In this document: piece after piece, positions 1 to 64,000 of the stretch | How the letters are laid out: each line of letters opens with the position of its first letter | Position numbering within the stretch: position 1 is the stretch's first letter | NCBI RefSeq assembly: GCF_000165485.1 | Contig: NC_014623.1 | Span: 887,501-951,500 of the forward strand | Direction of reading: 5' to 3' | Source of the DNA: Stigmatella aurantiaca DW4/3-1 | Lineage (GTDB): Bacteria > Myxococcota > Myxococcia > Myxococcales > Myxococcaceae | Length of the DNA stretch: 64,000 nt | The notes under the pieces: generated by a model | The model's database searches: none | Told to the model about the DNA's origin: nothing | The model's input: the letters and a program-made list of their open reading frames with translations, nothing else | Made by a program: the position numbers and the translations under genes

Positions 1-1426
1 GGACCACCGAGGTGGGCAGGGCCTCCTGCACCTCCCGCGACTGGCCCGCTTCCAGCCGGGTGGAAGGATCCTTGTACCGGATGCGCAGCGTGGCGAAGGG
101 GGAGGGGCCATGCGCTTGGCCCTCGCGGAACTTCACCTCGTAGAGGGCGGTGACCGTGTGTCCCGCGCCGATGTCGCCCGCATCCACCCGGTCATTGGTG
201 AAGTCCTCCTTGTTCAGCAAGCGGTTCTCGAAGCCGATGAGCCGGTAGCGGGAAACCCGGGCGGGATCGAACTCCACCTGCACCTTCACGTCCCGGGCGA
301 TGAGCTGGAGGGTGCCCGTGAATTGCTCGATGAAGATGCGCCGCGCCTCGGGCAGTGCGTCCACGTAGGCGTACTGCCCATCCCCGACATGGGACAGCCG
401 CTCCATCAGCTCGTCGTTGTAGTTGCCCATCCCAAAGCCCACCGTGGTGAGCCGGACGCCCTGCTGGGCGTACGCTTTCACGGACTGGAAGATGCTGTCC
501 GCCTGGGTGATGCCGTTGTTGGCCACGCCGTCCGAGCAAAGGATGACGCGGCTGGTGGCGCCCTCGCGCACCTGGCTCGCTGCGATGGCATAGGCCACTT
601 GCAGCCCCGCCTGCACGTTGGTGGAGCCCTCGGGGTGGAGGGCGTTGATGGCCTCCAGGATGCGCGAGCGGTCCATGATGCGGGTGGGTTCGAGCACCGT
701 GCGGGCCGTGTCGCCGTACACGACGATGGCCAGGGTGTCGCGCGAGTCGAGCTTCTCCACCAGCATCGCCAGGGAGCGTTTCACCAACTCGAGGCGGTTC
801 TCCATGTTCATGGACCCCGACACGTCGATGGTGAAGACGAGGTGGGCGGGAAGGCGCTCGGCGGCGCTCACCTTCTGGCCTTGGAGGCCCACGTGCAGCA
901 CGTGGTATCCCTGGCGGTTGGGCGAAGGAAAGGCCTCCACTTGCACCCCGAAAGGCTCTGCTCCCGGGTCCTGGTAGTCGTAGCGGAAGGCGTTGACGAA
1001 CTCCTCCACACGGATGGCCTCTTCCGCGGGAAGGTGGTTGCGCGAGAGGTATGCGCGCGCCAGGGCATAGGAGGCGCTGTCCACGTCCACGGAGAAGGTG
1101 GAGACGTTCTCCTCCTCCGTGTCGATGGTGGGGTTCACCCCGTAGTGCTTGAAATACATGTCCGCGAACGGCTTGCCGTTCACGACCGCCACGCGCGAGA
1201 ACTCCGCGGCCTTCTCCTTCTTGGGGGGAGGCCGCGGCGGCGCTCGGGTTTCCGAGGAATCCGCGCGGCCAACGACGACCATCTCCTCGAGCGCGTAGTC
1301 GTCAGGGTCGGTGCCCGGCTCCGCCTTGGGCCGGGGAGGAGGAGCGAGCGCACAGCTCGCAGTGAGGGTCAGCAGCAAGACGGCCGAGAGCGCGGCCCGC
1401 GCGAGCTTCTGGATCGTCAGAGACAT
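1..1426 (-). CDS. von Willebrand factor A domain lipoprotein, YfbK-like (3' end outside window)
   Basis: About 475 codons are visible and the frame stays open to the window edge, so the C-terminus is missing. The ATG at 1426 follows a GGAG box. A lipoprotein signal ends at Cys25 (LTASC), followed by a proline-rich linker and a segment typical of YfbK-type proteins (residues about 85-190). The vWA domain starts near residue 195 with a complete MIDAS motif, Asp201-Val-Ser-Gly-Ser. The family is surface or periplasmic and binds divalent metal through the MIDAS site; its ligand is generally unknown. The C-terminal YfbK domain would lie beyond base 1. Confidence 0.85.
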   Translation of the reverse strand, partial: MSLTIQKLARAALSAVLLLTLTASCALAPPPRPKAEPGTDPDDYALEEMVVVGRADSSETRAPPRPPPKKEKAAEFSRVAVVNGKPFADMYFKHYGVNPTIDTEEENVSTFSVDVDSASYALARAYLSRNHLPAEEAIRVEEFVNAFRYDYQDPGAEPFGVQVEAFPSPNRQGYHVLHVGLQGQKVSAAERLPAHLVFTIDVSGSMNMENRLELVKRSLAMLVEKLDSRDTLAIVVYGDTARTVLEPTRIMDRSRILEAINALHPEGSTNVQAGLQVAYAIAASQVREGATSRVILCSDGVANNGITQADSIFQSVKAYAQQGVRLTTVGFGMGNYNDELMERLSHVGDGQYAYVDALPEARRIFIEQFTGTLQLIARDVKVQVEFDPARVSRYRLIGFENRLLNKEDFTNDRVDAGDIGAGHTVTALYEVKFREGQAHGPSPFATLRIRYKDPSTRLEAGQSREVQEALPTSVV

Positions 1427-1548
1427 GGCTTCTCCGTGCAGCCGGCCTGAGGCAGCCGGGATACCCGGTAAGGTCTCACCAGAGCATGCCGGAAGCTTCC
1501 CGGCATCCTCATCGCTTTCTCACGATTTGCTCATGCGGGCCCCTCGGC

Positions 1549-3633
1549 TCAGGGCGCCAGGGTGATGCTGTCCACCCACGCCTTCGCGCGGCTGACGGTC
1601 GAGCCGGTGTCCGTCGCGGTGACGACGAACTTCAGCGTCACGGTCTGCTGGGAGTAGGCGGACAGATCAATGCCTGCCCGCTGTGTCCAGGTGGACTCGG
1701 TCACGGAGCCGAGGCCGCTCTTGGTGACGGTGTCCACCACCTGGTCGGTGCCGTTGTTGACGACGACGCGGAAGGTGGCCGAGGCCATGATGTTGGCGCC
1801 GGAGAGGTCCAGCTTGCGCCAGTAGGTCAGCTTCGCGTTGGCCGGCACCGTCACGGAGAGGCTGGCGGTCCGGGTGACGGTGTTGAAGGACGGGACGGCG
1901 GAGCCGAGGATGGACTTGCTGCTGGAGGCGCCGGCCTGGTCGCTGGCATCCAGCGCCCACTCCGTGAGCGTCCACCCCGCGTTGTCGGGACCGTTCTGGG
2001 AGAAGCGCTCCGTGAACGCGGCGGCGCCCGCGACCACCGTCACGGCCACGGAGGAGGACGAGGCCGTGTTGCCCGCTGCGTCGTAGGCCCGGGCCTGAAG
2101 CGAGTGGCTCCCCGCGGACGCGGACGCGGTGTTCCAGGTATAGGCGTAAGTGCCGGCAGGCTGGGAGGGGGTTCCCTGGCCCGCGAGCGCCCCGTCGATG
2201 AGGAACTCGACCCGGCTCACCCCGGTGTTGTCGGAGGCGGAGGCGGTGACGCTGACGGCTCCCGTCACGGACGCACCAGGCTGGGGAGAGGTGAGGCTCA
2301 CGGTGGGAGGGGTGGTGTCGGAGACGCCGCCGGTGACGGTGACGGTGACCGCGCTGGAGGTGGTGGCATTGCCTGCCGCGTCAGAGGCCCGGGCCGTCAG
2401 CACGTGGGCACCACTGGAGGCCGTGGCGCTGTTCCAGGAATAGGCGTAGGGCGCGGTGGTATCGGAGCCTACCAAGACGTTGTCGATGAAGAACTCGACC
2501 TTGGAGACGCCGATGTTGTCCGAGGCGTTGGCCGTCACCTGGACGGTGCCGCTCACGGAGGCGCCTTGGGCCGGTGAAGCGAGGCTGACGGTGGGCGCCA
2601 CGGTGTCGGAGTTGGTGTTGTCCAGCCCGAAGAACTTCGCCACGTACCAGGTGGAGCAGATGTCCGTGTCCAGGACGTAGGCGCCCGCCGTCCCGCATCC
2701 CACCGTGGAGCCAGGGAATTTGAAGGCCGGGTCAATGGGCGTGCCGTGCCCCATGCCGGTGAGGGAGTACGTCTCCACGAGCGCCTTGCCCGCCGTGTCT
2801 TTGTAGACCTTGTGGAGGGCGCCGGAGACCGTTTCACTGACGTCCTCGGTCATGTCGATGCCGTGGACCGCCGTCCATTGCTCCACCCCTTCGGTCTGGT
2901 TGGTGTTCTTCACGGTGTAATCGGCCGTGCCATGCCAGAGGGAGATTCGCGGGTAGGCGCCGGTGTAGCCGGTGTAGGCACCCCGCACGAGGTCCTTCCA
3001 CTGGGCGGGGGTCTTGTCCACGCCTGGGCTCATGCAGGAGAAGGCGTTGGTCATCGAGGTGGCGCACTTGTAAGGAATGCCCGCCATGACCGCGGCGCCC
3101 GAGAAGACGTCGGGGTAGGTGGCGGCCATGACGTGCGTCATGGCGCCGCCCGCGGACAGCCCGGTGACGAAGACGCGGCTGGGGTCGATGCCGTGCTCGG
3201 ACTTCATCGTGTCGACCATCTGCTTGATGGAGAGCGTTTCACCTTGGCCCCGGGCCATGTCCCCTGGCTCGAACCAGTTGAAGCAGCTGTTCTGGTTGTT
3301 GGCGCGCTGTTGTTCCGGATAGACGACGGCGAACTTGAGCACGTCGGCCAGGGCGCTCCAGCCGGTGGACGCATAGCCACTGGCTGTCTGAGTACATCCG
3401 TGCATGGCCACGACGAGCGGGGCATTCGCCGGCAGGTTGGCCGGGACGTACTTGTACATCTTCAAGGCGCCTGGGTTGCTTCCGAAGCTGGGCACCTGGG
3501 TCAGCGCGCTCTCCGCCTGGCCGAGGCTCAGAGGCTCATCCGGAGAGGTTTCAGCCGGTCCAGGGGCCCCGCACCCGAGGCCATTCAGGGCAAGAAGCCC
3601 GCCAACGAGACATCCAAGACGCAGCAGCCGCAT
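1549..3633 (-). CDS. Secreted PHB depolymerase/esterase-family lipoprotein with two Ig-like domains
   Basis: 694 residues from the ATG at 3633, which sits 5 nt after GGAG; a GTG at 3639 is an alternative. A lipoprotein signal ends in LNGLGC. Residues about 55-330 are an alpha/beta hydrolase of the PHB depolymerase/feruloyl esterase type: MHGCTQ supplies the oxyanion region, TGLSAGGAM the G-x-S-x-G nucleophile, and GMGHGT the probable His. Two near-repeat bacterial Ig-like domains follow (each about 90 residues, with the SDxxGVSxVEFxID pattern), then a C-terminal beta-sandwich of about 150 residues. It probably hydrolyses polyester or plant-wall esters at the cell surface; the substrate cannot be read from sequence. 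Confidence 0.85.
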   Translation of the reverse strand: MRLLRLGCLVGGLLALNGLGCGAPGPAETSPDEPLSLGQAESALTQVPSFGSNPGALKMYKYVPANLPANAPLVVAMHGCTQTASGYASTGWSALADVLKFAVVYPEQQRANNQNSCFNWFEPGDMARGQGETLSIKQMVDTMKSEHGIDPSRVFVTGLSAGGAMTHVMAATYPDVFSGAAVMAGIPYKCATSMTNAFSCMSPGVDKTPAQWKDLVRGAYTGYTGAYPRISLWHGTADYTVKNTNQTEGVEQWTAVHGIDMTEDVSETVSGALHKVYKDTAGKALVETYSLTGMGHGTPIDPAFKFPGSTVGCGTAGAYVLDTDICSTWYVAKFFGLDNTNSDTVAPTVSLASPAQGASVSGTVQVTANASDNIGVSKVEFFIDNVLVGSDTTAPYAYSWNSATASSGAHVLTARASDAAGNATTSSAVTVTVTGGVSDTTPPTVSLTSPQPGASVTGAVSVTASASDNTGVSRVEFLIDGALAGQGTPSQPAGTYAYTWNTASASAGSHSLQARAYDAAGNTASSSSVAVTVVAGAAAFTERFSQNGPDNAGWTLTEWALDASDQAGASSSKSILGSAVPSFNTVTRTASLSVTVPANAKLTYWRKLDLSGANIMASATFRVVVNNGTDQVVDTVTKSGLGSVTESTWTQRAGIDLSAYSQQTVTLKFVVTATDTGSTVSRAKAWVDSITLAP

Positions 3634-3749
3634 GAGCACTCCGATGTTGAGGGATGCAACGGAGATATCATCTCTGGTGACATCCTCCCTCGAAGATTCA
3701 TGCGCGTGTGGAAGAGCGGCTCGACGCGTGATGTCAGGGACGGAGAGGC

Positions 3750-4157
3750 TCAGGATTCCTTGGCGTTGCGCTCACGCATGTCGGCGACCCAAGCCCGGGC
3801 TTCCTCTTCGGTGTCCTTGAAGACCATGGTCCCTTGCGGCATCCGGCCCAGAAGGGCCAGCGCCCGAATCATCAGGGCGCTGATGGCCCTCATGGTGGTG
3901 CTGGCCCCGAAGAGCACGATGGCCGTGTAGGGGCTCAGACGCGGCTCTTCGCCGATGGCGCGCCGTGCCTCGTGCGAGTAGCCGGAGCCATGGCTCGCAT
4001 CCACGAGCAGGTAGATCCGGCCCTTGCCCTTCTTGAACTCCTCGGCCACGGCGACCGTCTCACGAACCTCCTTCAATCCCATTTGCCCGTGGAGGGTGAC
4101 CCGCACGATGTCTGGCTCCTCCAGGGATAGCTTGTGCGGTCCAAAGCTCATTTCCAT
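3750..4157 (-). CDS. SpoIIAA/STAS-like protein
   Basis: 135 residues with no signal peptide. The first ATG is 7 nt after GGAG. The pattern (a beta strand with VRVTLHGQM, then a helix with EVAEEF-like spacing, IYLLVDASH, and a tail with FKDTEEEARAWV) resembles the SpoIIAA-like/STAS-like proteins common in myxobacteria, where it may act as a regulatory or anchoring module. No catalytic residues are evident. It stands alone, with a degraded dehydrogenase upstream and the esterase gene downstream on the same strand. Family assignment is by overall pattern only. Confidence 0.6.
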   Translation of the reverse strand: MEMSFGPHKLSLEEPDIVRVTLHGQMGLKEVRETVAVAEEFKKGKGRIYLLVDASHGSGYSHEARRAIGEEPRLSPYTAIVLFGASTTMRAISALMIRALALLGRMPQGTMVFKDTEEEARAWVADMRERNAKES

Positions 4158-4365
4158 GGGTCATCTCCGGCGCGCTTCTTCAAAGGCGGTGATGTATCGG
4201 TGGATTGTATCATGTGCTCAGGCCGGGAAACTGGGGTGTATTGCCCCCGCTCGTGGAGGCGCCAGGGGGGAAAGGGCGTGCATGTTTCACGTGAGCGGCC
4301 TCCTCGGATGGGGAGGTGCGTGGAGCAGGAACGCGGGCCGTTCTCTCCGGGCATAGCCTTTGACG

Positions 4366-4730
4366 CAGGCCCTGCTCCGCGGTCCGGAGCCGCCTGGAGA
4401 ACGCGAGGAGGAGGAGCGCGTGCTCGGCGACTGACTCGGCGTTGCCAGTGGCGGCTGCCCGCATGTGGGCAACCCACACCCCCAACGCTGTGGCGGCCTG
4501 CACGTCCACGTTTTCGGAGCCGGTACCGATCGTCTGGACGAACCTCAGGGACGGAAGCTGCAAGGGCTCCCGGGGACGCGGCCACCGGCCGTCACCACCA
4601 CGTCGGGCGGCTCAGAGCCTGAGGGAACCTGGCTTTCCAGGAAGAGAACCTGGTGGGCCGGCAGCAGCACCGCCAGGCGGTCCGCGAAGGTCCGGTACTC
4701 GGGGGTTCGACCGATAAAGGCGATGCGCAT
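4366..4730 (-). pseudogene. Remnant of a D-isomer-specific 2-hydroxyacid dehydrogenase
   Basis: The frame from ATG 4730 begins MRIAFIGRTPEYRTFADRL and runs to PDVVVTAGGRVPG, the usual N-terminal substrate-binding half of a phosphoglycerate-dehydrogenase-like enzyme. It then hits a stop near 4545. Homology resumes in another frame from about 4570: LPSLRFVQTIGTGSENVD, then ESVAEHALLLLAFSRRLR. It stops after AEQGL at about 4366. The NAD-binding Rossmann half with its GxGxxG loop is absent, so the copy has both a frameshift and a large C-terminal deletion. The bases at 4158-4365 and 4731-4950 hold no other gene I can support. Confidence 0.7.
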
Positions 4731-4950
4731 GAGGGGGGGAGCGTACGCTCCGCCGGGCAGAGGATGAGGCGAGATCGACGGTGTTCCATGGGCAGCACAC
4801 CGGGGGGCGAAGTGCCCGAGGCTCCAGCAGCGCATCCGCATGCCGCGACGGCCAGGAGCACCTGGCAGCAGGGCAGGGGACCGTTCCTGGGCCCCCCGGT
4901 TGGCACTCCTCGGGGCCACTCCCACTCTACGAGTCAGAGGAGGTGCACGC

Positions 4951-5505
4951 ATGGATGCGCATCGGCTGCCGAAGGGGCTTGGATGGTTGAGCGTGGGGCT
5001 GGGACTCACCGAACTCACCTTCGCGGAGGGAATCTGCCGTCTCCTGGGCTTGAAAGGTCACGCCGGGGTGGTGCGTGCACTGGGGGCGCGGGAGCTCGTC
5101 ACGGGATTGGGGCTCCTATCCCAACCGGAGCGCCGACCGTGGCTTTGGGGGCGTGTTGCGGGTGACGCCATCGACCTGTCGGTTCTGGGGACCACGCTCA
5201 ATCGCTCCACTGCGGCGACTTCCGCCTGGCGGTTCGCGGCCACGGTGGCGGTCCTCGGCATCACCCTGATCGATGTCTACGCGGCGAGCGCGCCCCGCAT
5301 CCGGAGGGTCTCCAACTCCGGCAAAGGGGATCGCTGGGAGGGGCCCCTGGAGAGCTGGCGCGGCAGTGGCCTCGCCGAGGATGTGGGCGCGAATGCGAAC
5401 GGAGCGGGCGCCGAATGGGACGAGGCAAAGCGGCATCAAATGATGCAGGAGGCTCAGAGCCGGCTCGGATTGCCTGATCCGGAGAACCTGACGCCGCGGC
5501 GCTAA
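4951..5505 (+). CDS. Small membrane protein related to the TM part of cyclase/dehydrase-type proteins
   Basis: 184 residues. The ATG at 4951 is preceded by AGGAGGT at good spacing, which decides the start. The N-terminal 110 residues hold about four hydrophobic segments with the pattern GLGWLSVGLGLTELTF, then RALGARELVTGLGLL, then RVAGDAIDLSVLG. I know this layout from myxobacterial and proteobacterial proteins in which it precedes an SRPBCC (polyketide cyclase-like) domain. Here that domain is missing; the tail is short and polar and ends PENLTPRR. Function unknown. The gene overlaps the end of the convergent M48 gene by 4 bases. Confidence 0.65.
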   Translation: MDAHRLPKGLGWLSVGLGLTELTFAEGICRLLGLKGHAGVVRALGARELVTGLGLLSQPERRPWLWGRVAGDAIDLSVLGTTLNRSTAATSAWRFAATVAVLGITLIDVYAASAPRIRRVSNSGKGDRWEGPLESWRGSGLAEDVGANANGAGAEWDEAKRHQMMQEAQSRLGLPDPENLTPRR

Positions 5506-6407
5506 TGTGTCTGGGGCGCGCGGGTCTTCACCACGGCGAAGCCAGACGGCAGCGGGGGCTTCACGAGCCCCTGGGTTGCCGCCGGAAGCTCGGGGAAGTC
5601 TTCACCGGGGTTCTTGGATGTTTCGAGCAGCGTCACCAGCCGCTTGATACGGTCCGCCTTGCGCGGGTGGTTGGCAAAGCCCCGTCGGCTGTCCGGAATC
5701 TTGCCGAGGAATTGGATGTACTCCTGAGGCTCGTAGCCCGCGGAGACGAGGAGGTGCACCGCCAGCTCGTCCGCGGAGAACTCGTCCTCCTTGCCGAAGC
5801 CGTTCGCGACGATGGAATCCACCACCTTGTCCGTGAGTGAGTCCAGGCGGAGTTTCAGGGCGCTGTTCACCTTGCATTGAGCGACCTGGGTCTCGCCATA
5901 ACGGGTCAGCGCGTGCTTGAGCGTGATGTGGGCGATCTCGTGCGCGAGCACCCCCGCGAGCTGGGCTTCGTTGTCCACGCCCTGGAGCAAGCCCCGGGTG
6001 AGGAAGACGTAGCCGCCCGGCGCGGACACTGCGTCGAAGGACTCGGGATCCTGAAGCGCGCCAAAGGTCCACTGCAACGTGGGGCGGGACGACTGCGCGG
6101 CCAGGTTGCGTCCCACGGTGTTGAGGTATTGGTGCAGTTGTTTCTCGCTCGCGTTGGCGAGCATGAGCCCTCCCCCGCGCCGCACCCAGTTGAGGGCCAC
6201 CGCGCCGCCCAGCGAGTACTCTTCCTGGACGGGGATGTCGGCCTTCAGCTTGTCGCACTCGGGATTGTTGACGATGGAGCGCGAGACATTCTCCGCCGTG
6301 CGGGCAATGGCTCCGCCTGACATGGAGGGCGGCAGGCGCAGCCCACTGCATGAGGCGGACGCCAGGCCAAGCCCCACCACGGAAAGCCGCAGGGCGCGGC
6401 GGCTCAC
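5502..6407 (-). CDS. M48-family metalloprotease lipoprotein
   Basis: 301 residues from the GTG at 6407, which overlaps the stop of the SH3 gene as GTGA, so translation is probably coupled. A lipoprotein signal ends ASASC at Cys20. The zinc motif HEIAH is at residues 156-160 and the third ligand region is DEFSADELA, as in M48 peptidases of the BepA/Oma1-like outer-membrane quality-control group. A conserved YVFLTRGLLQGVDNEAQLAGV segment precedes it. It probably acts in the periplasm on misfolded envelope proteins. It is the last gene of a three-gene operon with the cyclase and the SH3 protein. Confidence 0.88.
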   Translation of the reverse strand: MSRRALRLSVVGLGLASASCSGLRLPPSMSGGAIARTAENVSRSIVNNPECDKLKADIPVQEEYSLGGAVALNWVRRGGGLMLANASEKQLHQYLNTVGRNLAAQSSRPTLQWTFGALQDPESFDAVSAPGGYVFLTRGLLQGVDNEAQLAGVLAHEIAHITLKHALTRYGETQVAQCKVNSALKLRLDSLTDKVVDSIVANGFGKEDEFSADELAVHLLVSAGYEPQEYIQFLGKIPDSRRGFANHPRKADRIKRLVTLLETSKNPGEDFPELPAATQGLVKPPLPSGFAVVKTRAPQTH

Positions 6408-6955
6408 TTTCCACCTCGCCCAGCCACGGCCTGGGGCCCGACCACCGGGAACAGCTGCGCCTTGCGCGCGTGCGCGGCGCACTCACTGGGGCCAATCTTC
6501 TCGGCCAGGGCCTCCAGTTCTTCGAGCTGTTTCATCGCTTGCTCATAGCCTGGGTCGTTCTTGCCCTTGCCATAGTCGATGGCGCCCTTGCTGAGCCCCT
6601 TCACGGCCGCTCCGGAGTTGGCGAAGGCCACCGGATCCACCTGCCGCACCGCCTTGTCTTGAGCGACCAGCTCCATGCTTGGCGGCTTCGTGGACAGGTT
6701 GGACTGGAACACCAGGCCCTGCCGGTTGCCCACCACCACGCGGTGCCACTGCTTGTTCTTCGGATCCGCCCCCTTCCACGTCACGGCTTGTCCGGGTTGG
6801 AGGATGGCCAGGGCGGTGGCGGAAGGGGAGGCACTGGGCATCAACCGCGTGTTGCGCGCCTTGACGTACAGGGTGCCGCCTTCGGAGACGGCCAGGGCCG
6901 GGCTCGCGGCCCCCAGGACCAGCAGGGCTGCCAGCAGTCGTGATCGTTGGCTCAT
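6404..6955 (-). CDS. Exported bacterial SH3-domain protein
   Basis: 183 residues from the ATG at 6955. An upstream ATG at 6976 overlaps the cyclase stop as ATGA and would add seven residues; I prefer 6955 because it gives a cleaner signal peptide and has GAGA upstream. The signal peptide (RLLAALLVLGAASPALA) is followed by an SH3-like fold in residues about 25-85 (LYVKARNTRLMPSAS, then ILQPGQAVTW and WHRVVVGNRQGLVF), the type that binds peptidoglycan or protein ligands. The C-terminal half is helical with no recognised domain. Start and stop overlaps tie it to the cyclase and the M48 protease. Confidence 0.75.
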   Translation of the reverse strand: MSQRSRLLAALLVLGAASPALAVSEGGTLYVKARNTRLMPSASPSATALAILQPGQAVTWKGADPKNKQWHRVVVGNRQGLVFQSNLSTKPPSMELVAQDKAVRQVDPVAFANSGAAVKGLSKGAIDYGKGKNDPGYEQAMKQLEELEALAEKIGPSECAAHARKAQLFPVVGPQAVAGRGGK

Positions 6956-6972
6956 GGCTTTCTCGGTTCCAC

Positions 6973-9324
6973 TCATTTGTCCAGGTTCGTCACCCCATCG
7001 AAGGGGTGGGGGGGAGACTTCTCGAAATTGCGGCAGCGCGCCAGCAGCACGGCGGTGGGGCCGTCCTCGGGGGCCTGGGCCAACCGCTTCTCCAGCACGG
7101 CGGCCGCCTCCGCGAAGCGCGCTTGACGGTAGAGCGTGAGCGCCTCGTGGTAGCGCGCCACCGTCTCGCGTGTGGTGGCCGTCAGCTCGCCTTTGAGCGC
7201 CAGCAACTCGTACACCGTCACCGCCTCGGTCTTGCCCGCCACCCGCACGTTGTCCAGCTCGCGCACCTCGATGGCGTCCTTGGCTCGCGCGTAGGTATTC
7301 GGGCCGATCATGATGAGCGTGCCGTAGGCCTTGTTCGCGCCCTCCAGCCGCGCCGCGAGGTTCATCCCGTCCCCGATGGCGGTGTAATCGAAGAGCTGCT
7401 CGCTGCCGAAGTTGCCCACGAAGAGCTTCGCGCTGTTGAGGCCGATGCGCGTGTAGACATCGGGCAGTCCCTGCTGGCGGAAGTCGTTGCGGAGCGCTTC
7501 GACCTCGGCCTTGGCCCTCAGGGCCCCGCGGCAGGCGCGCACAGCGTGGTCCGTGTGGTTGATGGGCGCTCCGAACAGGCACACCACCGCGTCGCCGATG
7601 TACTTGTCCAGGCACCCGCCTTCCTGGAGCAGCGACGAGCTGACCCGCGTCAGGTACATGTTGAGCACGCGCACCAGCGCGCGGGGATCTTCCCGGAAGC
7701 GCTCGGAGAAGGTGGAGAAGCCGCGGATGTCGCTGAAGAACGCGGTGATCTCCCGCTCCTCGCCATCCAGGCGCGGGAGCTGGTTCTCCTCGATCATCTG
7801 CTCGATGAGCTTGGGCTCCATGTAGCGGCTGAACGCCTGCCGGATGAACGCGGCCTCGCGGTTGGCGAGGAGGTGGTTGGAGGCCACCGCCCCCAGGCTG
7901 GCCAGCAGGCCCGCCACGGCGGGCAGCGCGACCAACAGGTGGACCCGGTCCAAGGACAGCAGGAGGCCCAGCACCAGGAAGACGCCCGGTATCAGGGCCA
8001 GAAGCCATGCCAGCTCCAGCGCCGGCCAGCGCAGCGTCATGAGCAGCACCGTCGAGGCCAAGGCGAGCCCCAGGCTGAACAAGAGGCTCACCCAGAAGGG
8101 GGCCTGGGTGATGAAGCGGCCCGCGAGCAGGTTGTCCAGCACCGCCACCTGCTTGCTCATGCCCGGCACCGTGGCCCCGAATGGCGTCGTCTTCGTGTCT
8201 CCCACCCCCAGCGCCGTGCCACCGATGACCACCACCTTGCCGCGGAACAGGTCCGGAGACAGTCCCGTGGGCTGTCCCTCTTGCCGCAGCGCCCAGGCGT
8301 CCAGCACGCTGAGGAGGGGGATGACGTGGTAGCGCTCGTGCAGCGTGCCGCCAAAGTCGATCTCCGCGCTGCCATCCGCGTTCACCGTCAGCTCGCGCGA
8401 ACCCAGGCGCATCTTCCGGCCGGAGAACTCCAGCGCCGCCGCGCCGAAGAGGTCCGCCGCCAGCGCCACCGGGAGCGTGACGTACGCGTTCGTGCCATCC
8501 GTGTAGGCGAAGCGCGTGCGTCGCATGCTCCCGTCCGGGTCCGGCTCCACCTCCACCAGTCCAAAGCCATCCACCTCGGACAGCAGCGCTGCGATGGGCG
8601 GGACAAGGTGGGGATGCTGCACCAGACCCGGTCTGGGCTCATACTCCAGTTGGGGCAGTGCCCGCCCTCCGGTCTTCACCGGGAACGCCAGCGCTCGCGC
8701 CGAATCCAGCGGATCCGCGGGAGGTTGGACCTTCTCCTCCTCCACCTCTTCGAACTCATCGGTGGGCGCCGCGGGGACTGATGGGACGGCCGGAGGGTTG
8801 GGCGTGGAATCAGGGGGGGCGGGAAGAGGCTGCACGGGCTCCACCCGCGGGAGCGGAGCGGCGCTTGGATGGCTGGAGACGCCCAGGTAGAAGGGCAGGC
8901 CCGTGGCGCGAAGCGCCTCGGCGAAGGCCTGGTCCGCGCTGGGGTCCGTGTCGGGCTCATCCATCACCGCATCGAACATCACGGCCCGAGCGCCGCCTGC
9001 CGTGAGCTCCTCGGCCACGCGGGCCCAGAGGCTGCGCGTCCACGGGTAGTTGCCGAAGTTGCGCGCGTAGGTGCGGTTGGAGCGGATCCCATCCAGGGTC
9101 GACTGATCGATGGCCACCACGACGATGTCGCCGGACAGGCCCGGTCTGCGGGTGAAGGTGGTGAGCGCGCTGTCGTACATCTGGCGCTCCATGTTGGGCA
9201 TCCACAGCCATCCCATCTGCCAGCTCATCGCGGCCACCGCCGTGGCCAGCAGCGCCAGCCCCACCATCCGCGCGAGGTGATTGCGCAGGCGCAGCTTCAG
9301 GATCCTCCGTGTGTCACTCACCAT
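6973..9324 (-). CDS. CHASE2-domain class III adenylate/guanylate cyclase
   Basis: 783 residues from the ATG at 9324. TM1 lies near residues 20-45, then an extracytoplasmic CHASE2 sensor domain (about 45-385, containing IVVVAIDQSTLDGI and the FRGKVVVIGGTALGVGDTKTTPFG signature), three closely spaced TM helices, and a class III cyclase domain. The two metal aspartates are present in AFFSDIRGFSTFSERF and YIGDAVVCLFGAP. A short helical tail resembles a TPR. The protein should make a cyclic nucleotide, most likely cAMP, in response to an envelope signal. It heads an operon with the SH3 and M48 genes. An unusual Pro/Glu-rich insert lies in the CHASE2 domain around residues 195-240. Confidence 0.9.
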   Translation of the reverse strand: MVSDTRRILKLRLRNHLARMVGLALLATAVAAMSWQMGWLWMPNMERQMYDSALTTFTRRPGLSGDIVVVAIDQSTLDGIRSNRTYARNFGNYPWTRSLWARVAEELTAGGARAVMFDAVMDEPDTDPSADQAFAEALRATGLPFYLGVSSHPSAAPLPRVEPVQPLPAPPDSTPNPPAVPSVPAAPTDEFEEVEEEKVQPPADPLDSARALAFPVKTGGRALPQLEYEPRPGLVQHPHLVPPIAALLSEVDGFGLVEVEPDPDGSMRRTRFAYTDGTNAYVTLPVALAADLFGAAALEFSGRKMRLGSRELTVNADGSAEIDFGGTLHERYHVIPLLSVLDAWALRQEGQPTGLSPDLFRGKVVVIGGTALGVGDTKTTPFGATVPGMSKQVAVLDNLLAGRFITQAPFWVSLLFSLGLALASTVLLMTLRWPALELAWLLALIPGVFLVLGLLLSLDRVHLLVALPAVAGLLASLGAVASNHLLANREAAFIRQAFSRYMEPKLIEQMIEENQLPRLDGEEREITAFFSDIRGFSTFSERFREDPRALVRVLNMYLTRVSSSLLQEGGCLDKYIGDAVVCLFGAPINHTDHAVRACRGALRAKAEVEALRNDFRQQGLPDVYTRIGLNSAKLFVGNFGSEQLFDYTAIGDGMNLAARLEGANKAYGTLIMIGPNTYARAKDAIEVRELDNVRVAGKTEAVTVYELLALKGELTATTRETVARYHEALTLYRQARFAEAAAVLEKRLAQAPEDGPTAVLLARCRNFEKSPPHPFDGVTNLDK

Positions 9325-9588
9325 GCCACTGCGGCCCTCATGGCCACCCACTCTATGCCAACCCGGCGCTCCTGCCTTCCTCCTGGTGGAGCAGGCAGGG
9401 GGACCTCGGGCCTTCCGGGGAAAGCCCTTCTGGATGGCCTCAGCCGGTGTGCAGGCAGGCCTCCAACCGGGCGTCCGGGGCCAGGGTCCTTCCCAGTTCC
9501 TTCCCACCCAGCCACTCCGCACTTTGGGCGGGACTCACGCGCCACGGCGGATTCGAGCCGCTGGCCCTGACTGCTGGAGGAGAGACTC

Positions 9589-10740
9589 ATGAAGCGATCC
9601 TTCAAATGGATAGCCGCCGCCCTTCCGATGTTCACCGCCCCCGCGGCGCTCGCGGAGGAAGCTGCTCCCACCCAGACCCTGGCGCCCAAGACGCAGGCCG
9701 CGGTGGATGCGCAGATGCAACAGGTGCTCGACGCGCACAAGGCACTCAACCCGAAGCCGCTCCACACCCTTGAACCCAAGGCCGCCCGGAAGGGCCCCAG
9801 CGCGACGGATGCGGTCAAGGCCGTGATGAAGAAGCAGGGCAAGCCCACGGAGCCGGACAAGACGAAGCTGGCCAAGGTGGATGACACCACCCTTCCTGGA
9901 CCGGCCGGGGACTTGCCCGTTCGCATCTACACGCCCGAGGGCACAGGCCCGTTCCCGGTGGTGGTCTACTACCACGGCGGCGGTTTCGTGATCGCCGACC
10001 TGGACACGTACGACGCTGGACCGCGCGCCCTGGCACAGCAGACCGGTGCGGTCGTGGTGAGCGTGCACTACCGCCAGGCGCCGGAGCACCCGTTCCCGGC
10101 CGCGGCCCATGACGCCGCGGCCGCGTTCCGTTACATCCAGCAGAACGCGGCCAAGTACAATGGAGACCCCAAGCGCGTGGCCGTCGCGGGGGAAAGCGCG
10201 GGAGGCAACCTCGCCACCGGGGTGGCCATGCAGCAGAAGAAGAGCGGCGGCCCGGTGCCCGTCTTCGAACTGCTCGTCTATCCCTTCGTGAGCACCGATC
10301 TGAACACCCCGTCTCACAAGGCCAATGGCCAGGGCAACTTCCTCGTGAGCAACCAGGACCTCGGCTGGTTCTGGCAGAACTACCTGGGCCAGGATTGGCA
10401 GAAGAACAAGGACCCCCTGGCGGTGCCGCTCCAGGCCACCCCTGCCCAGCTCAAGGGGCTGCCTCCCACGATGATCATCACCGCGGGCCTGGATCCCCTC
10501 AAGGACGAGGGCGCCGCGTACGCGAAGAAGCTTCAGGCGGCGGGCGTGAAGACCGAACTCAAGAACTACGATGGCGTGACGCACGAGTTCTTTGGCATGG
10601 CCTCCGTGGTGGATACGTCCAAGCGGGCCCAGGCGGACGCGGCGCGCGCGCTCAAGGGCGCGTTCCAGGACTCGGGCATTGGTGGCTCGGGTGACGCCCC
10701 GCCGGAGCGCGGGGACACGGGAATAAAGCAGACGCCGTAG
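9589..10740 (+). CDS. Exported alpha/beta hydrolase, hormone-sensitive lipase (Abhydrolase_3) type
   Basis: 383 residues with a clean signal peptide (KWIAAALPMFTAPAALA). The ATG is preceded by GGAGGAGAG. The oxyanion motif HGGG starts at His129 and the nucleophile is Ser203 in GESAGGN. The acid is probably in GLDPLKDEG and the His in THEFFG. This is the lipase/esterase group IV (HSL) layout with a complete catalytic triad. The mature N-terminus (about residues 25-85) is a charged helical extension not usual in the family. Likely a periplasmic or secreted carboxylesterase; substrate unknown. It has its own terminator-like hairpin and appears monocistronic. Confidence 0.88.
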   Translation: MKRSFKWIAAALPMFTAPAALAEEAAPTQTLAPKTQAAVDAQMQQVLDAHKALNPKPLHTLEPKAARKGPSATDAVKAVMKKQGKPTEPDKTKLAKVDDTTLPGPAGDLPVRIYTPEGTGPFPVVVYYHGGGFVIADLDTYDAGPRALAQQTGAVVVSVHYRQAPEHPFPAAAHDAAAAFRYIQQNAAKYNGDPKRVAVAGESAGGNLATGVAMQQKKSGGPVPVFELLVYPFVSTDLNTPSHKANGQGNFLVSNQDLGWFWQNYLGQDWQKNKDPLAVPLQATPAQLKGLPPTMIITAGLDPLKDEGAAYAKKLQAAGVKTELKNYDGVTHEFFGMASVVDTSKRAQADAARALKGAFQDSGIGGSGDAPPERGDTGIKQTP

Positions 10741-10767
10741 TTAGTCGCGGGCGATGGCATGAGTGAA

Positions 10768-10802
10768 GCACACCGGGCTCGGAAGTGCGGGGCCCGGTGT
10801 GC
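10768..10802. terminator. Terminator-like hairpin after the hydrolase gene
   Basis: An 11-bp perfect inverted repeat (GCACACCGGGC with GCCCGGTGTGC, 13-nt loop) lies 28 nt after the hydrolase stop. There is no T-run, so it may act as a GC-rich or factor-assisted terminator. The rest of 10741-11014 holds no gene. Confidence 0.55.
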
Positions 10803-11014
10803 GTTCAAAAGCGCATCGAGTCCCGCGCAGGGCAAGCCCTGGCATTCCACGGTGACCGCTTCCTGCCCTTCTCCTTCGCTGAGGGCATATGTGAATCGTT
10901 GGGATGTGTTACGAGGGGAAGCGCTGTCAGCAGAGCATGGGGGGACCGGGATTCGCCCGGTGGCATTCCAGGCTGCTGCGGTGACGGCACCGGTGGCGTG
11001 AGAGTGGGTGGAAG

Positions 11015-12118
11015 GTGTCTCAAGCGGCGAAGGTGAAGTTTCTGGAGGCGGGGCCCTTTCATCAACATCTCAAGGCAAGGGTGGATCAGTACCTGGAAGG
11101 CCGCGGGCGCTCCCCGAGGGACCTTCCTGGCATGTACGCCAAGACGGGGGCCATTCTCGGCTGGTTCGCGGCCTCGTATGTCTGGCTCGTCTTCGGAGCC
11201 ACCGGGGTGTGGGGCGCAGCCGCCGGGTGCGTGTCCCTCGGGCTGGCGATGGCGGGGATCGGCTTCAGCATCATGCATGACGCCAACCACGGCAGTTATT
11301 CGGATCGGCGGTTCATCAATCGCTTGATGGGGTGGACGCTGGATGTCGTGGGGGGCTCCTCTTACGTGTGGAGCTGGAAGCACAACATCTTTCACCACAG
11401 CCATCCCAACGTGGCCGGACTCGATGAGGACATCGACATCCAGCCCTTGTGCCGGATTGCTCCGGGCCAGCGCTCGTATGCCGCCCACCGCTTCCAGCAT
11501 CTCTACATCTGGTTGCTCTACGGGCTGCTCCCCCTGAAGTGGCATTTCATCGATGACTTCAGGAACCTGGTCAGCGGCCGGATCGGGCACCAGAAGATGC
11601 CGCGGCCCTCCGCGTGGAAGCTGACCGGCGTGCTGGCGGGGAAGCTCTTGTTTTTTGGCTGGGCGCTGGGGATTCCCCTGCTCGTTCATTCCGCGTGGCA
11701 GGTGGCGCTGGGCTATGCGGTGACCTCTCTTGTCCTCGGGGTGACGCTGTCGACGGTGTTCCAACTCGCGCACTGCGTGGAAGAGGCGGAGTTCCGGGAG
11801 GTGCCGGAGGGCAATCACACCTTTCCGCGCGACTGGGCGGAGCACCAGGTGGAGACGACGGTTGACTTCGCGCGCGGAAACCCCCTGGTCAGCTGGTACC
11901 TCGGTGGGCTCAACTTCCAGGTGGAGCACCACCTTTTCCCACGCGTGAGCCACCTGCATTACCCGGCGCTCTCGCGCATCGTCGAGCGAACGTGCCAGGA
12001 GCACGGCATCCGTTACCGCTCGCAGCAGAGCGTGGGCGCGGCCCTGAAGAGCCACGTTCGCTGGCTCAAGCGCATGGGGCGGCCTGCCCTGGAGGGGGGA
12101 AGCCTCGTAAAGGCCTGA
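11015..12118 (+). CDS. Membrane fatty acid desaturase
   Basis: 367 residues starting with GTG. The three di-iron histidine boxes are all present: HDANH (residues about 89-93), HNIFHHSH (about 125) and QVEHHLFP (about 305), plus about four membrane helices. The Q-x-x-HH third box is the form seen in acyl-lipid front-end type desaturases; no cytochrome b5 domain is fused. It introduces a double bond into membrane fatty acids using O2 and electrons from a separate carrier. No partner reductase is adjacent. Regiospecificity cannot be read from sequence. Confidence 0.88.
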   Translation: MSQAAKVKFLEAGPFHQHLKARVDQYLEGRGRSPRDLPGMYAKTGAILGWFAASYVWLVFGATGVWGAAAGCVSLGLAMAGIGFSIMHDANHGSYSDRRFINRLMGWTLDVVGGSSYVWSWKHNIFHHSHPNVAGLDEDIDIQPLCRIAPGQRSYAAHRFQHLYIWLLYGLLPLKWHFIDDFRNLVSGRIGHQKMPRPSAWKLTGVLAGKLLFFGWALGIPLLVHSAWQVALGYAVTSLVLGVTLSTVFQLAHCVEEAEFREVPEGNHTFPRDWAEHQVETTVDFARGNPLVSWYLGGLNFQVEHHLFPRVSHLHYPALSRIVERTCQEHGIRYRSQQSVGAALKSHVRWLKRMGRPALEGGSLVKA

Positions 12119-12205
12119 CCTTGGCGGGATTCACGGCTCGGGTATGCCGGTTTTCGGCCCCGTGCGTCCTGAGTCTGTGGAAGCCGAGAGGGAGGCCGCT
12201 GCACC

Positions 12206-12760
12206 GTGAAGGGAACCGCCATCCTGGATGAGCCCAGCCGTCCGGGAAAGGCCTTGGCCGCGCCGGAATTCGATGCGCTCCTGGCGGCGGAGCAAGGCGC
12301 GCTGCTGCGGCTCGCGCGGCGGCTGGTGTGGGATGGCGAGGAGGCGCGCGACGTGGTGCAGGCGGCGCTGGCGGATGCCTACGAGAAGCGCCACGCGCTG
12401 AAGGACGCGAAGGCAGGACCCGCTTGGCTGCGGCGCATCGTGGTGTCCCGGGCCGTGAGCCACCTGCGGCGGCGGCGTGTCTGGCGGACGATTCGCGAAG
12501 CGTTGGACTGGGGAGCAGAGCTGGAACCCTCGCCGGAGGAGCACTTCACGGGGGCTGAGCGCTGGAGGGCCCTGGGGCGCTCCGTGCGGGCGCTCCCCGC
12601 GCAGCAGGCCACCGCCTTCAGCCTTCGCTACCTGGAGGGGTTGAAGCTGGATGCCATCGCCGAGGCCATGGGCATCGGCCGGGGCACCGTCCGCATTCAC
12701 CTGTACCGAGCCCTCAAGAAGCTCAAGGCCGTGGAGGCCCTCGAAGGAGACACGCCATGA
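12206..12760 (+). CDS. ECF-type RNA polymerase sigma factor
   Basis: 184 residues, GTG start. Region 2 (LLRLARRLVWDGEEARDVVQAAL, then AWLRRIVVSRAVSHLRRRR) and region 4 (ALPAQQATAFSLRYLEGLKLDAIAEAMGIGRGTVRIHLYRALKKLK) are both recognisable, joined by a linker with no C-terminal extension. It directs transcription of an extracytoplasmic stress regulon. It is translationally coupled (ATGA overlap at 12757-12760) to a membrane anti-sigma factor, then to a Spy-like periplasmic protein. That is the classic order of a sigma, its inhibitor and a regulated or sensing partner. Confidence 0.93.
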   Translation: MKGTAILDEPSRPGKALAAPEFDALLAAEQGALLRLARRLVWDGEEARDVVQAALADAYEKRHALKDAKAGPAWLRRIVVSRAVSHLRRRRVWRTIREALDWGAELEPSPEEHFTGAERWRALGRSVRALPAQQATAFSLRYLEGLKLDAIAEAMGIGRGTVRIHLYRALKKLKAVEALEGDTP

Positions 12761-13299
12761 GATGCCACGATGTGGCCACCGCGCTTCTCGACGCGCACCC
12801 ACCCTGGCCTCTCGCGCTGCGAGCCCACCTGGAGGGCTGTGAGGACTGCCGTCTCCTGGCCACCCTCCACGCGTCCGCCGCTTCGCTGCGCCCTCCCGAG
12901 CCGCCGCCCATCCCCCCCGTCGCGCGTGAGGAGGTGCTGCGCGAGGTGCGCCGCCGTGGGAGGCGCCGCCGTGCGGCCCTGGGTGTGGCGGTCTGCTTTT
13001 TCGTGGGGGGCCTGGTGCTGGCATCGAGGCCCTCGGCGCCCCCGGCCGCCCATTCTTGGGAGGCTCAGGTTGATGGGGAGGCCATCGCCCAGGCCGTCCT
13101 CGCCGAACGCGGCTCGCTGGCGTCGCTCGTCACCGAGGTGCGCGGCTATACGCGCCGCGAGGTGGTGGTCCACGACGAGACGTATCGGCCTTTTGGGATG
13201 CTGGCCGCATGGCTGCGTCCCCCGGATTCCCGCGCGCTGGAAACCCCGCCGTTCCAAACGGCGCTCATCCCCATCGGTTCACAGGAGTTGATACCATGA
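12757..13299 (+). CDS. Membrane anti-sigma factor with zinc-binding (ZAS) motif
   Basis: 180 residues. The N-terminal cytoplasmic part carries an H-x3-C-x2-C motif (HLEGCEDC), as in zinc anti-sigma domains. One TM helix lies at residues about 70-88 (ALGVAVCFFVGGLVLA), and a periplasmic domain of about 90 residues has no family I recognise. It should hold the upstream ECF sigma factor inactive until an envelope signal arrives. Its stop overlaps the start of the next gene as ATGA. Confidence 0.85.
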   Translation: MRCHDVATALLDAHPPWPLALRAHLEGCEDCRLLATLHASAASLRPPEPPPIPPVAREEVLREVRRRGRRRRAALGVAVCFFVGGLVLASRPSAPPAAHSWEAQVDGEAIAQAVLAERGSLASLVTEVRGYTRREVVVHDETYRPFGMLAAWLRPPDSRALETPPFQTALIPIGSQELIP

Positions 13300-13871
13300 C
13301 GACACGCATCTCGAGGTTGCTGACCGCCGGACTGGTCCCGTTGCTGCTGGCCGCGCCTGCGATGGCCCAGCAAGAAGAGTCATTCATCCTCCAGCGCGGG
13401 GGAGGGACGGGGTTCACCACCGTCCAGGTGGGCCCAGGGCCCGGGGCGCTCCCGCTGGGTCCGCTTCCCCCCGCCGCGTACGGAATCCCGCCGCACCTGG
13501 TGGAGAAGCTCGGCGTGCCGCGGGACCTGGCGGCGAAGATCCAGACGTTGACCTTCGATGCCAACGACGCCCTCATTCCCTTGGAGGCGGACCTCAAGCG
13601 GGCCCAACTCCAGCTCGAACGGTTGCTGAGCGCGGACTCCCCGGACGAGGGCGGCATCCTCCGGCAGGCCGAGGAGGTGGGCCGCGCGGAGACGGCCGTG
13701 CGCCGCAACCGCCTGGGGCTGATGGTCCGCATCCGGAAGCTGCTGGGGCCGGAGCTCTGGCGGAAGCTGGAGGCGGAGCTGGGCCCGGTGCGCATGCAAA
13801 AGCGCATCGAGATTCGCAGGGGGCCCCCGGACGACGAGGCACTGGGTCCTCCCTCGCAGCACAAGCCCTAG
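13296..13871 (+). CDS. Periplasmic Spy/CpxP/ZraP-like protein
   Basis: 191 residues; ATG 13296 overlaps the anti-sigma stop and follows AGGAG. A signal peptide ending APAMAQ is followed by a low-complexity Gly/Pro stretch and a long helical region (residues about 75-165: LVEKLGVPRDLAAKIQTL, LKRAQLQLERLLSA, then GLMVRIRKLLGPELWRKLEAELG). The helices fit the LTxxQ-like, metal- or stress-responsive Spy/CpxP group, though the LTxxQ signature itself is not present. Within this operon it is the likely stress sensor or chaperone that signals through the anti-sigma factor. Confidence 0.7.
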   Translation: MTTRISRLLTAGLVPLLLAAPAMAQQEESFILQRGGGTGFTTVQVGPGPGALPLGPLPPAAYGIPPHLVEKLGVPRDLAAKIQTLTFDANDALIPLEADLKRAQLQLERLLSADSPDEGGILRQAEEVGRAETAVRRNRLGLMVRIRKLLGPELWRKLEAELGPVRMQKRIEIRRGPPDDEALGPPSQHKP

Positions 13872-13936
13872 CATTCCCAAGTAAACTCCAGGGCCTCCGC
13901 GGCGGCCCACCTTCTCGCCGCGGAGGGGAGGCTTGG

Positions 13937-14791
13937 GTGACGGCAGACCACGATGCGCCGAAGTCCCCTGCGGCGTTCAAGGATCATTTCTCCACCCATG
14001 CGGCCGGTTACGCCACACACCGGCCCACGTATCCGCGGGCGCTGGTGGATGCGCTCGCCGACGTTGCTCCAGACACACGGCTCGCGCTCGACTGTGGGTG
14101 CGGGACTGGTCAGCTCTCGGTGTTGCTCGCGGACCGCTTCGCGCGCGTCGTCGCCACCGACGCCAGCGCCGGGCAGATCGACCATGCCCGCCCGCATCCC
14201 CAGGTGGAGTACCGCGTGGCGAGGGCGGAGCACAGCGGGCTGCCCGCCTCGAGCGTGGATCTCGTCACCGTGGCCCAGGCCGCGCACTGGCTGGATCTGG
14301 AGCCGTTCTACGCCGAGGTGCGCCGTGTGGCCCGGCCCGGAGCCATCCTGGCGCTCATCACCTACGGTGTGCTGCACGTCGAGGGCGACGTGGACGAGCA
14401 GATCCAGCGCTTTTACGGGGACACCGTGGGCCCGCACTGGCCACCGGAGCGCCGTCACGTCGAGGACGGCTATCGCTCTCTGCCCTTTCCCTTTGAGGAA
14501 GTCCCGATGCCCCCGGTGGCGATGGAGGTGTCCTGGAGGATGGAGGATCTGCTCGGCTACGTGGACACCTGGTCCGCGATGCGGGCCCTGGAGAAGGTTG
14601 CCGGGCGCGAACCCTTCGATGCCTTCGCCTCCGCACTCGCCCGGTCCTGGGGGACTGCCGGGCAACGCCGCAGGGTCCGCTGGCCCCTGGCCTTGCGCGT
14701 GGGACGTGTCTCCCCTCGCGGCGGCGCTGGTTCGCAATTGTTGAGCGTGCAGCCGAGCCCAGACGAGAAGGTGACATCGCAGGGGCCTTGA
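13937..14791 (+). CDS. Class I SAM-dependent methyltransferase
   Basis: 284 residues, GTG start after GGGGAGG. Residues about 15-40 have the FKDHFSTHAAGYATHRPTYP pattern of the UbiE/Methyltransf_11 group, motif I is LALDCGCGTGQLSVLL, and motif II-like Asp occurs in VVATDASAGQI. LVTVAQAAHWLDLEPFY follows. Cytosolic. The methyl acceptor is unknown and no adjacent gene suggests it. Confidence 0.88.
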   Translation: MTADHDAPKSPAAFKDHFSTHAAGYATHRPTYPRALVDALADVAPDTRLALDCGCGTGQLSVLLADRFARVVATDASAGQIDHARPHPQVEYRVARAEHSGLPASSVDLVTVAQAAHWLDLEPFYAEVRRVARPGAILALITYGVLHVEGDVDEQIQRFYGDTVGPHWPPERRHVEDGYRSLPFPFEEVPMPPVAMEVSWRMEDLLGYVDTWSAMRALEKVAGREPFDAFASALARSWGTAGQRRRVRWPLALRVGRVSPRGGAGSQLLSVQPSPDEKVTSQGP

Positions 14792-14827
14792 GGCTCACTG
14801 TCCCCTCCTGGGTTCACGGAGGTGGGT

Positions 14828-17800
14828 GTGGTGCGCGTGATTGGGTGGATGGCAGTTATCCTGCTTTGCTGTGCGGCCGGAACGGTGAAAGCAGATGAGC
14901 CAGGGAATGCACGGCTGTTGGAGGCACAGACGGCATATGACGAGGCGGTGAAGCTCTTCGAGGCCGGCAAGTACGCCGATGCCCTTGAGCGGAGCAAGCA
15001 TTCCCTCTTGTTACGGGAGGCGGAACTGGGGGGCGCACATCCAGACGTCGCCAAGTGCGTGGCCTTGCTCGGAATTCTTCACTGGACTCAGGGAGACTAT
15101 GTCCAGGCCGAGCCGCTGATTCAACGCGGGCTTGAGATCCGGGAGGCGGCCCTCGGCAAGAACCATCCGGACGTTGCCTCCTCGCTCAACAACCTCGCCA
15201 ACCTCTACATGAATCAGGGGTTGTTCGCCCGGGCCGAATCGCTTCACGAGCGTGCAATCGCCATTCGGGAGGAGGCCCTCGGCAAGAACCATCCGGACGT
15301 CGCCTCCTCGCTCAACAACCTCGCCAACCTCTACAGGGCTCAGGGGTTGTACGGCCGGGCCGAGCCGCTCTTCCAGAGGTCGATCGCCATCAAGGAAGCA
15401 GCCTTCGGCAAGAACCATCCCAAAGTCGCCAGCTCGCTCAACAACCTCGCCAACATCTACATGAATCTGGAGTTGTACGCCCGGGCCGAGCCGCTCTACG
15501 CGCGCGCTCTCGCCATCTGGGAGGAAGCTTTCGGCAAGAGTCATCCCAACGTCGCCACCTCGCTCCACAACCTCGCCAATCTCTATACGAACCAGGGATT
15601 GCATGGCCGGGCCGAGCCGCTCTACCTGCGCGCGCTCGCCATTTTGGAAGAGGTTCTTGGCAAGAACCATCCGGACGTTGCCCTGTCGCTCCGGAACCTC
15701 GCCGTGCTCTACAGCCGGCAGGGCTTGTACAGCCGGGCCGAGACGCTCTCCCTGCGCGCGCTCGCCATCTGGGAGGAGGCCCTTGGCAAGGATCATCCCA
15801 GCGTTGCCCTCGCGCTTTACAACCTCGCCAACATCTACGTCGATCAGGGGTTGTATGGCCGGGCCAAACCCCTCTCCCTGCGCGCGCTCGCCATCCGGGA
15901 GACGGCCCTCGGCAAGAACCATCGCGAAGTTGCCCTATCGCTCAGCAGCCTCGCCAAGCTCTACGTGGACCAGGGGCTGTACCGCCAGGCCGAGCCCCTC
16001 TATCAGCGCGCGCTCGCCATTCAGGAGGCCCTCGGAAAAGACCATCTCGACATCTCCGATTCACTCAACAAGCTCGCGCATCTCTACACGGAGCAGGGGT
16101 TATACGGCCGGGCCGAGCCGCTCTATGCGCGCGCGCTCGCGGTCCGGGAGATGGCCCTTGGCACCCATCACCCCGAAGTCGCCCAAATCCTCAACGACTT
16201 CGCCCGGCTCCGCCTCGCCCAGCATCGCCTCTCCAGTGCCCTGCCACTCTTCACACGCGCCTTCGTCATTTCCGAGCAACGCCTGCGCCAGGAGGCGCTC
16301 GACTTCTCCGAATCGCGCCTGTCCAGCTTCCTCCAGCATCTGCGCGAGGACGAGCAGGCACTCTACTCGCTGCTGCGCGCGCACCCCGAGGACGCCCGCG
16401 TGCGGCACCTGGCCCTGAGCGCCGTGCTCCTGCTCAAGGGCCGCTCCGTCGAGGAGACGGCCGACATCTCCCGCACCTTCTACCGGAGCCCAGACGCCGG
16501 GGACCGAGACACCTTCGAGCAGTTGCGAAGCCTGCGCACCCAACTGGCCACTCTGTCGCTCGCGGGACTTGGCGTGCTCACCCCGGCGGACTACCAACAG
16601 CGCCTCAAATCGCTGGCCGACGAGGGCGAGGCGCTCGAAGCGGACCTGGCCAAGCGCTCCGCCTCGCTGCGTGCGCTCACCGCCCGGCCGCCTCCCTCCG
16701 AGATCGTCGGCCGCGTCGCCGCCTCCCTTCCCAAGGATGGCGCCCTCGTGGAGTTCATCGCCTATGAGGACAGTCCTCTCATCCCCAAATCCGGCACACC
16801 CCTCGCGAAACGGGCCCGTCCGCTGCGCTACCTGGCGTTGGTGCTCTTCCCCGATGCCTCCACTCGCGCCGTGGACCTGGGACTGGCCACGCCCATCGAT
16901 CTGGCCGCCGCGCGCCTGCGCACCGCCCTGGCCAATCGCGATGTCTCCTTCCAAGCCATGGCCCAGGATTTCCACCGGCTCGCCTTCCAGCCCCTGCGCC
17001 CCTTGCTGGGAACCACCCGCCGTCTCTTCCTCTCTCCCGATGGCCAGGTGGGCCTCGTTCCTTTCTCCGCCCTTCACGATGGCCGCGGTTTCCTGCAGGA
17101 CGCTTTCAACTTCAGCTACCTCACTTCGGGCAGGGAGCTGCTGCCGCGCCCCCAGGAGATCGCCCCTTCCACCTCCGTCTTCGTCCTCGCGGACCCGGAC
17201 TTCACCGCCGTCCCCCCCGCCTCGGATCCCTCCCTCCAGCGGACCGAGTCCTCCGGCGCCCTGGAGCGTTTTTTCTCCACCCCGCGAGCGGATGTCCCCA
17301 GCAGCGCGTGGGTGCCCCTGCCGGGGACGCGTCAGGAGGCCCAGAGCATTCAGCGCCTGCTGCCCCAGGCCCAGCTCTTCCTCGGTCCCGAGGCCACCAA
17401 GGAGCGGCTGCTCCGCCTGGTCTCCCCGGGCATCCTCCACCTGGCCACCCATGGCTTTTTCCTTGAGGACACCTCCGCCCCAGCGGGCGCTCGCGCCGTG
17501 GGCCATTTCGGTGCCCTCGGCGAGGACCCCCTGGCTCCCCGCCTCCAGGAGCCCCTGCTGCGCTCTGGCCTCGCTCTGGCGGGCGCTCGCGCGCAGGCGG
17601 CGGACACCTCCGCGCCTTCCGCGTCCCAGCCCGGCGCAGCCCTCGTCACGGCGTTGGAGTTGGCTGGGCTCGACCTGTGGGGGACCCAACTCGTCGTCCT
17701 CTCCGCCTGCGACACCGGGCGCGGCGACGTGAAGCTGGGCCAGGGGGTCTACGGCCTGCGCCGCTCCCTGGTGGTGGCTGGAGCCGAAACCGTGATCATG

Positions 17801-18022
17801 AGCCTGTGGAAGGTCAGCGATGACTCCACCCAGATGCTCATGGAGACCTACTACCGCAATCTCCTGGCGGGCCAGGGCCGTGCCTCCGCCCTGCGCGAGG
17901 CCATGATCGCGTTTCGCGCTTCCCGGCCCCATCCTCACGATTGGGCCCCGTTCGTCGCGCTGGGGAGCGATGCGCCCTTGCGTTCCATCACCCCCACCGC
18001 GCCTTCGGCACCGGAACACTAG
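14828..18022 (+). CDS. Exported TPR-CHAT domain protein (caspase-like fold)
   Basis: About 1064 residues. I place the start at GTG 14828, 5 nt after GGAGG; GTG 14822 and 14831 are also possible. After a signal peptide come about ten 42-residue kinesin-light-chain-type tetratricopeptide repeats (LGKNHPDVASSLNNLANLY pattern), also visible as 126-bp repeats in the DNA from about 15090 to 16200. The C-terminal CHAT domain keeps the dyad: His875 (HLATHGFF) and Cys961 (LSACDTG), in numbering from 14828. The TPRs should bind a partner or repress the protease. The signal peptide implies action in the periplasm or outside the cell. The substrate is unknown. Confidence 0.88.
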   Translation: MVRVIGWMAVILLCCAAGTVKADEPGNARLLEAQTAYDEAVKLFEAGKYADALERSKHSLLLREAELGGAHPDVAKCVALLGILHWTQGDYVQAEPLIQRGLEIREAALGKNHPDVASSLNNLANLYMNQGLFARAESLHERAIAIREEALGKNHPDVASSLNNLANLYRAQGLYGRAEPLFQRSIAIKEAAFGKNHPKVASSLNNLANIYMNLELYARAEPLYARALAIWEEAFGKSHPNVATSLHNLANLYTNQGLHGRAEPLYLRALAILEEVLGKNHPDVALSLRNLAVLYSRQGLYSRAETLSLRALAIWEEALGKDHPSVALALYNLANIYVDQGLYGRAKPLSLRALAIRETALGKNHREVALSLSSLAKLYVDQGLYRQAEPLYQRALAIQEALGKDHLDISDSLNKLAHLYTEQGLYGRAEPLYARALAVREMALGTHHPEVAQILNDFARLRLAQHRLSSALPLFTRAFVISEQRLRQEALDFSESRLSSFLQHLREDEQALYSLLRAHPEDARVRHLALSAVLLLKGRSVEETADISRTFYRSPDAGDRDTFEQLRSLRTQLATLSLAGLGVLTPADYQQRLKSLADEGEALEADLAKRSASLRALTARPPPSEIVGRVAASLPKDGALVEFIAYEDSPLIPKSGTPLAKRARPLRYLALVLFPDASTRAVDLGLATPIDLAAARLRTALANRDVSFQAMAQDFHRLAFQPLRPLLGTTRRLFLSPDGQVGLVPFSALHDGRGFLQDAFNFSYLTSGRELLPRPQEIAPSTSVFVLADPDFTAVPPASDPSLQRTESSGALERFFSTPRADVPSSAWVPLPGTRQEAQSIQRLLPQAQLFLGPEATKERLLRLVSPGILHLATHGFFLEDTSAPAGARAVGHFGALGEDPLAPRLQEPLLRSGLALAGARAQAADTSAPSASQPGAALVTALELAGLDLWGTQLVVLSACDTGRGDVKLGQGVYGLRRSLVVAGAETVIMSLWKVSDDSTQMLMETYYRNLLAGQGRASALREAMIAFRASRPHPHDWAPFVALGSDAPLRSITPTAPSAPEH

Positions 18023-18034
18023 GCGCTCCGGGTT

Positions 18035-18059
18035 CCCCTTCCCAGCAACGCGGAAGGGG
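18035..18059. terminator. Terminator-like hairpin after the TPR-CHAT gene
   Basis: An 8-bp stem (CCCCTTCC with GGAAGGGG, 9-nt loop) begins 13 nt after the stop codon of the TPR-CHAT gene. No T-run follows. Confidence 0.45.
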
Positions 18060-18416
18060 GGCCGGGCGGCGCTGGAGGCTGTGGCCGCTGACTTGCCGAT
18101 CAACTCGAACTCCGCCAAGGACGTGGGCGCGTTGATATCACCCGAGCCACAGGTGGTCGGGGAGGGGCCCATGTTGAAATCCAGGGTGGCTCCGTTGGCG
18201 AGGGTGGCGTGGGGCAAGAAGCTCCGCGAACAAGCCTGCCCGTTGATGGTCACGCTCTGGATGTATTTGTTCGTATCGCTGACGTTCGGGGTGTTGATGA
18301 CGATGTTCCGGCCATTCTCCAGGTGAACCGTCATCTTCGTGAAGAAGGGCGCGCCAATCGCATACTCGGGCCTGCCCACGCTGACCGGGTAGAAGCCCAT
18401 CGTGCTGAAGAGGTAC

Positions 18417-18665
18417 TAGGGCACCGATCGATCGGTTTGGGTTTCAGTGGTTTCAGGTGCTTGGCCGCAGAAAACCCGTTGGCAATGCGACCGGCTGGAC
18501 AGGACCCGGGGCGACAGCCCGTGTCGGCCGGAAGTTGGCCGAACCTGTCGGACAGCCCTACAGGTTCGGCCCGAGCGCGCTGACAGGGTGCCTTGAAGCA
18601 GGTCCAGTGCCAGTGGGTTCTGCTCAAAGTGGAATACCCTGAATTTCAAACGATTCGGTGCCCTA
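18417..18665. mobile_element. MITE-like element with inverted ends and TA flanks, inside the GH92 pseudogene
   Basis: The 245 bp from 18419 to 18663 begin GGGCACCGA and end TCGGTGCCC, an exact inverted repeat, and the similarity continues more loosely inwards (TCGGTTTGGGTTTCAG against ATCGTTTGAAATTCAG). Both ends are flanked by TA (18417-18418 and 18664-18665), the target duplication of the IS630/Tc1-mariner group. No transposase is encoded. Its base use differs from the flanking coding DNA. Joining the flanks at one TA gives the continuous reading LDAL-YLFSTMGFYPV on the minus strand, so the insertion site is in frame, although sequence normally lying between these two parts of GH92 has also been lost. 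Confidence 0.7.
18539..18569. repeat. Internal inverted repeat of the MITE-like element
   Basis: A perfect 10-bp inverted repeat, CCGAACCTGT with ACAGGTTCGG and an 11-nt loop, sits in the centre of the 245-bp element. It could form a hairpin in DNA or RNA. Confidence 0.7.
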
Positions 18666-19297
18666 CAGGGCATCGAGCTTGTTGGCCAGCGCGCTCTTTC
18701 CCGGGTAGAGGTTGGCCAGGGCCTGGCCGTCGTGGGGCACGAGCGTGCTGTCATGCCAGGCATTGCCTTCGGTGAAGCCGCATCCCCAGGTGTTCGGCTT
18801 GAAGTTGGCATCCGGGACGAACCAGGAGCCATCCGATTTCCGGGCCCGGAAGAAACCCACCGAGGGGGAGAAGAGGTGGACGTAGTTCAGCGAGCGGTTG
18901 AGCAGGTATTGCGCCTCGTGGGTCCTGCCCAACTCCTGGGTCATCTGGGAGATGGCGAAGTCATGGAGCGGCTCATGCCCTGGCGGCCCCGGTCCGAGCC
19001 GCTGCTGTAGCGCATCATCGAGTCATAGGCCGCCGGGACGTCGAAGTTGCGCACGCCCTTCAGGTAGGCATCGGCGATGAGCGCATCCGAGCTGGTCCCC
19101 ACCATGCTGTTGGCATAGGCCGGTGCGGACCATTGGAGCCGAGCTCCTGCGCCAGGTTGGACTGGGCTTGCGCCACGCTGATGAACGAGGTGGCGAAGGA
19201 CAATCCCACCTTCTCGGCAGGAGCGTGTGGGCTTGTATTGGTTTTCTCGTCTTCATCTGGAACGGGCCTTTCTGGAGCCGATGGGTGGGGCCAGAGG

Positions 19298-20020
19298 CTA
19301 TTTCATTTTTTCCAGAATGATGGCCAGTTCCTGTTTGTCCGGGAAATAGACGTTGCCGGCGTCCAGGACATGGGGATTGCCATGCGTCATGACGTTGGCC
19401 GCCGGTCTGCGAACGGAGCCGTGATATTCCTTCGCGCCGGACTCCTCCATCAGCTGTCCAATGTTGGATGAACGGATTCCCGCCCCGGGCATGACGATGA
19501 TGCGGTCCCTCGCGGCCTTCACCAACTCCCCCAGGCGTTTGCCTGCCTCGGGAGCGGTGCTGGCCTGACCGGAGGTGAGGACACGCTCGCACCCCACGTC
19601 GATCAGATCCTCCAGGGCTTGGAACATGTCCGGCGTCGCATCGAAGGCGCGGTTACACGTCACACCCATCGGCCCCGCCCGTTCAACGAACTCCTTCATC
19701 AATTCCTTGTCGATCCGTCCATCCCTCTGCTGTGCGCCAATGGAAATCCCATCACAACCGAGTTCGCGGCACACACGGATGTCTTCGTGGATGATGGAGA
19801 TCTCATCGTCGTCATAGTAGTAATTGCCCGCCCGGGGTCTCAGGATGGGATAGAGCTTGATGGACAGCTTTTCCCGCGTCCGCTTGATGGTTCCGTAGCT
19901 CGGGGTGGTTCCCCCCTCGGTGGGATTGTCACACAGCTCCACGCGGTAGGCGCCGGCCTGCTCCGCGATGAGGCATGACTGAAGATTGAATGCGCAGACT
20001 TCAAAAATCGCCTTGGGCAT
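19298..20020 (-). CDS. cutC: CutC family protein
   Basis: 240 residues, full length for the family. The TIM-barrel signatures are present: FEVCAFNLQSCLIAEQAGAY with RVELCDNPTEGGTTPSYG near the N-terminus, KLYPILRPRAGNYYYDDDE, GISIGAQQRDGRID, TCNRAFDATPDMFQALEDL and VLTSGQ. CutC was named for copper homeostasis but its biochemical role is unsettled. No metal-transport gene is adjacent. The gene is visibly less GC-rich than its neighbours, with many AAG/GAT/ATT codons, so it may be a fairly recent acquisition. It follows the GH92 pseudogene on the same strand. Confidence 0.92.
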   Translation of the reverse strand: MPKAIFEVCAFNLQSCLIAEQAGAYRVELCDNPTEGGTTPSYGTIKRTREKLSIKLYPILRPRAGNYYYDDDEISIIHEDIRVCRELGCDGISIGAQQRDGRIDKELMKEFVERAGPMGVTCNRAFDATPDMFQALEDLIDVGCERVLTSGQASTAPEAGKRLGELVKAARDRIIVMPGAGIRSSNIGQLMEESGAKEYHGSVRRPAANVMTHGNPHVLDAGNVYFPDKQELAIILEKMK

Positions 20021-20060
20021 GGTCTCACATCAGACCATTGATTCATCTCCGCCGCTGCCC

Positions 20061-21089
20061 TCAATCCTCTGTCTTTCGTGCATCCGAGGGGGCATGGGGG
20101 TGGCGGCCGAGCAACATCCGAAGCTGCGGTTGCCGTTTCACCGCATCCTGCTTCAGCAGGTGCGCGATGAGGGCGGGGGGCGCGGCGCTCCACCGGGCGA
20201 TGTTCTGGATGAGCAGCGGAGAGCGGTAGGGCCGTCCACACAAGAGCGCCGTGGTCTTGCCATCCACGGGCAGGCCCGAGAGGGACAGCAGACAGCGTCC
20301 TTCCGTGTGGAGGATCAGCTCCACTTTTTCCTCGGAGGGGCCGTTGCTGAACCGCTGGCGCAACATCTCGCGTGCCGTGCGGCGCGTGCCCTCGGGGATG
20401 TCCCGGTCCACCGTCACCTTGTGCAACTCCATCAGCCGCCGGGAGTTCCAGAGCCTCCGGAAGAGGCCTCCGGGCAACTGCGGATTGCGCGCCAGCCAGC
20501 GCCGGACGCCCCCATCGGCCGCGAAGGCCGCCCGCGCACAGACTGCTTCCAGCCCCGCCGGATGGCGATGGTGGCGCGCGATGAGGCGCGCATGGGCCAG
20601 GCCCACCCGAGGATTGTCCAGCAGGGCCTTGAGGACGGCGGGCACCGGGTCGAAGCAAAACGCGGACAGCTCGGGCTCCTCCGCGAGGTGGGCGCGGGCC
20701 TTGCGCTCGTTCTCGGCCAGCGGGTGAAGCCGCGTCTCGAAGAGCTGACGGAAGTTGCCCTGGGCGTCCGGGGGCTCCTCGTCCTCTGGTTCGGCTTCGG
20801 CGGTTGCCGGGGGCTCCGGTTCCGGAAGAGGGTCTTCGGTGGAATCCCTGGAAGCAGGCGCTGGTGCAGTGCGTTGTTCCGAAGAGACGGGCGCCGGTTG
20901 GATGGCTCCCTGCTCCACGAGCCGGTCCAGGATGGCCCGGAGGCGCTCGGGCGGAAGCCCGGTGAGCGCTGGCAGATGGCTGGCGGCCGTGCCACCATCC
21001 AGCCGAGAGAGAACGAAACCCTCTTCGGCCGAGAGGGACAGGCGTTTGAGGTCCACCGTGAGGTTGGGCTTCGGAGTCCAGTCAACCAT
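20061..21089 (-). CDS. Uncharacterised myxobacterial protein with N-terminal helix-turn-helix-like region
   Basis: 342 residues from ATG 21089; ATG 21107 is possible but would overlap the divergent gene start. Residues 1-65 ([23 protein letters not shown], then [23 protein letters not shown]) look like the winged-helix/DUF4388-associated module seen in many myxobacterial regulators. A Pro/Glu-rich linker (about 65-110) leads to a helical domain of about 230 residues with regularly spaced [15 protein letters not shown], then [17 protein letters not shown], which resembles HEAT- or leucine-rich-variant-type repeats. No enzymatic motif. Function unknown. Confidence 0.65.
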
Positions 21090-21105
21090 GAGGGAGAACG
21101 CTTCC

Positions 21106-21479
21106 ATGTCCGAGCGCATTGCGACCTACGCCGAGTTCTGGCCGTTCTATCTGCGTGAACACTCGAAGCCTGTCACGCGCTGGCTGCATTTCGTGGGCAC
21201 CTCGCTGGGGCTGGGGATCGCCGTCACCGCCGTGAGGTTGGGCAAGGGCTCGCTCATTCCCGCCGCCCTCGTGAGTGCCTATGGCCTGGCCTGGGTGGGG
21301 CACTTCGGCATCGAGAAGAACCGGCCCGCCACCTTCAAGTACCCCCTCTGGTCGTTCATCTCCGACTTCCGGATGCTGGGGCTGATGGCCGTGGGCCAAC
21401 TCGGTCCTCACCTGGAGCGGGCCCGGGCGGGAGCGCTCCCGCCCCCCGTCCCGGCCGCCGTGGAAGGCGGGAAGGCCGT

Positions 21480-21483
<4 letters not shown>
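21106..21483 (+). CDS. DUF962/Mpo1-like small membrane protein
   Basis: 125 residues, ATG after GGGAG at 9 nt. The family motif [21 protein letters not shown] is at residues about 14-34, followed by two to three TM helices and [31 protein letters not shown] split between them. The yeast homologue Mpo1 is a dioxygenase in fatty acid alpha-oxidation that uses conserved histidines; His19, His27 and the His in VGHFGIEKN are all present here. It is plausibly an iron-dependent lipid oxidase, but bacterial members are little studied. Confidence 0.85.
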
Positions 21484-22136
<653 letters not shown>

Positions 22137-22201
22137 GCCCCAGTGTTAGCCACCTGGCGGCCGGTTTTCATCTTCTTGGTATGGGGTACGGTGCAGGCGT
22201 C

Positions 22202-23878
22202 ATGCTCCGCGTTCTCCATTGGCCGCTCCTTCTCTTGCTTCTGCCCACATGGGCCCTTGCCCAAGGGCCGAAGGAACCCAAGAAGGAGCCCAAGCCCAGG
22301 CCCCCGGTCGACTGCAAGCTCGCAGGGCCCCAGCGCGCCGCCCAGTTCTCCGCGGAGGCGCTGCCTGGCCGGCCGCTCTCCGAGCGGTATGCCGAATACG
22401 TAGGCACGTGTGGGCTCGATGACGTGGTGGCCCTGACGCAGCAGCTCGTTCGCTTCAAGACGGTGAGCGGTGAGCTTCCCGCGGCCAAGAGCCCCGGCGT
22501 CGCCGCCCTGGGCCGCTTCTTGCGGAAGTGGGCCCAGGCCCACGGTTTCGATTACCGGGTGGTCGGGAACCAGGACGTGTTCGAGCTGTCCTGGGGCACG
22601 GATGCGCCCCACCTGGGGCTCCTCTTCCACGCGGATGTCGCCCCCGCGACCGCGTCCGAGTGGAGGCATGACCCGTTCGATCCCCAGGTGATGGAGGGGA
22701 AGCTCTATGGCCGGGGGGTCAGCGACGGCAAGGGGCCCCTCGCCACGGCACTCGTCTCACTGGCCATGGCCCAGGAGATGGGTTTGAAGCCGTGGAAGGG
22801 CCGGGTGCTCGTCCTCATCGGCAATGGCGAGCAAGGGGGGCGCAAGGGGATGGCGCACTATGTCCAGACCCAGCCACTGCCCACCCACGCCGTCTCCGTG
22901 GATGCGGAGTACCCCGTCGTGGTGGCGCAGTCCGGCTTCGCCGTCCTGAACCTGGAGGCGCCCCTGCGCGCGCGGGAGGAGAAGGATTCCGGACGGCTGG
23001 TGGCCGTCGATGCCTCCGCCGGGGAGGGGCTCACCCTGGTTCCAGCCTCCGCCTCCCTGGAGTTGTTGCCCGCCCAGGGCACTTCGTCCGAGCAGGGGCT
23101 CGCGCTGGTCCAGAAAGCCCTGGAGGCGGTCCGCCGGGAGCGGCCCTCGCTTGCCGCCGAGGTGAAGCTCCGCTTGGTGCCCGGTGTCGCGGCCGGTTCG
23201 CGCATCGTTCTTTCCGTGCGGGGACGGACCGCTCCCTCCGCGCAGCCGGAAAAAGGGCAGAATGCGCTCTGGGATCTGTCGGTCATCGCTGGGCAGTTGC
23301 CCCTGTCGGAGAACGGCCTCTCGGCGATGCTGCGGACGATTGCCCGCAGGTTGGAGGGGGACCATTACGGGGAGCGCCTGGGCATCGCCGGTCAGGACCT
23401 GCTCATGGGGCCTCTCGTCGTGGCGCCCACCCTGCTCCAGGTGAAGGATGGAAAGGTGTCCCTGCGCCTTCACCTGCACCGGCCTCGCAATGAGGAGGGC
23501 ACCGAGGATTTCCACAAGGGGCTCGACCATGCCGTGGCGCTCATCACCCAGGAGACCGATGGGTGGGTGAAGGAGGGGGGAGGCCGTGTCGTGGGAGAGC
23601 CCTATCTGGCGAACACCTCCGGGCCGCTCGTCGCGAAGTTGCTGGAGGTCTACAAGCTCCAGCGTGGGATGGGCGAAGGGGTCAAGCCCATCTCCTTCCG
23701 GGGAGAGACCGATGCCCGGCTGTTTCCCCGGGGGGTGGACTTTGGTCCCCGCCTGCCCGGTGAGCCCCGCCTGGGCCAGGCCCCCGATGAGTTCATCTCC
23801 CTGGAGCGCCTGGCCCTGAACACCCGGATGCTCGCCGCGGCCTTGCAGGCCCTGGTCTTCTCGCCGAATGCACCCTGA
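22202..23878 (+). CDS. Exported M20-family metallopeptidase with atypical Glu-Gln active-site pair
   Basis: 558 residues with a signal peptide ([13 protein letters not shown]) and an 11-residue Lys/Pro-rich spacer. M20 landmarks are present: FHADVAP (His metal ligand plus Asp), [10 protein letters not shown] (bridging Asp) and [11 protein letters not shown]. In most M20 enzymes the last motif has EE, the catalytic Glu followed by a metal-ligand Glu; here it is EQ. The C-terminal [15 protein letters not shown] and [11 protein letters not shown] segments match the PepV/carnosinase-like group. It likely hydrolyses peptides in the periplasm if the Gln still allows metal binding. An ATG at 22181 is an alternative start. 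Confidence 0.82.
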
Positions 23879-23884
23879 GCGCGC

Positions 23885-25933
23885 TCACGCACGGTTGTGC
23901 GGCCAGCGCACCTCGAAGCAGGTGCCCTTCTCCGCGCTGGAGTGAGCCTCCACCTCCCCCCCATGTGCCTGGGCGAGTTGCCGCACGATGTGGAGGCCCA
24001 GCCCCAGGCTTCGTTTTCCGCCGCGCCCCTCGTGGGGGCGCTGGTCCGAGGGGCGCCGCTTGAAGGGATCGAACAGGTGCGGCAGTTGTTCCGGGGGAAT
24101 GGGCTCGCCCTGGTTCCAGACCTCCATCCTCACGTGGGCGCCTTCATCCCGGATCACGGTCCGCACAGGGGTCTCCTCGCTCCCGTGCTGAAGGGCGTTG
24201 AACACCAGGTTGCCCAGCACCTGGGACACCCGGTCCGGATCCCACGAGCCCGAGGTGTCTCCCTGCACCTCGAGCAGGAGCTGGCGCTGAGGGAAGGTCG
24301 CCTGCAACTCATCGAGTGCATTGCGGCACACCTCGCCCATGTTCATGGGCTGGCACGTCACCGGAATGCCTCCGCCCAACCGGCTGCGGGTGAAGTCCAG
24401 GATGTCGTCGATCATCCGGCCCATGCGGGCGCCACTGCGGCGGATGCGCTCCACCGCCTGCCGTCCCCGGGCATCCAGGCTCTTCTGCCGGGAGAGCTGG
24501 TAGGCGGAGGCGTTGATGGCGCTCAGCGGGTTGCGCAGGTCGTGCCCGAGCACGGCCAGGAGTTGCTCGCGGAAGGAGACGGCCTGCTCCAGCGCGCGTT
24601 CGGCCTCCTTGCGCACGGTGATGTCGACCACCACGTCCCCCACCCCCAGCAGCTCCCCAGTCGAGGCCCGGACCGGAAAGAGGCTGATCAGCCACGTGTG
24701 GCCCGGGAGGTACTCGGACCCGATGGGGGTGGACAGCTCGAAGTGCTCGATGGGCTCCCCGGTCTCCAGAACCTTTCGGATCAGCGGCTCCAGGCTCGTG
24801 GCGATGAAGGGGTTCACCCTGTCGCGGAAGGCGCAGCCCAGGTGCTCCTGCACCGAGGCCCCATTGAGCTTCGCCAGCACTTCGTTGATGCGCGTGAAGC
24901 ACAGCTGCCGGTCCAGGATGGCGATGCCCATGGTCGAGCTGTCCAGCAGCCCGTCGAGCATCGCCAGGGAGCGCTGGGCGGTCTCTCGCGCGGCCAGCTC
25001 GCGGGCGCGCAGTTGGGCCTGGATGATGAGCGACGTGGCCCGGGAGGCCATGGTCCGGAAGAGCAGGGTGTCCGCCTCGGAGAAGGCATGGGTGGTGCGA
25101 GAGCCCATGTGCGCCACGCCCACGAGCTTCCCGCCTTCCTGCAAGGGCACCCCGTAGAGGGCGAGCAGGCCCAGGCGCCGGGCGTCCTCGTCCTGCACTC
25201 CCTCCAAGGCCGGCCGCACCGCCATGGGCTGACGCCCGGCGGCGATCCGGCCCGCGAAGCTCTTGCCTCCGCGCAAGCGCAGGCCCAGCGATTTCTCCGC
25301 GCCCAAGCCCAGCGCCGCCCGGACCTGGAGGCCATCGCCCTCGCACAGGAGGATGGTGGCGGAGTCCACCTGGAGGCTGGTTTCCATCAACAGGCAGAGC
25401 AGCCGGTGCAGCAGGGTCTCCATGTCCGGGCTGTCCATCGCCGCCTGCATCATCCCGTCCAGCGCGTTCATCGTGCGCTCACGCAGCCGGGTGTAGCTGA
25501 GCATCGCCCGGCTCAAGCTCTGGTCGAGCAGCTCCTCCAACAGGGCCAGGGCGCTGGGAGAAGGACGGAGGGCCGCGGCCGCGAGCTGCTGGAGGATGCA
25601 GCGGCGCAGCAGGCCATACTCGCTGGCGAGTTCATGGATGTCGAAGCCCTGATCCAGCCGCGCGAAGGCGTGCATGTCGGAGAGAATGCACGGCAGTTGG
25701 ATGGGGACCCCGTGCTCCGTGTGGGCCAGCGCCTCGGTGATGCCCTCCAGCAGCGAGGGGATGTGGTGGACGGGCGGAGTGCCCTGGGCGCTCCGGTGGG
25801 AGTGCAGGGCATGGGTGGTGTTTTGCCACCGGGCGAGGATGTGCTGGTGGTGATCGCGGAGAAAAGCAGCCAGCCGGAGGGGTTCGTCCCGTTCTTTCCC
25901 GGAGGTGTCCCTCGCTGGCTCCTGCTCGAACAT
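23885..25933 (-). CDS. GAF-PAS sensor histidine kinase
   Basis: 682 residues from ATG 25933, 6 nt after GGAGG. Order: an N-terminal helical RsbR-like sensing region (about 1-155), a GAF domain (about 165-320), a PAS domain (about 330-440), a HisKA domain with the phospho-acceptor His in LAVLGHDLRNPLSAI, and a HATPase domain with GNLVFNALQHG (N box) and GLGLHIVRQLAQAHGG (G box). No TM helix, so it is cytoplasmic. No response regulator is adjacent; it is an orphan kinase. The bases at 25934-26216 hold no gene and serve as the divergent promoter region. Confidence 0.9.
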   Translation of the reverse strand: MFEQEPARDTSGKERDEPLRLAAFLRDHHQHILARWQNTTHALHSHRSAQGTPPVHHIPSLLEGITEALAHTEHGVPIQLPCILSDMHAFARLDQGFDIHELASEYGLLRRCILQQLAAAALRPSPSALALLEELLDQSLSRAMLSYTRLRERTMNALDGMMQAAMDSPDMETLLHRLLCLLMETSLQVDSATILLCEGDGLQVRAALGLGAEKSLGLRLRGGKSFAGRIAAGRQPMAVRPALEGVQDEDARRLGLLALYGVPLQEGGKLVGVAHMGSRTTHAFSEADTLLFRTMASRATSLIIQAQLRARELAARETAQRSLAMLDGLLDSSTMGIAILDRQLCFTRINEVLAKLNGASVQEHLGCAFRDRVNPFIATSLEPLIRKVLETGEPIEHFELSTPIGSEYLPGHTWLISLFPVRASTGELLGVGDVVVDITVRKEAERALEQAVSFREQLLAVLGHDLRNPLSAINASAYQLSRQKSLDARGRQAVERIRRSGARMGRMIDDILDFTRSRLGGGIPVTCQPMNMGEVCRNALDELQATFPQRQLLLEVQGDTSGSWDPDRVSQVLGNLVFNALQHGSEETPVRTVIRDEGAHVRMEVWNQGEPIPPEQLPHLFDPFKRRPSDQRPHEGRGGKRSLGLGLHIVRQLAQAHGGEVEAHSSAEKGTCFEVRWPHNRA

Positions 25934-26216
25934 CGCACCCTCCAGCCGCAGGGGACGGTTGGCCCTGGCCCCTGAGCACTGGGCATGGTGCACGATGGTG
26001 TCTTCCACACCGGAAGATACAGGAGCAGCCAAGGCAAGGCTGCCAGGGCCGAGACCTCCGGAAGCTTTGAGGGGACGCCTCCCATGCCTGTCCGTCCACG
26101 ACCTTGGGACGGGGGTGTCTTCGCCAGGAGGCGCCGGGCTCATGGCTGAAAATGGGTCGTGTCTCCCCAATGAGGAGGTGGGGACTTCCCGAGTGCTCGG
26201 TTAGGGTTCATGGCAG

Positions 26217-27176
26217 ATGAGCACTCTTCTGCTGCGCCGTTCCGATGTGGTCCGGAATCTTCAATCCCTCGTCTTGCTCTCGGACATGCGGGAGGCTTTC
26301 CGCACGGATGCGCTTGCCCGCACGGTGGCCCCTCAGCGCACCCGGGCCCTTCTGCACGCGGAGGGCTCCACCAGCGTGCTCTTTCCAGGCAGTCTGCCCG
26401 GCGTGCCGGCCTACACCGTGAAGGTTCAAGCCCGGTTTTCTCCGCAAGCCTCCGGGGCCCAAGGGGTGCTCCAACTCCACGACCTGGCGTCTGGGGGCTT
26501 GCTGGCCCTCATGGACTCGGTGCACCTCACCAACGTGCGCGATGGCGTGCTGGGAGCGCTGGCCGCGGATGTCCTGGCCAGGCCGGATGCCCGCCGCGTG
26601 GCGCTCCTGGGCGCGGGTCCCCAGGCGGTGCTTCAGCTCAAGTCGCTGCGGCTGGTGCGGACGCTGAGCCAGGCGTTCGTGTACGACGCGGACCCGGTGC
26701 TCACCGCCGCCTTCGCCACGCGCATGTACCAGGAGCTGTCCTTGCCGGTCCGGATGGCGGGTTCCGTGCAGGAAGCGGTGGGGGAGGCGGACATCGTCGT
26801 GATGCTGGGGGGGAGCCGCCCCGGGGCGCTCCTGCCGGAGATGCTGCGGCCAGGCACGCACCTCACCCTGCTGAGCACCGAGGAGTCCGGGAAAGGGGAC
26901 CTCTCTCCGGAACTCCTCCAGCGCGCCACCTTCGTTTGCGATCACCGGGGGCAAGCGGTGTCGGGGGGGCTGGGGGGCGCCGGCATTGCCGAGGACGCCA
27001 TCCACGCGGAGCTGGGAGAGATCATCGCGGGGCTGCGGCCCGGGCGCACCTCGCCGGAGCAGGTCACGGTCTTCGGCGGGGTGGGACTGCCCTTTCAAGA
27101 CCTGGCGGCTGCCTGGCACGTCTACCTGGCGGCACAGGGGGATGAGGACGTGCAGCGGATGGACTTCGGTACCTGA
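26217..27176 (+). CDS. Ornithine cyclodeaminase/mu-crystallin family protein
   Basis: 319 residues. The family core is present: YTVKVQARFSP, then LMDSVHLTNVRDGVLGALAADVLARP (the Arg region that binds substrate carboxylate) and the dinucleotide motif VALLGAGPQAVLQL. The C-terminus has VFGGVGLPFQDLAAAWHVY, as in the family. Members reduce imines or deaminate amino acids with NAD(P). The family Asp in the substrate pocket is expected near DIVV or FQDLA. The substrate is not determined by context; it stands next to an orphan kinase and a small membrane protein. Confidence 0.85.
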   Translation: MSTLLLRRSDVVRNLQSLVLLSDMREAFRTDALARTVAPQRTRALLHAEGSTSVLFPGSLPGVPAYTVKVQARFSPQASGAQGVLQLHDLASGGLLALMDSVHLTNVRDGVLGALAADVLARPDARRVALLGAGPQAVLQLKSLRLVRTLSQAFVYDADPVLTAAFATRMYQELSLPVRMAGSVQEAVGEADIVVMLGGSRPGALLPEMLRPGTHLTLLSTEESGKGDLSPELLQRATFVCDHRGQAVSGGLGGAGIAEDAIHAELGEIIAGLRPGRTSPEQVTVFGGVGLPFQDLAAAWHVYLAAQGDEDVQRMDFGT

Positions 27177-27269
27177 GGCTGGAGGGCAGGCGGACAGGCA
27201 TCGGCTCCAGGGGGGGGTGTGGTGGCCGGCTGGTGGCCGCGGGCCCATCTTCCCCCCTGGAGGTGGCGC

Positions 27270-27566
27270 ATGCTTCTGGTGGGTTTCATGGCAACGCGCA
27301 CGGGGCGCTGGGTCCGCATTCTGACGGGGGCCGGCATGGTGCTGGGAGGAATCGCCGCGGGAAGTCCGCGGGGGGCCGTGGTGGCGCTCGCGGGACTGGC
27401 GCCCTTGGTCTCGGGGGCCCTGGACGTGTGCCTGCTCGCCGCGCTCTCGGGGCATTCCGTTCGCGGCGCGGACATCCGGCGCCGCCTGGGCCTCAAGGAC
27501 GATGAGCCTCTTTTGAGGCGCGCCCTGCCACGGCCCTCTGCCCGCGCCATCATGTACCTGCACTGA
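27270..27566 (+). CDS. Small DUF2892-like inner-membrane protein
   Basis: 98 residues from ATG 27270 after GGAGGTGG. TGRWVRILTGAGMVLGG is the typical opening of the DUF2892 (YgaP TM-type) fold, followed by a second TM (AVVALAGLAPLVSGALDVCLLAAL) and a basic C-terminal tail. No rhodanese domain is present. Function unknown. Confidence 0.65.
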   Translation: MLLVGFMATRTGRWVRILTGAGMVLGGIAAGSPRGAVVALAGLAPLVSGALDVCLLAALSGHSVRGADIRRRLGLKDDEPLLRRALPRPSARAIMYLH

Positions 27567-27592
27567 GGAGGGCCCCGCCGCGCGGCGAGGGC

Positions 27593-28270
27593 TCAGCGGA
27601 CCACGAAGGGGATGCCCAGTTCGCCGAACGTCTCCCCCGTGTGCGCGTCCACGAGCCGCGTCTGAAGGGTGACCTGGCTTTCCCGGTCGGCGATGCCCTG
27701 GAAGTACAGGAACCCGGAGACGCTGCCCCCCGGCGCCAGGGTGCCTTCCGGAAGGGCCTTTTTCAGCATGTCCTGGGTGGGCAGGGGCTCGTGGCACCGG
27801 ATGGCGCGCGTGTAGTTCGGATCATAGAAAGGATCGTAGAAGGGGCCGAGTCCCCAGGGCCGCAGCCCCATCCCGCGCCGCCATCCCCACGAGGCATGCC
27901 AGTGGAGGGGCACCGCGGGGACGCTGCAAAGGGGCTCGGACTCCGTGGCCTCCTTCAAGCTCAGGGGCGGCAGCGCCGTGTACTCGAAGCGCGAGCCCCC
28001 CATCAGGCCGAACTGCTCGTAGCGGATGCGCAGGGGCCGGTTGCCCAGGTTCTCCAGGCGGACCTCCACGGGCGTCAGCCGCTGATCCAGGTTGCCGGGC
28101 TGGCCTTTCCACGCCGCTCCATCCGCCACGAGCTTGATTCCCGCCTGCTCGGTGACGGCGGCGTTCGGCTCCTGCGCGAGCGCCTGGGCATCGGACCGGG
28201 GCTGAAGCTGCGTCCTGGGAATGCAGCCCACGAAGGCCAGGGCTGCCACCACGCCGAACCACGCACGCAT
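27593..28270 (-). CDS. Hypothetical lipoprotein
   Basis: 225 residues with a lipoprotein signal (AALAFVGC). The body is beta-rich (VEVRLENLGNRPLRIRYEQFG, then LAPGGSVSGFLYFQ) and resembles a two-layer sandwich that might bind a ligand or act as an assembly factor. A Trp/Gly/Tyr/Pro-rich low-complexity loop lies near residues 120-150 (GWRRGMGLRPWGLGPFYDP). I do not recognise a family. Its start lies 53 bases from the stop of a convergent NmrA-like gene, with no operon partner. Confidence 0.65.
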   Translation of the reverse strand: MRAWFGVVAALAFVGCIPRTQLQPRSDAQALAQEPNAAVTEQAGIKLVADGAAWKGQPGNLDQRLTPVEVRLENLGNRPLRIRYEQFGLMGGSRFEYTALPPLSLKEATESEPLCSVPAVPLHWHASWGWRRGMGLRPWGLGPFYDPFYDPNYTRAIRCHEPLPTQDMLKKALPEGTLAPGGSVSGFLYFQGIADRESQVTLQTRLVDAHTGETFGELGIPFVVR

Positions 28271-28323
28271 TGGAAACGTCCTCCTGGGGGAAATCTACTC
28301 ACCCCCCGAGGAGGACGCTGGCC

Positions 28324-29247
28324 TCAGTGCGAAGGGGGATGATCGTCTGGCTCCAGAAAGGGGGTGGGGCGGGGAGCCTCGGGCATGAAGCTCCAGTCCT
28401 GACCCCGGGACCACTCCTCGAAGGTGTGCCACCCCAGCGCCGGGTACGTGTGCCTCAAGGTGAGGATGTCCGCGTGGTACCCCACGCGTTCCAGCCACGC
28501 ATACATCCGGGCCATGTCGTCGCTGCGCTCCTGGAGGAAGTCGAGCGGCAGCTGCTGGTAGTGGAGCCGGTGGCCGCTCGCGTACGAGAGCAGGTCGGTG
28601 GCTTGCTGCCCGGTCACCTCGTCCGAGGCGATGTCGATGCGCTGGCCGATGAACTCCTCGGGATCCAAGAAGACCTGGACGGTGAAGGCGGCGAGATCCT
28701 CCAGGGACACCATCTGGAGCCCCCGGCTGGGGGACAGCCCCATGGCGAGGATGCCGGCGGCGAGCCCCTCGCGGAACATGGGCCCCATGAAGTTCTCCAT
28801 GAAGAAGGTGGGGCCCAGGATGGTGTAGGGCACCCGCGAGTGGCGCAGGTAATGCTCCACCTCGTGCTTGCTGTCGAAGTGCGGAATGCCGGTGAGCTGG
28901 TCCGCCCCCGCCACGGAGGAGTAGACGAAGTGTTTCACCCCCGCCCTCCGGGCCGCGTCCACGAGGTGGGCGCCGTGCCGGACTTCGGCCTCGGTGCCTT
29001 GCTCGAAGGGGGTGGCCATGGCGTAGACGGACGTGACGCCCCGGGCGGCCTTCTCCAGGGAGCTCATGTCGTCGAAGTCACCCATGACCAGGTGCGCGCC
29101 CCGTTTGTGCAGGGCCTGTGCGGCGGGCGAGTCCGGGTCGCGGGTGAGCGCGACCACGCGGTGCCCTCGATCCAGGAGCTGGCGCGCCAGGGCGCCACCT
29201 TGCTGGCCGGTAGCCCCAGTCACCAGAACCGATAGAAGCGAGTCCAT
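28324..29247 (-). CDS. NmrA-like NAD(P)-binding protein
   Basis: 307 residues from ATG 29247, 7 nt after GGAGG. The N-terminal Rossmann motif is VLVTGATGQQGGALARQLL (G-x2-G-x2-G), followed by RVVALTRDPDSPAAQ and VMGDFDD, then the NmrA/HSCARG pattern VKHFVYSSVAGADQ and SKHEVEHYLRHSRVPYTIL. The atypical SDR family lacks the Tyr-Lys pair, so it more likely senses or reduces with NADP(H) than acts as a classical SDR. No neighbouring operon. Confidence 0.88.
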   Translation of the reverse strand: MDSLLSVLVTGATGQQGGALARQLLDRGHRVVALTRDPDSPAAQALHKRGAHLVMGDFDDMSSLEKAARGVTSVYAMATPFEQGTEAEVRHGAHLVDAARRAGVKHFVYSSVAGADQLTGIPHFDSKHEVEHYLRHSRVPYTILGPTFFMENFMGPMFREGLAAGILAMGLSPSRGLQMVSLEDLAAFTVQVFLDPEEFIGQRIDIASDEVTGQQATDLLSYASGHRLHYQQLPLDFLQERSDDMARMYAWLERVGYHADILTLRHTYPALGWHTFEEWSRGQDWSFMPEAPRPTPFLEPDDHPPSH

Positions 29248-29456
29248 GCCGTGTCCTCCCAAAGCGATGCCCATGAAGCTGGACTCGCCGTGTCAGAGCT
29301 GCGAGCAAGGGGGCGGTGCTTGGATGCGGAGCGGCCGGGCAGGAGGGACGGCTCGCAGGGGCCGCTTGCCGGCGCCGTCCACCGTGCAACGAAGGCTGTC
29401 CACCCGGGGCTTCTGGGAGTGGCAATGCACGCGGGCCGTGCCATGGTCGCTCCCCC

Positions 29457-30062
29457 ATGAGCAAGCGTGACAAGCCTCCCTCTTCCGAGCTGGTCTCGGC
29501 GGCCGACGCCCTGGATGCCCAGTTGCGCCGCTTCGAGTCGCTGGCGGACCAATTCCGCCGCGCCCCGTTGAACTCGGAGAAGAGCCTGGAGCGCGCCTCC
29601 AGGCTGCTCCGGGAGGTCGCCGAGCAGGATGGGGTGCTCAACGAGAGCGTGAGCGCCCTGGTGGCGGCGGTGGCGAAGACGCGCGACCGGCAGCAGAAGG
29701 AGGCCGACTCCGTCAACGCGCATGCCCAGCACCTGCAGGAGCGGGCCGAGACGTTCAAGGCGTTGCTGGGGCGCTACGGCGCGCTGGGCCAGAGCGCCGC
29801 GGAGCTCAACCAGCGGATGCAGGAGTTCGCCGCGCTGCGGGCCCAGGCCCAGGGCGAGGAGCACAGCGCCGCGCTGCTCAGCAGTTTGCAGGGGCTCGAG
29901 GAGCGCATGGGCCAGGTGGCGGACGAGGCCCGGGCCGTGGTCGATCAGGCCGAGGCGCAGGACTTCGCGGACGTGGGCCGGCAGGCGGAATCCCTCCGCC
30001 AGCAGATCCTCTCCGCGCGCAACAAGCTGGGGTTGGTGCGCAAGGGCATCGGCGCCCCCTGA
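29457..30062 (+). CDS. Hypothetical coiled-coil protein
   Basis: 201 residues, cytoplasmic, almost entirely helical with heptad-like spacing (LDAQLRRFESLADQF, then LERASRLLREVAEQ and SSLQGLEERMGQVADEARAV). No TM segment or domain that I can name. The start ATG follows no clear Shine-Dalgarno. It may be a structural or scaffolding protein. Confidence 0.65.
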   Translation: MSKRDKPPSSELVSAADALDAQLRRFESLADQFRRAPLNSEKSLERASRLLREVAEQDGVLNESVSALVAAVAKTRDRQQKEADSVNAHAQHLQERAETFKALLGRYGALGQSAAELNQRMQEFAALRAQAQGEEHSAALLSSLQGLEERMGQVADEARAVVDQAEAQDFADVGRQAESLRQQILSARNKLGLVRKGIGAP

Positions 30063-30069
30063 GCCGACG

Positions 30070-30477
30070 TCAGCTCAGGTAGGTGGGGGCGAAGGCGTCG
30101 GGATCCTCGATGCGCTGGCGCCCCGCGAAGCCGGTCTCCAATTCATGCCAGTGGTCCACCGACGTCTCGCCGTAACGCCAGCACAGGTAGACCGTGCGCT
30201 CGCTGAGCAACGCGTGGAAGTCCACCAAGCCATCGGCTGCCTTCACCTCGATGCCCATCTCCTGGAGCGGGTGGAGTTCGGCGCGGATCCGCTCGAGCAG
30301 CGCGGTGTGTTGCTCCTGAAGTGTTTCCGTGAAGGCATCGCGCTTGCCCTGGCTTCTCAAGGCCTCCAACTCCTTGGAGATTTCTTGAGCGCGCGTGACC
30401 CAAGGCCGGACCCGCTCGAAGGTCCGGTTGAGCAAGGGGACCATTCTGTTCGCCTCATCCACGCCGAAGTAGCGCAT
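30070..30477 (-). CDS. DUF2203 family protein
   Basis: 135 residues. The start RYFGVDEANRMVPLLNRTFERV fits the usual first residues of DUF2203 (xxFTxEEANxxLP), so I chose ATG 30477 over upstream starts. The C-terminal YLCWRYGETSVDHWHELETGFAGRQ is also family-typical. Helical, cytoplasmic. Function is unknown; it lies downstream of a SprT-like gene on the same strand. Confidence 0.82.
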   Translation of the reverse strand: MRYFGVDEANRMVPLLNRTFERVRPWVTRAQEISKELEALRSQGKRDAFTETLQEQHTALLERIRAELHPLQEMGIEVKAADGLVDFHALLSERTVYLCWRYGETSVDHWHELETGFAGRQRIEDPDAFAPTYLS

Positions 30478-30545
30478 GCCCACGCAGCATGCATTGGCCC
30501 GGCCCTGGGAGGCCATGTGGCCCGCGGGAACTTGTCCGCGGACGT

Positions 30546-31310
30546 TCAACTCCTCAACAGCGAGCGCAGGTGCTCGTGCTGCCACCGCTGGGCCGCATCC
30601 CTCAAGGGAAAGGCCCGCTCGCGTTCGAGGAACTCCGGTGGGTGCGAGGGGTGCCGGCTCCCGTCCTCCCCGGGGAAGAGCTGGTGCAGCATCGCGTGGA
30701 ACACCACGGCTTCCACCACGAAGGCCGGGACGTGGGGTTGATCCAGCGCCGGGTGGACGCGGATTTCCCCCAGCCGGGAGTCATACCCCGCCAGGAGAAT
30801 CGTCTTTCGCCGCTTCTGGCCCGGGCGCCGGGCCCACCCAATGTCCGCCTGGAGACGCCCGTCGAAGTAGGTGGTGTTGAGGCGCTGGTAGATGGCGCGC
30901 AGGTCGAAGCACCGGCCGCGTGTCTTCAGGGGCGCCCCGGGCTGGCGCGTGCGCCGCACCCGCTCCCGGCGCTCCCGGGCGTGTGCCTCCAGCAGGCTCC
31001 GGGCGTCCGCGTCCGCGTGGCCCACGAAGTTCGCGATGGCCTGGACCACGGGCTCGGGCGCGTCCAGGAAGAGGTGGTGGGCGCGCACCCGCAGCCCGGT
31101 CCCCTGGCGGCGGAAGCTGACCAGGGTGGCGCGGTTGTCGGTGAGCGTGAGGTGGACCGGAACGCCCAGCCGCTCCGAGAGCTGGCGGGCAAGCCTGGCT
31201 GCCTGAGGAAGGGACTCGGCGCGCGTGGGGAGGACCCGGGCATCCCGTGGGGGGCGGGAAAGCTCCGGCACGTCAAACAGGGCGAGCTGCATGTCCGGTC
31301 GCGAGCCCAT
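30546..31310 (-). CDS. SprT-like (zincin fold) protein lacking the catalytic Glu
   Basis: About 254 residues (the start at ATG 31310, 31292 or 31328 is uncertain). The C-terminal half has the SprT-like pattern RAIYQRLNTTYFDGRLQADIGWAR, then LGEIRVHPALDQP and PAFVVEAVVFHAMLHQLFP, followed by a downstream His-rich segment. The zinc-binding HExxH reads HAMLH: the codon at 30693-30695 is GCG (Ala), one base from GAG (Glu). Without that Glu, peptidase activity should be lost while metal binding by the two His could remain. The N-terminal half has no family I recognise. Confidence 0.78.
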   Translation of the reverse strand: MGSRPDMQLALFDVPELSRPPRDARVLPTRAESLPQAARLARQLSERLGVPVHLTLTDNRATLVSFRRQGTGLRVRAHHLFLDAPEPVVQAIANFVGHADADARSLLEAHARERRERVRRTRQPGAPLKTRGRCFDLRAIYQRLNTTYFDGRLQADIGWARRPGQKRRKTILLAGYDSRLGEIRVHPALDQPHVPAFVVEAVVFHAMLHQLFPGEDGSRHPSHPPEFLERERAFPLRDAAQRWQHEHLRSLLRS

Positions 31311-31380
31311 GTGCCTCAGTTTAGGCAAGAGGCCGGCGGTTTCCCAGCCTCCACCGGGCCCGACTGTTCACGGCGCTCCC

Positions 31381-32082
31381 CTACAGCTCCAGGAAGGCAA
31401 GCAGTGCCCCCAGGTCCTCCTCCGACAGGGCCTCGAGGCTGTAGAGCGGCATGTTGCCGCCGACGCCGAAGAACTGGCCGTGGCGGACCTTCTCGATGAC
31501 GACGAGCGATTGGGGCACCCCTGGGAAGAGGATGTCGTAGTCATTCACCACCTCGGGCAGCACGGAGGCCTGCTCCGTGAGGCGGCCCTTCCCGGTGTGG
31601 GGCTCGCCGTGGCAGTCCTGGCAGGCCGCGCGGTAGACCTCGGCGCCGCGGCGGACGGTGCCCCGGGGCACTTCCATGATGTCCTTCACCACGGTGAAGG
31701 GCAGCGCGGGGGCCTGCGGCTCTGGGCTGATGCGGACGAGGTACTCGTAAAGGGCCCGGGACTTCGGCTCCTCGCGCGTCAGCGGGGCCACGCCGCGCAT
31801 GAAGTGGACGTAACAGAAGTTCACCGCGTTCAGCAGATCGGTCTCGTAGCCCCCCCACCAGCTGGGGCGGAACGCCGTGTTGTGGAGGGTGTGCCCCGCC
31901 AGCAGGCTCCCTGCCGCCGGCGAGGGCGTGGTGGCGTGGCACGTCGCGCACGAGAAGCGGTTGAACTGGCTCTCCGAGAGCCGGGCGTCCTGGAACAGCT
32001 CCTCGCCGAAGTCCGCGGCGGAGGAGGAGGACTCCCCACAGCCCGCGGCCAGCAGTCCCACCAGCAGTCCGGCCCACCTCAT
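31381..32082 (-). CDS. Di-haem cytochrome c-type lipoprotein
   Basis: 233 residues, lipoprotein signal (GLLAAGC). Two CxxCH haem motifs, CATCH (residues about 45-49) and CQDCH (about 150-154), with further Met and His residues as possible axial ligands. The ATG overlaps the stop of the propeller gene (ATGA), so it is the last gene of an operon of four extracytoplasmic proteins. An electron-transfer role in the periplasm or outer membrane is likely; the partner is not in view. Confidence 0.88.
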   Translation of the reverse strand: MRWAGLLVGLLAAGCGESSSSAADFGEELFQDARLSESQFNRFSCATCHATTPSPAAGSLLAGHTLHNTAFRPSWWGGYETDLLNAVNFCYVHFMRGVAPLTREEPKSRALYEYLVRISPEPQAPALPFTVVKDIMEVPRGTVRRGAEVYRAACQDCHGEPHTGKGRLTEQASVLPEVVNDYDILFPGVPQSLVVIEKVRHGQFFGVGGNMPLYSLEALSEEDLGALLAFLEL

Positions 32083-33326
32083 GGCTTTCCCCGCAGGAGC
32101 GTCACCGAGTCCGGGAAGATGCCCACTTCGACCGTCTTCAGCACCTTCTCCTCTTTCAGGTCCACCAGGTGCAGCGTGCCGGGGCCCTCATGGTCGCCTT
32201 CGCAGACGACGAGCCCGTGCGTCCCGTCCGGCAGGAGTTCCACCTGGTGGGCATTGAGGCAGCCGCTGGGGGCCAGGGGAATCTCCCGCAGCACGCTGCC
32301 GGTGGCCGGGTCGACGATGGCGAGCGCGTCCCCCCGCTGGTACGGCATGTAGAGGGTGTGGCCGTCCGCCGTGAAGGCGCCGAACAGTGGAGGCCCTCCC
32401 AGGAACACGGTGCGATCCGGGTCCATGGTGAGCGTCACCGGATCCAGGTACTGCACCGAGCGGCTCCGGAGCGAGCTGACCCACACCCCGCCCGTGGTGG
32501 GGGAGACGGTGATCGCATAGGGCTCGTGCCGGGGGGCGATGGCGGAGCCTGCGTTGCTGGAGACCTTGACCCGCGTGACGGGGTGGTTCGGGGCCACCAG
32601 GTCCACGATGGCGACCTCATCCGAGTAGCAGGCGATGTACAGGCGGCGGCCATCGGGGGCCAGGCGGACCGCGTGGGGGGCGGGGCACACCGCCACCATG
32701 GCCTGGCGGCTCAGGGTCTGGGTGTCGAGGATGGCCAGGCGCGCCTCCATCTCCTGCTCGGAGCCGCCCCGCTGGAACACCTCGGAGATCCTCAGCACGT
32801 CGAAGTGGGTCTGGTACAGCGTCCGTCCATCCGGGCTGAGGAGGAGGTCCCCCGGGTTGCGGTCCACGCGCACCGAGCCGACGAGCTGGTGGGTGAGCGC
32901 ATCCATCTTGAGGCTGTAGCCATCCGCGGTGCCGGTGCCGTGGGAGCCGTGCGGCCCCTCGCCACTGCCGCCCTCCACGTAGTTGGAGATGCCCACATAA
33001 TAGAAGGCGCCATCCGGCGAGGCGGCGGAGTGGTGCGGCCCCTCCAGCTCCACGGGGTTGAGCCCCACCGGAACGCGTGTCAGCTCGCCCCAGTTCGCCG
33101 TGCCCAGCGTGTCCAGGTCCAGCAGGCTGACGGTGTCCTCCTTGCTGTTGGTGATGAGGATGCGCCCCAGTGGCCCCGGTGGGGGAATGCGGCCGGGCGA
33201 GGGCCATGGGGTCCCGGGGCCGTACTCCAGCTCGGGAATCTCCAGCGGGTCGGACGCATCGTTCTCCTGGCAAGCGGTCAGCAGCAAGGGGGCCACGAGG
33301 GCCCATCGCCAGTGGAAGCGGCTCAT
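32079..33326 (-). CDS. YVTN-type beta-propeller lipoprotein
   Basis: 415 residues, lipoprotein signal (LLLTAC), then repeated propeller blades with the SPDGRTLYQTHFDV and APDGRRLYIACYSDE and TADGHTLYMPYQRGD pattern typical of YVTN/NHL-like seven-bladed domains, ending LLPDGTHGLVV. Its start overlaps the end of the upstream lipoprotein (ATGA), and its stop overlaps the cytochrome start. It may bind a metal, cofactor or surface ligand; this is inference from the fold. Confidence 0.85.
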   Translation of the reverse strand: MSRFHWRWALVAPLLLTACQENDASDPLEIPELEYGPGTPWPSPGRIPPPGPLGRILITNSKEDTVSLLDLDTLGTANWGELTRVPVGLNPVELEGPHHSAASPDGAFYYVGISNYVEGGSGEGPHGSHGTGTADGYSLKMDALTHQLVGSVRVDRNPGDLLLSPDGRTLYQTHFDVLRISEVFQRGGSEQEMEARLAILDTQTLSRQAMVAVCPAPHAVRLAPDGRRLYIACYSDEVAIVDLVAPNHPVTRVKVSSNAGSAIAPRHEPYAITVSPTTGGVWVSSLRSRSVQYLDPVTLTMDPDRTVFLGGPPLFGAFTADGHTLYMPYQRGDALAIVDPATGSVLREIPLAPSGCLNAHQVELLPDGTHGLVVCEGDHEGPGTLHLVDLKEEKVLKTVEVGIFPDSVTLLRGKP

Positions 33327-33949
33327 GGGGTGGTGCTGGCCGCCCGGCGGAACGTCCGGGGCGCCTCCTGGAGGTAGGGGCCTTCGGTGAGGCGGTTTTC
33401 GAGGAGGTAGGCGCTCATCACCTGCATCGAGAGGTCTTTGCCTGCCGCCGTGCCCATCGTCTTCCAGGACTCGGCGTCCACCTGCCAGGACAGCTCCGAG
33501 GTGAGCACCTCGAGGGGGCACTGGCGGCCGGGCACCGTCACCTGCACCAGATAGATGTAGCCCGTGTAGGGCGGCAGATGGGCCTCGGCCGTGGGAAGCA
33601 GCAGCTCGCCCAGCCACGCCAGCGGGCCCGGAGACCTTCGGGGATGGGCCAGGGCGTAGCGGCTGGGGGCGGCGCTCGTCCGCGAGGAGATGGGCGGCGT
33701 CCAGGAGAAGCGGGGCGGCGCGGCATCGGCGGCGAACGACTGCCCCTCGGACGGTGTGTCCAGCGTCACCGCTTGAGAGGAGTTCTTCTGCTTCTTCGCC
33801 GCGTCCACCATGGTCATCCACGCCTCGTCCGTGGCGGAGCCGCCGTAGAGGGGCTCGCCGCACTCGTTCGTCTCGTCCTCGCCACAGCCGGAGGCCAGCA
33901 GCAGGGCGGATGCGCAGGTGATCCAGAGGATGCGAGATCGGATCGTCAT
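33323..33949 (-). CDS. Hypothetical lipoprotein of the propeller/cytochrome operon
   Basis: 208 residues, lipoprotein signal (ALLLASGC). The mature part has a segment FSWTPPISS and a beta-rich region around TGYIYLVQVTVPGRQCPLEVLT, with ELSWQVDAESWKTMG. I do not recognise a family. The start is 2 nt after the upstream BNR gene stop and its stop overlaps the next start, so it belongs to the same operon. Confidence 0.7.
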   Translation of the reverse strand: MTIRSRILWITCASALLLASGCGEDETNECGEPLYGGSATDEAWMTMVDAAKKQKNSSQAVTLDTPSEGQSFAADAAPPRFSWTPPISSRTSAAPSRYALAHPRRSPGPLAWLGELLLPTAEAHLPPYTGYIYLVQVTVPGRQCPLEVLTSELSWQVDAESWKTMGTAAGKDLSMQVMSAYLLENRLTEGPYLQEAPRTFRRAASTTP

Positions 33950-33951
33950 GG

Positions 33952-35241
33952 TCAGGAACTCCGGGAAGTGCGCCGCCGGAAGCGACGGAGCGTGGCGAGG
34001 GTCAGGAGCAGCAGGGAGGGGGAGGTCCATCCGGCCGTGGTGCTGCACCCTTTCTTGGGCGGTGATTCGGGCAGGGGCTCGGGCGTGCCCGCGTCCGGGG
34101 AGGTGTCTCCGGGGATCTCCGGGACGGGGGCGCCAAACAGATCGGCGAGCTGCGGCCAGCGCTGGGGACAGGTCCGTTGGACAGGCGTTCCCTGCGGACA
34201 GAGGTGCGCGCCCTGGATGGTGTGGAGGCCGAAGTAGGGCTCCCACGTGTTGCCCTCGTCCCGGCTGCGCGCCAGCGCCCAGTCGTGCACCCAGCTCGAG
34301 CCACACGCATATAAGGTGTCTCCCACCCGGGTCGCGCAGGCATTGCCCTCGGGGCGGGGCAGCGTGACGGAGGCCTCGCCCTGCCGCGTGCGATAGAGAT
34401 AGACGGGGGTCGCCGCCCAGACGGTGTTGCCGTCCGCCGAGGCCTCCACGCCCACGAGCACGTCGGCGATCTTCATCAACTGCGTCAGCGTGGCGCCCCC
34501 ATCCTGGCTCTCCAGCACATAGGTGAAGCCCTGGTCGGACACCTGGACCCAGAGCCGGTCCGGCGAGGACTCGCTGACCCGCATCAGAATGAGGTTGTAG
34601 GGGCGGGTGAACCCGGACAGGGCTTGGGGCAGCCGGGTCCAGTTCTTCCCTCCGTCATCGCTGCGGGACAGGAACATCTCCTGGGCTTCCTGTCCGGACG
34701 CGTAGAGGCGGCTGGGCTCGGAGGGGGCCAGGTGGATGGCGGAGTAGCGGACAGCCGGGCTCACCGGCAGCAGGGGCTCCCAGGTCTCCCCGCCATCATG
34801 GGAGCGGTAGAGGCTGTTGCTGGATGTGGGCTTTCCGGTGGAGACGAACATGCGCTGTTCGTCGGTGGGATGGACGGCGAGGCTTGTGACCCACGTGTCC
34901 TGGAAGAAGGGGTGGGCCGCCCAGGTGCAGCCGTTGTCGCGCGAGCGGACCAGGGCACTGCCCGTCGCGGCGAGGATGTCCCCGCCCTGGAGCCAGAAGT
35001 AGCGCTCGGGCCGCCACGCGCCGACCTCCATGCCCTCGGGGCAGATCCACCGCCACGTCTCCCCGCTGTCGAGCGAGATGACGGCGCCGAAGGAGGCCCC
35101 GACCAGCATGTGCTCCGGGTGCTCCCGGCGCAGGGTGACATTGGAGGTTTCTGGCAACCCCATGTGCGCCCATGCGGGCAGGGCGCACAGCACCAGCAGG
35201 GCCAGCAGCCCCCGCCGGAGGGGGGAGAAGCGTGTCGTCAT
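33952..35241 (-). CDS. BNR/Asp-box beta-propeller protein with MYXO-CTERM-like C-terminus
   Basis: 429 residues with a signal peptide (LLALLVLCALPAWA). BNR/Asp-box motifs recur (SLDSGETW, SRDNGCTW, SHDGGETW, SDDGGKNW, SQDGGATL, SRDEGNTW), giving a six-bladed propeller as in sialidases and related surface proteins. The C-terminus is KKGCSTTAG, a hydrophobic helix, then an Arg cluster (LRRFRRR), the layout of MYXO-CTERM sorting signals that anchor proteins at the myxobacterial cell surface. It heads the four-gene operon. No sialidase Arg triad is evident, so a binding role is as likely as catalysis. Confidence 0.82.
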   Translation of the reverse strand: MTTRFSPLRRGLLALLVLCALPAWAHMGLPETSNVTLRREHPEHMLVGASFGAVISLDSGETWRWICPEGMEVGAWRPERYFWLQGGDILAATGSALVRSRDNGCTWAAHPFFQDTWVTSLAVHPTDEQRMFVSTGKPTSSNSLYRSHDGGETWEPLLPVSPAVRYSAIHLAPSEPSRLYASGQEAQEMFLSRSDDGGKNWTRLPQALSGFTRPYNLILMRVSESSPDRLWVQVSDQGFTYVLESQDGGATLTQLMKIADVLVGVEASADGNTVWAATPVYLYRTRQGEASVTLPRPEGNACATRVGDTLYACGSSWVHDWALARSRDEGNTWEPYFGLHTIQGAHLCPQGTPVQRTCPQRWPQLADLFGAPVPEIPGDTSPDAGTPEPLPESPPKKGCSTTAGWTSPSLLLLTLATLRRFRRRTSRSS

Positions 35242-35328
35242 CGCAGCGGGCTCCCGGGAACACGGCCTCGACCGGCCTCGAGGATATCCCGAGAATAGCC
35301 GCCCCTGTTCCCTTAGGAGGAGTCCTGG

Positions 35329-36057
35329 ATGAAAGCCTGCCCTTCCTCGCTTGCTGTCCCCGTCCTGGTGTGGCTCGTCGCGAGCGCCTGTGCCCACTCG
35401 CCCGCCCCAGGAGGTCACGCTCCCTCGGGTGAGGGGCACGGGGGGCACGCGGGGGCGCATCCGGAAGGGATGATCCACCGCTTCGAGAAGGCGGAGGAGT
35501 GGGAGGAGCGCTTCGAGGATCCGGCACGGGATGCGTGGCAGAAACCGGACGAGGTCATCGCCGCGCTCGCGCTGCCTGCCGATGCCCAGGTGGCGGATCT
35601 CGGCTCGGCCACCGGTTATTTCGCCGTGCGGTTGGCGAAGGCCGTGCCCCAGGGGCACGTGTTCGGCGTGGACATCGAGCCGGACATGGCGCGCTACCTG
35701 GGAGCGCGTGCTCGCCGGGAGGGCCTGGCCCACCTCACCCCGGTGCTCGGCGAGCCCGCGGATTCAAAGCTGCCCCGGCCCGTGGATCTGGTGCTCGTGG
35801 TGGACACGTACCATCACATCGCGGACCGGGTGGCGTACTTCCGCAAGCTCCAGGAGGTGCTCACGCCGCGCGGCCGCGTGGCCATCATCGACTTTCGCAA
35901 GGGCCAGTCCATGGGCCCCCGGGAGGAGCACAAGTTGGCTCCGGAACAGGTGCGTCAGGAGTTGGAGGCGGCAGGCTACCGGCCCATCGAGGAGCACGGC
36001 TTCTTGCCCCACCAGTATTTCCTCGTCTTCGCGCCCGTGAAGTCCAGCAGCCCCTGA
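35329..36057 (+). CDS. Exported class I methyltransferase-like lipoprotein
   Basis: 242 residues, ATG after AGGAGGAG. The N-terminus is a lipoprotein signal (WLVASAC) followed by a His/Gly-rich spacer (HGGHAGAHPEG). A complete SAM-binding fold follows: VADLGSATGYFAVRLA (motif I), VFGVDIEPDM, LVVDTYHHIADRVAYF and a tail FLPHQYFLVFA. SAM is not expected outside the cytoplasm, so either the signal is not used or the protein has another function. The divergent propeller operon starts 88 bases away. Confidence 0.8.
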   Translation: MKACPSSLAVPVLVWLVASACAHSPAPGGHAPSGEGHGGHAGAHPEGMIHRFEKAEEWEERFEDPARDAWQKPDEVIAALALPADAQVADLGSATGYFAVRLAKAVPQGHVFGVDIEPDMARYLGARARREGLAHLTPVLGEPADSKLPRPVDLVLVVDTYHHIADRVAYFRKLQEVLTPRGRVAIIDFRKGQSMGPREEHKLAPEQVRQELEAAGYRPIEEHGFLPHQYFLVFAPVKSSSP

Positions 36058-36190
36058 GTGGGCTGGCCCGAGGGGGGCCCGCCATGTCCTTCCTCGGGGA
36101 AAGGGCTGTGGTAGCTTGAGACCCCGTTGGCCGGTGTAGGTGTGTGGGTCAGATGGCCTCCGACCGTTCAGGACAGCAGGGGAACTCGAC

Positions 36191-37429
36191 ATGGCGCATT
36201 CCGTGGCGGAGGTCGACATCTTGGAGAATGGGGCGGGGGTGGGCTCGGCGGGAGGGAGCGCCTACCAGGTGGTGCAGTGGCTTGCCATGCGGGGCGAGGT
36301 GGACACGGCGGTCCAGCTCTACGAGGACTTGAGCGCGGCGCAGCGCGAGCGGCTGCTGCGCGAAGCGGGCGCGGCCTCGGTCGAGGAGCGCAAGGGGTTG
36401 GTGGAGGTGTTGCGGCGGGCGCGGGACTTCATCGGCGCGGCGCGGCTGCTGCAAGGCAGTGGCTCGGAGGCGGAGGCGGCCTCCCTGTACGAGCAGGGCG
36501 GCAGCCAGGTGGAGGCGGCGGAGGCCTACCTGCGCTCGGGGGACATTGCCCGGGCGGCCGAAGCGCTGGAGCGGGGCGGGGCCCTGGAGCGGGCGCTGGA
36601 GCTGTACCGAGGGCTCGGGGCGCGCGAGTCCATGGCGCAGTGTCTGGCGCGGCTGGGCCGGCCGCTGGAGGCGGCGGCGGTGTACCGCGAGCTGGGCAAC
36701 GTGCATGCCGAGGTGGAGGCGCTGTGCGGCGTGCCCGTGGACGATGCGAAGCACCTGGAGTCCGTGCTGCGCATCTGCACCCTGCTGGACAACGAGGGGC
36801 AGACGCGGCGGGCGCTGGCGCTGCTGGTGGACACGCTCCGGGGCTCGGAAGAGGCGCGCTCGGATCCCGCGGTGCTCGCCGAGCAGGCCCGGCTGCTCAA
36901 GCGGGTGGGCCGGGACACGGAGGCCAACGAGGTGCTCGCGCGCTTGCCGGGCGCTGGCACCCAGCTCTCGTCGGTGCCGCAGGTGGCCCGGACGCCGTCG
37001 GCCCCCAGTGGCTATGGCTACCTCAAGGCCATCCCCATCTTTGGCGAACTGGCCCTGGACGACATGAAGGACCTGTACCGGGTGGCCCAGCAGGTGCTCA
37101 TCCCGGAGGGGGCCACGGTGCTGGAGAAGGGCACGCAGGGCTCGGGCCTCTTCGTGCTGCTGGAGGGCACGGTGGATGTGTTCAGCGGCCCGGAGCAGGA
37201 CGCCAAGCGGCTCAACACGCTGGGGCCCGGCGCGTACCTGGGGGAAATCTCCCTCATCCAGGATGGGCTGACCTCGGCCCTGGTGCGCGCGCGCACGGCG
37301 GTGCGGGCGCTCCGGATCACCCGGGCGGGATTCCAGCACTACCTGGACACGCACGACGCGGCGGCGTTGCGCATCTACCGGCTCTTTACCCGGAACCTCG
37401 CGGCGCGCGTGCGCGCGCTCAGCACATGA
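36191..37429 (+). CDS. TPR protein with a C-terminal cyclic nucleotide-binding domain
   Basis: 412 residues from ATG 36191, preceded by AGGGG. The N-terminal 240 residues are short helical repeats with paired Ala/Gly-rich helices (ARDFIGAARLLQGSGSEAEAA, EQGGSQVEAAEAYLRSGDI, RAAEALERGGALERALELYRGL), like TPR/Sel1-type arrays. A cNMP-binding domain follows (IPEGATVLEKGTQGSGLFVLLEG and GAYLGEISLI with RTAVRALRI). No DNA-binding domain. It is likely a cyclic-nucleotide-responsive scaffold, possibly linked to cyclases such as the one at 6973-9324. It is immediately followed by a related gene. Confidence 0.85.
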   Translation: MAHSVAEVDILENGAGVGSAGGSAYQVVQWLAMRGEVDTAVQLYEDLSAAQRERLLREAGAASVEERKGLVEVLRRARDFIGAARLLQGSGSEAEAASLYEQGGSQVEAAEAYLRSGDIARAAEALERGGALERALELYRGLGARESMAQCLARLGRPLEAAAVYRELGNVHAEVEALCGVPVDDAKHLESVLRICTLLDNEGQTRRALALLVDTLRGSEEARSDPAVLAEQARLLKRVGRDTEANEVLARLPGAGTQLSSVPQVARTPSAPSGYGYLKAIPIFGELALDDMKDLYRVAQQVLIPEGATVLEKGTQGSGLFVLLEGTVDVFSGPEQDAKRLNTLGPGAYLGEISLIQDGLTSALVRARTAVRALRITRAGFQHYLDTHDAAALRIYRLFTRNLAARVRALST

Positions 37430-37445
37430 TTCGCGGGGGCGGTGG

Positions 37446-38684
37446 ATGACGGACACGCTCCAGCAGCATCGCCAGAAGGGCGCGCGGTTCATCGCGCTGG
37501 ATCACCTGGAGGCGGCGCTCGCCGAGTACGAGCAGCTGGTGAAGGCGGCGCCCGACGATGGGACGGGCCGCCAGCAGGTGGCCGAGCTGCTGGAGCGGCT
37601 CGGGCGCAAGACGCAGGCCGTGGCCGCGTACGAGGAGGCGGCGCTGGCGTGGGCGCGCGGCGGGCAGCTCCTGCGGGCCATCGTGGTGTGCAAGGCGCTC
37701 CTGCGGTTGGACCCGGGACACACCCGGACCCAGCGCTCGCTGGCGGACCTGTTCGGGTGGCGGGTGAAGCCTGGGGTGCGGAGCCCGGCCTCCCTGACGG
37801 CCATGGCCGAGTTCGAACTGCTGCCGGAAGGGGCTGGACCCGCGGCGGGGATGCCGGTGGTGCCCCTCTTCTCGCAGCTCGGGCGCGAGCCCTTCGCGGC
37901 GGTGCTGGAGGCGATGGAGGTGCGCACGCATCCCGCCAAGCATTCGGTGGTGGTGGAGGGCGAGCTGGGCGCCTCGATGTTCGCCCTGGTGGAGGGCACC
38001 CTGGAGGTGGTGCGCCACTTCCAGGATGGGACGCGGCGCAAGGTGGGGGAGCTGGCGGAGGGGGCTTTCTTCGGAGAGCTGGCGTTGATCTCGGAGGGGC
38101 CCCGGCTCGCGAGCGTGGTGGCGGCGGGGCCCGTCGTATTGCTGGAGTTCACGCGGGCGAAGCTCGCGGAGCTGGTGCGCAGGCACCCGGGGGTGGGACA
38201 GGTGGTGCAGGCCTTCTACCGCGAGCGGATGGTGGAGAACCTGCTGCGCAACAACCCCGCCTTCTCCCTGTTGAAACCGGAGCAGAAGCAGGCGGTGGTG
38301 CGGGAGTTCACGCTCAAGGCGGTGGCGGAAGGGGAGGTGCTCCTGAAGCAGGGGCAACAAGGGGAGGCGTTCTACCTGCTGCTGCGCGGCTGCTGCACGC
38401 CGTACCACGTGAAGCCAGATGGGCGGGAACAGGCCTATCCCGAGCTTCGGGAGGGGGCCGTCTTCGGGGAGATTTCCCTGCTCCTGGGCAAGCCCGTGAC
38501 GGCGACGGTGCGCGCCAACACCGCGAGCGTGGTGCTGCGGCTGGACCGGGCCGCCTTCGAGCGGCTCATCCTCGGGTTGCCGGGCATCCGGGGCGCCCTG
38601 ATGAAGGTGGGAACGGAGCGGCTCCAGCGCACGGCGAAGCTGCTCTCGGGCCGGGAAGTTCACGACGGCGACCTGCGCGTCTGA
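37446..38684 (+). CDS. TPR protein with two cyclic nucleotide-binding domains
   Basis: 412 residues; starts 16 nt after the preceding gene. Residues 1-95 form a TPR-like region (LEAALAEYEQLVKAAPDD, then KTQAVAAYEEAALAWARGG). Two cNMP domains follow: the first about 145-265 (VEGELGASMFALVEGTLEVV, FFGELALI), the second about 285-400 (LLKQGQQGEAFYLLLRGCC, VFGEISLLLGKPVTATVRA). The phosphate-binding Arg is present only in part: FGELALISEGPRLASV and FGEISLLLGKPVTATV carry the Gly-Glu pair but lack the usual Arg-Ala-Ala-Thr form, so nucleotide binding is uncertain. Likely co-transcribed with the preceding gene. Confidence 0.85.
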   Translation: MTDTLQQHRQKGARFIALDHLEAALAEYEQLVKAAPDDGTGRQQVAELLERLGRKTQAVAAYEEAALAWARGGQLLRAIVVCKALLRLDPGHTRTQRSLADLFGWRVKPGVRSPASLTAMAEFELLPEGAGPAAGMPVVPLFSQLGREPFAAVLEAMEVRTHPAKHSVVVEGELGASMFALVEGTLEVVRHFQDGTRRKVGELAEGAFFGELALISEGPRLASVVAAGPVVLLEFTRAKLAELVRRHPGVGQVVQAFYRERMVENLLRNNPAFSLLKPEQKQAVVREFTLKAVAEGEVLLKQGQQGEAFYLLLRGCCTPYHVKPDGREQAYPELREGAVFGEISLLLGKPVTATVRANTASVVLRLDRAAFERLILGLPGIRGALMKVGTERLQRTAKLLSGREVHDGDLRV

Positions 38685-38711
38685 GCGGGCATTGGTGGAG
38701 GGATGGACGTC

Positions 38712-39677
38712 ATGAAGCTGCGAAAGCTGGGGCGCTCGGACATCGAGATTTCTCCCATCGGGCTGGGGTGCTGGCAGTTCTCCGACGGGGCTGGGATGGT
38801 GGGAGGCTTCTGGGAAGCGCTGCCCTCCGGGACGGTGCAGGACATCGTCGACGCCTCGCTGCGGGGGGGCATCAACTGGTTCGATACGGCCGAGGTCTAC
38901 GGGCAGGGCCGCTCCGAGCAAGTGCTCTCCGCCACGCTCACGCGCCTGGGAAAGAAGCCAGGCGACGTCGTCATCGCGACCAAGTGGTGGCCCACCCTGC
39001 GGGGCGCCGCCAGCATCGGCAAGACGATCGGCAGCCGGATGTCCGCCCTCAACCCGTTTGGCATCGACCTGCATCAGATCCACCACGCCTGGGCCTTCTC
39101 GTCGATCCAGGCGCAGGCCGACGCGATGGCGGACCTGGTCCAGGCCGGCAAGATTCGCACGGTGGGGGTCAGCAACTTCTCCGCGAGCCAGATGCGTGCC
39201 GCCCATGCCGCGCTCGCCAAGCGAGGCGTTCCGCTCGTCTCCAATCAGATGCTCTACAACCTGCTCGACCGGCGGATCGAATCGAACGGGGTGCTCGCCG
39301 CCGCCCAGGAGCTGGGCATCACCCTCATTGCCTACTCCCCCCTCGCGCAGGGGCTGCTGTCGGGCAAGTTCCACGATGACCCCGCCCTCATCAAGACCCG
39401 GGTGGGGCCCCGCAGGTTCATGCCGAAGTACTGGCCCAGCGGACTGGCCCGCAGCCGCCCGCTCATCGACGAGCTCCGGAAGGTGGCCGCCGCCCATGGG
39501 GTGACGGCCTCGCAGGTGGCCCTCAACTGGCTCGTCCACTTCCACGGCGAGACGGTGGTGGCCATCCCCGGCGCGACGAAGCGGACCCACGCCGAGGAGA
39601 ACGTCGGGGCGGTGGGGTTCACCCTCTCGCAGGAGGAACTGCGCCGCATCGATGAACTGTCACGGCCGTTTCTCTGA
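38712..39677 (+). CDS. Aldo/keto reductase
   Basis: 321 residues, ATG at 38712 (8 nt after GGAGGG; the in-frame ATG at 38703 is too close to that box). Catalytic tetrad: Asp and Tyr in WFDTAEVYG, Lys in IATKWW, His in HQIHHAW, all in the family order. KIRTVGVSNFS and LIAYSPLAQGLLSGKF are typical AKR signatures and bind NADP(H). The substrate is unknown. It is immediately upstream of the PhlG-like gene and may belong to the metabolic cluster, but this is not shown. Confidence 0.9.
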   Translation: MKLRKLGRSDIEISPIGLGCWQFSDGAGMVGGFWEALPSGTVQDIVDASLRGGINWFDTAEVYGQGRSEQVLSATLTRLGKKPGDVVIATKWWPTLRGAASIGKTIGSRMSALNPFGIDLHQIHHAWAFSSIQAQADAMADLVQAGKIRTVGVSNFSASQMRAAHAALAKRGVPLVSNQMLYNLLDRRIESNGVLAAAQELGITLIAYSPLAQGLLSGKFHDDPALIKTRVGPRRFMPKYWPSGLARSRPLIDELRKVAAAHGVTASQVALNWLVHFHGETVVAIPGATKRTHAEENVGAVGFTLSQEELRRIDELSRPFL

Positions 39678-39721
39678 CACTGGCATTGTCCTGGCGGCTC
39701 TTGTAGAGCGATGAGCCCATC

Positions 39722-40387
39722 ATGACGACATGGACACTGCCCGCGCCTCGGGACTTCCAGTGGAAGATGAAGCCGCCAGAGAGCGCCAAGACCCAGTTCA
39801 ACATCTTGCCCAATGACAGCTTCGAACTGACCATTCAGCATGATCCCATCAAGGGCGTGACGCCCAAGATGTTGGACTGGTGGTTCCGGAACATCGGCGG
39901 GGACATGATCTACCAGGGGAAGAGCTACCCCCGGTACCTCGTCTGGCACCCGATTGATCACATCCACTGGTCCCTGGAGGCGCCCTCGCCGGACGGGTCC
40001 ATCGGCGCGGGCTCCGAGTTCCACATCGTCGAGGCCTTCAATGCCAACATGGACTGGCTGATCGACAGCATCGAGCACGTCGAGAAGCTGGATGAGACGG
40101 GCATCCGGCTCGTGCTGAAGAAGCTGGGCACCGAGGTCTTCCGGCTCGAGCACTGGTTTGATCCGCACCCCGCGGGGACCCTCTACCGGTCCCGGATGCA
40201 GGTGGGCGCCGAGAACACCTTTGGCATGCTCATCTTCCAGCCGCTGGTCCGTCCGTTCATCTTCAGCGAGGAGATGGGCTACGCCTGGCTCCGGCACAAC
40301 ATCGAAGAGGTCGGCAATTTCGAGTTCTTCCTGCCGGAGCTCTACCAGCGCGAAGTGGTGGACAAGGCCTCCCCCACGGGAGGATAG
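39722..40387 (+). CDS. PhlG-like (DAPG hydrolase family) protein
   Basis: 221 residues, no signal peptide. It matches the 2,4-diacetylphloroglucinol hydrolase (PhlG) fold by its conserved elements: LDWWFRNIGGD with YLVWHPIDHIHW (His76 and His80), SEFHIVEAF (Glu104), and RHNIEEVGNFE (His192 and Glu196, an H-x3-E pair). In PhlG, zinc is held by two His and two Glu including an H-x3-E pair near the C-terminus. The family cleaves C-C bonds between an aromatic ring and an acyl group. The length is somewhat short for PhlG (about 294). An acyl-arene substrate from the neighbouring cluster is possible but unproven. Confidence 0.72.
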   Translation: MTTWTLPAPRDFQWKMKPPESAKTQFNILPNDSFELTIQHDPIKGVTPKMLDWWFRNIGGDMIYQGKSYPRYLVWHPIDHIHWSLEAPSPDGSIGAGSEFHIVEAFNANMDWLIDSIEHVEKLDETGIRLVLKKLGTEVFRLEHWFDPHPAGTLYRSRMQVGAENTFGMLIFQPLVRPFIFSEEMGYAWLRHNIEEVGNFEFFLPELYQREVVDKASPTGG

Positions 40388-40414
40388 GGAGGGCTCCCGC
40401 CCTCCGGGGCGGTG

Positions 40415-41695
40415 TCAGACGGTTTCCGCGGCGAGCGAGAGCGGGTGCTCGCGCAGCCACTCCTGGCAGCGGTGGATGCGCTGGGCGGCGGGAGCAAGCC
40501 CCGTGGACTCGAGGAACTGGCGGTAGGGCTCGAGGTCGTCCGCGGTCCACACGGGCCGGGCCTTGAGGTCCGCGAGCAGCACCATCTCCTCGGCGGAGCG
40601 GCCTTGCGCTTCCTGGCTGGCGGTGAAGAGCGCGGCCATCACCATGCGCGAGGGCTCCGCCTCCACGGCGATGGCGGCGTCGGTGAACCAGGCGCGGGTG
40701 GCCTCGTCGAGGGTGGTGTCCCCGGCCTTCGCGCGCAGGCGCGCGCGCATTCCCTCGAGCAGCTCGGAGTCGAGCGCTCCCTTCACCGCGCGGATGATGT
40801 TGGCCACGGCGGCGCGGCGGGTGGCGGCATCCGAGGCGGCCGCCTTCACCGCGCGCAGCGGCTCCCAGAGGACGCAGGTGAACCACAGCTCCTCCTCGGG
40901 CGCGAAGAGGGGCGGGGTGGCGGGGTCGCGCAGCTTCGCCTCGACGCGGGCGGAGCGCTCCTGGGCCTCACGCGTGATGCGCTCGACGAGGGCGGGATCC
41001 GACTGGACGTGCTGGAGCAGCGCATCCACGTCCCCCGCCTTCGCCTTTTGCAGCGCCTCGCGGGCCCCGGCGGACAGGTCCTCCTCGGCGAAGCGGGCGA
41101 GGGCTTCGAGCTTGTGGGCCAGCTCCTGATGGCGCTCGCACCACTCGCGGAACTGGACCTCGAAGATGACGTCGAGGACCGGGATGTCCTCGGGGTTGAA
41201 GCGGGAGCCCCGGGCCTGGGCCGAGGCGAGCAGCGCGCCCACGCACAGGGCCTGTGTGTCCTCGGGGGACCGTCCTGGCTCGGCCGCGCGCTGGAGGACG
41301 CTCGCGCGGAAGGTGTCGAGGAAGGCGCGGGTGCCCAACTGGCGCACAGTGCCCACCAGCAGCTCGCGCTTGTCCCGCGCTGGCTCCTGCTCGGCGGTGC
41401 CGGCGAGGGCCTCGAGGGCCTTGCCGATGTGGGCATCGAAGGCGGCCTCGTCGAAGCGCAGGCCGGGGGCTGGGCCCCACCCGGCCAGCAGGGCGCCGAG
41501 GTGCTCCAGCGCCCGGGACAGCCGGGACAGGTCCGGATCGCCGAGGAGCTCCATGGCCGCCCGGAGGTCCGCGGTCAGCGGATGCGCGGCCGCGGGCGGA
41601 GACGCCTTGCGCGCGCGGTCCTCGGAGGCGTGACACACCTTGTACTTCTTGCCGCTCCCACACGGGCAGGGGGCATTGCGTCCCGGTTTGCTCAC
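40415..41695 (-). CDS. SEC-C motif protein
   Basis: 426 residues. The SEC-C zinc motif lies at the extreme N-terminus (NAPCPCGSGKKYKVCH), unusual since it is more often C-terminal. The rest is helical, with no recognised domain. It lies 14 nt downstream of the Rieske gene on the same strand and may be co-transcribed, but nothing links it functionally to the metabolic genes. SEC-C motifs bind zinc and mediate protein contacts. Confidence 0.8.
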   Translation of the reverse strand: MSKPGRNAPCPCGSGKKYKVCHASEDRARKASPPAAAHPLTADLRAAMELLGDPDLSRLSRALEHLGALLAGWGPAPGLRFDEAAFDAHIGKALEALAGTAEQEPARDKRELLVGTVRQLGTRAFLDTFRASVLQRAAEPGRSPEDTQALCVGALLASAQARGSRFNPEDIPVLDVIFEVQFREWCERHQELAHKLEALARFAEEDLSAGAREALQKAKAGDVDALLQHVQSDPALVERITREAQERSARVEAKLRDPATPPLFAPEEELWFTCVLWEPLRAVKAAASDAATRRAAVANIIRAVKGALDSELLEGMRARLRAKAGDTTLDEATRAWFTDAAIAVEAEPSRMVMAALFTASQEAQGRSAEEMVLLADLKARPVWTADDLEPYRQFLESTGLAPAAQRIHRCQEWLREHPLSLAAETV

Positions 41696-41708
41696 GCGGC
41701 CTGGTGTA

Positions 41709-42770
41709 TCACTCCACGGCGCCCGAGGTCCCCGTGGCCTTCAGGGGAACCGGGGCAGGAACCTGTTGCTCGGGCCCTTGGTGGTAGGCGGAGTCGATGA
41801 GGCGCCGGGTCTCGCGCAGCACCCGGTCGAACTTGCCGAGTTGCAGCCCCTTGAGGTCCGTCCGCTTGTCCGTCCGGGCCACCTCCTCGACGATGTTCTT
41901 GTCGAGGTTGAACTCGTGGTGCGCCATCTTCAGGAAGCGCTTCGAGGCGATCTGCCGCAGGGGCGCCAGCCCCTTGGGGCTGAAGATGCCCACGGTGGAG
42001 AAGAAGAACAGGAAGATGTGGGTCTCTTCCGCGGTCGCCGGCGTGAGGAAGGCGAACTCGCGAATCTTGTGGGGCTTCTGCTCGTTCGTCTTCGGGTCGT
42101 GCCACATCATGTTGTAGATGAAGTGGACGGGCCGGAAGTGGGCCATGAAGTCGATGACGAGCCGGGTCTTCGGCGGCATGAAGAACTGCGTGGGAGACCA
42201 CCAGGGGATGTGGCGCTGGGTGCCCTCGTAGGTGACGTGGATGCTCTCGCCCAGCGTCTCGACCTTCGGAACCACCTGGGTGATGGCTTGCGCGTCGAAC
42301 GCGAAGACGCCGTGGTTGGTGGGGCTGTGTTCGATCTCGATGAAGTTGTCGACCACCAGCTCGAAGGGCGCGTACATGATGCCCGTGTCCAGCCCCACGG
42401 AGTGGTAGCCGTCGACCTCGAACTCCGGCAGTTGGGCGTTGGACTCGACGGGCTTGACCCAGACGGCGCCGTAGCGCTCGGCCACGTCGTACCGCTGGAC
42501 GCGGGGCTTCATGCCCGGGTTGCAGGGGCTGGTGCCCTTGCCCTCGCTGTCATACCGCCACAGGTGGTAGGGGCAGACGAGCTTGTCGTTCTCGACCCAT
42601 CCCTTGCTCAGCCGCATGGCCCGGTGCGGGCAGCGGTCTTCCAGCGCGGAGAGGGTGCCGTTGGCGGTGCGGAACAGGACGATCTCCGAGTCCCATACTT
42701 TCACGCCAACCGGCTTGTCCTTGAGCTGCTGACTGTCCAGAACGGGATGCCAATGATCCTTCGCCGTCAT
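41709..42770 (-). CDS. Rieske-type non-haem iron oxygenase
   Basis: 353 residues. The Rieske [2Fe-2S] ligands are Cys47-x-His49 and Cys66-x2-His69 (CPHRAMRLSKGWVENDK, then CPYHLW). The mononuclear iron site has the N-x2-E-x2-H-x4-H form, Asn142, Glu145, His148 and His153 (DNFIEIEHSPTNHG); the bridging residue is Glu rather than the usual Asp. The C-terminal half is the SRPBCC-fold catalytic domain. It needs a separate ferredoxin/reductase. N-oxygenases such as PrnD and C-hydroxylases share this layout. In this cluster, oxidation of the aryl amine to nitro or nitroso is one possibility. 78 bases downstream of the DAHP synthase gene and probably co-transcribed. Confidence 0.88.
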   Translation of the reverse strand: MTAKDHWHPVLDSQQLKDKPVGVKVWDSEIVLFRTANGTLSALEDRCPHRAMRLSKGWVENDKLVCPYHLWRYDSEGKGTSPCNPGMKPRVQRYDVAERYGAVWVKPVESNAQLPEFEVDGYHSVGLDTGIMYAPFELVVDNFIEIEHSPTNHGVFAFDAQAITQVVPKVETLGESIHVTYEGTQRHIPWWSPTQFFMPPKTRLVIDFMAHFRPVHFIYNMMWHDPKTNEQKPHKIREFAFLTPATAEETHIFLFFFSTVGIFSPKGLAPLRQIASKRFLKMAHHEFNLDKNIVEEVARTDKRTDLKGLQLGKFDRVLRETRRLIDSAYHQGPEQQVPAPVPLKATGTSGAVE

Positions 42771-42848
42771 GATTCCTAACCTCACCAAGAATTGAACAGC
42801 CGGAGGCAAAGCCTCCTACGCCATTTCCAGCCAGGTCAATGCCCCGGC

Positions 42849-44258
42849 TCAGCCGAGCTCCCGCATCTCATCGGCCTTGAGGAACGCCCCCCGGAGCGCC
42901 TGACGCTGCAGGCAGTCGCTGATCATGAACACCAGCTCGAGCGACTGAGAGGCATTCAGGCGAGGGTCGCACGCCGTGGTGTAGTTCGTGGTCAGATCCG
43001 CCTCCTCGATGTCCGAGGAGCCGCCCAAGCACTCGGTGACCTCCGAGCCCGTGCACTCCAGGTGCAGGCCGCCCAGCCGGCTGCCCTCGGCATCGTGGAT
43101 GTCGAAGGCGGAGCGGACCTCGGAGAGGATGTCCTGGAAGCGGCGCGTCTTGATGCCCTGGCTGCTGACGATGCCGTTGCCGTGCATCGGGTCGCAGCTC
43201 CAGATGACCCGGGCGTCCATCTGCTGCACGGCCTCGATGAGCGGCGGCAGGCACTGGGCGATGCGATCCTTGCCGAAGCGGGTGATGAGCGTCAGCCGGC
43301 CCGGCTCGTTGTTCGGGTTGAGCAGGCGGACGAGCTCCTGGAGCTCCTCCGGCTTGCAGCTGGGGCCGACCTTCACCCCGATGGGGTTGTGGATGCCGCG
43401 GAAGTACTCGACGTGTGCGCCATCCAGTTGCCGCGTCCGCTCGCCCAGCCACAGGTAGTGGGTGCTCAGGTTGTAGGGGTGGTTGTCCTCCCCTTGGCCC
43501 GTCAGCGACTCCTCGTAGGCCAGGTGCAGCCCCTCGTGGGACACGAAGAGGTTGATGGCGTCATAGGCGCCGGCCGGGGCCGACTTGAGGATGGTGGTGA
43601 GCTGCTGCACCACGTGGCGGTAGCTGCGCTCCTCGTGGCTCAGCTCGCCGAGCAGCGGCAGTTGCCAGGCCTCGTCGCCCAGGCCGAGCGACATCAGGCT
43701 CTCGCCGCTCAGGGACCGGAGCTGGTTCATCACCGCGGACGAATAGAGGTAGGCCTGGAGCAGCCGCTGCGGGTCCGAGCGCCGGGCGTCCGCGTTCGCC
43801 GTCACGTCATTGACGATGTCGCCCCGGTAGACCGGCAGTTGCACGCCGTTGACCGTCTCCAGGTTCTGGGAGCGGGGCTTGGCGAATTGGCCCGCCATCC
43901 GGGCCACTTGCACCACCGGTTGCTGGGTGGCGTGCTGGACCAGGAGGCCCATTTGCCCCATCGCCCGCACCTTACGGGTCAGCTCCTGGCGATGAATGTC
44001 CGAGAAGCGCTCCGCGCAATCTCCCGCGTGGAGCAGGAAGCCCCACCCGTTGGCGACTTGAGCCAGTTGCTCACGCAGGGACGCGCACTCGGTGCTTCGC
44101 ACCAGCGCGGGCATTTGACGCAGCCGCTCAAGGACGCCCGTGAGGGCCTCGGGCGTGTCGTACACCGGCTGTTGGGCCGCAGTCTTCAGTCTCCAACTCG
44201 AGGTGGACCAACGCTTATCCCGGAAGTGCCCGCTTAGTTGGATAGGACTGGCATTCAT
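42849..44258 (-). CDS. Class II (plant-type) 3-deoxy-D-arabino-heptulosonate-7-phosphate synthase
   Basis: 469 residues from ATG 44258; an upstream ATG at 44306 would add 16 residues and looks less likely. Class II signatures: FLLHAGDCAERF, LITRFGKDRIAQCLPPLIEAV, IWSCDPMHGNGI, and LECTGSEVTECLGGSSDIEEADL with ACDPRLNASQSLELVF. It makes DAHP from phosphoenolpyruvate and erythrose-4-phosphate, the first shikimate step. Class II enzymes appear often in clusters for aromatic natural products, where they raise shikimate flux. Next to the pab genes this fits supply of chorismate. It is divergent from an orphan membrane protein. Confidence 0.95.
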   Translation of the reverse strand: MNASPIQLSGHFRDKRWSTSSWRLKTAAQQPVYDTPEALTGVLERLRQMPALVRSTECASLREQLAQVANGWGFLLHAGDCAERFSDIHRQELTRKVRAMGQMGLLVQHATQQPVVQVARMAGQFAKPRSQNLETVNGVQLPVYRGDIVNDVTANADARRSDPQRLLQAYLYSSAVMNQLRSLSGESLMSLGLGDEAWQLPLLGELSHEERSYRHVVQQLTTILKSAPAGAYDAINLFVSHEGLHLAYEESLTGQGEDNHPYNLSTHYLWLGERTRQLDGAHVEYFRGIHNPIGVKVGPSCKPEELQELVRLLNPNNEPGRLTLITRFGKDRIAQCLPPLIEAVQQMDARVIWSCDPMHGNGIVSSQGIKTRRFQDILSEVRSAFDIHDAEGSRLGGLHLECTGSEVTECLGGSSDIEEADLTTNYTTACDPRLNASQSLELVFMISDCLQRQALRGAFLKADEMRELG

Positions 44259-44428
44259 GCATCTTAAATAAACACAACGTTCAGTGTGATTCAAGCTTTT
44301 CTGCACGAACGGAAAAAAGAAGCTTGTGACCCGACCTTTCCCCTCTTCTTGAGCGCACCCTCTCCTACCTATTCTCTCCTTATACGGGTCGGCAAAAAAT
44401 TGAAAACTCAGCGTAACTTGACGGCACC
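44259..44428. promoter_or_regulatory. AT-rich divergent intergenic region between DAHP synthase and membrane protein genes
   Basis: The region is clearly less GC-rich than its neighbours. The minus strand has a TATAAG box and a TTTTCA box 16 nt upstream of it, a weak -35/-10 candidate for the DAHP synthase. A hairpin at 44293-44325 (AAGCTTTTC with GAAGCTT, one bulge) sits in the leader of that gene; a regulatory role is not shown. I found no -24/-12 match here. Confidence 0.35.
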
Positions 44429-45016
44429 GTGAAAAATGTTAACTTCCAAAACGTGAAAGCCGCCTTTTACTTGTTCATGATCGCTGGGGCCTTTGGTGGG
44501 TTTGATGTGTTGTATTACCACATCTACACACATCGGCTGTACCGCCAACCCTCCGCCATCTGGGAGAACGTGACGCACTTCACGCGCGCCCTGTTGTTCG
44601 CGGTTTTCTTCACTTTGATCGTGCACGTCCGGGCGGCGGGGGCCTGGTGGTGGCTCTACCCGGCCATCATCGCGATCGAGTTCGTCAACACGATGCTCGA
44701 CACCATCCTGGAGCCCGCGTCGCGCAAGAGCCTGGGAGGCCTGCCCACAGGGGAGTACATCCTGCACGTCTTCCTGTCGCTCGTCACGGGCGCGGCGCTG
44801 GCGTGCATGCTCTTCGATTCGCAGGCGCTGCTGTCCGAGCCCACGTCGCTGACGTGGTACACGCTGGACCTGCCCGAGTCCCTGATCTTCGGCAGCTACA
44901 TGTCCACCGTGGCGGCGGTCGGGTTCTTCCTGTTCGAGTCCACCAGCTTCCTGAAGCAGCTGTCCCAGCGGATGCGCCGCCAGCCCGCCGTGGACATGGC
45001 GGTGAAGCCGGCCTGA
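44429..45016 (+). CDS. Uncharacterised five-helix membrane protein
   Basis: 195 residues starting with GTG (GTG 44453 is another possible start). Four or five hydrophobic helices at residues about 10-30, 47-65, 68-88, 108-128 and 150-172. Conserved-looking polar motifs in the loops are YYHIYTHRLYRQPSAIWENVTH and EFVNTMLDTILEPASRKSLGGLP. The His-x3-His and the Asp/Glu in helices suggest a metal or cofactor, but I know no family. It is divergent from the DAHP synthase and probably belongs to the cluster. Confidence 0.6.
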   Translation: MKNVNFQNVKAAFYLFMIAGAFGGFDVLYYHIYTHRLYRQPSAIWENVTHFTRALLFAVFFTLIVHVRAAGAWWWLYPAIIAIEFVNTMLDTILEPASRKSLGGLPTGEYILHVFLSLVTGAALACMLFDSQALLSEPTSLTWYTLDLPESLIFGSYMSTVAAVGFFLFESTSFLKQLSQRMRRQPAVDMAVKPA

Positions 45017-45028
45017 GCGAAGGCCGGC
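45007..45028. terminator. Hairpin between the membrane protein and response regulator genes
   Basis: GCCGGCCT and AGGCCGGC form an 8-bp stem with a 6-nt loop that includes the membrane protein stop codon. The response regulator ends at 45035 on the other strand, so it sits between two convergent genes. No T-run. Confidence 0.4.
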
Positions 45029-45034
45029 CCGGGG

Positions 45035-46420
45035 TTAGCTGGAGGAGCCTTCGCCCTCCGGCCCCTCGTCGTGCTCGAGGTCCTCGCGCGAGACCAGGCC
45101 GTACTTGCGAAGCTTCTCGTGCAGCGAGGCGCGGCTGATGCTCAGGTTGCGCGCTGCCTGGGTCCGGTTGCCGCCCGCGGTCCGGAGCGCCTGTTCGATC
45201 TGCGCCCGCTCGAAGGCCTCGGTCAGCAGCTTGAGGCTCTTGGGCGCGGGGTGCGCCTCCGGGGTGGGCAGGTTCCCCGTGGGGAGCAGGTCCAGGTCGA
45301 GCTCCTCCGGGGGCGAGAGGACGATCAAGCTCTCCAGCGCGTTCTCCAACTGCCGGACGTTGCCGGGCCAGGAGTAGGCCTGGAGGCGCGCCAACAGCGC
45401 CGATGAGGGCTCGTGGCGGGTGACCCCCAGGCGCTGGCTGGCGCGCTGGAGAAAGTGCCGGGCCAGCAGGGGGATGTCCTCGGGACGCTCCCGGAGCGGG
45501 GGCACCTCCAACTGCACCACCTTCAGCCGGTAGTAGAGGTCCTCCCGGAACCGTCCCTGGGTGACGAGCTGGGAGAGATCCCGGTGGGTGGCGCAGAGGA
45601 TGCGGACATTGACCGGGACGGAGCGATCCTCGCCCACGGGGCGCAGCTCTCCTTCCTGGAGCACCCGGAGCAGCTTGGCCTGGGTGGACGGGTCCATCTC
45701 GCCGATCTCATCGAGCAGGAGCGTGCCCCCGTCCGCCTCCCGGAACAGGCCGGCCCGGGAGCGGTGCGCGCCGGTGAAGGCCCCCTTGGCGTGGCCGAAG
45801 AGCTCGCTCTCGGCCAGCTCCGGGGTCAGCGCCGCGCAGTTGAAGCGCACGAAGGGCTTGTGGGCCCGGCCCGAGGCGCGCACCAGGGCCTCGGCGATGC
45901 GCTCCTTGCCGGTGCCGCTCTCCCCGTGGATGAGGACGGTGACATCCCGGGGCGCCACGCGCTGGATGAGCATGGCCAGGCGGCTCATCGCCTTGGATTC
46001 GAAGAGCAGGGAGCGCGAGAGGTTCAGCTCCCCCGCGAGCCGCTCGTTCTCCAGCTCCAGCCGCACCGCGCTGACGGCGCGCTGGATGACCGCCACCAGC
46101 TCGTCCACCTCGAAGGGCTTGTGGAAGTAGTCGTAGGCGCCCGCCTTCATGGCCTCCACGGCATGGCGCTCGGAGCCGTGGGCGGTGATGAGGATGACCT
46201 TGGGAAGCGAGCCCGTGAGGTGGCGCAGCAGCTCCAGCCCATCCATGTGCGGCATGCGCAAATCACTGATGAGCAGGTGGTAGCTCTCCTGGCGGATCCG
46301 CTCGAGCGCGGCCACGCCATGGGGGGCCTCGTCGACCTCCATGCCGAGGTCATCGAGGATGCCCCGGAGCGTGTAGCGCATCGCATTGTCGTCGTCGGCC
46401 ACCAGGGCTCGGATCTTCAC
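45035..46420 (-). CDS. NtrC-family sigma-54-dependent response regulator
   Basis: 461 residues; GTG 46420 overlaps the kinase stop (GTGA). REC domain with Asp in LLISDLRMPHMDG and a conserved Lys (YFHKPFE). AAA+ domain with Walker A GESGTGKERIAEAL, the sigma-54-contacting GAFTGA loop (GAFTGAHRSRAGLFREADGG), and Walker B LLLDEIGEM. A C-terminal Fis-type HTH (GNRTQAARNLSISRASLHEKL) completes it. It activates -24/-12 promoters by ATP hydrolysis. Two matches to that promoter lie in the nearby tolC/efflux intergenic region. Confidence 0.95.
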   Translation of the reverse strand: MKIRALVADDDNAMRYTLRGILDDLGMEVDEAPHGVAALERIRQESYHLLISDLRMPHMDGLELLRHLTGSLPKVILITAHGSERHAVEAMKAGAYDYFHKPFEVDELVAVIQRAVSAVRLELENERLAGELNLSRSLLFESKAMSRLAMLIQRVAPRDVTVLIHGESGTGKERIAEALVRASGRAHKPFVRFNCAALTPELAESELFGHAKGAFTGAHRSRAGLFREADGGTLLLDEIGEMDPSTQAKLLRVLQEGELRPVGEDRSVPVNVRILCATHRDLSQLVTQGRFREDLYYRLKVVQLEVPPLRERPEDIPLLARHFLQRASQRLGVTRHEPSSALLARLQAYSWPGNVRQLENALESLIVLSPPEELDLDLLPTGNLPTPEAHPAPKSLKLLTEAFERAQIEQALRTAGGNRTQAARNLSISRASLHEKLRKYGLVSREDLEHDEGPEGEGSSS

Positions 46421-47790
46421 TCGGCACGCACCTCCGGGGCGGGGGCGGGGACACTCCCGTTCAAGGGAAGCGCCGGGGGTTGCTGCGTCAGGGGCAGCGC
46501 CATCATGGCGTGACATCCCCCGCCCTCGCGCGGGTGGAGCGAAAGGTCCCCTCCGTGCTGCCGCGCCAGGGAGCGGGCAATGGGCAGGCCCAGGCCCGAG
46601 CCCTGGGGTTTGGTCGTCACCCCGGCCTGGAAGAGCCGCTCGACGGACTCTCCCGTCAGGCCCGGGCCCCGGTCCAGCACCGAGACGCGCACCTGCGTCG
46701 AGCCCAGGGGCGCCACTTCGATGCACACCTCTTGCCCCGGGGGGCTGGCATCCAGCGCGTTCTGGAGGAGGTTGATGAGCACCTGCTTCACCTTGCGCGC
46801 GTCGCAGCACGCCGCGATCTCGGGACCCGGGTGGAGCCGCAGGGTGAGCCGCCGCTCGGCGGCGACGCCCTCGTGCAGCATGAGGACGTTCTCGCACAGC
46901 TCCCGCAGGCTCACCTGCTCCTGGGTCAGGGGGCCCAGGGGACGGGAGAAGTTCAGGAACTCATCGAGGATGTCCTGCATCCGGTTGATTTCCTGGCGGA
47001 GCACCTGCATCCGCTCGGCGCTTTTTCCCTCCACGTCCTTGGAGACCAGGGCCGCCAGCCCCTTGATGCTGCCCAGGGGGTTCTTGAGCTCGTGGGCAAT
47101 CTCCCCCGTCATGGTGGTGAGGCGCTGGAGGTTCTCGGTGTAGTTCCACAGCGTCTCATCCCGCGCGGTGAGCGCCTGGTGGAGCATGGCATCGTAGATG
47201 CCCCTCAGGCGGGTGCCGATCTGGAAGGACACCAGCAGCAGGACGGTCATCAGCCCCATTCGCACGAACAGGTGCGTCTGGCTGTGCTGGAGTTCGGGTG
47301 CCTGCTGGAAGGCTTGGGGCAACAGGTCGTTGAACCGGCTCGTGGACTGGATGAGCACGAGGCCCCAGAGCACCACGAACTGGCCGATGAGCGCCAAGGC
47401 GCGGGGCTGTCCCGGCCGGAGGATGACCGCGACCAGCACCGCCATGGGCAGCAGCACGGGCAGCATGGGGCTCTCGACGCCCCCCGTCATCACGATGACC
47501 ACGAGTTGGAGGCAGACGGACAGGCCCAGGTTGAGCGGGACGGCCCAGGGCCTCAGCCCATGCCGCTGGAACCGCTGCAACTCCACCCAGGAGAGCGCGG
47601 CCAGGCAGATGCAGACCCCCGCCATGACGAGCCGCCGCCAGAGGACATCGTCCGTCAGGACGACCCACAGGGGCAGCAGCATCACCAGCGGGGTGAACGC
47701 GAGCCGGGCGCCCACGAAACTGCCGAAGAGCCGGCTCAGACCCTCCTGCCGGACTTGTTGAATGTTGGCGCTAGCAGGGCTCGTAAGCAC
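46417..47790 (-). CDS. Membrane sensor histidine kinase
   Basis: 457 residues, GTG start after GAGGG. Five or six TM helices occupy residues about 25-190, then a coiled region leads to HisKA with His in EIAHELKNPLGSIKG and HATPase with NLLQNALDA (N box) and GSGLGLPIARSLARQHGG (G box). A large multi-TM N-terminus suggests it senses a membrane or hydrophobic signal. It is in one operon with the tolC-like gene (45 bp upstream) and overlaps the response regulator start, so the two proteins almost certainly form a pair. Confidence 0.92.
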   Translation of the reverse strand: MLTSPASANIQQVRQEGLSRLFGSFVGARLAFTPLVMLLPLWVVLTDDVLWRRLVMAGVCICLAALSWVELQRFQRHGLRPWAVPLNLGLSVCLQLVVIVMTGGVESPMLPVLLPMAVLVAVILRPGQPRALALIGQFVVLWGLVLIQSTSRFNDLLPQAFQQAPELQHSQTHLFVRMGLMTVLLLVSFQIGTRLRGIYDAMLHQALTARDETLWNYTENLQRLTTMTGEIAHELKNPLGSIKGLAALVSKDVEGKSAERMQVLRQEINRMQDILDEFLNFSRPLGPLTQEQVSLRELCENVLMLHEGVAAERRLTLRLHPGPEIAACCDARKVKQVLINLLQNALDASPPGQEVCIEVAPLGSTQVRVSVLDRGPGLTGESVERLFQAGVTTKPQGSGLGLPIARSLARQHGGDLSLHPREGGGCHAMMALPLTQQPPALPLNGSVPAPAPEVRAE

Positions 47791-47835
47791 GGACTGTCCC
47801 TCGGGATGGCGCGATGGCGTCGGCGGGCGCGGAGC

Positions 47836-49242
47836 CTACCAAACCTGCCCTCGTGCGGTTTTCAGGGTGATGATGGCAATGGCGAGCCGGGCACGGGCCT
47901 CTTGCTCGCCCGCTTCCGCCTGGTACAGCCGGTCGAGGGTGTCGAGCACCTCGGTGTAGCTCGCCACGCCTCCTTCAAAGCTGCTCTGCGCGGTGCGGGC
48001 CGCCTCTTGGGCGAGGGCCCGCTGGCGCTCCGACAGGGTGAGCTGCTCCTGGCCCAGCCGGAACTCGCGCAGGGCGTTGCGGATCTCCTGGGAGATTTGC
48101 AGCTCCAGGCCCTTCTTCTCGGCCTGGACCCGCGCCAGGTTGCCCCGGGCCTGCCGGAGCTTGCCGTAGCGCAAGCCGCCATCATAGAGCGTCCAGGTCA
48201 GCTCCAGGGCGGCGCGCCACCCGGTCTTGTCCCCCGTCAGAAAGGGCGTGTCCGAGGCGAACACCGAGCCCGTCGCGGTGAGCGTGGGGGCCAGGCGCCA
48301 CCAGGCGGAGGTGATGCCGTGGTCCGCCGCGCGCCTCATGGCCTCTTGAACCCCCACCTCGGCCCGCGCCTTCAGGGCCTCCTCGATCAGGGCGTCCTCC
48401 GCCAGCGTGCCGGGCATCTCCAGCGGGGGCAACTGCACCTGGACGGGCTGTTGCTCGCCCAGCAGCAGCCCGATGGACAGGCGCACCGCCTCCAGCTTGT
48501 TCCGGGCCTCGCTCAGCTCCTTCTGGCGCCGCGCCAGCTCCGTCTGGGCCCGGAGCACCGCCAGGGGGACCGAGGTGCCCGCGCCCACGGCGCGCTCGGC
48601 CGTCTTCACATACTGCTCGGAGGTGTTCACCCCGCGCTGCGCCACCTCCACGAAGGCCTCCGCCGTCGAGCCGAGCCACAGCGCCCGGAGCAGCGCCGAG
48701 CGGGTGCGCTGGCGGGCGACGCTGACCGAGGCATTGGCCGCGTTCACGCCCTCCTTCGCGGCCAGCACGTCCCAGTAGGCGTTCGCGGCGAACAGGGGCA
48801 GGCGCAGGGTGCCGTTGACGGTGAGTGCGTCCAGCGGCTGGATGATCCGGTCCGCGGGGGCGCCGCTCCGGTCCAGGGTGATGGGGCGCTGGGCGATCTG
48901 GCTGAGCCCCTGTTCCAGCGTGTCCAGGAAGCGCGAGAACTCGATGGTCGCGCCCTCGTTGTTCCGCGTGTAGGCGCCCGTGGCCACCAGGACGGGCAGC
49001 AGGGCCGCCAGCGCCTGTCGGGCGATGCCTTGCGCCTCCTCGGTCCGGGCACGCACCTGGGCGAGATCCTGGTTCTGCGCATCGACCCGGCGCAGCGCCT
49101 CTTCCAAGGAGATGACCTGGGCCGTGGGCGCCGCGCTCGACGGGGTGGGCTCCAGGGGCGTCTGGGCCTGCGCCAGGACCGTCTGGGGGCAGAGCTGACA
49201 GGCCAGGACCAGGGAGACAGCGAGCTTCGAGACAAATCTCAT
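47836..49242 (-). CDS. TolC-family outer membrane efflux protein
   Basis: 468 residues from ATG 49242, 6 nt after GGAG; the ATG at 49248 abuts that box. Signal peptide (SLVLACQLCPQTVLAQ). Two OEP repeats are recognisable, each with long helical stretches (VISLEEALRRVDAQNQDL... and SAWWRLAPTLTATGS... with WTLYDGGLRYGKLRQARGNLARVQ). It forms the outer-membrane channel of the efflux pump whose inner-membrane genes start on the other strand. The kinase gene follows 45 bp downstream. Confidence 0.93.
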   Translation of the reverse strand: MRFVSKLAVSLVLACQLCPQTVLAQAQTPLEPTPSSAAPTAQVISLEEALRRVDAQNQDLAQVRARTEEAQGIARQALAALLPVLVATGAYTRNNEGATIEFSRFLDTLEQGLSQIAQRPITLDRSGAPADRIIQPLDALTVNGTLRLPLFAANAYWDVLAAKEGVNAANASVSVARQRTRSALLRALWLGSTAEAFVEVAQRGVNTSEQYVKTAERAVGAGTSVPLAVLRAQTELARRQKELSEARNKLEAVRLSIGLLLGEQQPVQVQLPPLEMPGTLAEDALIEEALKARAEVGVQEAMRRAADHGITSAWWRLAPTLTATGSVFASDTPFLTGDKTGWRAALELTWTLYDGGLRYGKLRQARGNLARVQAEKKGLELQISQEIRNALREFRLGQEQLTLSERQRALAQEAARTAQSSFEGGVASYTEVLDTLDRLYQAEAGEQEARARLAIAIITLKTARGQVW

Positions 49243-49300
49243 CTTCATCTCCGAGGAGGATCTCCCCGACGCGAAGTGGGTGGTGGGGTGTGTCCGGCTT

Positions 49301-49317
49301 AAGCAAGAAGAAGGCCA
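49301..49317 (-). promoter_or_regulatory. Candidate sigma-54 (-24/-12) promoter upstream of the tolC-like operon
   Basis: On the minus strand the bases read TGGCCTTCTTCTTGCTT. The GG at -24 and GC at -12 are 10 nt apart, with TGGC and TTGCT matching consensus; the four bases after TGGC do not. It is 59 bases from the tolC-like start codon. The adjacent NtrC-type activator supports the call. Confidence 0.5.
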
Positions 49318-49483
49318 TGGGGCGCCACACTCCCCGCGCGCTCGGCTCAGGGCGTGACGCGGTGCGGTTGCCTGCCGGTCTGGGCGTCCAGACTGTCAAC
49401 GGATCCGGCGGGAGGTGTCCACGATTCCAGACACTTTGGGCCCTCTTCTGGCGTTCCGGCGGCCGGAGCCAAGGCGAGCCGGG

Positions 49484-49500
49484 CTGGTGCGGTGTTTGCA
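49484..49500 (+). promoter_or_regulatory. Candidate sigma-54 (-24/-12) promoter upstream of the ABC efflux operon
   Basis: The bases CTGGTGCGGTGTTTGCA match the consensus YTGGCACGRNNNTTGCW at 15 of 17 positions, with GG and GC exactly 10 nt apart. Transcription would start near 49511, ahead of the membrane-fusion protein ATG at 49549. It lies in the 49243-49548 intergenic region, which holds no gene. Confidence 0.65.
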
Positions 49501-49548
49501 GAAAAACAGGGCGTCGCCCGAATCCCTCGCGGGGCACCAGGAGTTCAG

Positions 49549-50589
49549 ATGTCGCCCAAGCTCATCGTTCCAGTCGTTGTCGTCGTGGCCCTCGCGTTGC
49601 TGCTGGGGTTCAAGATTCACGCACAGGATGCGGCCCTGAGGGGGCCTTCGGGGGGAACCGGGGTCATCGAGGGCACCGACTACAATGTCGCCTCGCGCCT
49701 GTCGGCCCGCGTGGTCCGGGTGAACGTGAAGAAGGGCGCCGTGGTGAAGAAGGGCGATGTGCTGATGGCGCTGGACTGCGCCGAGCCCGAGGCGACCCTG
49801 GCGGAGGTCGAGGCGCGGCTGGAGGCGTCCAAGGCCCAGTCGGAGGCGGCCGGTGCCCAGGCGCAAGCGTCCCTGCGGGCCAAGAACGCGGCGCAGGCGG
49901 CCATCCTGGTGGCCAAGGCCCAGGCGGAGGCGCTCGCCGCGCAGCGCGACACGGCGCGCCGCCAGGCCGAGCGGCTCCACGCCCTGGGCCAGGACGTGGC
50001 CGTCTCCAACGCGGACCAGGCCCTCGGGGCCGCGGAGGGGCTGAAGCACCAGGCCGCCGCGGCGCTGGCCAGCAGCAACCTCAACCAGCAGCAGGCGGAG
50101 GCTTCGGTGGAGCAGAGCCGCGCGGCCCAGGCGCAGGCCCAGGCCTCCCTGCGCACCGTCACCGCCGCCGAGGCGGCCCTGATCCGGGCGCGGTTGATGG
50201 TGGCCGAGTGCGAGGTGCGCTCGCCCAGCGCAGGGCTCGTCGATGAGGTCTTCTTCGAGGAGGGCGAGCTGCCGCTGCCCGGTGCCACCCTGGCGCGCAT
50301 CGTGAACCTGGACGAGGTGCGGGCGACCTTCTATCTGCCCAACGCCGAGCTGGCCGCCGCCCGGCCGTCGGAGCGGGCCCTGATCGAAGCGGATGCCTAC
50401 CCGCAGCGCACCTTCGCGGGCGCCATCCGCACCGTGTCCACCCAGGCCGAGTTCACGCCGCGCAACATCCAGACGCGCACCGACCGGGACCGGCTCGTCT
50501 ACGCCGTGGAGGTGGCGGTGCCCAACACGGAGCAGCTCCTGCGCCCGGGCATGCCGGTGCGCGTCACCCTGGCCGAGAACAGGCCGTGA
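49549..50589 (+). CDS. Membrane-fusion (HlyD/EmrA-type) periplasmic adaptor protein
   Basis: 346 residues; ATG after AGGAG. One N-terminal TM helix (LIVPVVVVVALALLLGF), then the lipoyl-like start NVASRLSARVVRVNVKKGAVVKKGDVLMALD and its partner half near residues 225-265 (VRSPSAGLVDEVFFEEGELPLPGATLARIV). A long Ala/Gln-rich coiled hairpin lies between (about 85-215). The beta-barrel region follows. The layout matches YbhG/EmrA adaptors. Its stop overlaps the first ATPase start (GTGA). Confidence 0.92.
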   Translation: MSPKLIVPVVVVVALALLLGFKIHAQDAALRGPSGGTGVIEGTDYNVASRLSARVVRVNVKKGAVVKKGDVLMALDCAEPEATLAEVEARLEASKAQSEAAGAQAQASLRAKNAAQAAILVAKAQAEALAAQRDTARRQAERLHALGQDVAVSNADQALGAAEGLKHQAAAALASSNLNQQQAEASVEQSRAAQAQAQASLRTVTAAEAALIRARLMVAECEVRSPSAGLVDEVFFEEGELPLPGATLARIVNLDEVRATFYLPNAELAAARPSERALIEADAYPQRTFAGAIRTVSTQAEFTPRNIQTRTDRDRLVYAVEVAVPNTEQLLRPGMPVRVTLAENRP

Positions 50590-51530
50590 ACGCCCTGGCG
50601 GCGGCAGCACCCGTCCAGGACGGCATCATCATCCAGGCCGAGTCGCTGGCGCGCAGCTTCGGCCCGGTGCAGGCGGTGCGCGGCATCAGCTTGCAGGTCC
50701 GCCGGGGCGAGCTCTACGGTCTGATTGGCCCGGATGGCGCGGGGAAGACCACCACCATCCGGATGATTGCCGGGTTGGTGACGCCCGACAGCGGCCGGGC
50801 CATGGTGCTCGGGCATGACTCGCTCCGGGGCGGGCTGGCGGTGCGCGAGTACATGGGGCTGATGCCCCAGCAGTACAGCCTCTACGGGGACTTGAGCATC
50901 GCGGAGAACCTGCGCTTCTTCGGGCGCCTGTTCTGCCTGCCGCGCAAGCTGTTCGAGGAGCGCGCGCAGCGGCTGCTGAAGATTACCCGCCTGGACCGGT
51001 TCACGGATCGCCGCGCGGATGCGCTCTCCGGAGGCATGTACAAGAAGCTGGCCCTGGCGTGTGCCCTGCTGCACCAGCCCTCGGTGCTGCTGCTGGACGA
51101 GCCGACCAACGGGGTGGATCCGGTCAGCCGCCGCGAGCTGTGGGAGCTGCTCTACGAGTTCGTGGGCGAGGGGATGGCCGTGCTGGTGTCCACGCCTTAT
51201 ATGGATGAGGCGGAGCGGTGCCACCGCGTGGGGCTCATCGACCGGGGCGTGTTGCTCGACGAGGGCTCCCCCCACGATTTGGTCAAGGCCTTCCCCCACG
51301 AGGCGTTCGAGATCGACGGTGGCTCGCGCGAGCAACTCCACGAGTTGCTGGAGCGGCTGCCCCAGGTGCTGGCCTCCTCGCCCGCGGGCACGCGGCTCAA
51401 GGTGGTGCTCGAGAAGGGGACGGCCGCGCGCGTGGGCGAGCAACTGGCCCCCGTTGGCGCCAAGCTCCGCCCGAGCAGTCTGGACTTCGAGGACATGTTC
51501 CTCGTGCGGCTCTCCCAGGAGGGGCGATGA
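50586..51530 (+). CDS. ABC transporter ATPase (DrrA/YbhF-like, first)
   Basis: 314 residues, GTG start overlapping the adaptor stop. Walker A GPDGAGKTTT, Q-loop MPQQYSLY, signature LSGGM, Walker B VLLLDEPTNGVDP, H-loop region VSTPYMDEA (the switch His is absent; Pro-Tyr occurs). A C-terminal tail of about 90 residues follows. It powers an exporter with two ABC-2 permeases and a second ATPase. Note the T-P-Y-M-D-E form in place of the usual T-H-Y-M-D-E. Confidence 0.95.
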   Translation: MNALAAAAPVQDGIIIQAESLARSFGPVQAVRGISLQVRRGELYGLIGPDGAGKTTTIRMIAGLVTPDSGRAMVLGHDSLRGGLAVREYMGLMPQQYSLYGDLSIAENLRFFGRLFCLPRKLFEERAQRLLKITRLDRFTDRRADALSGGMYKKLALACALLHQPSVLLLDEPTNGVDPVSRRELWELLYEFVGEGMAVLVSTPYMDEAERCHRVGLIDRGVLLDEGSPHDLVKAFPHEAFEIDGGSREQLHELLERLPQVLASSPAGTRLKVVLEKGTAARVGEQLAPVGAKLRPSSLDFEDMFLVRLSQEGR

Positions 51531-52486
51531 GCGAGCATGTCATCGAGGTGACCCACCTCACCCGCCGCTTTGGCAACTTCCTCGCCGTCAACGACGTGAA
51601 CTTCCACGTCGAGCGGGGAGAGATCTTCGGCTACCTGGGCGCCAATGGCGCCGGCAAGTCCACCTCCATCCGGATGCTCTGCGGGCTGTTGCTGCCCTCC
51701 TCCGGGGACGCCATCGTGGCGGGCCACTCCATCCACACGCCGGAGCGGGTGAAGTCCTCCATCGGGTACATGTCCCAGAAGTTCTCGCTCTACATGGACC
51801 TGACGGTGGAGCACAACCTGGCCTTCTTTGGCGGGGCGTATGGGCTGTCCGGCAAGGCCCTGTCCCACCGCATCGATGAGATTCTCGAGCTCATCCACCT
51901 GAAGGACCGCCGCCGCGACATCACCGGGACGCTGTCGGGCGGCTTCCGGCAGCGCCTCGCGCTGGGCTCCTCGCTGCTGCACCGGCCGAAGATCGTCTTT
52001 CTCGACGAGCCGACGGCCGGCGTGGATCCGGCCTCCCGGCGCGACTTCTGGAGGCTCATCCGGTCGCTGGCGCGCGAGGGCACCACGGTCTTCGTCACCA
52101 CGCACTACATGGACGAGGCGGAGTACTGCGCGCGCGTGGGGCTCATGGTGGCCGGCAAGCTGGTGGCGCTCGACACGCCCAAGGGGCTCAAGGAGCAGTT
52201 CGTTCCGGGCACCATCTACGCCATCAGCGGCGTGTTGCCCCGGTCCAGTGCCCTGGAGGGCATGCGCGAAGCGCCGGGCGTGCTGGCGGTCGAGACGTTC
52301 GGGGCGGGCTTGCACGTGCGCGTCGAGACGGGCCGCGTGGACGAGCGCGCGGTGGCCGCGATGCTGGAGCGGGTGGGCGGGCGGGAACTTCAGATCAAGC
52401 CGATCGAAGCGAACCTCGAGGATGTGTTCCTGAAGGTGGTCGCTCCCAACGCTTCCCCGCCGGGGACGCAGCAGAAGGCAGGGTAG
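51527..52486 (+). CDS. ABC transporter ATPase (second)
   Basis: 319 residues, ATGA overlap with the preceding gene. Walker A GANGAGKSTS, Q-loop SQKFSLY, signature LSGGF, Walker B IVFLDEPTAGVDP, H-loop VTTHYMDEA. Complete by motif, so in the pair the first ATPase is the one with an altered switch-His region. Together the two resemble the two halves of fused YbhF-type ATPases. In operon with two permeases. Confidence 0.95.
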   Translation: MSEHVIEVTHLTRRFGNFLAVNDVNFHVERGEIFGYLGANGAGKSTSIRMLCGLLLPSSGDAIVAGHSIHTPERVKSSIGYMSQKFSLYMDLTVEHNLAFFGGAYGLSGKALSHRIDEILELIHLKDRRRDITGTLSGGFRQRLALGSSLLHRPKIVFLDEPTAGVDPASRRDFWRLIRSLAREGTTVFVTTHYMDEAEYCARVGLMVAGKLVALDTPKGLKEQFVPGTIYAISGVLPRSSALEGMREAPGVLAVETFGAGLHVRVETGRVDERAVAAMLERVGGRELQIKPIEANLEDVFLKVVAPNASPPGTQQKAG

Positions 52487-52491
52487 GGCCG

Positions 52492-53625
52492 ATGCACGGA
52501 TTCCAGCGTTTCGCCATTCGGGTCTTCGCGCTGACGAGCAAGGAGGTGGCGCACATCCGCCGGGACTCCCGCACGCTGGCGCTGGGGCTCGCGATGCCCG
52601 TGCTGCTGCTGGTGCTCTTCGGCTTTGGCGTCAGCTTCGACTTGAGCGGCATTCCCCTGGCCGTGGTGGACCAGGACCGGACCGAGCAGTCCATCGATGT
52701 CTGGCGGACGTTCGCCGCGCCGGACGAGTTCCGGGTGGTGGCGCAGCTGGAGGACCCTTCCGAGGTGGAGCCGCTGTTCCGGCGCAAGGAGGCCGTCGCG
52801 GCCCTGGTGATTCCCGCGGGCTTTGCCCGGGACCTGCGGCGCGGCCAGGAGGTGCACCTGCAACTGCTGCTGGACGGGGCGGATGGCAACACGGCCAGCC
52901 AGGCGCTGGCCAAGGCCAACGCGATGGGGCTGTCGCTCAACCAGAAGATCCGCCGGGATCTGGGGTTCGTGGGCGCGCCGCCGCTGGAGCTGAAGTCCAT
53001 GACGCGCTTCAATCCGGAGGCCCGCTCGGCGCTCTTTCTCGTTCCGGGGCTGGTGGGCTACATCCTGGCCATCGTGGCGGTGCTGCTCACGGCCCTGACG
53101 GTGGCGCGCGAGTGGGAGCGCGGTTCGATGGAGCAGCTCTTCGCCACGCCCGTGGGCCGGCTGGAGGTCATCTTCGGCAAGCTGCTGCCGTACCTGGGGC
53201 TGGGCACCATCCAGCTCCTGATGGTGCTCTGTGTCGGCGCCTGGGTGTTCGAGGTGCCGGTGCGCGGCAGCCTCCCGCTGCTGGCCCTGTGCTCTCTGCT
53301 GTTCCTGTTCAGCATGCTGGGCCAGGGGCTGTTGATCTCGGTCGTGACGCGCAACCAGATGGTGGCGACCCAGGTGGGGGCGCTCAGCGCGATGCTGCCG
53401 TCCCTGTTGCTCTCGGGGTTCCTGTCCCCCATCGACAACATGCCGACCGTGTTGCAGTGGGTCTCCCGGTTGGTGCCGGCGCGGTACTTCGTCTCCGCGC
53501 TGCGCGGCATCCTGCTGCGCGGCAACGGGCTGAGCGAGCTGTGGCAGGAGACGCTGGCGCTCACCGTGTTCTCGGTGGCGATGGTGGCCGCGTCGTTCGT
53601 GAAGTTCCAGCGGCGGCTGGCGTGA
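52492..53625 (+). CDS. ABC-2 type transporter permease (first)
   Basis: 377 residues. One N-terminal TM (TLALGLAMPVLLLVLFGFG), a large periplasmic loop (about 45-175), then five TM helices starting LVPGLVGYILAIVAVLLTALTVAREWERGSMEQLFATPVGRLEV, and the conserved LSPIDNMPTVLQWVSRLVPARYFV segment near the end. This is the YhhJ/YbhS-R layout. It starts 5 nt after the second ATPase gene. Confidence 0.95.
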   Translation: MHGFQRFAIRVFALTSKEVAHIRRDSRTLALGLAMPVLLLVLFGFGVSFDLSGIPLAVVDQDRTEQSIDVWRTFAAPDEFRVVAQLEDPSEVEPLFRRKEAVAALVIPAGFARDLRRGQEVHLQLLLDGADGNTASQALAKANAMGLSLNQKIRRDLGFVGAPPLELKSMTRFNPEARSALFLVPGLVGYILAIVAVLLTALTVAREWERGSMEQLFATPVGRLEVIFGKLLPYLGLGTIQLLMVLCVGAWVFEVPVRGSLPLLALCSLLFLFSMLGQGLLISVVTRNQMVATQVGALSAMLPSLLLSGFLSPIDNMPTVLQWVSRLVPARYFVSALRGILLRGNGLSELWQETLALTVFSVAMVAASFVKFQRRLA

Positions 53626-53662
53626 GGGCGCTTCGGGCGCGGTGGCAAGGGAGAGAGCAGCC

Positions 53663-54814
53663 ATGAGTGGACATCGGATGACGCAGTTGATGGCGGTCGT
53701 CCTCAAGGAGGTCCGCCAGACCTTGAGGGACCGGCGCATCATGGGGCTCTTGCTGGTCTCCCCCGTGATACAGCTCATCGTCTTTGGCTTCGCGGTCAAC
53801 TTCGACGTGGACAAGATTCCCGCGGCGGTGGTGGACCTCGACAGGACGGCCCGCAGCCGCGCCTACCTCAACAGCCTCATGGCCGATGGGACGCTGCGCC
53901 GCGCCGTGGATCTGCCCGATGCCGCCTCCGCGCAGGCCCTGCTCGACGCGGGCGGGGTGTCGGTGGCCGTCATCCTCCCGCAGGGGCTGGACCGCGACGT
54001 CACCCGGCAGCAGACGGCGGACGTGCAGGTGCTGGTGGACGGCTCGGACCCCAACCGCAGCGGCGTGGCGCTCGGCACGACGGCCAACTTCTTCGGACAG
54101 TTGAATGAGAAGGAGGCCGAGTCGCGCCTCCAGGCGCTGAGTGCCGCCCGCGGGGCCGCGCTCCAACTGCCCACCGTGCGGATCCGGCCGCGCGTCTACT
54201 ACAACCCCAAGCTCCAGACGGCCATCTTCATGGTGCCGGGCATCACATCGATGTTGCTGCTGCTGGTGACCACCATCGTGACCGCCATGGGGCTGGCGCG
54301 CGAGCGCGAGATGGGCACGCTGGAGCAGGTGCTGGTGACGCCCATTCCTCCGGGCATCATGATGCTGGGCAAGCTCATCCCCTTCCTCATTGTCGGCATC
54401 TTCGACTTCACCCTGGCGATGACCGTCGGAGCCTTTCTCTTCGACATGCCGCTGCTGGGCAGCTTCTTCTCCGTCTTCGTGGCCACCGCCCTCTACCTGT
54501 CGGCCACGCTCGGCATGGGGCTGTTCATCTCCACGGTCAGCACCAGCCAGCAGCAGGCCTTCATGGGCGGCATCCTCTTCATGCTCCCGGCCATCCTGCT
54601 GTCCGGCATCCTCACCCCCGTGCGCAGCATGCCCGAGTGGTTGCAGCCCATCACCTACATCAACCCCGTGCGCTACTACATCGAGATCCTCCGGGCCGTG
54701 CTGCTCAAGGACGCGGGCTGGGCGGACCTGGGGTTCCAGTTCGTGGCGTTGGGCACCTTCGGCCTGTGCATCGTCACGCTCGCCTCCCGCCGCTTCAGCA
54801 AGCAGCTCGCGTGA
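53663..54814 (+). CDS. ABC-2 type transporter permease (second)
   Basis: 383 residues from ATG 53663 after GGGAGAG; GTG 53642 is less likely. It is a paralogue of the preceding permease, with the same single N-terminal TM, large loop and five-helix domain (IFMVPGITSMLLLLVTTIVTAMGLAREREMGTLEQVLVTP and LTPVRSMPEWLQPITYINPVRYYIEILRAV). The pair probably forms a heterodimer with the two ATPases. With the adaptor and TolC-like protein it makes a complete tripartite exporter, plausibly for the cluster's product. Confidence 0.95.
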   Translation: MSGHRMTQLMAVVLKEVRQTLRDRRIMGLLLVSPVIQLIVFGFAVNFDVDKIPAAVVDLDRTARSRAYLNSLMADGTLRRAVDLPDAASAQALLDAGGVSVAVILPQGLDRDVTRQQTADVQVLVDGSDPNRSGVALGTTANFFGQLNEKEAESRLQALSAARGAALQLPTVRIRPRVYYNPKLQTAIFMVPGITSMLLLLVTTIVTAMGLAREREMGTLEQVLVTPIPPGIMMLGKLIPFLIVGIFDFTLAMTVGAFLFDMPLLGSFFSVFVATALYLSATLGMGLFISTVSTSQQQAFMGGILFMLPAILLSGILTPVRSMPEWLQPITYINPVRYYIEILRAVLLKDAGWADLGFQFVALGTFGLCIVTLASRRFSKQLA

Positions 54815-54956
54815 GCCCGGAAGCCCGGGGGTATTCGGGACCCGGGTCGCGTGAGACCACGGGGAGACCCCCTCTATGGCGTCTTCCAGACAAATCTGTT
54901 AGCCTCGTATGAGTGGAAAATTCTGTTCCCACTTATCCCGGTCGAGGATTGAACGC

Positions 54957-57146
<2,190 letters not shown>

Positions 57147-57164
57147 GGCGGTGCCGGAGGCCAT

Positions 57165-57190
57165 GGGGCTCCGCGTTCTCGCGGAGCCCC
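57165..57190. terminator. Strong hairpin between convergent FAAL-ACP and KAS III genes
   Basis: GGGGCTCCGCG and CGCGGAGCCCC form a perfect 11-bp stem with a TTCT tetraloop, 18 nt after the FAAL-ACP stop. There is no T-run, but the stem is very stable. It can serve the plus-strand gene. Confidence 0.6.
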
Positions 57191-57309
57191 GGCCCGGAGG
57201 CAGTGGCTGAAGGCGGTTCCTGACATCGGCTCCTGAAACACCTGCGCCTCCCAAGCAGGCCCCGGAAGGGGGCCGCTGGGAGGCGCGGACGTTCGTGGAC
57301 TTGCCCTCA

Positions 57310-57349
57310 GCGGGTGGCGGTGGAAGGGGCAGGCGCCCCATCCACCCGC
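57310..57349. terminator. Hairpin downstream of the KAS III gene
   Basis: GCGGGTGG and CCACCCGC form an outer 8-bp stem and GGGGC/GCCCC an inner one, between the KAS III stop (57366) and the first hairpin. It fits a terminator for the minus-strand operon. No T-run. Confidence 0.45.
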
Positions 57350-57365
57350 CGCGAGCCGGGACGGC

Positions 57366-58442
57366 TCAGTACTTGAAGGAGATGACGCCGCACGCCGAGC
57401 CGCTGCCCGTGGGCACCAGCACCGCGCGGTCGCCGCGCTGGAGGCGGTGCTCCTTGATGGCCGTCGCCAGACCCACCGGCACGCCATTGGAGACGCAGTT
57501 GCCGTAGCGCTTGAAGATGTAGAGCGCCTTGTCGTTCACGCCCACCATCCGGAAGATGTGGTCATACACGCCGGCCGACAGCGAGTGGGGGATGACGACC
57601 TTCGCCTCCTCCAGCAGGTGCGGGACCTTTTGCAGCAGCGGGATGGTGTGCGACTTCACGCTCTCGCCGATGCGCTTGCCGAAGGCGTAGAAGAACTCCT
57701 CGCCGCCGTGGGCCTTCTCCAGCGGCATGGGCTCCAGGTCGTACTCGCGGTGGTTGGCCAGCGTGAAGGCGCAGTCCTGGAAGTCATCCGGCTCGCTGAC
57801 GTAGTCGACGTACCAGGGGTTGGCGTCGTCCTTGCTCAGGATGGTCGCGGTGCCCGTCTCGCCCACCGTGGCGCCCCACACCCGCCACTCCATGTCCGAC
57901 ATGTTGCGGATGGAGTACATGATGCTGGACTCGTAGTGGCGGTCCACGCCCGCGTTGAAGCGCGGGCTGCGGTTGAACTCGAGGCTCAGGACGAGGACGT
58001 TGTTGGCGTAGCCGGTTTGCAGCAGGCGCTCCACGACGCGCGCGGTGTGGCTCCAGCCGTTGCAGGCATCGATGATGTCGAAGCACTCCGCCCGCTTCAG
58101 GCCCAGGCGCGAGGCCATCTGGTACGCCGTGGCGGGCTCGCGGTAGCCGCGGCCGACGCCACAGTAGATGACCAGATCGATGTCCTTCGGCTGAAGGCCC
58201 GCCTCAGCGATCATCCGCCGCGTCATGTCCAGGTAGTTGGCGTAGAACGGCTCGTTCTCGGCGCGGACGGTGACTTGCTCGAAGAGGGCCCGGTCCATCA
58301 GCTTGCCGACGATCTCCACCACCCCCGCGAGGGTCTTCTCATCGGGGTAGTACGGCTTGGAGTAGTGGCGGAAGAGGTCCAGGGTTTCCTCCCGGCCAAC
58401 GACGCGCTGGGAGATGTATCGATCGATCGCGGTGAGTCTCAT
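57366..58442 (-). CDS. KAS III-like (beta-ketoacyl-ACP synthase III family) enzyme
   Basis: 358 residues. The thiolase-fold catalytic triad is intact: Cys127 (FDIIDACNGW), His286 (VIPHSLSAG) and Asn315 (GNCVSNGVPVGL). The His loop reads HSLS rather than the HQAN of FabH, and the Asn loop GNCVSN rather than GNTSAA, so it is a divergent secondary-metabolism type (like DarB or PqsC families), not housekeeping FabH. It can form a C-C, ester or amide bond between an acyl donor and a second unit. The last gene of the pab operon, 44 bp after pabA. Confidence 0.85.
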   Translation of the reverse strand: MRLTAIDRYISQRVVGREETLDLFRHYSKPYYPDEKTLAGVVEIVGKLMDRALFEQVTVRAENEPFYANYLDMTRRMIAEAGLQPKDIDLVIYCGVGRGYREPATAYQMASRLGLKRAECFDIIDACNGWSHTARVVERLLQTGYANNVLVLSLEFNRSPRFNAGVDRHYESSIMYSIRNMSDMEWRVWGATVGETGTATILSKDDANPWYVDYVSEPDDFQDCAFTLANHREYDLEPMPLEKAHGGEEFFYAFGKRIGESVKSHTIPLLQKVPHLLEEAKVVIPHSLSAGVYDHIFRMVGVNDKALYIFKRYGNCVSNGVPVGLATAIKEHRLQRGDRAVLVPTGSGSACGVISFKY

Positions 58443-58486
58443 GGGGGTGTCCTTGGGGGCCGGCGGCGGGGCGAGGCGAGGTGCGC

Positions 58487-59103
<617 letters not shown>

Positions 59104-59107
<4 letters not shown>

Positions 59108-60654
59108 GTGGTGCCCCCAGCGAGGTTGTTCAACGCGGTAATCAGGGCGCGGGCCTTGTCCATCGTCTCCAGGTATTCACCCCGGGGATCCGAGTCCGCG
59201 ACAACGGCGCCGCCCACGTTGTAGTAACAGCGGCCGTCTACGACGACGAAGGTGCGGATGACGATGTTGAGGTCCATCACGCCCGAAAAGTCCATGTAGC
59301 CAATGCTGCCGGAGTAGATGCCCCGTTTGACGGGCTCCAGCCGGTCGATGATCTTCATCGCTTCGATCTTCGGCGCGCCGGTCATCGAGCCCCCGGGGAA
59401 GCAGGCCTTGATGAGATCCAAGGGATCCTTGTCGTCCTCGAGCTGGCCGCGGATCGTCGAGACGAGCTGGAAGACGGTGGAGTAGCGCTCGATGACGAGC
59501 AGCTCGGGCACGTGCACCGTGTTGAACTTGCAGACCCGGCCGAAGTCGTTGCGCACCAGGTCGACGATCATCAGGTTCTCGGCCCGGTCCTTGATGTTGG
59601 CGCTCAGGTCCGCCAGCATCGCCTCGTCCTCCTCGTTCGACTTGCCGCGGGGACGGGTGCCCTTGATGGGGCGGCTCTCCGCGACGCGGTTCCGGTCGAG
59701 GCTCAGGAAGCGCTCGGGCGAGGAGGAGACGACGTAGGCCTCCGGCAGGTGGATGTAGCAGGCGAAGGGGGCCGGGTTGATGCGCCGCAGCTCGCGGTAC
59801 AAATCCCACGGGTCCGCGCGCAGCGGCGAGTCGAGGCGGTGGGTGGTGCAGACCTCGAAGATGTCGCCCGCGGTGATGTGGTCCTTGGCCGCGCGCACCA
59901 TGTTGATGTAGCCGGCCTCGTCGAAGTGGGCGTTGATCTCCACCGGGGTGGGCTTGGTGCCCGCGGGCGCCTTGGGAGGGGTCCACTCCGGGGGCGGATC
60001 CTTCTCCATCTGCTGGATGCGGGCGAGCGTCTCGTCCCGCAGGGCCTCGGCGCGGGCCTGCGCGCCCTTCGCGTCGGTGCCCCGGCCCACGATGGACAGG
60101 TAGGACTCGCCGCTCTCGTGGTCGTGGGCGAGCACCACGTCCATGAAGAGCATGTAGATGTCGGGCAGCTCGGGCTGGTCCTTGCCGAGGTCCGGCATCT
60201 TCTCGATGAAGTAGCCCGCCTCGTACCCGAAGTAGCCCATCGCGCCGGTGAGGAAGGGCACGGGGGCGTCATTCGGGGCGCGCTTGACCCGGTACGTCTC
60301 GGTGACGGCGCGCAGCTCGTCGAAGGCATCGGCGAGGTGCTGCTCGACGCGGGGGGCGTCCAAGGTGCTGCCATCCGCGTCGCGCCGGTGGATGATCTCG
60401 ATGCGCGCCTTGCCCTCGGGCGGCACGCCGTGCTGGCGCTTGGCCTTGTAGACGGCGGCCGGGTCGCTGCCCATGAACGAGTAGCGGCACAGCTTGTGGG
60501 GCGCGCGCGCGCTGTCGAGCAGACACGCGTAAGGTTGCTTGCGGAACAGCTCGAAGTACCGCCAGAAGGGAAGCGCGAGCTTCACCGGCTGGACGATGTG
60601 GTGGGGCGGGCTGGGCTTCTTCGTTCCGTCGCGGACAGCGTGAATGGCGGACAT
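59104..60654 (-). CDS. pabB: Aminodeoxychorismate synthase component I
   Basis: 516 residues. The chorismate-binding fold is complete: YVVSSSPERFLSLDRNRV, PIKGTRPRG with Lys331, DRAENLMIVDLVRNDFGR, FQLVSTIRG, FPGGSMTGAPKIEAM and GYMDFSGVMDLNIVIRT. In aminodeoxychorismate synthases the PIKGT Lys forms a covalent intermediate at C2; anthranilate synthases have Ala (PIAGT). This is the main reason for calling it PabB and not TrpE. It makes 4-amino-4-deoxychorismate. ATG 60654 is 8 nt after the ligase stop. Confidence 0.9.
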
Positions 60655-60662
60655 GGGATGTT

Positions 60663-62087
60663 CTAGTTCCTGTCGCGGAGATCAAACAGGCGCTTGGCCT
60701 TGAACTCCGTCCGGGGAAGGGTGCCAGGAGGGACCAGCTTCACGTCGACGACGATGCCCAGGGAGCCCTTGAGCTTGCGCGACAGCCGCTGCTCCTGCGC
60801 CTCGAGGTCCTCCATCGAGGCGCCTGGCTGCAACTCAGTGGTGAGGAGGATCTCGTCCATGTCGTTGACGTGGGTGATCTCGATCTTGAACTCGTCGCCG
60901 ATCTCCGGCTGGCTGCGGATGCTGTCCTCGAGCAGCGCGGGGAGGAACGCCAGGCCGCGGATCTTGATGAGCTGGTCGTACCGCCCGGCCAGCCCGCCAA
61001 TGGCGCGCGCGTGGGTGCGGCCGCACGGGCACGGCTCGCGGGTGAGCGACACCCAGTCGCCCATGACGTAGCGCAGGATGGGCTGGGCCTCGCTGAAGAG
61101 GTTGCTCACCACGAGCACGCCGCGCTCGCCATCGGGCACGGGCTTGAACGTCTCGGGATCCAGCACCTCGGGGATGTAGGCGTCCTCCATGAAGTGGGTG
61201 TCCACGCGGCCATCCGCGCGGTTCACCTGGTACTCACAGGTGTAGCCGAACGGGGACATGGCGACTTCCGTGCAGCCGAAGTCGTCGTTGATGCGCGCGC
61301 CCCACAGCTCCTCGATGCGCTGCTTGGTGGCGGGCACGCACGCGCCGGGCTCGCCCGCGCAGACCAGCAGCCGGATGGAGCTGTCCTTGGGGGACTTGCC
61401 CTGCTCCTGCATCTGCCGCCCGAGGTAGAGCGCGTACGAGGGGGTGCACAGCAGCACCGTGGGCTTGTAGGTCTCGATGAAGATGATGCGCCGCTCGGTG
61501 TTGGCCCCGCCGCCGGAGATGACGGGGATGCCCATGTGGTTGAGCGCGTAGTGCAGGCCCCAGAAGGCCACCGAGGTGCCGTAGGCGAAGCAGTTGATGG
61601 CGATGTCCCCGCGGCGCACGCCCATGGCGTGGAGCGCGCGCGCGCCGTGCCAGGACCACATCTCCCGGTCGAACGACGTGTGGCGGAAGCTGCGCGGGTG
61701 CGCCGCGGTGGTGCCCGAGGTGCTGAAGAGCATCCACCCGCGCTCCAGCCAGTCCGACTGCTGGAGCGGCGAGAAGGTGCCCCAGGGCGGGTTCTTCTGC
61801 TGGTCCACGAGCCACTCGTCGCGCAGGGTGACGGGCACGCGGGGCAAGTCCTCCACCGAGCGCACCGAGTCCGGGCCCAGCCCGGCCTGCTCGAACTTCT
61901 GACGGTAGAAGGTGCTGCGGTGCCACAGGTACGTGTAGGCGCCGGCCACCTTCTCGTCCTGGATGCGCCGCAGCTGCTCCCGGGGAAGGGCCTCCAGCGA
62001 GGGGCTCCAGATCTTCGCGTTGGCGGGGGTGTTCCAGTCGTGAACGTGCTTGCGCACCAATTCACACCATTGCTCGCGGTGACTCAT
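60663..62087 (-). CDS. PaaK-like aryl-AMP/CoA ligase
   Basis: 474 residues. It starts with an ATGA overlap of the class IV enzyme stop at 62084-62087. Adenylation signatures: FSTSGTTAAHPRSFRHT (P-loop), TPSYALYLG, FGCTEVAMSP, MGDWVSL, and EPCPCGRTHARAIGGLAGRYDQLIKIRG, the Cys-Pro-Cys-Gly-Arg-Thr segment characteristic of the phenylacetate-CoA ligase family. These enzymes activate aryl acids; in this operon the best candidate substrate is p-aminobenzoate. Whether it loads CoA or an ACP is not clear; no stand-alone ACP is seen, only the ACP on the FAAL. Confidence 0.85.
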   Translation of the reverse strand: MSHREQWCELVRKHVHDWNTPANAKIWSPSLEALPREQLRRIQDEKVAGAYTYLWHRSTFYRQKFEQAGLGPDSVRSVEDLPRVPVTLRDEWLVDQQKNPPWGTFSPLQQSDWLERGWMLFSTSGTTAAHPRSFRHTSFDREMWSWHGARALHAMGVRRGDIAINCFAYGTSVAFWGLHYALNHMGIPVISGGGANTERRIIFIETYKPTVLLCTPSYALYLGRQMQEQGKSPKDSSIRLLVCAGEPGACVPATKQRIEELWGARINDDFGCTEVAMSPFGYTCEYQVNRADGRVDTHFMEDAYIPEVLDPETFKPVPDGERGVLVVSNLFSEAQPILRYVMGDWVSLTREPCPCGRTHARAIGGLAGRYDQLIKIRGLAFLPALLEDSIRSQPEIGDEFKIEITHVNDMDEILLTTELQPGASMEDLEAQEQRLSRKLKGSLGIVVDVKLVPPGTLPRTEFKAKRLFDLRDRN

Positions 62088-62971
62088 GTCGAGGCTTGCT
62101 TCTCGTGATGGATGAGTTGATGGAGGGCAGCGCGCAGCTCGCGGGTGAAAGGCCCGGGCGCTGGGTGGAAGGAGTGCTCGTTCAGTTGTTGAACGGGCAG
62201 GCACTCCATGAGCGAGTTGGCGAAGAACAACTCGTCGGCTTGCAGCAGGGTGTCCAGCGAGAGCCGCGTCTCGGTGGGCTCCAGCCCCACGGACGGGGCC
62301 AGTTGCAGCAGGGCTTCGCGGGTGATGCCGGGCAAGCAGCCGCTGGCGAGGTCCGGCGTGAGCAGGCGCCGGCCCGAGACGGCGAAGATGTTGGACACCA
62401 GCCCCGACACGACGTGCCCGGCCACCGCCAACTGCACACCCTCCACCATGCCGTCGCGGTCGAGCTCCTGGCGCGCGATGATGCTGGGCAGGTAGGCCCC
62501 GCCGCTCTTGATGGTCGGATCCAAGCACTCGGGCGGCACCTTGCGGGGGCCCACGACGCGGGTGCGGATGCCCCGCGCATAGGCCTCCTCGGGGTAGGAG
62601 CGCAGAGGCTTGACGGTGATGGAGAAGACGGGGTTCTCGAACCCCTTGGTGCTGATGCCCGCCCCGCCCTCACCCCGGCTCAACGTGACCCGGATGGCGC
62701 AGTCCGTGTGGGGGCTGCGCGCCACCGCCTCCCGGACCTGCGCGGCCAGCGTCTCCGGGGAGCCCGGCAGCCGCAGGGCCAGCACCTGGGCCGAGTGCGC
62801 CAGCCGCTCCAGGTGTCGCTCCAGCCGGAACACATGCCCCCCGTAACCCCTCAACGTCTCGAAGGCGGCATCGCCGAAGAGATATCCCCGTTCATTCACG
62901 GAAACCTGGGCTTCCGTGTCTGTCACGAAGCGGCCGTTCAGGAAGACAACGTTGTTTTTCGCCGTTTCCAA
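62084..62971 (-). CDS. Class IV PLP enzyme (PabC/aminotransferase-like)
   Basis: 295 residues, TTG start; an upstream in-frame TAA at 62975-62977 excludes earlier starts. The fold is class IV aminotransferase: VSVNERGYLFGDAAFETLR, Arg in GGHVFRLERHLERL, the PLP Lys155 in DPTIKSGGAYLP, and SNIFAV. The family Glu that contacts the PLP ring nitrogen (usual form G-x-V-x-E-G-x-x-S-N-I-F) is Ser189 here (GHVVSGLVSNIF). Its operon with PabA/PabB suggests aminodeoxychorismate lyase, which would yield p-aminobenzoate, but the substitution makes a modified activity possible. Confidence 0.75.
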   Translation of the reverse strand: METAKNNVVFLNGRFVTDTEAQVSVNERGYLFGDAAFETLRGYGGHVFRLERHLERLAHSAQVLALRLPGSPETLAAQVREAVARSPHTDCAIRVTLSRGEGGAGISTKGFENPVFSITVKPLRSYPEEAYARGIRTRVVGPRKVPPECLDPTIKSGGAYLPSIIARQELDRDGMVEGVQLAVAGHVVSGLVSNIFAVSGRRLLTPDLASGCLPGITREALLQLAPSVGLEPTETRLSLDTLLQADELFFANSLMECLPVQQLNEHSFHPAPGPFTRELRAALHQLIHHEKQAST

Positions 62972-63036
62972 TTTTTACAGGGATACCATAGTGTTTCTAA
63001 TCTAGCAAGAGCGTTTTTTTACATTCATAAGCGAAC

Positions 63037-63537
63037 CTATGACGCAGGAGCGCTTGCGCTGGGGGCGGCAAGGCACTCCTGGGTGCGCGCCAGGCACCGG
63101 ACCATGGACTGGTGGAACGAGCCCCGGATGAGGGCGGAGACCACCGGGTAGACGAGGGGGGTGGTGAGTTCAAAGACGTAGACCCACTCCACATCGGTGC
63201 CCCCCTGGGGGCCGGGCGTGAAGGTCCACACGCCATGGCCGGAGCGGAGCAGCCAGGAGAGGGGCTTCTTGAAGCCGCTGGCGAGCTGGTACTCGTGGCG
63301 CTTGGGGCGGTCGAGCACGGTGATGAGGCGCTCCATGACGGAGCCATCCGTGCCGTGGACCCGGCAGGTGGCGCCCTCCCGGAGGGGGCCGCCCCCCACC
63401 ACTTCCGTCCGGACGACCCCCGGAATGCGCCCCGTGCCCTCGAAGGTCTTCGCGGGCGCCTCCTCGGAGGTGACGAAGTCGTAGACCTGCTCGGGGGGGC
63501 GATGGATGTGGATGCGCGCTGAGGTGACGACCTTCAT
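63037..63537 (-). CDS. SRPBCC (START/polyketide cyclase-like) protein
   Basis: 166 residues, ATG after AGGAG. The start VVTSARIHIHRPPEQVYDFVTS is typical of the SRPBCC helix-grip fold, with a hydrophobic cavity. No catalytic residue can be picked out. It lies 65 nt upstream of the pab operon on the same strand and may be its first gene. It could bind, cyclise or transport a hydrophobic intermediate. The C-terminus is Ala/Ser-rich. Confidence 0.8.
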   Translation of the reverse strand: MKVVTSARIHIHRPPEQVYDFVTSEEAPAKTFEGTGRIPGVVRTEVVGGGPLREGATCRVHGTDGSVMERLITVLDRPKRHEYQLASGFKKPLSWLLRSGHGVWTFTPGPQGGTDVEWVYVFELTTPLVYPVVSALIRGSFHQSMVRCLARTQECLAAPSASAPAS

Positions 63538-63612
63538 TCCTTATCTCCTGGAAAATTACGCTAACGCAGGAGGCCAAGAAGGTGCAATAATCTACTTTTG
63601 CTGGAAAAAAGA

Positions 63613-63643
63613 AGCCCGGCCACGCACGAGGCGAGGCCGGGCT
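63613..63643 (-). terminator. Rho-independent terminator of the FadL-like gene
   Basis: A perfect 9-bp inverted repeat (AGCCCGGCC with GGCCGGGCT, 13-nt loop) is followed on the minus strand by TTCTTTTTT. This is the most convincing terminator of the window. It lies 43 bases after the stop of the porin gene. Confidence 0.88.
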
Positions 63644-63685
63644 GGGAAGCGTCCGGGGCGAGAGGCCCCGGTGTGGGCAGGGCGG

Positions 63686-64000
63686 CTACTTCAGGGAGTA
63701 GCCCAGCGTGAGGCCGAAGATGTGGCCATCGCCGTCGTAGGCGCCGGAGATGCCGGGGATCGTGCTCTTGGTGTTGCCCAGGAAGATGTACTGGTAGCCC
63801 AGGTCCACGCGGACGGGGTTGAGCGCATAGCCCACGCCGGCGGCCAGACGGTAGCGGTCGGCGTCGGGCAGGTCGGGCGACAGGGTGTTCTCGGGGCTGG
63901 GGGCCCGGTCAAAGGCGGTGCCCAACCGGACCAGGAAGTTCTCGGTCACCTTGAACTCGGCGCCGAGGTGGAAGTTCCACGTGTTCTCCCAGAACTTGGG
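63686..64000 (-). CDS. FadL/OmpP1-like outer membrane protein, C-terminal part (5' end outside window)
   Basis: About 104 C-terminal residues are visible, with the frame open to the window edge. The alternating hydrophobic strands (NFLVRLGTAFDRAP, YRLAAGVGYALNPVRVDLGYQYIF, HIFGLTLGYSLK) and the C-terminal aromatic residue of outer-membrane beta barrels fit the last strands of FadL/TodX-type channels. It probably carries hydrophobic compounds across the outer membrane. Membership of the neighbouring lipid cluster is possible but not shown. Confidence 0.8.
   Translation of the reverse strand, partial: PKFWENTWNFHLGAEFKVTENFLVRLGTAFDRAPSPENTLSPDLPDADRYRLAAGVGYALNPVRVDLGYQYIFLGNTKSTIPGISGAYDGDGHIFGLTLGYSLK

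Follow-up and report, generated by a model that had tools for sequence, protein, structure and literature searches.

The miniature element at positions 18417-18665

The window, a stretch of 64,000 nucleotides from contig NC_014623.1 of Stigmatella aurantiaca DW4/3-1, contains a short element that stands within the remains of a GH92 gene (Table 1). This pseudogene adjoins a gene for a TPR-CHAT protein (14822-18022). The inverted ends of the element, TAGGGCACCGA and TCGGTGCCCTA, are exact over 11 bp including the terminal TA and imperfect further inward, as the first-pass annotation, made from the sequence alone, had described. The internal palindrome, given there as 10 bp, is larger, with arms of 15 nt each (18537-18551 and 18557-18571) that are 93% complementary. 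The length of 245 bp holds for the element without its terminal TAs, whereas the copy measures 249 bp with them. Complete sister copies are 245 bp long, and compared with these the window copy carries four additional bases near its left end.

Inverted repeats of 11 bp at such spacing occur three times in the window, against a mean of 3.1 in 40 dinucleotide shuffles; one has TA ends, compared with none in the 40 shuffles. Because the 11-bp inverted repeat alone is thus within chance, the element is established by its further copies and not by its ends. It is too short (245-249 bp) for a transposase, an argument from length. In an Rfam scan of 18300-18800, the sole match up to an E value of 1 was Virus-PTE at 19 bits (gathering score 80), taken as a chance match. 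The element is short, lacks a transposase gene, is present in multiple copies at different places and has terminal inverted repeats, and is thus a miniature element of the MITE type.

Table 1. Features of the MITE, its surroundings and its further copies. Positions are those of the window, except for the three sister copies, which are placed on contig C1 of the S. aurantiaca DW4/3-1 genome (G000).
Feature	Position	Strand	Description
Whole MITE copy	18417..18665	+	249 bp with terminal TAs; G000:C1:905917-906165
Left terminal inverted repeat	18417..18427	+	11 bp exact, TA included
Right terminal inverted repeat	18655..18665	-	11 bp exact, TA included
Central palindrome at hairpin tip	18537..18571	.	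Fits palindrome found at at least 57 places in own genome
Right arm	18598..18665	-	Interpreted as originating from an IS1182-family IS (its transposase-3' end); tested on the same arm of sister L003
Left target tetranucleotide CTAG	18416..18419	.	CCAG at this point in L181 (relative without element)
Right junction CTAC	18663..18666	.	Sole non-CTAG among 22 right junctions; abuts GH92 sequence 249 bp further on in L181
GH92 pseudogene around MITE	18116..19215	-	Pieces match L181 residues 669-768, 483-597, 387-452 and 248-274, in different frames
Copy L002	C1:9082467-9082712	-	Complete, 245 bp, 97% identical to window copy
Copy L003	C1:2519601-2519846	+	Complete, 245 bp, 97% identical to window copy
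Copy L004	C1:8672289-8672497	+	Right end missing, 92% identical to window copy

Copies in the genome and in related genomes

The genome itself (one contig of 10,260,756 bp) contains four copies, namely the window copy, two further complete copies (L002 and L003, 99% identical to each other) and one lacking the right end (L004). In a search of seven genomes of the genus (E ≤ 0.001), four gave a match to the MITE, and copies reaching at least one terminus were identified in G000 (four) and G005 (three). The three relatives in G005 (G005a-c) have diverged, with identities of 73, 78 and 69%, respectively (range 69-78%). The remaining matches in the genus are short: those in G006 and the extra ones in G000 and G005 correspond to the inner palindrome, and two in G001 to the right end only. 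No MITE copies were added by a search of 96 family genomes (E ≤ 1e-8, with at most eight candidates per genome scored), in which the match in G006 was limited to the palindrome part. The proposal of a miniature element without transposase is thus borne out by four places in its own genome and three in G005, with no room for a transposase, and the search for further copies that had been suggested as a check yielded three more in the genome and three relatives in G005.

Junction sequences

The junctions of 27 elements or single ends, hand-picked from the examined loci, were tabulated in locus orientation. CTAG was found at 24 of the 26 left junctions, the exceptions (G005c and L068) being TTAG, and at 20 of the 22 right junctions as computed. 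The right junction of G005a reads CTCTAG, its coordinate having been set one base late, and 21 of the 22 right junctions are therefore CTAG when it is read by eye. Both sides carry CTAG in two of the three complete MITE copies of the genome and in 15 of the 16 IS elements with both ends in the junction table. TA flanks had been assigned to the window copy; TA is indeed present at both termini, but the flanking tetranucleotides are CTAG (left) and CTAC (right). Left out of the table were L037/L069 (GTAG), L031 (TATG), L112 and L113 (no end found) and L117 (the same element as L202). Twelve further ends in family genomes, outside the table, are all CTAG (L075-L078, L081, L083, L085, L088, L091, L092, L095 and L098), and no end was seen at eight further family loci (L074, L080, L082, L084, L086, L094, L096 and L099); the other end matches with four mismatches in that scan were taken as chance. 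The tetranucleotide is strongly avoided in the window, with 9 occurrences versus 79 expected from dinucleotide shuffles.

Copy L003 (L145 from 1602; G000:C1:2519601 onward) adjoins the left end of a broken IS1182 copy, with one CTAG common to both. Its left flank is a repeated sequence, with a piece of a Y2_Tnp transposase upstream (L145 13-675). Homologues of this flank, nine stretches in 8 examined of about 100 listed places, read CTGG (five), CTTG (three) and CTGA (one), an indication that at least CT comes from the target and not from the element. An exact empty site with a single CTAG was found neither in L181 (CCAG), the relative without the element, nor among these nine stretches. For copy L002, the alignment with a relative in G001 stops 63 bp short of the element.

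Relationship of the ends to IS1182-family insertion sequences

The right-end pattern (up to three mismatches) was found at 11 places in four of the seven genus genomes. These comprise MITE copies (three in G000 and three in G005) and the ends of transposase remnants L027/L068 (G001), L036/L066 (own genome) and L029/L067 (G004), as well as L031 and L037. Remnant L068 retains both ends, 751 bp apart, and contains a DUF772 stretch (PF05598) and a C-terminal piece; remnant L067, the other of the two remnant pieces scanned, gave no Pfam match. Used as a query, the C-terminal piece of L068 matched in 19 of 76 family genomes, and no intact IS of this subtype was found in the 76 genomes.

All three transposases of intact relatives tested (540, 610 and 540 aa) scored above the NCBIfam IS1182 cut-off (345-355 versus 270 bits). 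The genome contains 28 matches to this model, of which six are complete IS copies with a pair of MITE-like ends, each with CTAG on both sides. Four of the other 22 matches represent two further elements above the cut-off that lack such ends (L206/L211 and L207/L210), L208 and L212 lie beside one MITE-like end, L209 and L213 beside a doubtful match and the rest beside none. L206/L211 (G000:C1:428177-429508) and L207/L210 (3464259-3465590) are IS1182-type transposase genes of another kind.

The element had previously been assigned to the IS630 type, i.e. to MITEs of the IS630/Tc1-mariner kind that duplicate TA upon insertion. TA does stand at both termini, and the seven genus genomes contain 28 IS630-type transposase loci (DDE_3). 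However, MITE-like ends in an inverted pair were seen at none of these 28 loci, so that the full-length IS630-like relative with the same ends, which had been proposed as a check, was not found; eight have single matches only, with 4-6 mismatches, and two of these matches (L058 and L063) are letter for letter IS1182 left ends read elsewhere. The junctions conserve CTAG rather than TA, and such ends flank IS1182 transposases. The matching ends are those of the IS1182 family, and an IS630-type origin is extremely improbable.

The MITE and the IS elements have their terminal 22 bp or so in common, L003 being identical to 13 IS ends at 13-19 of 22 positions. The cut for the left end of G005a lies one base late, and with two additional bases at the terminus its 22-bp identities (4-9) are out of register. 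The inner arms (positions 23-68, inside the inverted repeat) were compared separately, in 78 comparisons with 300 shuffles each. The right arm of L003 scored 13 against the right ends of both L068 and L066 (0/300 shuffles as good in each case) and 8 against that of L067 (2/300), and did not match remnant L109 (183/300). The right arm of G005a behaved similarly, scoring 13 against L067 (0/300) and 10 against both L068 (1/300) and L066 (2/300), with a weaker match to L109 (22/300); that of G005c was weak against the remnants throughout (11-46/300). The left arms of G005a and G005c matched the left end of L068 with scores of 15 and 9 (1/300 and 2/300), respectively, and its right end more poorly (73/300 and 39/300). 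The left arm of L003 did not match the left end of L068 inside the inverted repeat (195/300) and matched the right end of L068 weakly (7/300). The inner arms of the MITE thus fit the remnant subtype (L068, L066 and L067), not the intact IS elements L100, L105 and L101. We read these comparisons together as the trace of an L068-type IS that would have lost its interior long ago, its left arm having since diverged in the G000 branch.

The GH92 gene and the loss of 249 bp

The closest relative of the GH92 pseudogene is L181 of G001, with 88-92% DNA identity and a match to the end of the neighbouring gene beside it. The L181 gene is intact (917 aa, Glyco_hydro_92 at 1.6e-154). Elsewhere, the S. 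aurantiaca genome has a GH92-like frame that is open over 918 aa (L183, G000:C1:5808000-5811200). In comparison with L181, 249 bp (83 codons) are absent from the window gene at precisely the place taken by the MITE, and further gaps of about 95, 350 and 700 bp lie elsewhere. In the homologs L183 (G000), L184 (G001) and L185 (G003), about 260 bp occupy the MITE position. L181 reads TACCAGG at the left junction versus TACTAGG in the window, and at the right junction the MITE terminus meets ACAGGGC, which lies 249 bp further on in L181. The last 13 or so residues of the piece matching 483-597 run into the MITE.

It had been claimed that the GH92 reading frame runs on uninterrupted once the flanks are joined. 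Three joins were tried: the one-TA join is in frame but contains a stop (LDAL*YLFSTM), and the other two shift the frame. With 249 bp absent as well, the claim is not confirmed. The comparison with a site lacking the element was possible in part, in that L181 is intact, but it has CCAG at this point and the window gene lacks 249 bp in addition. Its sequence shows the host GH92 gene to be a pseudogene with several deletions.

One explanation for the missing 249 bp is that the MITE replaced a stem-loop in the target, as IS1272 of the IS1182 family is reported to do, replacing inverted repeats or stem-loops without target duplication (PMC5678879). A stretch is indeed replaced exactly here. On the other hand, none of the six inverted pairs in the 249-bp stretch of L181 joins its ends at this site, the nearest having arms at 837-849 and 1030-1042, and the targets given for IS1272 are 21-85 bp long, compared with 249 bp. 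Moreover, the CTAG on both sides of two of the three complete MITE copies and of 15 of the 16 IS elements is as expected of a duplicated target. Replacement of a stem-loop is therefore quite improbable.

A deletion that ends at the terminus of an element is the usual look of adjacent deletions made by a transposase. On thin evidence, this being one case among several deletions in a dying gene, the 249-bp loss in the window may have arisen by such an adjacent deletion.

Hairpin structure and the dispersed palindrome

When folded, the window copy forms a single end-to-end hairpin (RNA, -132.7 kcal/mol and z = -7.35; DNA, z = -6.73); another RNA run (60 shuffles) yielded z = -6.0. The RNA z scores of the sister copies in the genome are -11.2 (L002), -8.7 (L003) and -2.6 (L004, which has foreign sequence at its cut end), and those of the G005 copies are -3.6 (G005a), -1.0 (G005b, partial) and -6.2 (G005c, whose best fold is branched and not end to end). 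As a control, the joined ends of five IS elements gave z = -1.2 to -2.3 for four and -5.3 for L106.

Covariation was analysed in seven aligned copies with the L002 structure as reference, a choice that favours this structure. In this alignment 86.1% of the cells pair; shuffles gave 84.9% (8/500 as high) and slid versions 29-46%. Eight pairs are changed on both sides versus 6.7 in shuffles (175/500 as high), as are 12 cells versus 8.0 (32/500); further pair types number 42 versus 43.7 (434/500), the covariation score is 0.144 versus 0.131 (35/500) and the covariation term of RNAalifold is unfavourable (+3.12). The hairpin is present in the sequence; its support from covariation is weak and falls short of showing selection on it.

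These data bear on the idea that the element is essentially a hairpin whose secondary structure is maintained, the IS-like ends serving as its vehicle. The end-to-end folds of the window copy, L002 and L003, the proportion of pairing cells and the fit of the centre to a dispersed palindrome speak for this; against it stand the numbers of changed cells, changed pairs and pair types and the RNAalifold term, the poorer folds of G005a and G005b, the branched fold of G005c, the z score reached by the joined ends of L106 alone and the choice of reference. We regard a maintained hairpin as unlikely.

The dispersed palindrome, GAACCTGT-N11-ACAGGTTC, lies at 18541-18567 within the MITE centre. It was searched for with up to two mismatches and with the reversed pattern as a control; many places match on both strands, and the MITE copies are included in the counts. 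The genome gave 52 forward and 57 reverse matches (control 1/1), i.e. at least 57 places, and G006 gave 62 and 63 (control 2/1), i.e. at least 63 places. There were 12 and 9 matches in G004, 10 and 9 in G005 (control 0/0 each) and 2 and 0 in G001 (control 1/0); G002 and G003 gave none. The same central palindrome also lies in another dispersed repeat, about 160 bp long, which was judged by eye to have other, imperfect inverted ends. It was seen at six places in the genome (L119, L124, L128, L132, L139 and L142, around position 1500), and its inverted ends are clearest in L119 (CTCCCGCAC..GTGTGG / CCACAC..GTGCGGGAG).

Dispersed palindromes are also formed by REP/REPIN elements, which are associated with RAYT. 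The MITE resembles these in the dispersed palindrome at its centre and differs in its IS1182-like ends. None of the seven genus genomes has a match to Y1_Tnp (PF01797), whereas 5 of 14 control genomes were positive, and a REP/REPIN system with RAYT was rejected on this ground.

A speculative reading, which we consider possible but rather doubtful, is that GAACCTGT-N11-ACAGGTTC is a hairpin module spreading by riding in unrelated miniature elements. It takes up the presence of the palindrome in an IS1182-type MITE, in the other repeat (about 160 bp) and at numerous additional sites, together with the lack of a detected RAYT in the genus genomes. If true, this would make the module a hairpin, either selfish or functional, whose movement depends on the transposases of other elements.

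Comparison with known elements

MITEs linked to IS1182-family elements are already in print. MITEPye1 of Paracoccus yeei (PMC11578231) is described as a 159-bp element with 18-bp inverted repeats and 4-bp direct repeats, present in 1-3 copies per chromosome. Compared by description, the present MITE is similar in lacking a transposase and in having IS1182-like inverted ends and a predicted stem-loop fold, and differs in length, in its inverted repeats and in its host, MITEPye1 being found in other bacteria. Two MITEs linked to ISMac2 (IS1182) of Methanosarcina acetivorans (PMC3852290) are 160 and 169 bp long, one apparently with a 4-bp direct repeat. The likeness, again by description, is the link to an IS1182-family IS; the ISMac2 MITEs reside in an archaeal host in 14 and 7 copies and have inverted repeats of 26 and 25 bp. 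A repeat of apparently 4 bp is also given for ISPse1 (IS1182) in PMC3281130.

Within the genus, the MITE shares termini of the form TAGRRCACSGA.. and CTAG junctions with the IS1182 elements L100 and L105 (own genome) and L101 (G001), whereas these are 1722-1755 bp long with transposase frames of 540-610 aa. No report of a myxobacterial MITE was found in the literature searched by title and start of abstract.

Origin and implications

The element is present in several copies, its ends are common to IS1182 remnants and intact IS1182 elements and CTAG stands at nearly all listed junctions. We consider it highly probable (approximately 0.92) that the MITE arose from an IS1182-family IS by internal deletion and was moved in trans into CTAG or near-CTAG sites with a 4-bp duplication. 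Counting against this origin are the poor fits of the L003 left arm and the G005c right arm and those of the right arms to L109, the lack of an intact IS of the remnant subtype in the 76 family genomes, the absence of an exact single-CTAG empty site among L181 and the nine stretches examined, and the TTAG left junctions of G005c and L068. According to this model, the internal deletion would have left a MITE without transposase that kept the terminal sequences, predicted to be the binding sites for an IS1182 transposase. Such a transposase, putatively the one responsible, would then move the MITE in trans into CTAG or a near-CTAG site, generating the duplication. The window copy would have entered a near-CTAG site of the GH92 gene, and an adjacent deletion may then have removed 249 bp up to the right terminus, the right CTAG included. 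No use of the MITE to the cell is indicated.

The myxobacterial mobilome thereby gains a MITE with identified kin, its assignment moving from IS630 to IS1182. The common central palindrome points to a larger population of dispersed hairpins. In the family, this IS group usually has CTAG at its junctions, which would provide a precise and testable target rule where the tetranucleotide is scarce.
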